A DNA stretch of 38,760 nt. It comes from an uncultured Pelosinus sp. (lineage in GTDB: Bacteria; Bacillota; Negativicutes; DSM-13327). Location: contig CAMKSY010000003.1 of assembly GCA_946415545.1 (NCBI GenBank), positions 1 to 38,760 of the forward strand, given 5' to 3'. Below the pieces are notes generated by a model. That model saw only the letters and a program-made list of their open reading frames with translations. It made no database searches and was not told the origin of the DNA. Of this stretch, positions 1-38,760 are shown piece after piece. Position 1 is the stretch's first letter, and every line of letters starts with the position of its first letter. The position numbers and the translations under genes were made by a program.

Positions 1-1629
1 TATGAATCCGTTGCGCTCATCCCGCTCAAACTAAAAGAACAAATCATCGGTCTAATACAAATCAACGACAGTCGAAAAAATTTATTCACTAAGGAAATGA
101 TCAATTATTTAGAAATGCTGGGAGAACGAATTGGCGCTGCAGTCTCCCATTGGTGGGTTCATAAAAAGCTAGAAAATACAATTGATGATCTTCACGCAGA
201 AAATCTGGTAAGAATCGAAGCACAAAAAAAAGCAGCTGACGCTTATGACCAAATACACCAAATGTTAGAACGTATCACAGATGGTTTTTTCGCATTGGAT
301 AATGAATGGAGATATACCTATGTTAATTCTGTTGCCGAAAAGTTCTGGTCTTGTAATTCTCAAGATATGCTGGGTAAAAAAATATGGGATTGCTTTTCGA
401 GAGTCCAACCGTATTACGATGAATACCATAAAGCAAAAAAAGAAAATATTTCCGTTCATTTTGAGGCAAAATCAGAATGTTCTGATGCCTGGTTAGATGT
501 ACATGCCTATCCTTCTCCAGAGGGGCTTTCCATCTATTTTCGAGATATAACCGAGCATAAAGCAATGGAAGAAAAAGAACAGGAATATCGAAGATTGCTT
601 GAAGAACAAATCCTTTTATTAAACCTGGACCCTGATTATACCTTTATACACGACCTAAAAGGAAAAATAAGCTTTTGGGGGCAAGGCGCTGCACGAGGCT
701 ACGGATGGACAGAAAACGAGGCGTTATCCAAGATATCCCATACTTTGCTCAAAACCCAATTTCCCATACCCATTGCCAGCATCAATGAAGAAGTACTTGC
801 TAAAGGCAAATGGGTGGGAGAACTTATCCACACAACGAAAGATCATAAACAGGTGACCGTAAGAAGCTGCTGGCTTTTGCGTAAAAATACAAAGGGCAGC
901 TCTCCGGAGATCATTGAAATCGATAAGAACATAACAGAAGAGAAAAAGATACAGGAAGAACTAGGCCGACTAGATACCATGAAACTGGTATCGCAAATCG
1001 CAGCAGGAATTTCCCACGAGATTCGTAATCCGATGACTACTGTGCGAGGGTATCTGCAGCTGCTCGCTAAGAAAAAAACTTATTCCGAAGAAAAATCTAA
1101 ATTTAAACTAATGATAGAGGAATTAGACCGGGCCAATCAGATCATTACCGAATTTTTATCCCTAGCCAAGAATAAAACAGCGCCTTTAGCTGCCCATGAC
1201 TTAAATGAAGTTATCCGTACTCTCAGTCCATTGCTGGAAGCGGATGCAGCTTCTCAGGCGAAATCGTTTCGAATGCACTTATATCCTAATTTACCTAACA
1301 TCTTATTGAATACGAATGAGATCCGGCAACTTATTTTAAATTTAGTCCGCAACGGCTTTGAAGCCACTGAAATAAACGGCAAGGTCAGCATATTAACCTA
1401 TCTTGAGGAAGGGCAAGTTGTCTTAGCGATTGAAGATAATGGCTGCGGTATCCCTGCTGATATACTAAAAGATCTGGGTACACCCTTTTTAAGTACTAAG
1501 GCTAGCGGAACCGGGCTTGGCATTCCCATTTGTTATAACATCGCAAGACGTCATAACGCTATAATTACGGTGAATACCCATGAAGGGGGAACGACCTTTT
1601 ATATTCAATTTCCCGGGATCAACACATAG
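1..1629 (+). CDS. Sensor histidine kinase, GAF-PAS-PAS-HisKA-HATPase (5' end outside window)
   Basis: The frame is open from base 1, so the ATG at 97 is internal and the gene is truncated by the window edge. The first ~45 residues (LIPLKLKEQIIGLIQIND...) look like the end of a GAF domain. Two PAS-like domains follow (about 265-560 and 600-950), each ending in the usual DIT/NIT linker. The dimerisation helix carries the phospho-acceptor motif SHEIRNP (His at 1015-1017), then an N box (NLVRNGFEA), G1 (DNGCGIP) and G2 (GTGLGI) of the ATPase domain. No membrane segment is visible, so it is probably a soluble kinase. The HisKA/HATPase part resembles Bacillus sporulation kinases that feed Spo0F, but this is only family resemblance. 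No response regulator lies next to it. A strong hairpin follows the stop. Confidence 0.9.
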   Translation, partial: YESVALIPLKLKEQIIGLIQINDSRKNLFTKEMINYLEMLGERIGAAVSHWWVHKKLENTIDDLHAENLVRIEAQKKAADAYDQIHQMLERITDGFFALDNEWRYTYVNSVAEKFWSCNSQDMLGKKIWDCFSRVQPYYDEYHKAKKENISVHFEAKSECSDAWLDVHAYPSPEGLSIYFRDITEHKAMEEKEQEYRRLLEEQILLLNLDPDYTFIHDLKGKISFWGQGAARGYGWTENEALSKISHTLLKTQFPIPIASINEEVLAKGKWVGELIHTTKDHKQVTVRSCWLLRKNTKGSSPEIIEIDKNITEEKKIQEELGRLDTMKLVSQIAAGISHEIRNPMTTVRGYLQLLAKKKTYSEEKSKFKLMIEELDRANQIITEFLSLAKNKTAPLAAHDLNEVIRTLSPLLEADAASQAKSFRMHLYPNLPNILLNTNEIRQLILNLVRNGFEATEINGKVSILTYLEEGQVVLAIEDNGCGIPADILKDLGTPFLSTKASGTGLGIPICYNIARRHNAIITVNTHEGGTTFYIQFPGINT

Positions 1630-1676
1630 GTAGTCAAATGCAACAGCAAGTAACAAGGCTGAATGCTCACAATCAT

Positions 1677-1712
1677 TTGAGCCAGTATCTAACATGTTAG
1701 ATACTGGCTCAA
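1677..1712. terminator. Perfect 36-bp palindrome, bidirectional terminator
   Basis: TTGAGCCAGTATCTAACA and its exact reverse complement abut with no spare loop bases, followed by AT-rich sequence. It sits between the stops of the convergent kinase and membrane-protein genes, so it probably ends both transcripts. No long U-run follows. Confidence 0.7.
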
Positions 1713-1716
1713 TACT

Positions 1717-2319
1717 TTATATTAACTTACGTAAAGAATCTTTCACGGAATAAGCAGTTAAGATTAAACCTAGATAGGCAAAAAGCTCATCAAATTCTTC
1801 CATATTTTGAAGATGCAGATACCTTTCGCCCAGCTCTGCAGATACAAAAGCAAAGACTGTAATTACCAGCACCGCAACGGGAAATTTGTGCTCTTTCACG
1901 AGTCTATAAATCATTTTTAATAAGTCGTATTTTATGACCGCCCATAGCCACACTACTATTATCAATGCAATCAGCGGATTGACAACAGCACCATAAGGCA
2001 ATTGGGACAGAGGAAGAAATAAAGGGCCATCAATAGGATGAAACCCACTGGGATAAAATACTCTCCCCCAGCTTAATTCCCTGCCAATCATCAATGCCCA
2101 TAAAGGTACAGCCCAAATCAGAAAGCGTGCAGCACGAATATCTCCTGCCATTCTGGCCTCCTGCCACCACATGAAGGTCAAAACTAGACCGAAAGTTAAT
2201 ATGACAACCTGCAGCCATTCTAACACACTATTTTCCCATCCCCATGAAACAGGCAGATAAGGGCTAATGAAATATGACAATAAAACACCGAAAAGTAAGA
2301 GCCATTTATAATATTTCAA
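1717..2319 (-). CDS. Conserved multi-pass membrane protein, unknown function
   Basis: About 200 residues with five or six hydrophobic helices (starting YYKWLLLFGVLLSYFI, ending LFAYLGLILTAYSV) and a basic C-terminus. I chose the TTG at 2319 because AGAGGAGG lies 7 nt upstream of it. The longer frame from 2337 would place this Shine-Dalgarno inside the coding region with none ahead. Charged Glu/Arg residues fall near helix ends (GRELSWGR, SAELGERYLHLQNMEEFDE). I do not recognise the family. It appears monocistronic and convergent with the kinase. A small dyad (GACTATTTAGTC, 2347-2358) lies just upstream. Confidence 0.75.
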   Translation of the reverse strand: MKYYKWLLLFGVLLSYFISPYLPVSWGWENSVLEWLQVVILTFGLVLTFMWWQEARMAGDIRAARFLIWAVPLWALMIGRELSWGRVFYPSGFHPIDGPLFLPLSQLPYGAVVNPLIALIIVVWLWAVIKYDLLKMIYRLVKEHKFPVAVLVITVFAFVSAELGERYLHLQNMEEFDELFAYLGLILTAYSVKDSLRKLI

Positions 2320-2533
2320 TATAAGACCTCCTCTCAAATTAATTAAACGACTATTTAGTCAATCAATACTATGATTTTATCACTTAGCAGCACCATCTGC
2401 AATACTAAACCGTATGCAGAAATACTGCGCCTACATCGATACGTTAAAGGATTTTATACGCAAATGGTAAATAAGTATTACTAATAGGCCAACTACTTCA
2501 TTCTGTAGATGATTCACTACTAAAGGAGGACAT

Positions 2534-4339
2534 ATGTCAACCAAAATTAAATTTATAAATCGCTTGCAATATTATCAAGAACAAAAAGAAAAGCAAAGCA
2601 AGCGATTTAATCGGACTAGCAATATACGAATGCTCGTGTTTTTAACCGGTGCAGGAATTACTGGCTTCGCATTTCTTAAAGCAGAATCTCTCTACGGTTA
2701 TACTGCCTTAGTTTTATCCCTTCTTCTCTTTGCTTATTTTGTGTCCAAGCATCAAAAGATCACAAAGGAACTCAAAAAACTTCTCTGCCAAATTAAAATA
2801 AATGAAAAGTATCTTAGCCGAATGGATGGAAGCTGGATTGACTTCACAGATTACGGACAGGAATTCATCGATCCTGCTCATCCCTATGCAAGTGATTTGG
2901 ATCTTTTCGGAACAAAGTCCTTATTTCAGTGGATGAATGTGACTTATACTTGCCATGGGAGAAAGCAATTACGAGATCTTCTTGCTGCTCCTGAGAAAAA
3001 TATCCCACTTATAAAAAAACGTCAAAATTCGGTACGTGAAATGGCACGAAAGGATACATTTGTAGAAGAATTACAGTGCATAGGTATGCTTACCCCTGAA
3101 GTAAAGAATGATCCGGATACGTTGATTTCTTATGCAGAAGAATCCTCCCCATCATATACGAAATTGCTTCAAATTATATTCTATATCGTACCAGCAGCAA
3201 CCATTCTAACGATGGTTTTATTCTTTAATGGCTTTTCAATTTCGATTTATGTACCACTGGTTCTAGTTATTATCCAGATGGTAATCACAGCCATTGGGTT
3301 TTCCAAAAATGCATTGACCTTATATACGGTGTTTCAATTTAAAGACAAAATAGAGGCTTTCCATCACTTCATTCAGTTAATTGAAAAAGAAAATTTTCAG
3401 GATGATTACTTAGTACACCTGCAAACAGAATTGTATCACGCTGAAAAATCTGCCTCACTACAAATAAAGCAACTTGAACGAATTGTTGCTGCAAGCGAGC
3501 TTCGCTATAATTTCATATCATTCTGCCTTATGAACTTTCTCTTACTGTGGGATTTTCATTGTGTATTTGCATTAGAAGCTTGGAAGAAGAAAAATGGAAA
3601 AATGATCGAAAAATGGTTTCGGATCATCGGCGAATTTGAAGCCATTGCAAGTTTGAGTGTCATCTTACAACTACATCCTCAATGGACTTTTCCAGACTTC
3701 GCTGAGCAGGAGCTGATATTTTCCGCAACAGACATTGGGCATCCCTTACTAGCTGAAGCTAAAAGCGTACAAAATAATATTGAAATCAAAAATAATCTCT
3801 GTGTCATAACCGGATCGAATATGTCAGGAAAGACAACTCTGTTACGGACAATCGGAATCAATCTAGTGTTAGCTTATTGCGGTGCCCCTGTCTGCGCTGC
3901 TACGCTGGAATGTTCCATTATGACTATTTTTACGTCTATGAGAATCAGCGATGATTTAAACAGTGGTATATCCACCTTCTACGCAGAACTGCTGCGCATA
4001 AAGATGATTATTGACTTTTCCCATAAAAAGAAGAACATGATTTTTTTAATTGATGAAATCTTTCGCGGTACGAATTCAATCGATAGACTCATTGGAGCGA
4101 CTAGTGTGTTAAAGAATTTAAATAAACCATGGGTGATTGGATTAATTTCCACCCATGATTTTGAACTCTGCAATCTAGAAGATGAGGCTGGTAATACAAT
4201 CATGAATTATCATTTTAGCGAAAGCTATGTAAATAATGAAATACACTTTGATTACAAGCTCCGCAGTGGACGATGCACAACTACCAATGCGAAATATTTG
4301 ATGCGAATGGTAGGCATTGAGTTGTATGATGACAAATAA
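2534..4339 (+). CDS. Membrane-anchored MutS-family ATPase
   Basis: A 601-residue protein whose C-terminal ~180 residues are a MutS domain V ATPase: Walker A GSNMSGKTT (427-435), Walker B IFLIDE (D507, E508), then the STHD signature. The N-terminus lacks the MutS mismatch-recognition domains. Instead it has two hydrophobic pairs (about 33-70 and 210-262) predicted to span the membrane. This matches the poorly characterised MutS-related membrane proteins of Firmicutes and Bacteroidetes, not MutS1 or MutS2, and no Smr nuclease domain is present. A direct mismatch-repair role is therefore doubtful. The start follows AAAGGAGG with ideal spacing. It is monocistronic, with a long terminator after the stop. 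Confidence 0.8.
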   Translation: MSTKIKFINRLQYYQEQKEKQSKRFNRTSNIRMLVFLTGAGITGFAFLKAESLYGYTALVLSLLLFAYFVSKHQKITKELKKLLCQIKINEKYLSRMDGSWIDFTDYGQEFIDPAHPYASDLDLFGTKSLFQWMNVTYTCHGRKQLRDLLAAPEKNIPLIKKRQNSVREMARKDTFVEELQCIGMLTPEVKNDPDTLISYAEESSPSYTKLLQIIFYIVPAATILTMVLFFNGFSISIYVPLVLVIIQMVITAIGFSKNALTLYTVFQFKDKIEAFHHFIQLIEKENFQDDYLVHLQTELYHAEKSASLQIKQLERIVAASELRYNFISFCLMNFLLLWDFHCVFALEAWKKKNGKMIEKWFRIIGEFEAIASLSVILQLHPQWTFPDFAEQELIFSATDIGHPLLAEAKSVQNNIEIKNNLCVITGSNMSGKTTLLRTIGINLVLAYCGAPVCAATLECSIMTIFTSMRISDDLNSGISTFYAELLRIKMIIDFSHKKKNMIFLIDEIFRGTNSIDRLIGATSVLKNLNKPWVIGLISTHDFELCNLEDEAGNTIMNYHFSESYVNNEIHFDYKLRSGRCTTTNAKYLMRMVGIELYDDK

Positions 4340-4350
4340 TGCTTATAAAG

Positions 4351-4427
4351 AAGAGAAATGGAGTATGGGAAATAGCTTGCTTTAGGTGAAAGCAGCTTAC
4401 TCCTATACTCCATTTCTCTTTTTTATT
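4351..4427. terminator. Rho-independent terminator, long stem
   Basis: AAGAGAAATGGAGTATGGGA (4351-4370) pairs with 4401-4420, with one G-U pair. An inner hairpin fills the loop, and TTTTTTATTT follows on the plus strand. It separates the convergent MutS-like and aminotransferase genes. Confidence 0.85.
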
Positions 4428-4442
4428 TCAGCGCATATCCTT

Positions 4443-5855
4443 CTAGAATTTTTTCACGAAGGAACTTAATATCGTCTTACTGCTGGTTAGAACCATATCT
4501 CCAAAGCCCTTATTATTTGTAAAGACTTCTTCCAATGCCGCTAGTAACGTATCAAGCTGCTCATACGTTACAATGAGGGGCGGTTCTAAACGTATTACAT
4601 TCGGATTATTCAGCGTATAGGCCGTAATAATCCGATGCTTATTTAAAAGCTCTCCTGCTACCATAGCACCTAAATATTCATTAGCTAATTTATCCAAAGC
4701 TCCCCCAGTCAATCGATTGAGCAGTCCCTTGCCCGGCTGAGCAAATTCAAGCCCAATCAGAAGACCTCTTCCGCGAACCTCTTTTAGAAACGGATATTTC
4801 TGCTGCAGATCCCGCAATTTTCCCATGAGATATACCCCTTTTTCCGCAGCCTGGCGGGATATGTCATCCCTATACAGAATTTCTAAGGTAGCAATTCCGG
4901 CTGCTGCGGCCCTAGAATTTCCACCAAAAGTCGAAGTATGTAATGTTCCCTTTTCAACGCTGCCATAGGCTTTCTTCCATATTTCCTCTGTCGTAGTATA
5001 AGCAGCTAATGACGTTGATCCGCCCCCAAATGATTTGGACAGACATAAAATATCTGGAGCAATGTGATCCTTCTCACAAGCAAACAAGGTTCCTGTACGT
5101 CCAAACCCAGTTTGGATTTCATCCAAAATCAGCAGTGTATTATAAGTGCTGCAAATATCCCAAACTTTTTTCAAATAGCCTTCCGGTGGAACGATAATTC
5201 CGGCTTCGCCTTGAATCGGCTCTACAATAAAAGCCGCTACATTACGCTGGCTCAATGCTCTTTCCAGAGCCTCGGCATCTCCGTAAGGAATAAACTCTAC
5301 ACCTGGCAGCAGAGGTTCAAAGGGCTTTCTATACTTCTCTCGACCTGTTACCGACAAAGCCCCGAAGGATTTGCCGTGAAAAGAACTTTCACAAGAAATA
5401 AATTTGATTCGGCCAGTTGCGGCTCTAGCTAGCTTTAAGGCTCCTTCCACTGCTTCGGCCCCACTGTTGCAGAAAAACGAGTACTGTAATTCTCCAGGAG
5501 TGAATAAGGCTAAATTTCGTCCTAATGCTCCTGCTAAAGGATTTAACGATGCTTGCAGCAAATTGGGAAGTTCCTGCACTGCCTCAAGGGCTGCATTAAT
5601 TTCAGGGTGATTATGACCTAAATTCAATGCCCCGTATCCCCCTAAAAAATCTAAATATTCATGACCTTCTCTATCCCATATTGATATCCCTTGTGCTTTC
5701 ACAAAGGATTTGTCAAAATTCAAAAGTCCCATAAGATTGACTAACTCTGGATTGATAAACTTCCGATGGTTATCTCGATTTTCCTCCCGTGATAACTCCA
5801 TCGCTTCCTTAAGCCCTAAAAACTCAGGCATTACCTCTCTGATTTGTCTTTCCAC
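4443..5855 (-). CDS. Class III PLP aminotransferase, putrescine-aminotransferase-like
   Basis: A 470-residue protein with the class III layout: GGYGALNLGHNHP near residue 72, phosphate-binding CNSGAEA (129-135), cofactor-binding D245 in LILDEIQTGFGRTG, and Schiff-base Lys274 in CLSKSFGGG. The N-terminal extension before the conserved core and the overall length fit putrescine/diamine aminotransferases (PatA/YgjG type) better than acetylornithine aminotransferase, which is ~400 residues. The substrate is not proven. GTG start at 5855 with AAGGAGG 7 nt upstream. Monocistronic, divergent from bioY with a ~260-bp spacer. Confidence 0.85.
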   Translation of the reverse strand: MERQIREVMPEFLGLKEAMELSREENRDNHRKFINPELVNLMGLLNFDKSFVKAQGISIWDREGHEYLDFLGGYGALNLGHNHPEINAALEAVQELPNLLQASLNPLAGALGRNLALFTPGELQYSFFCNSGAEAVEGALKLARAATGRIKFISCESSFHGKSFGALSVTGREKYRKPFEPLLPGVEFIPYGDAEALERALSQRNVAAFIVEPIQGEAGIIVPPEGYLKKVWDICSTYNTLLILDEIQTGFGRTGTLFACEKDHIAPDILCLSKSFGGGSTSLAAYTTTEEIWKKAYGSVEKGTLHTSTFGGNSRAAAAGIATLEILYRDDISRQAAEKGVYLMGKLRDLQQKYPFLKEVRGRGLLIGLEFAQPGKGLLNRLTGGALDKLANEYLGAMVAGELLNKHRIITAYTLNNPNVIRLEPPLIVTYEQLDTLLAALEEVFTNNKGFGDMVLTSSKTILSSFVKKF

Positions 5856-5994
5856 TGCGTTTCCTCCTTATCTTAAACATGTGCACATATTGTACACACT
5901 CATTCATTAAAATATTCTCCATACTAGCATAAATTCCCTCTAAATCTCTTCATTCTCTAATTGAAACAATCATGGAGTTTTGCCCAGTTAACTT

Positions 5995-6026
5995 TAGTTA
6001 ACCTTTTTTCTCCACATGGTTGACTA
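5995..6026 (+). promoter_or_regulatory. BirA (biotin repressor) operator upstream of bioY
   Basis: TAGTTAACC (5995-6003), 14 bp, then GGTTGACTA (6018-6026): an inverted repeat with one mismatch, the known Firmicute BirA geometry (GTTAAC-N14-16-GTTAAC). A further GTTAAC lies just upstream (5987-5992). The right arm supplies the -35 box of the promoter, so biotin-loaded BirA would block polymerase. Confidence 0.85.
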
Positions 6027-6048
6027 GATGATCCGATTCATTTATACT
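6020..6048 (+). promoter_or_regulatory. bioY operon promoter
   Basis: TTGACT (6020-6025), 17-bp spacer, TATACT (6043-6048). The -35 overlaps the right BirA half-site. The predicted start is near 6055, about 60 nt before the bioY ATG. Confidence 0.8.
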
Positions 6049-6113
6049 TTTTCTTGAGTTATGAATATTAGAACGGCTAAAACGTGTTTTACGCTGCTCA
6101 TGGAGGAAAAAGA

Positions 6114-6662
6114 ATGTCAAGAAGAAATAACGTAACAGATTTTGTTTATGCAGCACTTTTCGCAGCTTTAATCGCAGTACTCGGGCTAGTTGCCATACCA
6201 CTGCCAATTAGTCCTGTTCCCGTCACAGGTCAGTCTCTGGCCATTATGCTGGCAGGCAGCATACTAACAGTAAGACAAGCTGCTTACAGCGTATTGACCT
6301 TTTTACTGCTTGGTGCCGTAGGGGTGCCTGTCTTTGCAGGTATGACAGGTGGAATCGGCATTATTGTGGGGCCGAGAGGCGGCTATCTCCTTGGCTTCTT
6401 AGTAGGAGCCATTGTGATTGCCTTATTAAAAGGGCAAAGCAACAACAAATGGCGTCTGGCTCTCGTAAATGTAGTAGGTGGTATCATTATTGTTTATACG
6501 TTCGGAGTACCTTGGCTGGGTTTTGTTACAGGCATGGGATTAGAAAAGGCCTTCACTGTCGGTGCTCTTCCCTATATACCTGGCGATTTATGTAAAGCCT
6601 TTATCGCAACGATTGTGGGCACAGCTGTGAATCGGCAGCTCCAAAAGGCTAGGTCACGCTGA
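6114..6662 (+). CDS. bioY: Biotin ECF transporter substrate-binding subunit BioY
   Basis: A membrane protein of 182 residues with about six hydrophobic helices and BioY landmarks: PLPISPVPVTGQSLAIMLAG in the N-terminal half, GGIGIIVGPRGGYLLGFL in the middle and YIPGDLCKA near the end. BioY captures biotin and works alone or with the ECF AAT energy module, which is not nearby. The ATG at 6114 was chosen because GGAGG is 7 nt upstream. The longer GTG-initiated frame (6084) has no ribosome site. The stop overlaps the next gene's start (TGATG), indicating translational coupling. Controlled by the BirA operator upstream. Confidence 0.93.
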   Translation: MSRRNNVTDFVYAALFAALIAVLGLVAIPLPISPVPVTGQSLAIMLAGSILTVRQAAYSVLTFLLLGAVGVPVFAGMTGGIGIIVGPRGGYLLGFLVGAIVIALLKGQSNNKWRLALVNVVGGIIIVYTFGVPWLGFVTGMGLEKAFTVGALPYIPGDLCKAFIATIVGTAVNRQLQKARSR

Positions 6663-7816
6663 TGAATCCAGTATATATGATTGGGGGCCTTAGGACTCCT
6701 ATAGGAAAAACAGACGGATTTCTAAAAAATCTGCTGCCTGAACAACTGGCATCGAATATCCTAAATGAAGTGCTTCATAAATATAACCTATCGCCAAAAG
6801 ATATCGATCAAGTCATCTTAGGAAATGCAGTAGGCCCAGGTGGTAATATTGCAAGAGTTTCGGTGCTTGCAGCAGGCTGGCCTTACAGCATTCCTGCTAT
6901 TACTGTTGATACCCAGTGCGGTTCTGGATTAAGTGCTATCAATTTGGCTGTTAGTCAAATTCAATCGGGCCAGACCGAACTAGCACTCGCTGGAGGCGTC
7001 GAAAGCACCAGCTTAGCTCCTAGACGACAGTTTAATCCTTCTGACCCGCGCTTTCAAGGAGAACATATCTATTACGAAAGAGCCCCCTTTTCGACTCCAG
7101 CAATCGGTGATCCAGAAGTTGGGGATGCCGCAGAATACCTTGCAGAATATCTGTCCATTTCTCGAGAAGATATGGACGCATTCGCTCTTGAAAGTCATAG
7201 AAAAGCCTCTATAACAAAAGAACAAGGTGTATTGAATGATATCATCGCTCCTATACATGCAGCAGGAAAGCTCATTGACTCCGATGAATGTATCAGAGAC
7301 CGTATGAGTCTGAAACTCTTAGGGCGAATGCCGCCGGTTTTTAAGGAAAAAGGTAAGATTACAGCAGGGAATACCTGCCTAAAACATGATGGAGCCTCCA
7401 TAATTCTCCTGGCCTCTTTAGATGCAATTCAAAAATATAATTTAAAGCCACAAGCAAGGATCTCTGGTACAGCAAGCTGTGGCTGTGACCCCAACCTTTT
7501 TCCATTAGGACCCGTTGACTCCATCCAAAAATTATTGCGGCAAAACAAATTGCAAGTAACAGATATCGATGCCCTTGAAATAAATGAAGCGTTTGCAGTA
7601 AAAATTTTGGCCTGCTGCCGTCAATTGAACTTTAGTTTGGAAAAGACTAATATCCTGGGAGGTGCCTTAGCCTATGGCCATCCCTATGGAGCTTCTGGAG
7701 CAATCATCTTACTGCATTTACTAAAAGCCTTGCAGCAAGTAAACGGCCAGCGAGGAATTGCTGCGATTGGAGCTGTAGGAGGCCTGGGAATTGCAACTCT
7801 AATTGAAAGGTGTTAA
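6662..7816 (+). CDS. yhfS: Thiolase-family acyltransferase (YhfS-like), biotin operon
   Basis: A 384-residue thiolase fold: nucleophile Cys86 in DTQCGSGL, NEAFA near residue 308, and the GHP histidine (His340) in GGALAYGHPYGASGA. The C-terminal CxGGG-type motif reads AAIGAVGGLG, with Gly370 where canonical thiolases have the acid/base Cys, so condensing activity may be altered. B. subtilis has a bioY homologue (yhfU) with yhfS (thiolase) and yhfT (acyl-CoA ligase), and BirA control of that cluster has been predicted. Synteny and operator here suggest an orthologous, biotin-responsive acyl-CoA pathway, perhaps supplying or recycling a pimeloyl precursor. That role is inferred. Confidence 0.85.
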   Translation: MNPVYMIGGLRTPIGKTDGFLKNLLPEQLASNILNEVLHKYNLSPKDIDQVILGNAVGPGGNIARVSVLAAGWPYSIPAITVDTQCGSGLSAINLAVSQIQSGQTELALAGGVESTSLAPRRQFNPSDPRFQGEHIYYERAPFSTPAIGDPEVGDAAEYLAEYLSISREDMDAFALESHRKASITKEQGVLNDIIAPIHAAGKLIDSDECIRDRMSLKLLGRMPPVFKEKGKITAGNTCLKHDGASIILLASLDAIQKYNLKPQARISGTASCGCDPNLFPLGPVDSIQKLLRQNKLQVTDIDALEINEAFAVKILACCRQLNFSLEKTNILGGALAYGHPYGASGAIILLHLLKALQQVNGQRGIAAIGAVGGLGIATLIERC

Positions 7817-7818
7817 GA

Positions 7819-9125
7819 ATGCTGATTTATAGTGGTTTACAGGAAAAACCCAAAGATAAAATTTGCCTTATATATGGTAGCAAACGTCTTACCTATCGAG
7901 AATTTACACAGCAAGTTGATGATCTTGCCCATCACCTTGCTATGCAAATAAAAAAAGGTGATACAGTTCTGCTTAAACTTGCCGACCCTCTCTCCCAGCT
8001 ACGTTATTTCTTTGGGATCATCAAAGCAGGAGGTGCTTGTGTCTTCATCGATACTTCCACCTCCAAAGAAGTCTGCGATGCTCTTATGGATACTCATCAA
8101 TTAACATTGTATATTGATGAAAGCTTTCAGCTCCCAGACACCTCTGTTCCATTACTGCCAGAGGTGCACCCCGAAGATCTCTTTTTAGGAGCCTTGAGCT
8201 CGGGAAGTACCGGAACCCCCAAGTTAATATGGCGTGACCACCAAAGCTGGAGCAGAGCTTTTCCAAGCCAAAGCATGATTTTTCAACTTTCAAATACAGA
8301 TACTCTTTATTTAGTCAGTTCCCTGGTATATACCGCCAACTTAAATGCCTGTCTTCATATTCTGTTTGAAGGCGGCACAGTGATGTTTGCCAGCACGCAT
8401 ATGCCTCGCACCTGGGTGCAAGAGATAGAATCGTATTGCATAAGTGCTATTTTTATGGTGCCTGCAAACTATAAAATCCTGCTTAAGAACATGAAAGCTC
8501 CACTGCCAAATCTGCACTCAATAGTAACCTGTGGAGCAAAGATGGATCTGCCAACTCTCCAAGCCCTCTTAGCGTACTTTCCATCAGCAGAAATTTTTGA
8601 ATACTATGGCGCAAGCGAGCTGGGTCATGTGAGTTACTCCAATGCCAAAGATCTTTTAGAACATCCCGATTCCGTAGGCTTGGCATCCCTCACGTAACAA
8701 TCTCAATTGAAGATCATATAATCTGGGTCCAAAGTCCCTATATCGCTCCTGCCTACCGTCCAAAAGCGTCTGTGGAAGATCTGGGTCGTTTAGATGAAAA
8801 AGGCTATTTATATTTATTGGGACGTAAACATGGCATCATCAATACTGGAGGCATCAAAGTAATCCCAGAGCAGGTAGAAACAGCTCTGCTTCAATGCCCT
8901 GGAGTCGCTCAAGTCGTTGTCGGAGGAATTGCTGATCCAATACGAGGGCAAAAAGTCTGTGCATGGATTGTTAAAAATCAGTCAACTTTGACAGCTGGCG
9001 AGGTACTAGATTTTTGCCATAAGAAAATGCGTCCCCATCATTGTCCACAAAGAGTTATCTTTCTTGATGAAATACCATTAAATTCAAATGGAAAGATTGA
9101 TAGAATCGGCCTAACAAAGCGTTAA
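7819..9125 (+). pseudogene. yhfT: AMP-dependent acyl-CoA ligase (YhfT-like), split by a frameshift
   Basis: The N-terminal part (7819-8697) carries the ANL A3 loop SSGSTGTPKLIW and A5 YYGASELG, then hits TAA in poorly matching residues. Family-like sequence resumes in the -1 frame from about 8672 (LGIPHVTISIEDHIIWVQSPYIAPAYRP...). It includes the hinge DLGRLDEKGYLYLLGRKHGIINTGG and the catalytic-Lys segment PLNSNGKIDR, and ends at 9125. One lost base near 8672 explains the break. The C-terminal part has no ribosome site. Start ATG 7819 follows AAAGG, 2 nt after the thiolase stop. It could be a sequencing error; otherwise the enzyme lacks its C-terminal lid domain and should be inactive. Confidence 0.85.
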
Positions 9126-9146
9126 GTCACCTTTTCCATTTGAATT
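9081..9146 (+). terminator. Inverted repeat spanning the ligase stop codon, possible weak terminator
   Basis: AATTCAAATGGAAA (9081-9094) is exactly complementary to TTTCCATTTGAATT (9133-9146) with a 38-nt loop. The 5' arm is coding. No T-run follows. A third, direct copy lies at 9588-9601. Confidence 0.3.
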
Positions 9147-9205
9147 ACAGATGCAAAGCCGCTTACTTGGTACATTTTATATATGGGAGAAGACATCGCT
9201 AGCTT

Positions 9206-9472
9206 TTATTTCTTTTTTACATATGCTAACAACTTTTCAGTACTATAGGTAATTGCTCCATATAGTACTCCCCAAAAAATCCAGGCATCCAAATTTGCAA
9301 TAAAAGTCTCCCAATTTGTCGTTATAAACAGCAAAGGCAAAAGAAATGAAATTAAGATGGCAATATATTTCTTTTCTAAAGCAATAGTAGATATTCCTAG
9401 AAGAACAGCTATAACAGGTAGAATTCCGATAGTAAGCAAAAAAGGATTCACACTACTATATCTATAAAGCAT
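9206..9472 (-). CDS. Small membrane protein, 88 residues
   Basis: Three hydrophobic segments (FLLTIGILPVIAVLLGISTIAL, YIAILISFLLPLLFITT, LDAWIFWGVLYGAITYS) and a basic tail KLLAYVKKK. AAGGAGG precedes the ATG by a normal distance, supporting a real gene. The length and three-helix pattern recall the small DUF2651-type membrane proteins of Bacillus, but I cannot confirm this. It lies antisense to its surroundings, between the ligase gene and a decayed duplicate of the ligase's end, so it may have been inserted there. Confidence 0.65.
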   Translation of the reverse strand: MLYRYSSVNPFLLTIGILPVIAVLLGISTIALEKKYIAILISFLLPLLFITTNWETFIANLDAWIFWGVLYGAITYSTEKLLAYVKKK

Positions 9473-9564
9473 CTTTGCTCCTCCTTACAATTCTAATCGT
9501 CTATTATAATACTAGATAGACGATTTCTGTTGATCTTAAATCTCCAACATTTGTATAGAAAACC

Positions 9565-9614
9565 ATCTTTCTTACTGAACACCATTGAATTCAAATGGAA
9601 AAGTTGATAGAATC
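9565..9614 (+). pseudogene. Decayed copy of the ligase 3' end
   Basis: This stretch matches 9057-9107 (ligase residues FLDEIPLNSNGKIDRI) at roughly 85% identity by eye, with one missing base and several substitutions. In the best frame it still reads PLNSNGKVDRI. The rest of the gene is absent upstream, and a terminator follows at 9647. It is a relic of a duplicated or second AMP-ligase gene. Confidence 0.6.
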
Positions 9615-9646
9615 AACATGAAGAACCAATTCATTACTACATAACA

Positions 9647-9680
9647 GGTCAGAATCTCTCCCTAGAGAATCTGACCTTTT
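9647..9680 (+). terminator. Rho-independent terminator
   Basis: GGTCAGAATCTCT (9647-9659) pairs with AGAGAATCTGACC (9664-9676) with one mismatch and a 4-nt loop, followed by TTTT. It lies directly after the ligase relic and may be the original end of the biotin operon. Confidence 0.75.
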
Positions 9681-9737
9681 CATTACCAATGGACTGTTAT
9701 CTGTAGAGTTAGCAGATCCTTTTAGGAGGATTCGTAT

Positions 9738-10148
9738 ATGAAAGCAATTGAAACATTACTTCCACAGCGCTATCCATTTTTATTTGTTGACGAAATTATT
9801 TCTGCAAATCAAGATGAGATCATCGGAAGGAAAACCTATGATGCAACCTTTCTATATTTCCAGGAATATTTTCCTGGGAAAAAAATCGTCCCCCACTCCA
9901 TTCTCATTGAGTCCATAATACAATGCGGCGGTGCAGGAGTCAATGACACAGGTCTGTTTACTAGAGCCTTATGGGGATTAGCCTCCATTGAAACAGCTCA
10001 TTTCTTTGATTTTGTTAAGCCCAATGTTCCAGTTACCATGGTCGTGAAAAATCTTAGGGTTACCGATAAGCTGCTCAAACAAACCGGAACTGCTTCCTGT
10101 GACGGAAAGAAAGTATTAGAAGCAACCTGGCTGTGTCTCAAGTTGTAG
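9738..10148 (+). CDS. FabZ-like hot-dog protein with altered active site
   Basis: A 136-residue homologue of 3-hydroxyacyl-ACP dehydratase FabZ: LLPQRYPFLFVDEI matches LPHRFPFLLVDRV, and FQEYFPGKKIVPHSILIESIIQ matches [22 protein letters not shown]. Catalytic Glu is kept (E58), but the catalytic His of GHFPG is Tyr44 here and the HRFP His is Gln10. Normal dehydratase activity is therefore unlikely unless another residue substitutes. It may bind acyl-ACP/CoA or act on another thioester. The ATG follows AGGAGG. It stands alone, downstream of a terminator and close to the biotin-operon relic. Confidence 0.8.
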   Translation: MKAIETLLPQRYPFLFVDEIISANQDEIIGRKTYDATFLYFQEYFPGKKIVPHSILIESIIQCGGAGVNDTGLFTRALWGLASIETAHFFDFVKPNVPVTMVVKNLRVTDKLLKQTGTASCDGKKVLEATWLCLKL

Positions 10149-10296
10149 GATTCCCTTGTCTGCACACTGATACAATACCGTCACCTAAAAGTGCCTACTT
10201 GTGAATATGTAAGATCAACTATATACTCAACCTATAAATGGTATTCTTTAGTAGATATGTAACGCGTAATACTAAAAAGTAGGAGGTTATCGTATT

Positions 10297-11139
10297 ATGG
10301 CAAAGAATCTGCAAGATGCAATCACATTAGCCAATGGAGTAAAAATTCCTTGGCTTGGTTTAGGAGTCTTCAAGGTAAAAGAAGGCTCTGAAGTTGTGGA
10401 CGCTGTAAGAACTGCCATCAAATATGGTTATCGAAGTATTGATACAGCGGCTATTTACGGAAATGAAGAAGGCGTAGGCCAAGGCATTAAAGAGGGCTTG
10501 AAGGAAGCTGGTATTGCTAGAGAAGATTTGTTTGTAACCTCAAAAGTCTGGAATGCTGATCAAGGATATGACTCTACCTTAGAAGCCTATCAACTAAGCC
10601 TGAAAAGGCTTTCTTTAGATTATCTGGATTTATATCTGATTCACTGGCCAGTAAAAGATAAGTATAAAGATACATGGAGAGCCTTAGAACACATCTATCA
10701 TGAAGGACGGGTTCGCGCTATCGGAGTCAGTAATTTTCATATTCATCACCTGAAAGATCTATTTCAAGAGTCTAGCATCAAGCCAATGATCAATCAAGTG
10801 GAATTTCATCCCCGCCTCACCCAAAGAGAACTGCGGACATTTTGTAAAGTTCAAGGCATACAGTTTGAAGCATGGTCTCCTTTAATGCAGGGCAAGCTGT
10901 TAGACGATCCTATATTACAAGGGATTGCTGACAAATACGGCAAATCAATAGCTCAGGTAATCATACGCTGGGACTTACAGAATGATGTCGTAACCATTCC
11001 CAAATCAATAAAGGAATATCGTATCATTGAAAATTCAAGTGTATTTGATTTTGAACTGACCAAAGAAGATTTGGAACAAATCGATGCTCTAAATGAAAAC
11101 CGGCGTGTTGGTTCTGATCCTGACAATTTTAATTTTTAA
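10297..11139 (+). CDS. Aldo/keto reductase (AKR5-type)
   Basis: A 280-residue TIM-barrel oxidoreductase with the catalytic tetrad visible in order: Asp in RSIDTAAIYGNE, Tyr in the same motif, Lys in VTSKVWN and His in YLIHWP. The NADPH-binding motif near the end (IPKSIKEYRIIENSSVFDF) is present. Closest in pattern to the YvgN/YtbE and 2,5-diketogluconate reductase group, which reduce methylglyoxal and other aldehydes. The substrate cannot be read from the sequence. ATG follows TAGGAGG. Monocistronic. Confidence 0.9.
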   Translation: MAKNLQDAITLANGVKIPWLGLGVFKVKEGSEVVDAVRTAIKYGYRSIDTAAIYGNEEGVGQGIKEGLKEAGIAREDLFVTSKVWNADQGYDSTLEAYQLSLKRLSLDYLDLYLIHWPVKDKYKDTWRALEHIYHEGRVRAIGVSNFHIHHLKDLFQESSIKPMINQVEFHPRLTQRELRTFCKVQGIQFEAWSPLMQGKLLDDPILQGIADKYGKSIAQVIIRWDLQNDVVTIPKSIKEYRIIENSSVFDFELTKEDLEQIDALNENRRVGSDPDNFNF

Positions 11140-11306
11140 TGCTATAGCTAAGAAATCTACTGCTTCACCAATTCCCATAACAAGTTTAGTATTTGTGAAT
11201 ATTATCCAATAAAGCAGGTATTTCTTCAGAAGTAAAGAAGATCAAATTTATATGGCTTCAACGATTTAAATTACGATAGAAATTGCTAAAGGAAAGGAAT
11301 GATATT

Positions 11307-11879
11307 GTGGAACATCATGAAAAAGAAAGCTCTCAGGAAAAACTGCAGGAAAGAATATTGAAAACCCGGTCGATTATTATTTCCGGTGAAATTACCCAAG
11401 CCGTAGCAGCAAAAGTTATGGCACAGCTATTGATTCTAGAAGAAATGGGAGATCAGCCAATCAAATTGTTTATTAACAGCCAAGGAGGACATGTTGAGGC
11501 TGGCGACACCATTCACGATATGATCAAATTTGTTAAACCACCCGTCATCGTAATTGGTACTGGCTGGGTTGCCAGCGCCGGTATCACCATTTATCTGGCA
11601 GCTTCTAAAGAGAATCGTTATTCCCTGCCTAACACTCGCTATATGATTCATCAGCCCCTGGGAGGCGTTCAGGGACAGGCTAGTGACATTCGAATCGAAG
11701 CAGATGAGATTATTAAAATGCGCTCTAGGATCAATAAACTCATTAGTGATGGAACTGGCCAGCCCTTAGAAAAGGTCGAAAAAGACACGCAAAGAAATTA
11801 TTGGCTGGGTGCACAAGAGGCAATGAAATACGGTATTGTAAATCAAATTATTACTGAATCGGCAGAGCTAAAACTCTGA
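11307..11879 (+). CDS. ClpP-family serine protease paralogue
   Basis: A ClpP fold of about 190 residues: INSQGGHVEAG, nucleophile Ser in GWVASAG, and His in RYMIHQPLGG. The third triad position reads QRNYW where E. coli ClpP has ERDRF, i.e. Asn for Asp. The same substitution is known in Listeria ClpP1, which is active mainly in partnership with ClpP2. The ring-contact end GIVNQII is conserved. I take the GTG at 11307 (GGAAAGGA about 9 nt upstream) over the TTG at 11283, where the purine tract would be coding. No Clp ATPase lies nearby, so this is probably a specialised paralogue. Confidence 0.85.
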   Translation: MEHHEKESSQEKLQERILKTRSIIISGEITQAVAAKVMAQLLILEEMGDQPIKLFINSQGGHVEAGDTIHDMIKFVKPPVIVIGTGWVASAGITIYLAASKENRYSLPNTRYMIHQPLGGVQGQASDIRIEADEIIKMRSRINKLISDGTGQPLEKVEKDTQRNYWLGAQEAMKYGIVNQIITESAELKL

Positions 11880-11902
11880 TCCATACGATTACAACCCAAA
11901 AC

Positions 11903-11948
11903 AACCCCTGCAAATTCTCATCTGAGTTTTTGCAGGGGTTTATCTTTT
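11903..11948 (+). terminator. Rho-independent terminator after the clpP-like gene
   Basis: AACCCCTGCAAA (11903-11914) pairs with TTTGCAGGGGTT (11929-11940), then TATCTTTTCT. The stem contains the CCTGCAAA core seen in other hairpins of this window. Confidence 0.85.
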
Positions 11949-11986
11949 CTCTATGTGCTCTATGCCTCTGTGGTTCAGTTCTGTTT

Positions 11987-12358
11987 TTATTTTATATATA
12001 CGTCTACATCTGTTATGGTAGCTGTAACTGTTCCAGCTGGGGCAGAAGGATAAAACTCGAATGAAGCATATTCATCCTTTAAAACATCCCGCAATATGAC
12101 AACGCCATGATCAAGCTGTACTCCATTGGCATCATAAAAACCGCACCTTAGCCCAATGAACTCCACATCTTTACCAGAAATATTCTTCAACGTTCCAACA
12201 AAAACGTTTGCCCCTTTAGAATCAAAATTCCATCCCGTTCTTTGAAACTTTATTAAATCTGAACTAATTCTTTCGGAAGCACTGCAAATACCTAACACTG
12301 CATTCAACATCAATGAAACAGCCAAAAATAAATACAAATATCTTTTTCTATGTATCAT
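11987..12358 (-). CDS. Secreted FxLYD-like domain protein
   Basis: A 123-residue protein with an N-terminal signal (MIHRKRYLYLFLAVSLMLNAVLG) and a single beta-rich domain. GTLKNISGKDVEFIGLRCGFYDANGVQLD resembles the FxLYD family of extracytoplasmic domains. The Cys after LGI is not in a good lipobox, so a soluble periplasmic location seems more likely than a lipoprotein. The ATG at 12358 is preferred because GGGGG lies 5 nt upstream; the ATG 30 bases further out has none. Function unknown. Confidence 0.7.
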   Translation of the reverse strand: MIHRKRYLYLFLAVSLMLNAVLGICSASERISSDLIKFQRTGWNFDSKGANVFVGTLKNISGKDVEFIGLRCGFYDANGVQLDHGVVILRDVLKDEYASFEFYPSAPAGTVTATITDVDVYIK

Positions 12359-12459
12359 ATTAGCCCCCATTTGGGTAGGATTACCCATATAATTATCTTT
12401 TGAAAATCAGACACCTTGCTACCTTTCATCTTATCATTTTTTCTTTTATTATAAAAGTA

Positions 12460-12502
12460 GAAAACTCCTGCAAGGCTTGAGAGCGGCCTTTCAGGAGTTT
12501 TC
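12460..12502 (-). terminator. Terminator of the RND operon
   Basis: GAAAACTCCTG (12460-12470) pairs with CAGGAGTTTTC (12492-12502), with a partly paired AAGGC/GCCTT inner stem. On the minus strand a T-rich stretch follows. Confidence 0.75.
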
Positions 12503-12507
12503 CACCT

Positions 12508-15500
12508 TTAAGAATTCGATTTCGGCTTTACTTTAAACCAGGCAGCATACATGGTGGGCAATACTAATAATGTTAAAATCGTCGCGCCCAGCAATCCACC
12601 GGCAATCGCTACTGCCATGGGTCCCCAAAACGTACTGGGGATCAACGGAACCATGCCCAATATGGCAGCAGCTGCTGTAAGCATAATAGGTCGAAATCTT
12701 AATATAGCAGAGTCAATGATAGCATCCCAAGGGCTTTCACCCGCTTTGATATGCTGTTCAATCTGATCGATTAAAATAACTGAGTTTCGAATGATCATGC
12801 CGCTAAGAGCTAGAATACCAAGCTCAGCGACAAACCCCATTGGCCGATGAGTGAGCAGCATAGAGAGGCTGACTCCAATAATGCCTAAGGGTGCTGTGAG
12901 AACGGCGAGGATCATAAGGGAAACTTTTTGGAGCTGAACCATCAGCAAAGTAACGATGATGAGTATCATTATGGGAACAGGCTTCAGCAAAAATTCCATA
13001 GATTCCTGACTACGCTCCAATGAACCCCCAATGGTAATCGTATAACCAGAAGGTAAGTTTTGACGTAGTGCCGCAAGATCTTTGTACACTTGCTTTGTTG
13101 CATCATTTCCTGTTATGCCTGGTCCTACATCGGCCTGAACGGTAATGGTCGGCTTAAGATCACGACGCCAAATCATTCCATCTTCCGCATCATAGCTGAT
13201 TTTGGCAATCTGATCAAGAGGAACAAATTTGCCACTGCCAATGTGAATCGGAAGGTCTTTAATAGCAGAAAGATCTTTGCGGTTCTGCGAATCCATACGG
13301 AAAACAATACCAACAGTTTTATCTTGTTCATAAAATTCAGCGATAGATGCTCCCGATAATTGAGTCTGTAAATCAAGTGCCAAGCTTTGACTATTAATCC
13401 CCAATAGTCTTGCCTTATCCTGATCAACTGACAAATGCATGACTTTATTTTTTTCATTCCAGTCAAAATTAATATTATGAAGATTTGAATTTTTATGCAT
13501 CACATCACTGACCTGGGCAGCAATAGCCCGCACCTGCTCATGGTCATATCCGCTAACTCTTAACATCACAGGATAGGGAGAAGGCGGTCCCGTTTGAATT
13601 AATTTTACATGTCCTCGCACATTAGCAAAATCCTCTGTAAAAAGAGTATTAATTTTGCTATTTAATGCCTCTCTTGCCGCTAAATCCTTAGCGACAATAA
13701 CAAATTGAGCATAATTAGCTGCAGGAAGTTTAGGATCAGAAGTTAATACAAAACGCGGTGCTCCTTGCCCCACGTAATAGCTGAAGTTGTTAATATTAGG
13801 GTCATCCTGAAGCTGTTCAGCAAGCTTTTGAGCTTCCTGCTGAGTCGCTACTAAAGAAGAGCCTTCCGGTAACGTCATCTCTACAATCAATTCAGGCCGT
13901 ACAGACGGCGGGAAAAATTCTTGTTTGATCAGTGTAAGCAGACCAATAGAACCAACAAAGCATGCTACAGTAATACTCAGTACCAGCTTACGATGATACA
14001 AGCACCAGGTGAGTATCTTACGAAAAAATCGATAAAATTTCGAATTATATGGGTCATGAGCTTTATCTTCTTTCGGTTTTGGATTAATGAGCTTATATCC
14101 CAACAAAGGAGTCACTAAAACCGACACAAACCATGAAATTAACAACGCAATGGTTACTACTGTAAAAATACTACTAGTAAATTCGGATGCAGCCCCTTTC
14201 GAAAATCCAATAGGAATGAAACCTGCACAAGTGATTAACGTTCCCGTAAGCATTGGAAAAGCAGTAGCTGTATAGGCATAGCAAGCGGCATCGAATTTAC
14301 TCCAGCCCTGCTCTAGCTTTACCGTCATCATTTCTACAGCAATGATAGCATCATCGACTAATAGGCCAAGAGCAATGATCAATGCTCCTAAGGATACTTT
14401 GTGTAAATCTATGCCAAAGGCTTGCATACATGCAAAGATGCCGGCAATTACTAGGGGAATACACAGAGCCACAACAATCCCAGCCCGAATACCAAGGCTT
14501 AAAAAGCTAACAATTAATACAATGATAATCGCTTCTTTAAGAGATTTGGTAAATTCCCCAATCGATTCTTTAACAACCTCCGGCTGATTGGAAACCTGAT
14601 GGATCTCAAGACCTAGAGGCAAATCCTGCTTTATTTGCTTTATGGTTTTCTCCAGATCCTCTCCTAACGTAAGTACATTGCCGCCTTTATCCATAGCAAG
14701 GGCAATACCGATTGCCGGCTGGCCATTATAATACATCCTTGGTTCCATTGGTTCGGTATAACTGCGCTGAATCTTTGCTACATCTTCCAAACGGAAAGTG
14801 CGATCATTGGCACGAATCGGCAGGTTTTTAAGATTATCTATATTCTCAAATATCCCACTAACCCGCAAATACACATTATCCGTTTCGGTATCTACCATAC
14901 CGGAGGCTGCCATAGGACTTTGTGTTTTCACCGCATTAATGATCAAATTTGGATCGACGCCAAGTTGCGCCAATTTGCTATTTTCCATCTCAATATATAT
15001 TTTTTCCGTTTGTACGCCAATTAAATCTGCCTTCTTAACATTTTTGATTCCAAGCAGCGTTCTGCGCACTTGTTCCGCTTTTTCTCGCATTTCTTCATAG
15101 CTGTACCCATCAGAAGTAATGGCATAAATGCAGCCAAATACATCGTCAAAACGGTCATTGAAAGAAGGACCTACGATCCCCTGAGGAAGTGTGCTTTTCA
15201 TGTCGTTTACCATATTGCGCACTTCCAGCCAAGTAGGCCGGACGTCTTTTTCATTCACTGTATCTTTTAAAGTGACATAAATAACAGCTTTTCCCGGTTG
15301 GGAATAACTTCTTAGATAGTAAATACCCGGCACATCCTGCAGTTTTTTTTCAATTTTGTCAGTAACTTGTTCTTCTACCTGAAAGGCACTGGCTCCTGGC
15401 CAGGAAACAGATACAATCATTTGACGAATAACAAAATCAGGATCTTCCATTCTTCCCAACTGCTGATATGAGAGGATTCCCATGATAAATGTCACCGCTA

Positions 15501-15561
15501 CCAAGAAATAAACTAATTGCTTGTGATTCAGTGCCCACTGGGTTAAATTCAGGTTCTTCAT
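12508..15561 (-). CDS. RND efflux permease (HAE-1/AcrB-like)
   Basis: A 1017-residue inner-membrane transporter with the duplicated RND layout: one N-terminal helix, a large periplasmic loop, six helices, a second loop, then the last five helices. The TM4 proton-relay aspartates are present in GALIIALGLLVDDAIIAVEMM, and TM10 reads ELGILALSGMIIRNSVILIDQIE. It should drive proton-coupled export with the fusion protein encoded upstream; its ATG overlaps that gene's stop (ATGA). No TolC-type outer-membrane channel is in the window, so one must come from elsewhere. Substrate unknown; the TetR regulator suggests a toxic hydrophobic compound. Confidence 0.93.
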   Translation of the reverse strand: MKNLNLTQWALNHKQLVYFLVAVTFIMGILSYQQLGRMEDPDFVIRQMIVSVSWPGASAFQVEEQVTDKIEKKLQDVPGIYYLRSYSQPGKAVIYVTLKDTVNEKDVRPTWLEVRNMVNDMKSTLPQGIVGPSFNDRFDDVFGCIYAITSDGYSYEEMREKAEQVRRTLLGIKNVKKADLIGVQTEKIYIEMENSKLAQLGVDPNLIINAVKTQSPMAASGMVDTETDNVYLRVSGIFENIDNLKNLPIRANDRTFRLEDVAKIQRSYTEPMEPRMYYNGQPAIGIALAMDKGGNVLTLGEDLEKTIKQIKQDLPLGLEIHQVSNQPEVVKESIGEFTKSLKEAIIIVLIVSFLSLGIRAGIVVALCIPLVIAGIFACMQAFGIDLHKVSLGALIIALGLLVDDAIIAVEMMTVKLEQGWSKFDAACYAYTATAFPMLTGTLITCAGFIPIGFSKGAASEFTSSIFTVVTIALLISWFVSVLVTPLLGYKLINPKPKEDKAHDPYNSKFYRFFRKILTWCLYHRKLVLSITVACFVGSIGLLTLIKQEFFPPSVRPELIVEMTLPEGSSLVATQQEAQKLAEQLQDDPNINNFSYYVGQGAPRFVLTSDPKLPAANYAQFVIVAKDLAAREALNSKINTLFTEDFANVRGHVKLIQTGPPSPYPVMLRVSGYDHEQVRAIAAQVSDVMHKNSNLHNINFDWNEKNKVMHLSVDQDKARLLGINSQSLALDLQTQLSGASIAEFYEQDKTVGIVFRMDSQNRKDLSAIKDLPIHIGSGKFVPLDQIAKISYDAEDGMIWRRDLKPTITVQADVGPGITGNDATKQVYKDLAALRQNLPSGYTITIGGSLERSQESMEFLLKPVPIMILIIVTLLMVQLQKVSLMILAVLTAPLGIIGVSLSMLLTHRPMGFVAELGILALSGMIIRNSVILIDQIEQHIKAGESPWDAIIDSAILRFRPIMLTAAAAILGMVPLIPSTFWGPMAVAIAGGLLGATILTLLVLPTMYAAWFKVKPKSNS

Positions 15562-16625
15562 TTGCGCACCTTCTCTCCTTCATGCAGCTTTTGAACTCCT
15601 GCCGTAACAATAACATCTCCATCCTGGAGTCCTTCCAGAACTTGAACCTTATTGTCTCCAAAAGAACCGACCTTGATTGGACGCAAGGTTACCACTTCAT
15701 TGATAATCACCCATACATGTGGGATATCTCCAGTCTGGTAAATAGCCGAAAGAGGAATAAAGGAGACTGGCTGATCGCTGGATTGGGCAACTATCATCAC
15801 ATTGGCTGTCATCCCTAAGTTGATATCTGCAGGAGGATTGATTAAACTAATACGTACTTTATACGTCCGAGAGACCTTATCGGCAATTGGTGAAATCTCT
15901 CTAATATTTCCTTGGACCGATACATTCGGTAAGGCCCAAAAGGCAACTTGAATTTGCTTAGCCTTACGCAACTCATCCACTCGATTCTCAGGAACACTAA
16001 TCTCAATCTCTCTCTCTCCATCCTTAACTAAGGTAAGTACCGTCTGGCCTGCGCCCACTACCTGGCCTGCTTCCACGCCGATACTGGAAACAACACCGCT
16101 GCTATCAGCAACTAATGTGCTATAACCTAGCTGATTACTGCCCTGGGTATATTGAGCGGCAGATTGACGAACAGCAGATTGAGCAACCTCATAATTATTT
16201 TGATACTGATCCAACTGGGCACGACTGATTGCCCCCTGTTCAAAGAGAGTACGATAACGCTCCAGATTTGTTGCAGCTAATTGCATCTGAGACTGAGCGG
16301 AAGAAACTTGAGCCGAAGAAATATTGACATTTTGCTGAATGTCTTTAGCATCAATTTCCATTAATGCATCTCCAGGACTCACTTTGCTGCCAAGATCAAC
16401 ATTTCTTTTTATAACTTTCCCACTTACTTGAAAAGCAAGCTGAGTCTCATAACGACCGCGAACTTCACCAGAATAATTTGCACTTTGCCCATAGCTGTTT
16501 ATTTTGACCGTTTCAGTGCGAACTAACGGTATGTCCTCTGTCGTTGTAGCAGCCTTTGAACAACCAGCTACTAGTATCGATATAATACTTAAAAATGCAA
16601 TAGTATTTAAGAGACTTTTTTTCAC
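15558..16625 (-). CDS. RND membrane-fusion lipoprotein
   Basis: A 355-residue periplasmic adaptor with signal and lipobox LVAGC (Cys22), then paired lipoyl halves (YSGEVRGRYETQLAFQVSGKV and DSSGVVSSIGVEAGQVVGAGQ) flanking a Gln/Ala-rich helical hairpin, then a beta-barrel and membrane-proximal domain. It bridges the RND permease and an outer-membrane channel. The GTG at 16625 is preferred because GGAGG lies 8 nt upstream; the TTG at 16640 overlaps that Shine-Dalgarno. A 4-bp overlap with the permease indicates co-translation. A TetR-type operator sits about 30 bp upstream. Confidence 0.92.
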   Translation of the reverse strand: MKKSLLNTIAFLSIISILVAGCSKAATTTEDIPLVRTETVKINSYGQSANYSGEVRGRYETQLAFQVSGKVIKRNVDLGSKVSPGDALMEIDAKDIQQNVNISSAQVSSAQSQMQLAATNLERYRTLFEQGAISRAQLDQYQNNYEVAQSAVRQSAAQYTQGSNQLGYSTLVADSSGVVSSIGVEAGQVVGAGQTVLTLVKDGEREIEISVPENRVDELRKAKQIQVAFWALPNVSVQGNIREISPIADKVSRTYKVRISLINPPADINLGMTANVMIVAQSSDQPVSFIPLSAIYQTGDIPHVWVIINEVVTLRPIKVGSFGDNKVQVLEGLQDGDVIVTAGVQKLHEGEKVRK

Positions 16626-16653
16626 GTAAATTACCTCCAATTGTTACTGATAA

Positions 16654-16664
16654 ACTATTTTAGT
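16654..16664 (-). promoter_or_regulatory. Putative TetR operator over the efflux-operon -10
   Basis: ACTATTTTAGT lies in an 18-bp block (16650-16667) that matches 17369-17386 at 17 of 18 positions. On the minus strand it contains TAAAAT as a -10 box, with TTACCC 17 bp upstream. Confidence 0.65.
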
Positions 16665-16726
16665 GTTATGGTTTATGCAGGGTAAGACATAACACTCAAC
16701 CTAACCATAATAAAAATTGATAGCCG

Positions 16727-17308
16727 CTATCTCTTCACAAGTGCATGAACAATAAAATCAATCAATACATCTGTGTAATACTCTTGTTTATCTTGATCTG
16801 CAAGAAATTGTCCCGTTCGCATATAACTAAATGATTGGAAAAGCTTGATACCAGCATAAGCTACTACCTTTTCATCCACTTCTCGAAAAATGTCTTGTTG
16901 TTTTCCTTCATTAATAATTTCAGCAATACGAGAAATAATTTCTTGATCAATCAGTGTGTGATACTTTCCACTCAGAAAGGCCGAAAATAAAGCATCATCA
17001 TTTTTTAGTATCCTGGTTACAAAGTTATCTTTATTGAAGTAAGATATTGCATTTCTAATAAGGTGAGTTAATCTCTCTAACGGATCAGCTATTTTACAGA
17101 CTTGAGAAAATATAATTTCTACAGTTTCATGACATTCCCTTGTTATTAAACAAGTAAAAACATCCTCTTTATCTTTAAAATGCTCATAAATTGTTTTTTT
17201 AGAAATTTTACAATCCCTACTGATTTCATCCATCGTCGTTTTTTTAAAACCAAAACGATCCAATCGTTCTTTGGCCTTATCAAGAATATTATTTTTTATA
17301 TCTTCCAT
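16727..17308 (-). CDS. TetR-family repressor of the RND operon
   Basis: A 193-residue regulator with an N-terminal helix-turn-helix: ILDKAKERLDRFGFKKTTMDEISRDCKISKKTIYEHFKDKEDVF is the standard TetR DNA-binding segment. The helical C-terminal ligand domain is unassigned. The ATG at 17308 follows AGGTGAT by 5 nt. The gene is immediately upstream of, and in the same direction as, the fusion-protein gene. The near-identical palindromes at both promoters support autoregulation and control of the pump. Confidence 0.88.
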   Translation of the reverse strand: MEDIKNNILDKAKERLDRFGFKKTTMDEISRDCKISKKTIYEHFKDKEDVFTCLITRECHETVEIIFSQVCKIADPLERLTHLIRNAISYFNKDNFVTRILKNDDALFSAFLSGKYHTLIDQEIISRIAEIINEGKQQDIFREVDEKVVAYAGIKLFQSFSYMRTGQFLADQDKQEYYTDVLIDFIVHALVKR

Positions 17309-17372
17309 AATGATCACCTGCTGATTTAATTGATTTTTATAAGAGATTCCCCACGAACCTCACCACTCATAA

Positions 17373-17404
17373 ACTATTATAGTGTTTCAGTTTCCAAAAA
17401 GCAA
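17373..17404 (-). promoter_or_regulatory. tetR promoter with overlapping operator
   Basis: Minus-strand TTGCTT (17399-17404), 17 bp, TATAAT (17376-17381). The -10 lies inside the dyad ACTATTATAGT (17373-17383), nearly identical to the site before the fusion-protein gene. Confidence 0.65.
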
Positions 17405-17554
17405 TAACTAAATCAGAAATAATGCGCCTAAAGTTCGACAATAGATAATCAATTGAACAAAGGCAGGTCGTTAACGTAACTCCTGCTATACAATGCTTCT
17501 CATATCTTTTTCAACATGAAAGGGATCTTCACATAGGACCTTCACATTGACCTC

Positions 17555-17582
17555 ACATTTCATACACCCTAAGCATAGAATA
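17555..17582 (+). promoter_or_regulatory. Candidate sigma-K promoter of the collagen-like gene
   Basis: AC (17555-17556), 17-bp spacer, CATAGAATA (17574-17582) fits the sigma-K pattern AC-N16/17-CATANNNTA. The start would be near 17590, giving a ~60-nt leader. The rest of 17309-17652 shows only the tetR promoter and no further gene. Confidence 0.55.
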
Positions 17583-17652
17583 AATTAAGTTGTATCATTT
17601 TCAGCTATGCTACTACGATGCGACTGCAATGCTTGGAGGTGTCTTTGCGCGC

Positions 17653-18666
<1,014 letters not shown>

Positions 18667-18753
18667 GGCGATTCTATCACGCAGTTGGTCTAACTTACTA
18701 TATAACACATATAGTATATAGATACTATATTCCCATCTAATGGGGTGCAATTG

Positions 18754-19011
18754 TTGAAAGGATATAAAGAGATACCAGATGAATCCTTCTTGTATGACTT
18801 AAGTCCAGAAGAAATAACCTTACTTTTTTATCTATTAGGCATTGCTATCTCACAACCCTTAACAGTCGATGAAATTAGTCTTTTAGCAAATGGTTTATTT
18901 CAAACAGCACAAGTGATGTTTGTCATTGCAGCCCAAAGATCCTTAGTGAATGACGCCATCAGCGCACAGCAGGACAAGGAAGAAAAAAATCTACTGAAAA
19001 ATTGGAAATAG
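18754..19011 (+). CDS. Small helical protein downstream of the collagen-like gene (tail in -1 frame)
   Basis: About 85 residues, mostly helical and amphipathic: DLSPEEITLLFYLLGIAISQPLTVDEISLLANGLFQTAQVMFVIAAQRSLV. This resembles short Firmicute proteins with a LTxxExxxLxNxLxxxAxxxxxxAAQ pattern often next to spore or collagen-like genes, though I cannot name a family. GGGGTG is 6 nt before the TTG at 18754; TTG 18751 and GTG 18745 are alternatives. No terminator separates it from the collagen gene; a TATAGTAT/ATACTATA hairpin (18710-18729) lies between. The frame ends abruptly after a run of seven A's. Confidence 0.6.
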   Translation: MKGYKEIPDESFLYDLSPEEITLLFYLLGIAISQPLTVDEISLLANGLFQTAQVMFVIAAQRSLVNDAISAQQDKEEKNLLKNWK

Positions 19012-19076
19012 AAGTCAAGAAATTACAAGGCCAAATTGAAGATTTACAAAAACAAATTAATGAATTAAGAAGATAA
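18984..19076 (+). other. Coiled-coil extension in the -1 frame behind an A-AAA-AAT run
   Basis: From the A7 run (18983-18989) the -1 frame reads KSTEKLEIEVKKLQGQIEDLQ and on to INELRR, a clean heptad coiled coil, stopping at 19074-19076 exactly where the terminator stem begins. In the zero frame the heptamer is A AAA AAT, a permitted -1 slippery sequence. Either one A is missing or extra, or slippage produces the longer protein. Confidence 0.6.
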
Positions 19077-19122
19077 TCAGATAGACCGTACAAGTTTTTT
19101 TGCTTGTACGGTCTATCTGATT
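19075..19122. terminator. Perfect 20-bp stem terminator
   Basis: AATCAGATAGACCGTACAAG (19075-19094) pairs exactly with 19103-19122 across the loop TTTTTTTG. It overlaps the stop codon of the -1-frame coiled coil and lies 15 bp from the 3' end of fabH on the other strand. Confidence 0.85.
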
Positions 19123-19137
19123 TATATATACTACATC

Positions 19138-20130
19138 TTATTTACACCATTTGATAATGCTGGATGCCCAGGTTAAACCTCCGCCAAATCCTGCTAACGC
19201 AACAATATCACCCGATTTAATTGCTCCCGATTTTACAGCCTCATCAAGAGCAATTGGAATGGAAGCTGCCGAAGTGTTTCCATACTTATTGATGTTTACA
19301 ACTACTTTATCCATTGGCATACCAAGTCTTTTTGCTGCGGATTGTATAATGCGGATATTTGCTTGGTGAGGCACGAGGTATGTGATGTCACTCGCAGCAA
19401 GATTTGCATTCTTCAATGCCTTAAGAGTCGTTTCCCCCATTACCTTGACAGCAAATTTAAAAACCTCATTTCCGTTCATATGAATAAAATGTTGTTTCTG
19501 CAATATGGTATCATTAGTTGCAGGATGACGTGAACCACCAGCCGGTATTTTCAGAAGATCTGCACCACCGCCATCTGCTCCCATATCCACTCCTAAAATA
19601 CCATAGCCTTCTGGTGCCTCACCTAAAATTGCAGCTCCTGCTCCATCACCAAACAGCATCCCCGTATTACGATCGCTCCAATCCGTAAATCGAGACAGGG
19701 TTTCTGCCCCAATTACTAAGACTTTACGATACATGCCTGCTTTGATAAATTGGCTGCCGGTTATCATGGCATATAGAAAACCAGAACAAACTGCAGAAAT
19801 ATCAAATGCAGCAGCGTTTACCGCTTTGATCTTCTCCTGCACTACACATGCAGTTGACGGAAATGCCATATCCGGCGTCGCCGTTGCTACAATGATTAAA
19901 TCGATTTCTTCTGGGGAAAGCTTAGCATCCTCTAATGCTTTTTGGCCTGCTTTAGCAGCCAAATCTGATGTCGATTCATTTTCTGCCGCAACACGCCGTT
20001 CATGAATCCCTGTACGCTCAACAATCCATTGATCAGAGGTATCCATTCTTTCTTCCAAATCCTTATTCGTCATGGTCCGTTGCGGCACATAAGACCCTAG
20101 CCCAATAATGCCAACGTATTTTTTATTCAT
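19138..20130 (-). CDS. fabH: 3-oxoacyl-ACP synthase III (KAS III)
   Basis: A 330-residue enzyme with the FabH triad in place: Cys115 in DISAVCSGF, His in VPHQANIRI and Asn in NKYGNTSAAS. The N-terminal GLGSYVPQRTMTNKDLE and C-terminal GFGGGLTWASSI are also typical. It condenses acetyl- or another acyl-CoA with malonyl-ACP to begin fatty-acid synthesis. It stands apart from any fab cluster, so it may be a second copy with a different primer preference. ATG 20130 follows GGGAGG by 8 nt; an overlapping ATGGAATGA is out of frame. A palindrome upstream may be a FapR-type site. Confidence 0.93.
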   Translation of the reverse strand: MNKKYVGIIGLGSYVPQRTMTNKDLEERMDTSDQWIVERTGIHERRVAAENESTSDLAAKAGQKALEDAKLSPEEIDLIIVATATPDMAFPSTACVVQEKIKAVNAAAFDISAVCSGFLYAMITGSQFIKAGMYRKVLVIGAETLSRFTDWSDRNTGMLFGDGAGAAILGEAPEGYGILGVDMGADGGGADLLKIPAGGSRHPATNDTILQKQHFIHMNGNEVFKFAVKVMGETTLKALKNANLAASDITYLVPHQANIRIIQSAAKRLGMPMDKVVVNINKYGNTSAASIPIALDEAVKSGAIKSGDIVALAGFGGGLTWASSIIKWCK

Positions 20131-20196
20131 TCCATAGCCCTCCCATTGTAAAACTATTAGGTGATTCTTAAAAATGCCTACATCTACCCCCTATTA

Positions 20197-20219
20197 TAGC
20201 ACCTGGTATTAATACCAGG
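20197..20219 (-). promoter_or_regulatory. Palindrome upstream of fabH, possible FapR-like operator
   Basis: CCTGGTATTAATACCAGG (20202-20219) is a perfect 18-bp palindrome. The overlapping TAGCACCTGGTATTAAT (20197-20213) resembles the FapR layout TTAGTACC-N-GGTA(C/T)TAA as I remember it. It is 67-89 bp ahead of the fabH start. The regulator assignment is tentative. Confidence 0.4.
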
Positions 20220-20278
20220 CAATATATTTTACTATATACTTACAATCATGCCCTGAATGGCGAAATACTGAGTCATAA

Positions 20279-20312
20279 ATGGCACCAGATATTCTCTGAT
20301 ACCTGGTGCCAT
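20279..20312 (-). terminator. Hairpin downstream of the flavoprotein gene
   Basis: ATGGCACCAGATAT (20279-20292) pairs with ATACCTGGTGCCAT (20299-20312) with one mismatch. On the minus strand only a short T-rich stretch follows, so it is probably a weak terminator of the OYE/flavoprotein pair. Confidence 0.5.
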
Positions 20313-20353
20313 CCAATTTGGTTCTTATATTAAATTTCCCTCTTCTTTTCTTT

Positions 20354-20914
20354 CTATTCGGCAAGCCAGGCACCCATTCGCCTGGATTCTTCTATTTTTT
20401 CCCTTTGCTTATATAAATCTTCTGGCTTACGTGTTCCTCCAGCGATGAGGATTTTATAAAGGCCAAAACCAAGGAAGGAAAGATTCTTACCCATATGTTC
20501 AAAGTAGTGGTGAAACATAGAAGTATCAGGTCTGCCCTGCGTGACTGCCAGCAAGACCTTCTTGCCGGGAGCTAAGTAACTGGAATAATCCGGTTTTAGG
20601 AAGGGGTACAAACGATCAATCACCTGTTTCAATTGTGCTGTCATTTGCCACATATATACGGGTGTAGCAAAAATGATGCCACTGGCAGCAGCTATTTCAT
20701 TATACAATTCCTGCATATCATCCTGCAGGATGCAGCTGTGGCTTTCTCCTTTACAGGCGTAACAACTCTGACAGCCTTTTATATTCATACCATTAAGGTA
20801 ATAAGACCGAATCACAGCCCCTTGCTCACTTGCCGCCTTACTGATTTCCTCGGCCATTGCAGCTGTGGAACCTTGCTTACGAGGACTGCCATTAAGAACA
20901 AGGATTTTTTGCAT
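20354..20914 (-). CDS. Iron-sulfur flavoprotein (Isf-type, NADPH-dependent FMN reductase fold)
   Basis: A 186-residue flavodoxin-like protein: FMN-phosphate loop NGSPRKQGST, then a compact Cys motif GCQSCYACKGESHSC (C-X2-C-X2-C-X5-C), the [4Fe-4S] signature of the archaeal/clostridial Isf family, then ATPVYMWQMTAQLKQVIDR. It would pass electrons between a cluster and FMN, with possible roles in oxygen or peroxide defence or in reducing organic substrates. The start follows CGGAGG. The upstream flavin oxidoreductase gene ends only 16 bp away, so the two are probably an operon. Confidence 0.85.
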   Translation of the reverse strand: MQKILVLNGSPRKQGSTAAMAEEISKAASEQGAVIRSYYLNGMNIKGCQSCYACKGESHSCILQDDMQELYNEIAAASGIIFATPVYMWQMTAQLKQVIDRLYPFLKPDYSSYLAPGKKVLLAVTQGRPDTSMFHHYFEHMGKNLSFLGFGLYKILIAGGTRKPEDLYKQREKIEESRRMGAWLAE

Positions 20915-20930
20915 ACTTATATACCTCCGA

Positions 20931-21920
20931 TCATCTAATCTTCTTTGCAGGACATTTGGTGTGATCAGTAAACCACAAGCATTTTCTTATTGATCCGCCA
21001 CAGTTGCGGCATTGCTGGACAGGCTCCTTGGCAAGAACCTTATTCGCCCAGTTCTCATCAGCAAAGATTCCTCTGCCTACTGCTGCAAAATCCACATAAT
21101 CATTTTCAACTAAGAAATCTGCCTGCTCACCAGTAAAGATTTCAGACACGGCAATAACGGGAATCGTGACATGTTTTTTTATCTCGCTGCCGTTGAATAC
21201 AATCGTACTGCATTTAAAGCCAGCAGGAACATTATTTTTAGGCTCTTCCATACCAAAAGAGATATGAAGGAGGTCAATCCCAGCCTCTTCGAAAGCTTTG
21301 GCAGCATCGATTGCTCCTGCTACATCAGGAATATTACCACCCATACGAACACTAACAATGGAATCTTCACCAACAGCTTTACGAATTTGATCCATTATCT
21401 CCATTAGAAAACGCATTCGATTTTCTAATGATCCGCCATAGCTATCGGTTCTTTTATTGAAGGTTGGGTCTAAAAATCTACATAGCGTATACCCATGAGC
21501 AAAGTGATATTCAACTCCATCAAATCCTGCTTGTATTGCCTTTGCAGCAGCTGCAATACAGTCGCTTTGCATCTTATGAATCTGTTCTTGTGATAATTCA
21601 TTGATGTCTACATCTCCACAGGAAAGCTGCATCATTACAGTAGAACCATAGCTATGGCAGTTTTGGGTAATCTTCTCCAGAGGTTTCATCTGTTCGTCAC
21701 TCCAAACCCCAAGCTGCTCTGCCGCCCCTGTAACACGAGTTGCTTGTACAATGATCAAACCGGTACCGCCTTTTGCTCTTTTGGTATAGTGATCAACATA
21801 TTGTTCACCATACATACCTCCATTATCGCCTTTAAAAGAAAAACAGACCATCGGCGGCATAACAATTCTGTTTTTTATTTTCTTTCCTCTTATAATGATC
21901 TCGTCGGAAATGTTGACCAT
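20931..21920 (-). CDS. Old-Yellow-Enzyme-family NADH:flavin oxidoreductase
   Basis: An FMN TIM-barrel of about 329 residues: KNRIVMPPM at the start, the substrate-binding pair in GFDGVEYHFAHGYTLCRFLDPTFNKRTDSYGGSLENRMRF, and AVGRGIFADENWANK near the end. It stops after a Cys-rich tail (CRNCGGSIRKCLWFTDHTKC) that resembles the [4Fe-4S] site of 2,4-dienoyl-CoA and 2-enoate reductases, but lacks their C-terminal FAD/NAD domain. Electrons may come from the adjacent flavoprotein. I use ATG 21920 (GGGG about 9 nt upstream); the in-frame ATG at 21935 is possible. ATATGTATCA occurs twice in the upstream region. Confidence 0.85.
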   Translation of the reverse strand: MVNISDEIIIRGKKIKNRIVMPPMVCFSFKGDNGGMYGEQYVDHYTKRAKGGTGLIIVQATRVTGAAEQLGVWSDEQMKPLEKITQNCHSYGSTVMMQLSCGDVDINELSQEQIHKMQSDCIAAAAKAIQAGFDGVEYHFAHGYTLCRFLDPTFNKRTDSYGGSLENRMRFLMEIMDQIRKAVGEDSIVSVRMGGNIPDVAGAIDAAKAFEEAGIDLLHISFGMEEPKNNVPAGFKCSTIVFNGSEIKKHVTIPVIAVSEIFTGEQADFLVENDYVDFAAVGRGIFADENWANKVLAKEPVQQCRNCGGSIRKCLWFTDHTKCPAKKIR

Positions 21921-22060
21921 ACATGCATACCCCATTTCTATATAATATGTATCACAAATTATATATACTATCATATCAATTCACAAGTACACACTTATAT
22001 GTATCAAAGTATCTTTTATATACCACAATTAATTTATGCTTTATACTGCTGCATAAATAC

Positions 22061-22594
22061 TCAAACATGCTGTAAAGATAACCCCTTTTCTCTTCTGGCA
22101 GCATCAATGATCTTTTGTATAAAGCCAATTTTGGAACGGGTAAATTTTGCTATATTGCTGCCATTTTTTTTATTGAAACGTTTTTCAACTTCACTATATT
22201 CAAAAGCAAGTTCAGGATGCTCTCGTAAGTAATCACGCAGCAAAAATTCATTACGCAAGTAAAAATCATCATCATAAGGAAGAATGTGTAAATTATGTGT
22301 CCAAACACCATTCTCATATTTTTTAAACAAATATCGATCATTCATGTCAATTTGCATATAACTATATTCCTTTAAGCTGAACATCGATTGATAGAAGTCA
22401 AATCCTCTAAAAGGAACAACACCAATCAGAATAGCAATGACCGATTTTGCTTCTTGCTGAGGAATCGCTGTGCTCCCTACATGCTCAATAGCTACTGCAT
22501 GAGAGCCAAGTATCATCCGTATATTCTTCTTTTCTTTTTCAAAAGCTTGTCCCCAATCCCAGTCACATTCCATAACTTTCATTGCATTTGTCAT
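22061..22594 (-). CDS. GrpB/UPF0157-family nucleotidyltransferase-like protein
   Basis: A 177-residue protein with the family signature IEHVGSTAIP near residue 37, followed by HNLHILPYDDDFYLRNEFLLRDYLREHPELAFEYSEVEKRF, typical of GrpB-domain proteins (remote nucleotidyltransferase fold). The usual active-site Lys/Asp after the signature reads QQEAKSVIAILIGV, where the common PGLxAKPIIDI has lost the Asp, so activity is uncertain. ATG follows GGAGGAGAT. Monocistronic. Confidence 0.8.
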   Translation of the reverse strand: MTNAMKVMECDWDWGQAFEKEKKNIRMILGSHAVAIEHVGSTAIPQQEAKSVIAILIGVVPFRGFDFYQSMFSLKEYSYMQIDMNDRYLFKKYENGVWTHNLHILPYDDDFYLRNEFLLRDYLREHPELAFEYSEVEKRFNKKNGSNIAKFTRSKIGFIQKIIDAARREKGLSLQHV

Positions 22595-22822
22595 ATAATC
22601 TCCTCCAAATTGTAGCCATTATTTTGTCAAATATTTCCTTTTATTATATTTTCCATTAAATACCAAAATTCCTGCAGAGTTAAGACTAATTTGAAAGACT
22701 TTCTCATAATATATTAAGTTAGAAGAATAAAATTGCATTGTGATCTCTCGAATGAAAAGATACAACTTAAAGGATAATATTAAAAAAAACACAAAATATG
22801 AAAACAGCAGTACATTGGGTAT

Positions 22823-22851
22823 TGACAATCGTATGTGAAAACATTATAATC
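22823..22851 (+). promoter_or_regulatory. Consensus sigma-A promoter of the T-box/symporter transcript
   Basis: TTGACA (22823-22828), 17-bp spacer, TATAAT (22846-22851): an exact match to the housekeeping consensus. Transcription should begin near 22858, just before Stem I of the T-box. Confidence 0.9.
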
Positions 22852-22871
22852 GTAACAATACTATATATGAT

Positions 22872-23100
22872 ATTGGTGATGACGGAAAAAAGTAATTGTG
22901 TCCTTTTCATACAGAGAGCTAGTGGCTGGTGTAAACTAGTTGAAAATACACAATGAAGTTCCTTCCCGAACTGCAGGCTGAAACTACAGTAGGTCTTGCC
23001 GTATTGTCTACGTTACAGACATAGAGCTGATCTTATGATCGAACTAGGGTGGTACCGCGGTGATTCGTCCCTTATACGGTATCGCTTTTTATTTTGTCTA
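22872..23100 (+). promoter_or_regulatory. T-box riboswitch: Stem I, Stem II/III and first antiterminator
   Basis: Stem I shows AGTA (22891-22894), the ATTGTGT/ACACAAT helix (22895-22901 with 22948-22954), an AG-rich bulge (AGAGAG near 22913) and a distal CTAGT-GCTGGTG-ACTAG loop. The specifier loop begins GAA at 22955. In the register of the O. iheyensis glyQ leader the specifier is GTT (Val, 22958-22960); one base later it would be TTC (Phe). The T-box AGGGTGGTACCGCGG is at 23046-23060 with the complementary TCCCT at 23068-23072. The following terminator is weak (GCGGTG with TATCGC, then TTTTTATTTT). Confidence 0.9.
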
Positions 23101-23160
23101 AGATCAAATTTGGGTGGTACCACGGTCACTATCGTCCCTCTTTTTAGAGGGGCGTTTTTT
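23101..23160 (+). promoter_or_regulatory. Second T-box antiterminator/terminator module without its own Stem I
   Basis: A second T-box sequence TGGGTGGTACCACGG (23111-23125) is followed by CGTCCCTCT (23133-23141), which pairs with AGAGGGGCG (23146-23154), then TTTTTT. Only ~20 nt separate it from the first module's U-run, so it must use the upstream Stem I. Both bulges read UGGU, fitting a tRNA ending ACCA. Confidence 0.85.
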
Positions 23161-23223
23161 CTTTTATAGCCGGCATAAAAGAAAAGATCTGAAAAACACG
23201 TTATAACTTAAGGAGGTTTACAC

Positions 23224-24624
23224 ATGAATATTCCATTTCTAATTGTATGTATATACATTCTACTGCTCTTTATTATTAGTTTTTTTGCTAGGCGAAGGTC
23301 AGCTGGCAATGCCGCCAATTACATCCTGGCGGGCAGACAGCTTACAACTCCGTTAATTACCGTATCCATTGTAGGTCTTGCCGTTGGTGGAGCATCGACC
23401 ATTGGTGTTGCAGAACAAGCTTATAAAGTCGGTCTCTCTGCAGGTTGGTACACAACGGCTTGGGGGCTTGGAGCCATCACCATGGGAATGTTGGTTGCCA
23501 AAAAATATCGCCAGCTTAACATCACCACGATCCCTGAGCTTTTAGGAAGATACTATGATAAAAAAGGCATGATTGCAGGTATTGCCTGTCAGATACTCAT
23601 TCAACTCGTCGTTATGTCGCTTCAATACCTGGCAGGCGGCAGTATCCTTTGTGCATTAATGCCTGAAATCTTCACACTCACTACTGGCATGCTTACAAGT
23701 GCCGTCGTATTTATTAGTGTTACCATGACTGGCGGCATGTGGTCAGCTAGCCTTTCCAATCTTTTAAACGTATCATTAAAGTACATTGGTATTATCTTAG
23801 CTACGATTGTCAGCGTGACACATGCAGGCGGTCTAAAAAACATCGAAGCGCAGCTCCCTGCAAATGTACCCTATCTCAGCTTCTTTGACGGTGTAGGTAT
23901 CACCGGTATTATCACCTGGATACTTGTATTAGTAACTGTCAACTTATCTTTACAGAGCATCATTCAGATCTCTTTGGGAGCCAAAGACGTTCAAACAGCC
24001 CGCCGTGGTTTTGTGATTGGCGGCTTGATGATGCTGCCCATTGGTTTTGTCAGTGCACTGCTGGGCATCATCGCCAAAACCATGTTTCCCGATGTAAGTC
24101 CTGCTATGGCCCTTCCAATGACCATCATGGCACTCAACCCTGTATTAGCAGGAATTACACTGGCGGCTTTATGGGCAGCAGATGTATCAACGGCCTGCAG
24201 TCTGCTTCTCAGCTCGGCAACTTTGTTTTCTCAGGACATTTATAAAAAGTTTGTCAATCCAGATGTAAGTGATAAAACGTTTCTAGTTGTCACAAAGGCA
24301 TCCGTACTCATTTTGGGCCTTTTAACCCTGATTCTCGCTATGACCATCAGCGGTATTATTACAACTCTCATGATTGGCCTTAGTCTAACTGCTTCCTTTA
24401 GCGTAATTGTCCTCTTTACATTATTCGCCCCTTCTCTTTGCCGCAGAAACGCTGCATTTTATACCATTATGGTAAGCTTAGCGGTTCTAATCCTCTGGCA
24501 GACCGTTCCCTCCATCCGTATCTTCCCTCACGTAATTTATCTGGAATGGATTGCGTGTGTCGGAACCTTCCTATTAACGTATCTACTAGATTCAAAGGTT
24601 ATTACTGCCTCTGAATGTGCATAA
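23224..24624 (+). CDS. Sodium:solute symporter (SSS family) under T-box control
   Basis: A 466-residue inner-membrane protein with about 13 hydrophobic helices. The N-terminal NYILAGRQLTTPLITVSIVGLAVGGASTIGVAEQAYKVGLSAGWYTTAWGLG is the characteristic SSS sodium/substrate-binding start, and AALWAADVSTACSLLLSSATLFSQDIYK matches the helix-8 sodium site region. A T-box leader means expression rises when one uncharged tRNA accumulates, so the substrate is probably the matching amino acid or a precursor. The specifier reads Val (or Phe in a shifted register). ATG follows AAGGAGG. Single-gene unit closed by a strong terminator. Confidence 0.9.
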   Translation: MNIPFLIVCIYILLLFIISFFARRRSAGNAANYILAGRQLTTPLITVSIVGLAVGGASTIGVAEQAYKVGLSAGWYTTAWGLGAITMGMLVAKKYRQLNITTIPELLGRYYDKKGMIAGIACQILIQLVVMSLQYLAGGSILCALMPEIFTLTTGMLTSAVVFISVTMTGGMWSASLSNLLNVSLKYIGIILATIVSVTHAGGLKNIEAQLPANVPYLSFFDGVGITGIITWILVLVTVNLSLQSIIQISLGAKDVQTARRGFVIGGLMMLPIGFVSALLGIIAKTMFPDVSPAMALPMTIMALNPVLAGITLAALWAADVSTACSLLLSSATLFSQDIYKKFVNPDVSDKTFLVVTKASVLILGLLTLILAMTISGIITTLMIGLSLTASFSVIVLFTLFAPSLCRRNAAFYTIMVSLAVLILWQTVPSIRIFPHVIYLEWIACVGTFLLTYLLDSKVITASECA

Positions 24625-24636
24625 GAAAAGCAATGC

Positions 24637-24687
24637 AAAACGCCTGTCAGGGACTCTACATTCGAGAATTCCTGACAGGCGTTTTTT
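24637..24687 (+). terminator. Rho-independent terminator of the symporter gene
   Basis: AAAACGCCTGTCAGG (24637-24651) pairs perfectly with CCTGACAGGCGTTTT (24671-24685), and the T-run continues past the stem. Confidence 0.92.
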
Positions 24688-24697
24688 ATTTTCTACA

Positions 24698-25012
24698 TTA
24701 CATTATTATTTCTTTTTCTACCTTACAAACCCTTAGTCCAAATGTACTATACCATATATCTCTGCCATTTTGTTGTGCGTCCTTATGAGCAGCAAGTTCT
24801 CTAAAGACCCTTATGGATTCCAGGGAATCCCAATAGGAAACAGTAATCCCCAATCCACTTGCTTCTCTTTCAGCACCTAGAAATCCTGCCTGCTTTTCAG
24901 CAAGACATACCATCTGATCTGCAGTTTCGCGATATCCGTTATCCCCTTCTGTTCTTTGTGATGTAAAAATCACAGCATAGTAAGGAGGCGCAGGTGTTTT
25001 AGAAATTGGCAT
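24698..25012 (-). CDS. Antibiotic-biosynthesis-monooxygenase (ABM) domain protein
   Basis: A 104-residue dimeric alpha-beta barrel type protein: YYAVIFTSQRTEGDNGYRETADQMVCLAEKQAGFLGAE followed by GITVSYWDSLESIRVFRELAAH is the usual ABM pattern (strand, long helix, strand, WxSxE helix). Relatives include quinol monooxygenases and haem-degrading enzymes, but the haem-ligand residues are not evident, so the function is open. ATG follows AGGAG. The YjbQ gene ends 33 bp upstream in the same direction, suggesting an operon. Confidence 0.8.
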   Translation of the reverse strand: MPISKTPAPPYYAVIFTSQRTEGDNGYRETADQMVCLAEKQAGFLGAEREASGLGITVSYWDSLESIRVFRELAAHKDAQQNGRDIWYSTFGLRVCKVEKEIIM

Positions 25013-25045
25013 AAATAATCTCCTTTACGTATAAAACACATGATC

Positions 25046-25432
25046 TTACAAGACCGTTACACAAACCTTTCGTGTTCTAGGGCCATCAAATTCACAAAAA
25101 TAAATTCCCTGCCAAGTCCCCAGATGCAAACTTCCATTCAATATGGGAATGGTGACAGATGACCCAATCATGGATGCTTTCATATGCGCCCGAGAGTTCC
25201 CTTCACCATGCTGATATTCCAGATCCGGTACCATATGATTGAGTGCAAGCAGCATATCCTTTATCACATCTGAATCTGCATTCTCATTAATCGTTACTCC
25301 TGCCGTCGTGTGGGAGACAAACACTTGGCATAATTTTTTCTCACCTTGCTTTTGCCTCAATAAATCTGCCACCTGACCAGTAATATCAATAAATCCCTCC
25401 CGGGGAGTGTGAATCGTAAATTCTTTCAGCAT
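25046..25432 (-). CDS. yjbQ: YjbQ/UPF0047 family protein
   Basis: A 128-residue single-domain protein with all family landmarks: FVSHTTAGVTINENAD, HGEGNSRAHMKASMIGSSVTIPI and LGTWQGIYFCEFDGPR. The His/Glu cluster forms a metal or phosphate-binding pocket in known structures. The E. coli member has weak thiamine-phosphate synthase activity, and the physiological role is unknown. ATG 25432 is chosen because TTGGAGG lies 6 nt upstream; the longer frame from 25453 has the Shine-Dalgarno inside it. Probably cotranscribed with the ABM gene. Confidence 0.88.
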   Translation of the reverse strand: MLKEFTIHTPREGFIDITGQVADLLRQKQGEKKLCQVFVSHTTAGVTINENADSDVIKDMLLALNHMVPDLEYQHGEGNSRAHMKASMIGSSVTIPILNGSLHLGTWQGIYFCEFDGPRTRKVCVTVL

Positions 25433-25507
25433 TGTAAGCCTCCAATAACTCATAGTGACATATTTTTAGCGAATCAGGCCACAAAAACACAAAGGGCACA
25501 AAATGTT

Positions 25508-26260
25508 TTATTTTCTAAAAGGCAGTTTATCAAAAGCTACATTCAAAATACGCTTCATTACTGATTCTGGACCAGAAGGATCATATTCTTTTCCAAAAGC
25601 ACTGGATATACGATCTCTTCTATCCGAATACTTCCAAACATTTTTCCAAGTACGAGCATCAACAATTCGAAATCGCAGATCGGCACTATCGTAAATCCGA
25701 TAACCAGCATCATAATGAACAACAACGGATCTTGGAACTTCCATCCAGCCGGAATACGCTTTTCCATCGGCTGTTACGCCGCCATATCGAACTCTGTCAA
25801 TAACAGTCTCCGTTGTATAATACGAATCATAATGTTCGTAGAACCAGCCAAAATCGTGAACCTCAGTAAATAATACAAGGTCAGCATATTTAGGTATTGC
25901 TTTAATTAGATCTTCCGACAATTCCGATCCTATTACAGCATCAACTGGAGTATTAGGATCAGCCTTTATTCTTTCAATTATGTAAGGCAAAGTAACATAG
26001 TGAAACCCAGTTACCTTTTCCCATCTGCTTGTCAGCATCTCCTCAATCTTCATATGGGTATCCGGATAGTTGTGAAATTGATTTTTGTCGCTACTATCAA
26101 ATCCATCATACAGAAATTTAGTATCCATAATTAGAATTGTTCTCACTTTTGTAAAATCGTAAGCGTTCTCCTTCCATTCGGTCTGCTTTGCTAAGGCTAT
26201 TGAAGAAGTTCCAGAAAGAATACATATCATTACAATAAAAATCTTTATTGCAGTACTCAT
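25508..26260 (-). CDS. Secreted/periplasmic protein, unknown function
   Basis: A 250-residue protein with a signal peptide (IKIFIVMICILSGTSSIALA, cleavage likely after residue 24). The mature part has alternating strands and helices and is rich in Tyr/Asp (VLFTEVHDFGWFYEHYDSYY, DRVRYGGVTADGKAYSGW). The order VRTILIMDTKF ... ERIKADPNTPVDAVIGSEL ... ADLVLFTEV ... RFRIVDARTWKNVWKYSDRR vaguely recalls periplasmic lipoproteins that assemble with secretion or LPS machinery, but I recognise no family and no lipobox is present. ATG follows GGGAGGA. Monocistronic. Confidence 0.7.
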   Translation of the reverse strand: MSTAIKIFIVMICILSGTSSIALAKQTEWKENAYDFTKVRTILIMDTKFLYDGFDSSDKNQFHNYPDTHMKIEEMLTSRWEKVTGFHYVTLPYIIERIKADPNTPVDAVIGSELSEDLIKAIPKYADLVLFTEVHDFGWFYEHYDSYYTTETVIDRVRYGGVTADGKAYSGWMEVPRSVVVHYDAGYRIYDSADLRFRIVDARTWKNVWKYSDRRDRISSAFGKEYDPSGPESVMKRILNVAFDKLPFRK

Positions 26261-26360
26261 ACTATATTCCTCCCTGTAAAATGACTGATTTATATATTTT
26301 TATTTCTATTATAAAGGAGAATGGTAATAATTAAAATCATTTTATCCAATGATTCCCTGG

Positions 26361-27065
26361 CTATTTCTCTTCATAATACTGAAGCAATTCCGTAACCGTT
26401 ACAAACTCATAGCCCCGCGACTCCAGACTCTCGATAATAAACCAAAGAGCTTCCGGCGTCGTAGATGGATATTTTCCATCATGAAGAAGAATAATGCTTC
26501 CCGGCTTAACTTCTTTGCCCACCAAATCCACAATTTCCCCCACAGGGGGAGAAGGAGAACGCCAGTCGACCGGATCAATTGTCCAAAGAATCGTACTGTA
26601 TTCACTCTCCCTTGCAATCTTGATAATTTTCTTATTACTAATTCCCCCCGGCGGTCGAAAAAGTGTTGGTTTCGGTGCCACTTCTAAAATTTCTTTTTCT
26701 GCATTTCTTAATTCTTCTTCAACCATCCCTTCGTGTAAACTCGTTAGCGTGGGATGACTATAGGTATGGTTACCGACTTCATGACCTTCTGCGACCTCTT
26801 GGGATATAAGATTGGGGAACCGCTTCACCTGTTCTCCCACTACAAAGAAAGTCGCTTTTATATTTTTTTCTTTCAATATATTTAATATTTCCGGCGTAGT
26901 GGTATTAACAGGCCCATCATCAAATGTTAACGCGACGACTTTGCGAGAAGTAGGTACCTTCCAAATCACATCGGATATATCAATTAAATGATCTTCTACC
27001 TTTCCAGCTAACAATACTGTAAAAAAAAAGAAAACCCCAAATAACATTCCTCTGCGTATTTTCAT
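26361..27065 (-). CDS. Polysaccharide deacetylase (NodB domain), membrane-anchored or secreted
   Basis: A 234-residue CE4 esterase with all five motifs: TFDDGP (47-52), H100-x3-H104 zinc pair in GNHTYSHP, RPPGG (137-141), DPVDW (164-168) and LLHDG (193-197). A hydrophobic N-terminus (MLFGVFFFFTVLLAG) anchors or exports it. It should deacetylate peptidoglycan or another N-acetylated glycan in the envelope; size and layout are close to the sporulation-linked PdaB/YlxY group. ATG follows AAAGGAG. Confidence 0.9.
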   Translation of the reverse strand: MKIRRGMLFGVFFFFTVLLAGKVEDHLIDISDVIWKVPTSRKVVALTFDDGPVNTTTPEILNILKEKNIKATFFVVGEQVKRFPNLISQEVAEGHEVGNHTYSHPTLTSLHEGMVEEELRNAEKEILEVAPKPTLFRPPGGISNKKIIKIARESEYSTILWTIDPVDWRSPSPPVGEIVDLVGKEVKPGSIILLHDGKYPSTTPEALWFIIESLESRGYEFVTVTELLQYYEEK

Positions 27066-27161
27066 CAGTTACTCCTTTTTACAAAAGTAAATTTCTGGTA
27101 ACGTTTCATCAACTCTACTATGTTTATACGCATGATGATAAAAAAATATACTACGATCGAA

Positions 27162-27224
27162 TGATATAGTGCTACACTAAGAGCTGCTCTCAAATGGAGC
27201 AGCTCTTAGTGTAGCACTATATCA
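27162..27224 (-). terminator. 28-bp perfect hairpin after the small membrane peptide
   Basis: The arms 27162-27189 and 27197-27224 are exact reverse complements (core GTGCTACACTAAGAGCTGCTC is part of a 28-nt arm) with a 7-nt loop. On the minus strand it starts 8 bp after the stop of the 30-residue ORF, and a TTTTTTT run follows about 17 nt beyond. It is unusually long for a simple terminator. Confidence 0.7.
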
Positions 27225-27232
27225 GTACCTCT

Positions 27233-27325
27233 TTATGCTTCTACAAGCCCTAAAAACTTTAGGAGATAGATAACTCCGATAAGGAGTGCTATATTTTTAA
27301 TTTGATGTAATTCATGAATATTCAT
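27233..27325 (-). CDS. 30-residue membrane peptide (new small ORF)
   Basis: ATG at 27325 reads MNIHELHQIKN, then the hydrophobic helix IALLIGVIYLLKFLGLV, then EA and TAA at 27233. AGGTGATC lies 2-8 nt ahead of the ATG, a good ribosome site, and a 28-bp perfect hairpin begins 8 bp after the stop. One transmembrane span with a short polar N-terminus is typical of regulatory micropeptides or type I toxins; neither role is shown. It is upstream of, and on the same strand as, the deacetylase gene. Confidence 0.55.
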   Translation of the reverse strand: MNIHELHQIKNIALLIGVIYLLKFLGLVEA

Positions 27326-27546
27326 CTGATCACCTAATTCCCTCTGATTTGATTTGTATTCTTCTATTTCTTCCTAAGAATAGCATATATCATTTTGGCA
27401 ATGATTACCTCTACCCAAAGGTATAGTTTTCCATTTTTTTGAGCCCCGCCAACAGAATCAAGCAATTTTTTAACAAACACGATGCAAGTCATAAGCACTC
27501 GAGACAGATTTGTATACTTCAATCTCTAGAGGTATTAAACAATAAA
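27326..27546. other. Intergenic stretch with no recognised gene
   Basis: I see no ORF with a ribosome site here. The 5' region of the 30-residue peptide occupies the left edge, including T-rich and short purine tracts. The right edge meets a 15-bp hairpin. Confidence 0.5.
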
Positions 27547-27581
27547 ATAGGCAAAAAGTTCAGTTAGAACTTTTTGCCTAT
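27547..27581. terminator. 15-bp hairpin upstream of the marR promoter
   Basis: ATAGGCAAAAAGTTC (27547-27561) pairs exactly with GAACTTTTTGCCTAT (27567-27581). A T-rich tail (ATTTTATTGTTT) is present only on the minus strand, yet no minus-strand gene ends here, so it may stop antisense read-through or shield the marR promoter. Confidence 0.45.
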
Positions 27582-27619
27582 CAAAAGTAAATTTTATATT
27601 CTTTGTTATCCTTTATTTA

Positions 27620-27648
27620 TTGACAGGCTGCCTCATTCTCTTTACAAT
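27620..27648 (+). promoter_or_regulatory. Sigma-A promoter of marR
   Basis: TTGACA (27620-27625), 17 bp, TACAAT (27643-27648). The predicted start near 27655 excludes the longer frame that opens at 27574. An imperfect dyad CGTGCATATACACG lies at the start point and could be a MarR site. Confidence 0.8.
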
Positions 27649-27714
27649 AAAATTGCCATGCGTGCATATACACGGCAAAACGCTGTAACATTTGATAAGA
27701 AAGGTAATTATTCA

Positions 27715-28164
27715 ATGAGAAATAATCATGAGCATCCTAATAAACCCAGCCCTTGTAATTGCTTGAACATAAGAAGAGCCTCAAGAGCTGTTACTCATTT
27801 TTATGATACGCTTCTGCAACCCAGCGGGCTTACCATTAGTCAATTATCCTTATTAAAGCATCTTAAGCAGGTCGAGCCGATCACGATCAGCCAATTGGCT
27901 GATGTCATGCGTATTGATCGAACAACATTGAATCGGAATATGAAGCCATTAGTAGATCAAAACTTGATAACAATCACTCCTGGTCAAGACCCCAGAACGA
28001 GACAAGTGGCGATGACTCCAAAAGGAACAATCATCACAAACAATGCTTCAAAGCATTGGGATAAGGCCCAAGCCTCTATTAAAAACTATTTGGGAGAGGC
28101 CGATCTCGCCATATTAGTTAAATTGCTTTCAAAACTAGAGGCATTAGTCCCTTATAAAGGCTAA
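27715..28164 (+). CDS. MarR-family transcriptional regulator
   Basis: A 149-residue winged-helix protein: LTISQLSLLKHLKQVEPITISQLADVMRIDRTTLNRNMKPLVDQNLI is the MarR helix-turn-helix and QDPRTRQVAMTPKG the wing. The N-terminus has Cys14 and Cys16 (PCNCLNIRRASRAVTHFYD), a pattern found in a MarR subgroup where it may sense redox or metal. Start ATG 27715 has AAAGGT about 11 nt upstream and lies inside the predicted transcript. No obvious target gene is adjacent; the convergent dehydrogenase gene ends 5 bp away. Confidence 0.85.
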   Translation: MRNNHEHPNKPSPCNCLNIRRASRAVTHFYDTLLQPSGLTISQLSLLKHLKQVEPITISQLADVMRIDRTTLNRNMKPLVDQNLITITPGQDPRTRQVAMTPKGTIITNNASKHWDKAQASIKNYLGEADLAILVKLLSKLEALVPYKG

Positions 28165-28169
28165 CTGCA

Positions 28170-29138
28170 TTATTCAAAGGGATATCGTATTCCCCATCGG
28201 GATCGAACTTCATCCATGATTTCCATGACATCTATGGATAATTCCATGGTATCCATTTTTGCCTTGTTCAAGATGCACTGATTCATGTCTTCCACTTCAT
28301 ATACCAATGCTTTCTCTGTTTTTCCCGCTTCAATCACTTCTACTTTTCCGTCTAGATAATGTACCACAGACTCTGATGCTCTTGGGAAATTATCAACTAT
28401 AATAAACCCTGATTCTCCTGCTATAATGCCTCTTTTGGGCATTTTTGCTCTCATCGTCAGAGAAATCACTGCCATTTCATCCTTAGCGTTTTTAAGCAGA
28501 ATGCCAGACTGCTCGTCTACACCCGTTTCAAACTTTTTCATAGTCGTCAATACCTCATAAGGCTGACTGGAAAGGAAGTATCGAGCAAAAGACAACGCAT
28601 ACGTCCCAATATCAAGAAGTGCCCCCCCTGCCAAGTCTTTACTAAAAAACCGATTGGTAACATCGTATTCTTTGCAGCTTCCAAAAGATACCTCAATCAT
28701 CTTAAGTGTACCAATATTCCCAGACACAATAAAATCACGCAGCTTTTTAAATAATGGCATGTGATACACAGTCATAGCTTCTGCAACCACTAAATTTTTT
28801 TGCTCTGCTGTAGCAGTGACTTCTCTTAATTGCCTGCTATTCACTGTAATAGCCTTTTCACAAAATACATGCTTATTGTTATTAAGGCTCTTCATTATGA
28901 ATTCATAATGATTACTATGAGGTGTTGCAATATAAACCACATCAATTTCAGGATCATTCAGCATTTCTTCATAATTGCCATAGACCTTTTCAATCTGATA
29001 AAGACTTGCAAAGGTCTTTGCTTTTTCAATATTTCTTGCACCTACTGCGTAAATACTGCCATTCACTTCCTTGATTGCTTTGGCAAAATCCAGGGCGATC
29101 ACTCCAGGACCTAAAATTCCCCATTTTAATGTAGTCAT
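28170..29138 (-). CDS. Gfo/Idh/MocA-family oxidoreductase
   Basis: A 322-residue NAD(P)-dependent dehydrogenase: Rossmann start WGILGPGVIALDFAKAI, DVVYIATPHSNH and EKAITVNSRQ (the family's EKP motif, here EKA), then the C-terminal domain with GGALLDIGTYALSFARYF. It would oxidise or reduce a sugar, inositol or dihydrodiol; the substrate cannot be told. ATG follows AGGTGA. Monocistronic, convergent with marR. Confidence 0.88.
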   Translation of the reverse strand: MTTLKWGILGPGVIALDFAKAIKEVNGSIYAVGARNIEKAKTFASLYQIEKVYGNYEEMLNDPEIDVVYIATPHSNHYEFIMKSLNNNKHVFCEKAITVNSRQLREVTATAEQKNLVVAEAMTVYHMPLFKKLRDFIVSGNIGTLKMIEVSFGSCKEYDVTNRFFSKDLAGGALLDIGTYALSFARYFLSSQPYEVLTTMKKFETGVDEQSGILLKNAKDEMAVISLTMRAKMPKRGIIAGESGFIIVDNFPRASESVVHYLDGKVEVIEAGKTEKALVYEVEDMNQCILNKAKMDTMELSIDVMEIMDEVRSRWGIRYPFE

Positions 29139-29252
29139 ATGTTCACCTCAAAAAAAGATTTATCTGACGAAATTCTTATATTGCTGCTTTCATAAATTCT
29201 AAATGACCACTATCAATTTCTTCCAATTTATACTATTTTTACAATACAATGC

Positions 29253-29289
29253 AAAATTCCTGCAAAGTAAACAACTTTGCAGGAATTTT
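29253..29289. repeat. CCTGCAAAG hairpin element
   Basis: AAAATTCCTGCAAAG (29253-29267) pairs perfectly with CTTTGCAGGAATTTT (29275-29289). It lies between two divergent gene starts, where no terminator is expected. Similar cores occur at 38077-38107 and 11903-11940, and a single arm at 22665-22679. Confidence 0.65.
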
Positions 29290-29374
29290 ATAAGAAAGGA
29301 ACAGCAGAAAGGACTACTCCTATCTACTTTCGCATAAGATGATTCATCTACTACTATGCAGGGAGTGATTTGCT

Positions 29375-29923
29375 GTGAAAAATCAAATGAATCATGGGCA
29401 ACATCCAAAAGAACTGTATTCTTTGCCTGACCCCTATCCTACTCCCAGAGTTATGGGTAAGAACCCTTACTATGCATCGATTCTATTAGAAGACTATGCT
29501 GGCGCTTCCGGAGAATTAACAGCAATTCACCAGTATATATATCATTACCTTACATTGGAACAATGTCATACCAAGATCGCAACACTTGCACACCAAATCG
29601 CCATCGTTGAGATGCATCATTTAGCCTTATTAGGTAAAGTCATTTGCTTACTTGGTAACTATCCAGTCATGCACAGCAATGATCATGGATGTATGCGATT
29701 TTGGAATGCTGATTTTGTATACTACGGAGATACCGTCTATGATAAATTATCATCAAATATGAAGCACGAAAAGGATGCAGTCCAAAATTACAGAAGGCAC
29801 CAGCATCTTATTGATGATCCTTTTATTCAAGAATTATTGGAGCGTATTATTCTTGATGAAGAACATCATTTTCAATTGTTCAAAACATGTAGAGATGAAT
29901 ACTGCACTACTTTCTCTGATTAG
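29375..29923 (+). CDS. Ferritin-like di-iron (or di-manganese) protein
   Basis: A 182-residue four-helix-bundle protein with a complete carboxylate set: Glu47, Glu79-x2-His82 (VEMHHL), Glu132, and Glu162-x2-His165 (DEEHHF), the E/ExxH/E/ExxH order of ferritin-like and rubrerythrin-like di-iron proteins. There is no rubredoxin Cys motif. The N-terminal ~35 residues are Pro/His-rich and unstructured. It may be a peroxidase, oxidase or spore-associated (CotJC-like) protein; I cannot decide. The GTG start follows GGGAGTG. The stop overlaps the convergent DUF523 gene. Confidence 0.75.
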   Translation: MKNQMNHGQHPKELYSLPDPYPTPRVMGKNPYYASILLEDYAGASGELTAIHQYIYHYLTLEQCHTKIATLAHQIAIVEMHHLALLGKVICLLGNYPVMHSNDHGCMRFWNADFVYYGDTVYDKLSSNMKHEKDAVQNYRRHQHLIDDPFIQELLERIILDEEHHFQLFKTCRDEYCTTFSD

Positions 29924-30357
29924 CTGTATATATCTTCTGTACATACTTCTATGCCTTTTTCTTTAAGCATCTTAGTAAAAATGCCATCACCAGAAATCAA
30001 ATTTCCTGAAAATGTACCATCATAGATCCGCCCAGTGCCACAAGTAGGTGACTTGGATTTTAATATTGCTTTCTGGCACCTGCTTGCTACTGCGATTTCT
30101 AGGCCCATTTGGGCACCCGCCCTATATCGATCGGTCTGATCATCACCAGTTAAAGTGATGATCTTTCCTTTATATAGCTCTACCGGAGGACGAGGTGTCG
30201 GCAGTCCAGCAAGAATTTCAGGACAGATTGGTATAGCCTTTCCTTGTATTACCATTTCCATAATTGAGGGAACTGCGTAGGATGAACCATTATATCTACA
30301 TTGAACACCTGCCAAACAAGCACTTACGATTATCATTCCTATCTTGATCCTTTTCAT
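29920..30357 (-). CDS. DUF523 family protein (TudS-like desulfidase candidate)
   Basis: A 145-residue protein with the family's conserved cysteines: SACLAGVQCRYNG, PICPEILAGLPTPRPP and KSPTCGTGRIYDG. DUF523 includes TudS, a [4Fe-4S] enzyme that removes sulfur from 2-thiouracil. Three Cys here would hold such a cluster. The family often starts at MI(I/L)VSACL, so the true start could be the ATG at 30336, but neither ATG has an ideal ribosome site. The last codon overlaps the stop of the convergent ferritin-like gene by 4 bp. Confidence 0.85.
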   Translation of the reverse strand: MKRIKIGMIIVSACLAGVQCRYNGSSYAVPSIMEMVIQGKAIPICPEILAGLPTPRPPVELYKGKIITLTGDDQTDRYRAGAQMGLEIAVASRCQKAILKSKSPTCGTGRIYDGTFSGNLISGDGIFTKMLKEKGIEVCTEDIYS

Positions 30358-30470
30358 CTAAATTCGTACCAAGTTGTACTATTTCCTATTATAATACAAA
30401 ACTCCTCCACGGTCTAAATCCTGTATTATTATCGCAAGAAAAATTAACGCATCTAAAAGTTTCATTATTT

Positions 30471-32690
30471 TTATTCTTTTTTATAGAGCAGCTCATACTT
30501 CCCCTGACTGGCAGGGGATGAGAGACTCTTTGCACCTGGCTGCTGGGGAGAGAAGGAAAGAAGTCGTGTGGAGTTCATTACTACTGTCAGGGTACTTGCA
30601 TTATGCAAAACAGCTGCGATAAATGGTGAAATCAATTTCGCGGAGCCAAGCCCTAGTCCAATGATATTTGCTCCAATAGCAAATAGAAAGTTCTGCCTGA
30701 TAATTTGTAAGGATTTTTTACCAAGGCGAATAATTTCCACAATTTTTTCTGGATTATCTTCTCGCAGAACAATACCAGCAGTTTCAATTGCTGCATCCGC
30801 CCCTCCGATCCCCATAGCAATGCCAACATTGGCAAGAGCCAATGAAGGAGAGTCATTAATTCCATCTCCGACCATCCCCACCACATATCCCTCTTCCTGC
30901 AAGGATTTTATAATATTAAATTTATCCTGTGGGAGCATGTTGAACCAGAACTTCTCCAGTCTTAAAAGATTAGCGATCTCCTTTACCCCTGTATCTGCAT
31001 CTCCAGAGACAATTCCAATGTCTGTAATCCCCTCTTCTCTAATGCTTCGAATTGCATTCTCTGCATTTGGGCGGAGAGAGTCTACGATCACAATGACTCC
31101 AATAAGAGTCATGCTGCGAGCTACATATACAAGCGTTGCACTTTCAGTCTTGTTCTGCATTGCAAAAGGAATACGTGGAGGAATTTTTATTCCCATCTGA
31201 CTTAAGTATGAAAAATTTCCAACATGAACAACTGCACCATCGATTGTGGCCCTTACACCACGACCAATTGCCATTTCACTGTCAGGAATACAGGGTAAAT
31301 CAATCCCTTGCTCTTTTGCAGCGTCTTTAATTGCATTCGCCAATGGATGATTTGCATTCGCCTCTGCTCCGGCGGCTAAGGCTAAAATAGAATTGGCATC
31401 ATATTCTTTATGGGTCGGAACGATGTTAGCAACGGCAGGTTTTCCTTCTGTCAGCGTACCGGTCTTATCAAATAGTAAAAAATTTATTTTTCCTGCTTCC
31501 TCTAAATAACGACCGCCTTTTACTAAAATTCCCCGGCTGGCAGCGTTCCCAATCGCAGCGCTAAGAGCAGTAGGCGTAGCAAGTCCTGCGGCACAAGGAC
31601 AAGCAACAATCAAAATCGTCATCGTTCTTCTGATATCCCCAGTTAACAAAAACACAAGCAATGCCAAAAGAAATGAACTTGGAATGAGACGAGCAGAATA
31701 AGTATCTGCCATTTTTTGTATGGGAGCTTTAGAATGGGCTGCTTCTTCGACAAGATGTATCACACGAGCAACAGATGTTTGATCTCCTACTTGTTCTGCC
31801 TTAACATACAAAGTTCCCTGTTCAATTGTAGAACCAGCCAATACCTTATCACCAACTTGCTTAAGTACAGGTACAGGCTCTCCCGTTAATGCTGCCTGAT
31901 TGATTACCGCTTCACCGTTCACAACGATTCCGTCTACCGGAATCTTGCTGCCAAGTTTAATGGATACAATATCGTCTTGTTTTAATTGAGAAATGGGTAT
32001 GATGACCTCCTGCCCATTTACAACAATCCATGCGTCTTTTTGATTGCCTTCCAGCATACTCCGAATGGTACGACGCGACCGGTCCAGTGTAAGCGTTTCG
32101 ATCAAGGTGCTGAGGTTTACCAGCCAAACAACCACTAGGCCGGTAGCTCCTTCTCTTAACAATATCGACAAAATAATGGCCGTTCCGATCAAAATCTCAT
32201 TATTTAAAACTCGGCGCAGAACAAGATTCTCGGTACCACTGCGTAATATGGGAAAAGCAGTAATAAATGTCACTAAACTGGTTGGACTCAATACATCAAC
32301 AGAAAGTGGTCCTGGACGAAACAGATAACGAAACAGATGATAAAGCAATGTTAAACCGCCAATAGCGACTAAAGCAATCTGAGTAGGAATGGACACATCT
32401 TCTACTTCAAAAGGCTTTGCCTTCTGCCTTCTTAACATCTCGGGCTTAGAATCCTGTTTACTGAACTGTTGCAAAAAGGACCACAAAGCGCTTTCAGACG
32501 TCATAGCCTGACTATATTGGATCAAGATCTTACCCGATTTAGGATTTGCGCTGCATTCTTGAATCCCTTTTTGCTTCCTTAAAAGTACTTCAAGCTGTGA
32601 AGCAAACTTAGGATTTTGTTTTATTCTGGAATGATATATGCGAATACGCCCAGGCATTTTGTGAACAATTTGTAGGTATGGTGCAGCCAA
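30471..32690 (-). CDS. Heavy-metal P1B-type ATPase with N-terminal HMA_2-like domain
   Basis: A 739-residue pump with intact catalytic parts: actuator TGEP (269-272), CPC in TM6 (VACPCAAG, 364-366), phosphorylated Asp408 in FDKTGT, HP in ANHPLANAI, and hinge GDGIND from residue 608. The N-terminal ~75 residues (MPGRIRIYHSRIKQNPKFASQLEVLLRKQKGIQECSANPKSGKILIQY) resemble an HMA_2 domain without CxxC, so it is not a typical copper chaperone domain. The C-terminal helix pair has LHNASTLTVVMNSTRLL. The Asn/Ser-Thr pattern is closer to CtpC/CtpV-like pumps than CopA, so the metal is uncertain. TTG start 32690 with GGGGG 9 nt upstream. A terminator separates it from the Fur-box gene. Confidence 0.92.
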   Translation of the reverse strand: MAAPYLQIVHKMPGRIRIYHSRIKQNPKFASQLEVLLRKQKGIQECSANPKSGKILIQYSQAMTSESALWSFLQQFSKQDSKPEMLRRQKAKPFEVEDVSIPTQIALVAIGGLTLLYHLFRYLFRPGPLSVDVLSPTSLVTFITAFPILRSGTENLVLRRVLNNEILIGTAIILSILLREGATGLVVVWLVNLSTLIETLTLDRSRRTIRSMLEGNQKDAWIVVNGQEVIIPISQLKQDDIVSIKLGSKIPVDGIVVNGEAVINQAALTGEPVPVLKQVGDKVLAGSTIEQGTLYVKAEQVGDQTSVARVIHLVEEAAHSKAPIQKMADTYSARLIPSSFLLALLVFLLTGDIRRTMTILIVACPCAAGLATPTALSAAIGNAASRGILVKGGRYLEEAGKINFLLFDKTGTLTEGKPAVANIVPTHKEYDANSILALAAGAEANANHPLANAIKDAAKEQGIDLPCIPDSEMAIGRGVRATIDGAVVHVGNFSYLSQMGIKIPPRIPFAMQNKTESATLVYVARSMTLIGVIVIVDSLRPNAENAIRSIREEGITDIGIVSGDADTGVKEIANLLRLEKFWFNMLPQDKFNIIKSLQEEGYVVGMVGDGINDSPSLALANVGIAMGIGGADAAIETAGIVLREDNPEKIVEIIRLGKKSLQIIRQNFLFAIGANIIGLGLGSAKLISPFIAAVLHNASTLTVVMNSTRLLSFSPQQPGAKSLSSPASQGKYELLYKKE

Positions 32691-32794
32691 GCAAGGTTTC
32701 CCCCTTTTAGGTATTTATTTCGATGACCCAGTCGCTCTCTGGGAACTCTGTGCCCTATACTACAAGAAAAAAACGATTCTCTAATAAACGCAAA

Positions 32795-32817
32795 AAAATC
32801 CCAGACACTGGGATTTT
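32795..32817 (-). terminator. Terminator of the Fur-box gene
   Basis: AAAATCCCA (32795-32803) pairs with TGGGATTTT (32809-32817); on the minus strand TTTTTTT follows. It shows that the Fur-box gene and the ATPase gene below it are mainly separate transcripts. Confidence 0.8.
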
Positions 32818-32875
32818 AAAGTGTCTAGCAGGATTAGCACCCACTAGAATGTATTATGTGAAATACAAGTTTTTA

Positions 32876-33508
32876 TTATACTGCTGCTTCTGTAATCGAA
32901 AAATAGGACTTTTGCTTAAGGGTTAACAGCTGCTCACGGACCTGCTTTATGATTAAGCGCTCCCAATCATGGAGGAAATTCAAAATACATCCCTTAATTC
33001 GTTCAGAAAGGTCAAGCAATGCTGATTTCAATTGCTGCTTACTGGAACAACCTAAGGTCTCCATGGCGAATGTTGCTACATCAACCTGAAACGGAAATAT
33101 ACCTTTTGTGACCGATCTCAACGAATAACTGCAAGCTTTGTTGCCCAAGAATTCAACACAGCGGGTAGCTCGTAATGTAGAGCGATGTTCATGAACTGCA
33201 GGCAGTAATGACCTGAGAGAAAGAGCGGGAAAAGGTCCTTGCAATGCTAAATTTTTTTCGTATGAAAAACCATGGTCTTTCACCTTTTCATTAAGCCTAT
33301 TAAGGAGACAATCTAACATTTTTCCTTTTTGCAGTTCTAACAAAACCCCAGGCCATACAAGGGAATTGTGGCAAAACAAAGAATCCGCCAACTTATGAAT
33401 TTCTAAAGAAGAAATCTTTGAACGGATCTGGCAAAATTCCCCTCGTATATCGTTTACGCATTCAAGATGCAATGCTTCAATTGGTTTTATATATATTGAC
33501 ATAGGCAT
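32876..33508 (-). CDS. Uncharacterised Cys-rich protein with a Fur box
   Basis: A 210-residue protein with no signal or clear membrane span. It contains about eight Cys (LECVNDIRGEFCQIRSK, LFCHNSLVW, MLDCLL, RCVEFLGNKACSYS, LGCSSK, KGCILNF) and several His. The C-terminal ~60 residues are helical. I do not recognise a family. ATG 33508 is chosen because AGGAGG lies 6 nt upstream; the longer frame would run through the Fur box. It has its own promoter, a strong Fur box just ahead of the Shine-Dalgarno, and a terminator. The P-type ATPase genes around it suggest a part in metal handling. Confidence 0.75.
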   Translation of the reverse strand: MPMSIYIKPIEALHLECVNDIRGEFCQIRSKISSLEIHKLADSLFCHNSLVWPGVLLELQKGKMLDCLLNRLNEKVKDHGFSYEKNLALQGPFPALSLRSLLPAVHEHRSTLRATRCVEFLGNKACSYSLRSVTKGIFPFQVDVATFAMETLGCSSKQQLKSALLDLSERIKGCILNFLHDWERLIIKQVREQLLTLKQKSYFSITEAAV

Positions 33509-33523
33509 AACTCGCCTCCTGAT

Positions 33524-33542
33524 GATAGCAATTATCATTATC
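33524..33542 (-). promoter_or_regulatory. Fur box
   Basis: On the minus strand GATAATGATAATTGCTATC matches the 19-bp Fur consensus GATAATGATAATCATTATC at 16 positions. It sits just after the predicted transcription start, the classic repressing position. Confidence 0.75.
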
Positions 33543-33552
33543 ACTATTATTG

Positions 33553-33582
33553 ATTATACTATAGAAAATTATACGCAGTCAA
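33553..33582 (-). promoter_or_regulatory. Promoter of the Fur-box gene
   Basis: Minus-strand TTGACT (33577-33582), 18-bp spacer, TATAAT (33553-33558). Confidence 0.75.
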
Positions 33583-33688
33583 TATAATTATATAAATAAT
33601 CTTAATGGAAAAACGTATATAACATGGATAAAGATGGGAACAATACTAAGGATTATACATTGCATATTTTTTGAAAGGTAGGGTTATA

Positions 33689-34321
33689 ATGTCCGATATA
33701 GAAACAGGGTCATATAACGAATATGAAATAAAGTCTAAAGTTAAGCAAAGCAGAGGACAACTTCTTCGTGCGAGAGCCATGGAAACGTGCTGTGAGGATA
33801 CGACCTTAGGACTAGAACAAGTCTTTGAGGCGAAATTATCCGCCATACGTATATATGAGCAGAAATTAAACACAGTTACTGATCCCTATGCACGTAAGGC
33901 ATTGATGCAAATGATACGCAAGGAGCGTAAAGAACTGCTGGAATTGGCAGAACTAACTGACTTAGTAGAAACAGGACCTGGAATGAATGGATTAGCTAGA
34001 AGAAAACGCTGCTTTAATCACGAAATAAAAATGCGTACGGGACACAATGTGACCTTTTGGATTGGTGCTGTTGTTGTTGCAGCTGCATTGATGCCGAGTG
34101 TTAGAGAAAAGCTTCGTCCCTTGGCTGTAAAAGCTGTGCAAGGCGTAATCGGATTAACAGAGCAGGCACAGGGAGTTTTCAGCGGCGTACGGGAGGACAT
34201 CGAGGATCTGGTAAGCGAAGCCCAATTTGAACGTTTTAAGGACTCGCTTGATGAGGTCAATGAAGACCTAGAAGAAGCTAGTGAAGAAACCTTCGATACC
34301 ACCAAAGCTGATCCTAGCTAA
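33689..34321 (+). CDS. Membrane-anchored helical protein (DUF5132-like), ATPase cluster
   Basis: A 210-residue protein in three parts: a helical N-terminal half (EDTTLGLEQVFEAKLSAIRIYEQKLNTVTDPYARKALMQMIRKERKELLELAELTDLVE) that could form a helical hairpin, one membrane span (VTFWIGAVVVAAALMP), and an acidic helical tail (GVREDIEDLVSEAQFERFKDSLDEVNEDLEEASEE). The span plus SVREKLRPLAVKAVQGVIGL resembles the DUF5132 group sometimes found beside HMA_2/P-type ATPase genes; this is from memory. ATG 33689 follows AAAGGTAGGG. It leads a three-gene plus-strand series with the 78-residue protein and the pseudo-ATPase. Confidence 0.7.
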   Translation: MSDIETGSYNEYEIKSKVKQSRGQLLRARAMETCCEDTTLGLEQVFEAKLSAIRIYEQKLNTVTDPYARKALMQMIRKERKELLELAELTDLVETGPGMNGLARRKRCFNHEIKMRTGHNVTFWIGAVVVAAALMPSVREKLRPLAVKAVQGVIGLTEQAQGVFSGVREDIEDLVSEAQFERFKDSLDEVNEDLEEASEETFDTTKADPS

Positions 34322-34342
34322 TCCATTTATCAGGAGGAGAAA

Positions 34343-34579
34343 GTGGCTATTACGATTGAAATATTACGCCAGAAAATTACAAATGCAAATCGCGAACTGC
34401 ATGAAGCAATTGATATGAGTATTGAGCTAAGACGGCACTCGCCAGAAATAAAGGGAGAGGTCATTACCATTTGGGAAGAATTCCTGGGACAGTTTTTTGG
34501 ATACATTAAGAAAAGAAGTAAAGAGTCAAAAGACAATCTACTTGCTGGTATCTCCTGGGCACGTTTAAAGCTTTTTTAG
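34343..34579 (+). CDS. 78-residue helical protein, unknown
   Basis: GTG start with AGGAGG 5 nt upstream, 21 bp after the preceding stop, so it is almost certainly cotranscribed. Two amphipathic helices are likely (TIEILRQKITNANRELHEAIDMSIELRR and EIKGEVITIWEEFLGQFFGYIKKRSKESKDNL). No membrane span, Cys or known motif. Its position between the anchored helical protein and the pseudo-ATPase suggests an adaptor for that complex. Confidence 0.6.
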   Translation: MAITIEILRQKITNANRELHEAIDMSIELRRHSPEIKGEVITIWEEFLGQFFGYIKKRSKESKDNLLAGISWARLKLF

Positions 34580-34602
34580 CAGCAGCATATCCATTTACAT
34601 TG

Positions 34603-34627
34603 ACAGCAGGGAATCATTCCTTGCTGT
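34603..34627 (+). terminator. Hairpin between the 78-residue gene and the pseudo-ATPase gene
   Basis: ACAGCAGGGAA (34603-34613) pairs with TTCCTTGCTGT (34617-34627) with one G-U pair and a 3-nt loop; TGATTCTTTC follows. It may lower, rather than stop, read-through into the next gene. Confidence 0.4.
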
Positions 34628-34733
34628 TGATTCTTTCATTACGATTCGGCAGTCACTTTAGAAATCCATGTTCCATGATTTATTGCCTTTTTCCAGAAGA
34701 GTTATTTCAATCTAAAAAGGAGGACGCTTTTCA

Positions 34734-36251
34734 TTGGCGGCAGCAGCTAGTCTTACGACAAGTCAATACAATTTATTGCCAGGACGGTTACGAATATCCA
34801 TCACATCACTTCTGCAAAACCCTGATTTTGCTCGCTATATAGAAACAAGATTGGTAAAAGAAACATACATTTATTCCGTAACAGCAAATCCATTAACAGG
34901 CCGAGCGCTTATTTATTTTCATCCAACGTATATTCGCCTAGCCGAAATTCAGTCATTGATTTTTGCATTAGAGCAACGATATTCGATAGAAAAGCTCTCT
35001 ATACCCAAGAATGTAAAAATCGGCTCTAAACATTTTCCAGAGCTGATCAAATCACCAGGGACCTACGCCTTAGCAACAGGCATCATTCTAGCAGGACTCA
35101 TCACCAAACGCTTCTTTACGGGCAAATCTCCCCTGTCCTCTTCCCCGCAAATTTTCAGTTTTGCTGCTCTTGCTACTTTAATTGCTGGCTATCCCGTCTT
35201 ACGAAACCGTTTTGAAACAGTGGCTAAAAAGCACAATATGAACTATGAATTGCTTTTGTTTTTGCCAACCTTACTACTGCTGACCATACGAGAAAGTATT
35301 ACCGGATTGTCCGTGCTCTGGTTTGTCCAGTTAACCTATTGGCTTGGCACATCAGCACAAGAAAATTCCCATAAAAGCATATCGAATCTTCTTATGAGAA
35401 AGCAGTTGCTGGCACCAAATAGGCCATATGAAGAAAATGAGAACCCCAGTCCGACAGATACGGAATTGGAAAATAACATCTCTACTCACGAAAGTAAAGA
35501 AAAAAAATCTTCATCCTCCTTATTGACCGAAAAAATCATATGGTATTCCCTGGGGATTTCAGGAGTTAATTTTATTCTAACAAGAAACTTTATGCGAAGC
35601 CTCGCCATATTACTTGCCGGATGCCCTGCTGCAATTTCCCTATCCAAAGACGCAGCAATGCATTCTGCAATCAGGCAAGCAGCCGAAAAAGGAATTTATA
35701 TAAAGCAGAGTGAAGTTCTAGAACGCCTAGGGGACGTTGATACCGTGTTATTTGAACATGAATGCTATACAGGAAAAGATCGGCTGTATTCTTTAGGTAT
35801 CAAGGATATTCATGTGATCACCAGTAATCGTGCTGCTAACCAGCATGCTATGCCTCCTGACGATATCGTAAAAAAAATGAACGATTTGCAAGCCCTAGGA
35901 AAGAAGATTGCTGTAATTGGAGACGGGAGGAATGACTCTCTCGCCTTTGCAGCCAGTAATGCTGCCATCGTTATGGGCAGAAAAGGAACCGCACAGGCCA
36001 TTGAAGCTGCCGATATCGTAATTGCCAATGATGATCCACAAAAAGTAGCTGAGATCATCTATCTCAGCAGATATATGAATAAAGTCATTCGTCAGAATGT
36101 ATCCTTCGCTACATTCTTTAATATAACCGGTGTGGCACTAGCTGCTGCCTCGCTTATCACTCCCATATCCGCGGGATTACTGCTGAATATCAGTACATTG
36201 GCAATCATTATGAACTCAAAATGCTCATTGTCTGATAAGGAGCGATTTTGA
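34734..36251 (+). CDS. Catalytically dead P-type ATPase homologue (pseudo-pump)
   Basis: A 505-residue intact ORF. Residues 12-80 match the HMA_2-like N-terminus of the neighbouring pump (LLPGRLRISITSLLQNPDFARYIETRL...). Membrane helices follow. After residue 200, where the active pump has a ~145-residue actuator domain with TGEP, there is only a ~65-residue polar linker. TM6 has GCPAA for CPC. At the phosphorylation site FDKTGT is replaced by FEHEC (E341), and the ~145-residue nucleotide-binding domain is missing. The hinge reads GDGRNDSLAFAASNAAIVMG (396 on), and the last helix pair keeps LLLNISTLAIIMNS. It cannot be an autonomous ATPase; a regulatory or structural partner is likely. TTG 34734 with AAGGAGG 10 nt upstream. 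Confidence 0.85.
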   Translation: MAAAASLTTSQYNLLPGRLRISITSLLQNPDFARYIETRLVKETYIYSVTANPLTGRALIYFHPTYIRLAEIQSLIFALEQRYSIEKLSIPKNVKIGSKHFPELIKSPGTYALATGIILAGLITKRFFTGKSPLSSSPQIFSFAALATLIAGYPVLRNRFETVAKKHNMNYELLLFLPTLLLLTIRESITGLSVLWFVQLTYWLGTSAQENSHKSISNLLMRKQLLAPNRPYEENENPSPTDTELENNISTHESKEKKSSSSLLTEKIIWYSLGISGVNFILTRNFMRSLAILLAGCPAAISLSKDAAMHSAIRQAAEKGIYIKQSEVLERLGDVDTVLFEHECYTGKDRLYSLGIKDIHVITSNRAANQHAMPPDDIVKKMNDLQALGKKIAVIGDGRNDSLAFAASNAAIVMGRKGTAQAIEAADIVIANDDPQKVAEIIYLSRYMNKVIRQNVSFATFFNITGVALAAASLITPISAGLLLNISTLAIIMNSKCSLSDKERF

Positions 36252-36273
36252 GTTGCTACGATGATAAAACAGA

Positions 36274-36340
36274 ATAAAAAAAGCAGAAGCACAGAATACT
36301 GAGAATCAAATAACACACTCTCAGCTTATTTTGTGCTTCT
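36274..36340 (-). terminator. Terminator of the Ala/Lys-rich protein gene
   Basis: The segment AGAAGCACA (36285-36293) pairs with TGTGCTTCT (36332-36340), extended by imperfect pairing inside. On the minus strand a TTTTTTT run (36274-36280) follows closely. It also lies just beyond the pseudo-ATPase stop. Confidence 0.75.
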
Positions 36341-36384
36341 ACAGTTACATCATTGTTTCCCGCAAGAACATATAAGATCTGCCT

Positions 36385-36768
36385 TCAGCGAATAGCACGA
36401 CGCCTTTTCGCCTCATCTACAATACTTTTAAATTCAGCTTCAGCCGCTTCTTTCAATGTCAATATTTTGGCAGTCGTAGCAACAGCCATACGGTGCCCTT
36501 TTTCTCGAGCTGCGGCACCACGACAATGTGAAATACCTCGAACTTGACGTGCTTCTTCTACAAACGCAGAAGCTCTGGCACTTACTTTTGCTGCTGCATT
36601 TTTCACTTCATCTTTAGCAATTAAAGCCCCTTTCGTCACCTTTACTGCACCAGACCGTATATTGCGCCGATCCGAGAGTAAAGCGAGAGCAATACCACCA
36701 GCTAACAATAGCAAAAGAGAATTTTTGCTGAATAAACTGGTACCAAATCTCAAAAAATTCATATACAT
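36385..36768 (-). CDS. Ala/Lys-rich membrane-anchored protein (DUF6110-like)
   Basis: About 127 residues: one N-terminal span (SLLLLLAGGIALALL) followed by a long basic Ala-rich helix (SGAVKVTKGALIAKDEVKNAAAKVSARASAFVEEARQV ... AATTAKILTLKEAAEAEFKSIVDEAKRRRAIR). The span plus VKVTKGALIAKDEV recalls small DUF6110 proteins that I associate with HMA_2/P-type ATPase loci; not verified. ATG 36768 has AGGAGG 4 nt upstream; ATG 36762 gives a 10-nt spacing and is equally possible. Convergent with the pseudo-ATPase gene. Confidence 0.65.
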   Translation of the reverse strand: MYMNFLRFGTSLFSKNSLLLLLAGGIALALLSDRRNIRSGAVKVTKGALIAKDEVKNAAAKVSARASAFVEEARQVRGISHCRGAAAREKGHRMAVATTAKILTLKEAAEAEFKSIVDEAKRRRAIR

Positions 36769-36853
36769 TACACCTCCTCGCACTTATTCTAATTTTCCCG
36801 TAGTATGAAAGCTTTATGTATTTTAAATTAAGGATTCATTCCATAATACATTA

Positions 36854-38032
36854 TCATGAATTATCACTACTCTTGTCATCACTTCTAGCCAATATGGAAT
36901 AAAAATAGTAGGTACATATTGCCACTAGTAATGCCGTCATTGAAAATAAAACGAAATATCCCATATGCTCAGCTACACCGCCCAATATGGCGGCAGAAAG
37001 AGCGGTTCCAATATCACCAGCTGCAATCATAATACCTAGAGCGGTTCCTCGATTGGTTTGCTGAATTCGTTCTACCAAAAGCAAAACCAAGGTGGGATAA
37101 ACAATACCAAATCCTAGCCCGAACAACAGCCCTGAAAGCACCAGTATCATAGGCGAAATAGTAAGCATTAGCAGAACAATCCCTAGCAGCATCGTAATAC
37201 TCGCGTATATTGCTGCATTTACTAGTCCTAAAATATGACTTATTTTTTGTACAAAAACCCGGGAAAAGATCACCGATATGGCAAAAGCAATGAAGAAAAG
37301 AGAGTAAAAATTAACCCCTTTATCAATAGCAGCAAGTGGAATGAAGGTTAGGGCTGCACTAAAGGCAAAACTTGTTGCAAATTGAGTAAGAGTCGTTGCA
37401 CAAACAACCTTGGACTTCAATACATCCATAAATGGTGCTCGGACAACATTTCTCGCAGCTAGCTGGATTGGCTGAGAACGCCACTTCATCACATTAAAAG
37501 CAATCCCGATTAGAAGAGCACTAATGCCAACAAGTGCATAGAACCCCCAATTATCAAAAGCGATCTGAGCCATGCTCATGCTAAGACCAAGGCCACACAT
37601 GGTAGTTAACGTATACATGGCAATCGAGTTGGAATTCGTTTCTCCTGATCCGATACTGCTGGCAAAAGTAACTGCTCCTGTGCCATAAAAGGCCTGCCCA
37701 ATACCATAAAGGAATCGTAAAACAAAAAAACCTAGAAAACTTGTGGTCCACCAATAGCCGACAGTTGATAAAATGAGTACAATCTGCCCAAGGAGAATCA
37801 CTGGACGGCTGCCTTTAGTATCCACTTGAAGACCGATCCATGGCCTTATGATGAGGGAACTCATTGCCGTAGCGCCCATAATAATTCCAATTTGCGTTTC
37901 ACTTAATCCGCTATTGTGCAAAAAAACTGGTAATACAGGAACCAGTAAGGAAGTACCAAGAATGGTATTGAAATGGGAAATTGCAATACTTTGAAATTGT
38001 TTGTTTTTAAAAATCTGAAATGAATTCGCCAT
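36854..38032 (-). CDS. MFS transporter (drug/metabolite exporter)
   Basis: A 392-residue protein with about 12 hydrophobic helices and MFS motif A-like loop RPWIGLQVDTKGSRPVILLGQ between helices 2 and 3; motif C-like GLGFGIVYPTLVLLLVER lies in the second half. Substrate unknown; the short loops and DHA-type pattern fit an exporter. AAAAGGGG precedes the ATG by 6 nt. It is downstream of the ArsR-type gene on the same strand, with a ~280-bp gap containing a TGAA-ATA-TTCA dyad (38067-38077) and a hairpin. Confidence 0.88.
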   Translation of the reverse strand: MANSFQIFKNKQFQSIAISHFNTILGTSLLVPVLPVFLHNSGLSETQIGIIMGATAMSSLIIRPWIGLQVDTKGSRPVILLGQIVLILSTVGYWWTTSFLGFFVLRFLYGIGQAFYGTGAVTFASSIGSGETNSNSIAMYTLTTMCGLGLSMSMAQIAFDNWGFYALVGISALLIGIAFNVMKWRSQPIQLAARNVVRAPFMDVLKSKVVCATTLTQFATSFAFSAALTFIPLAAIDKGVNFYSLFFIAFAISVIFSRVFVQKISHILGLVNAAIYASITMLLGIVLLMLTISPMILVLSGLLFGLGFGIVYPTLVLLLVERIQQTNRGTALGIMIAAGDIGTALSAAILGGVAEHMGYFVLFSMTALLVAICTYYFYSILARSDDKSSDNS

Positions 38033-38076
38033 GAATAACCCCTTTTAGTCAACGTGACATCTTATATGAAATATTC

Positions 38077-38107
38077 AATCCTGCAAAGAAAAGTACTTTG
38101 CAGGATT
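38077..38107. repeat. CCTGCAAAG hairpin element, second copy
   Basis: AATCCTGCAAAG (38077-38088) pairs perfectly with CTTTGCAGGATT (38096-38107), loop AAAAGTA, followed by CTTTCTTTT. Same core as 29253-29289. It lies between the ArsR-type gene and the MFS start, so on the minus strand it may attenuate read-through. No gene was found in 38108-38310. Confidence 0.6.
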
Positions 38108-38310
38108 CTTTCTTTTATCCTATAGTACCATGCATCACCAAAAACAAGGGAACTTCGCATCTTTTACATCCTTGTCTCGCCTTATAGATTGCTGACCTGT
38201 AAGCCCTTTTGAAGCATGACCGAAATAAGCTCCTTATAATTTATCTTATTTTAATGATGTACGATACTAATTATACACCAAACTTACCCCATTACGTATC
38301 GATTCAAAGA

Positions 38311-38646
38311 TTAAGGCTTCGATTCCATCTGAAGACGATCAAACTTACTAATGGTATTAACCAGATGATTATTAAAAATCTGACGAGCTATCACCAGCAG
38401 CTCTTGAATCATGGGGTCTTGCAGTGAATACGATACTCGTGTTCCCTCTTTGCGGGTTTTAACAATGTTCTTATTGCGAAGAATCGCTAACTGCTGGGAA
38501 ATAACAGCTCCTCCAACGCCACATAGTGACTGCAGTTCGTTGACGTTCTTATCGCCATCACATAGGATCTCTAAAATATTAATTCGCAATGGATGAGATA
38601 AGGCTTTAAAAAAATCAGCCTTAAACTCTTGAATTTCTCTATTCAT
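38311..38646 (-). CDS. ArsR-family winged-helix regulator
   Basis: A 111-residue DNA-binding protein: FFKALSHPLRINILEIL, NVNELQSLCGVGGAVISQQLAILRNKNIVKTRKEGTRVSYSLQDP is the ArsR helix-turn-helix and wing. The metal-binding ELCVCDL motif is absent (a lone Cys lies in LQSLCGVGG), so it probably senses something other than arsenic, or redox state. AAGGAG precedes the ATG by 8 nt. It likely controls itself and the MFS gene downstream. Confidence 0.85.
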   Translation of the reverse strand: MNREIQEFKADFFKALSHPLRINILEILCDGDKNVNELQSLCGVGGAVISQQLAILRNKNIVKTRKEGTRVSYSLQDPMIQELLVIARQIFNNHLVNTISKFDRLQMESKP

Positions 38647-38710
38647 ACTGTTTACTCCTTCTACGCCAAAACCTCTTTTGTCCGTACTTCATAATGATAT
38701 TTTTAAATTC

Positions 38711-38746
38711 ATATTCAAACCTAACTATATAGTATTAATTGAATAT
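38711..38746 (-). promoter_or_regulatory. Candidate ArsR-type operator
   Basis: ATATTCAA (38711-38718) and TTGAATAT (38739-38746) form an inverted repeat with a 20-bp spacer upstream of arsR. ATATTCAA recurs ahead of the MFS gene at 38071-38078, fitting one shared regulator. Confidence 0.4.
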
Positions 38747-38760
38747 ATGATACTATGTAT

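Follow-up and report, generated by a model that had tools for sequence, protein, structure and literature searches.

The P-type ATPase KdpFABC contains further membrane subunits besides KdpB, its active subunit, and these partners are not dead P-type ATPases. The FUPA24 family (TC 3.A.3.24), which includes CtpH and CtpI of Mycobacterium, comprises P-type ATPases of approximately twice the normal length, and these proteins have a large N-terminal segment and a C-terminal half that is a P2-like pump with canonical motifs (PMC3573892). Double-length ATPases of the CtpH/CtpI type are among the uncharacterised P-type ATPases (PMC10654040). In mycobacteria, P-ATPases are reportedly scaffolded in membrane platforms by PacL proteins, which are described from Actinobacteria only (PMC9374683, PMC13043812). 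In the CtpC-PacL1 platform of M. tuberculosis, the partner is an active P-ATPase, and the passages covered describe no dead pump subunit. In the literature covered, mostly papers available without a subscription, searches for P-type ATPases that are inactive, fused, in tandem or pseudo gave nothing relevant, and no dead subunit of this kind is described.

Here, we analysed a 38,760-nucleotide stretch of DNA from an uncultured anaerobic bacterium, Pelosinus sp. (the window), in which a P-type ATPase-like protein, the pseudo-pump, is encoded in an operon behind two small genes, u216 and u78 (Table 1). By size and layout, FUPA24 is the nearest named family, a resemblance in architecture that concerns the double-length tandem relatives of the pseudo-pump. 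Unlike the FUPA24 proteins, the pseudo-pump is an N-terminal half alone, with no catalytic P2 half.

Table 1. Features of the pseudo-pump locus in the window
Feature	Position	Strand	Remarks
Live P1B ATPase (P1B739)	30471..32690	-	739 aa, divergent from the pseudo-pump operon
o209	32876..33505	-	between live pump and operon; unknown family
u216	33671..34321	+	first operon gene; likely start ATG 33689
u78	34343..34579	+	second operon gene; small conserved protein, 78 aa
Hairpin, 15 pairs	34599..34631	+	between u78 and pseudo-pump
Shine-Dalgarno AAGGAGG	34717-34723	+	before TTG start of pseudo-pump
Pseudo-P-type ATPase	34734..36251	+	505 codons, TTG start, 505 aa
HMA_2-like domain of pseudo-pump	34773-34970	+	residues 14-79
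GCPAA in M4 of pseudo-pump	from 35619	+	position of CPC in live pump
FEHEC of pseudo-pump	35751-35765	+	at FDKTGT position
GDGRND of pseudo-pump	35919-35936	+	P-domain remnant
d132	36385..36783	-	small membrane protein, convergent to pseudo-pump

Architecture of the pseudo-pump

The preliminary description of this DNA had noted a reading frame in which DKTGT, CPC, the A domain and the N domain are missing, whereas an HMA_2-like N-terminus, the membrane helices and part of the P domain remain. The reading frame is real, and our alignment agrees with the description in each of these points. The HMA_2 match (E 1.9e-6, 28.3 bits) lies slightly below the 30-bit cut-off, TIGR01525 matches the C-terminal part of the P domain, and the P1B helix arrangement is present over MA-M6. 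In the live pump P1B739, which shares the HMA_2-like N-terminus, all motifs are intact (TGEP, CPC, DKTGT, HP, GDGIND and HN in M6). Aligned with it, the pseudo-pump has GCPAA for ACPCA and FEHEC for FDKTGT, retains GDGRND and is missing the M6 histidine, which belongs to HNxST in the live pump. M2 and M3 are only 75 residues apart, compared with 149 in the live pump, showing that the A domain is gone, and a spacing of 56 instead of 201 residues between the DKTGT and GDGxND positions shows the same for the N domain. The HMA_2-like domain has no CxxC. DKTGT, an A domain with TGE and a CPC-type M4 motif, by which active P1B pumps are recognised, are all absent, and DKTGT is missing in five of five Pelosinus orthologues. 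The pseudo-pump hence has the fold and helix order of the P1B heavy-metal ATPases (the CopA, ZntA and CtpC group) and differs from them in having no A domain, N domain, phosphorylation aspartate, CPC or M6 histidine; lacking these, it cannot pump alone. An AlphaFold2 model of the protein by itself was of middling confidence (pLDDT 66.5, pTM 0.55), with the HMA_2 domain and the P-domain remnant well predicted and several helices less well, and its top Foldseek matches were P1B pumps. Elsewhere in the same genome (G000, contig 21, 2088-5173), small HMA_2 ORFs cluster round another P1B ATPase of 731 aa.

Tandem ATPases and the origin of the solo gene

Four other Pelosinus genomes contain an orthologue of the pseudo-pump with the same layout in the same operon (76-84% identity), and in G306, a genome of another family, the same operon carries an even shorter solo gene of 438 aa, from which the P domain too is almost entirely missing. 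With these truncated orthologues in the other Pelosinus and in G306, neither a full motif layout among orthologues nor a lack of conservation in relatives was found, and a local deletion in this strain is ruled out.

Rather than being a dead copy of the neighbouring P1B pump, with which it had first been compared, the pseudo-pump is a member of the N-terminal halves of tandem P1B-like and P2A ATPases of Bacillota (1,530-1,790 aa). In other Negativicutes, a tandem of 1,590-1,790 aa (1,349 aa in G048) occupies the same operon position, and tandems of 1,530-1,640 aa are also present in other Bacillota. They consist of a P1B-like N-half and a P2A (Ca/Mn-type) C-half with intact motifs, to which the closest solved structure is the Listeria calcium ATPase lmo0841. 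None of the 32 N-halves tabulated has the complete motif set (TGE, CPC, DKTGT and GDGxND): CPC is present in G400 only, TGE only in G054 and G709, besides a shifted CGE in G039, and the M6 histidine is lost in all except G400. The A domain has been lost repeatedly, often with parts of the N and P domains, and the HMA_2-like domain and the membrane helices are kept. On a tree of the N-halves, which was computed without the columns of the A, P and N domains, at least seven losses of the A domain and at least five changes between the fused and the unfused state are required. The tree places the pseudo-pump within the N-halves (branches with 98/99 and 99/96), as does the presence of u216-u78 upstream, and the solo genes of Pelosinus and G306 form one clade (96/88) among tandems, next to those of G316 and Lucifera. 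The N-half was impaired already within the tandems, and its ancestral partner was a P2A pump.

In the solo genomes, no orthologue of the P2A half was found, only ordinary pumps of the 920-aa class; these are also encoded by tandem-bearing relatives, which rules out that the P2A half was relocated in the genome. In Pelosinus and G306, the P2A half has been lost, and the dead half remains together with u216 and u78. The tandems of Pelosinus G006 and G007 (L031 and L032) lie on another branch of the tree, so they are not the direct ancestor of the solo gene, and a descent straight from them is ruled out; their position suggests acquisition or replacement. No relatives were found on viral contigs, and plasmid searches returned ordinary P-type pumps, including Rhodococcus P1B pumps, one of which adjoins a DUF1490 gene.

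The two halves also occur as separate genes. In Sporomusa malonica and G312, the dead half is encoded by a gene of its own (482 and 543 aa), the end of which overlaps the start of the gene for a P2A pump of 1,039-1,040 aa by 16 nt, and the Shine-Dalgarno sequence of this pump sits inside the gene of the dead half. In G610 and G709, which belong to other groups, the halves are likewise separate and lie near each other. Sporomusa malonica also encodes a second remnant of 508 aa (L067:5538-7064), which retains N-domain sequence and is missing its first helices as well as the A domain. Separate Sporomusa P2A pumps (L067:8885-12004 and L068:8557-11679) start with an HMA_2-like domain of their own, which is unusual for P2A pumps.

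The pseudo-pump is under purifying selection in Pelosinus

Among the Pelosinus genomes, dN/dS of the pseudo-pump is 0.24 (bootstrap 0.18-0.30) and that of the live pump 0.11. Within the pseudo-pump, values are lowest in the helices (0.13-0.19), followed by the C-terminal part of the P domain (0.22), the HMA_2 domain (0.30) and the linker at the site of the former A domain (0.45). The Shine-Dalgarno sequence and the start region are conserved in all five genomes. In a neutral simulation of the ORF, the probability of finding no stop codon was 0.004 after 0.09 substitutions per site, and none of 500 runs was stop-free at 0.15 or more. The gene is therefore under purifying selection, strongest in the membrane helices, and the earlier view that it is maintained and not decaying is borne out by its dN/dS and by a frame that stayed open where stops would be expected neutrally; on the same grounds, decay without function is disfavoured. 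The dead halves of tandems and of Sporomusa have dN/dS values of 0.12-0.25, a constraint somewhat weaker than that on the P2A halves.

One might still regard the pseudo-pump as a slowly decaying relic that lost its use with the P2A half, the remaining selection being no more than a guard against a membrane protein that misfolds and becomes toxic. Its catalytic domains are gone, its dN/dS is roughly double the value for the live pump, and Sporomusa malonica has a further odd remnant, that of 508 aa. We regard this explanation as unlikely, however, given that the frame is open in five Pelosinus genomes and in G306, where neutral drift should have produced several stops, that the constraint is concentrated in the helices instead of being even, and that the start site with its Shine-Dalgarno sequence and the operon partners have been retained.

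Operon partners and proposed role

In five Pelosinus genomes, the gene order is u216, u78 and pseudo-pump, followed by the convergent d132, with o209 and the live P1B pump on the other side of the operon. The u216 protein combines a helical N-terminal part with a single transmembrane helix, and its tail is DUF5132-like; u78 is 95-96% identical among the five genomes and has no match in Pfam or NCBIfam. No database match was obtained for o209, which lies next to the orthologue of P1B739 in Pelosinus as well as in G306 and G316. Both arms of the hairpin between u78 and the pseudo-pump are nearly invariant in the five genomes, and the sequence 3' of it varies. It is terminator-like with a weak T tract, had no match in an Rfam search, and is perhaps an attenuator or an RNA-stability element.

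Of 380 Negativicutes genomes surveyed, 26 have the pseudo-half family; all but one of these 26 also encode full-length u216, which is absent from the remaining 354 (Fisher p 3e-38, a value that overstates independence since the genomes are related and lineages are counted repeatedly). A d132 orthologue (L070:16993-17532) matches DUF1490 (PF07371, the PacL family) with 32.5 bits, above the Pfam cut-off of 28.4; PF07371 matches 7 of 25 relatives of u216 and d132 at E up to 1, and a direct comparison with a single Rhodococcus DUF1490 protein was weak. The d132 protein of the window itself has no Pfam match, including to PF07371. The P1B pump beside the Rhodococcus DUF1490 gene and the live Pelosinus pump have the HN motif in M6 in common. 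In the PacL/DUF1490 platforms of M. tuberculosis, such as CtpC-PacL1, the genes beside those of P-ATPases likewise encode small proteins that have a single helix and a related motif.

We consider it reasonably likely that the pseudo-pump belongs to a P-type ATPase efflux platform as a non-catalytic membrane subunit and probably now serves the divergently encoded live P1B pump. A docking or stabilising role is the most likely one, since what the protein retains is its HMA_2-like domain and its membrane bundle, and since the ancestral and the Sporomusa partners are P-type pumps. The dead half would bring pumps together with small membrane proteins of the PacL-like kind by docking both into the platform, and it might stabilise or gate its partner pump. 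In the tandems, this partner would be the fused P2A half. For Pelosinus, we infer from adjacency that it is most likely the live P1B pump: an orthologue of P1B739 adjoins six of six solo pseudo-pumps without a P2A half, and that of G306 is 64-65% identical to the live pump. The same adjacency occurs alongside a full tandem in G007 and G316, so that adjacency alone is no proof of partnership. The regulatory or heteromeric subunit suggested in the preliminary description is plausible, based on the overlap with an intact P2A gene in Sporomusa and the near-strict co-inheritance of u216, and gene position would suggest its pairing with the P1B pump.

An intact dead half has persisted in at least six species, which suggests a use for dead pumps as subunits without catalytic activity. 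Tentatively, one might go further and speculate that a dead P-type ATPase, separated from the other half of its tandem, has become an obligate but non-catalytic partner in trans of a different, live P1B pump in a PacL-like platform, so that the pump would be a heteromer of one live and one dead P-type ATPase. If so, P-type ATPases would join the enzyme families with dead paralogues as subunits, and PacL-like pump platforms would extend beyond Actinobacteria. If the extra half of CtpH and CtpI is also a dead P1B pump, the natural splits in Sporomusa and the solo genes in Pelosinus would allow a direct test of its function.

As a metal sensor or chaperone bound to the membrane, the pseudo-pump could also function without any pump, its only partners being u216 and u78. 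The retention of u216, u78 and the pseudo-half as a block when the P2A pump was lost, and the loss of almost the whole P domain in G306, would fit such a role, but we find it rather improbable, as M4 and M6 no longer carry the substrate ligands, the HMA_2-like domain has no CxxC, and other lineages have the half either in fusion with a P-type pump or with such a pump encoded nearby. Very unlikely is a dominant-negative or brake role, in which a subunit homologous to the P1B fold forms unproductive dimers with the adjacent live P1B pump that are removed or changed by metal, given that there is no evidence of P1B dimers here and that the dead half of the tandems is fused to a P2A and not a P1B pump. 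Apart from this locus, the window also encodes a collagen-like repeat protein of 358 aa (17590-18666), which is rich in Gly-X-Thr.
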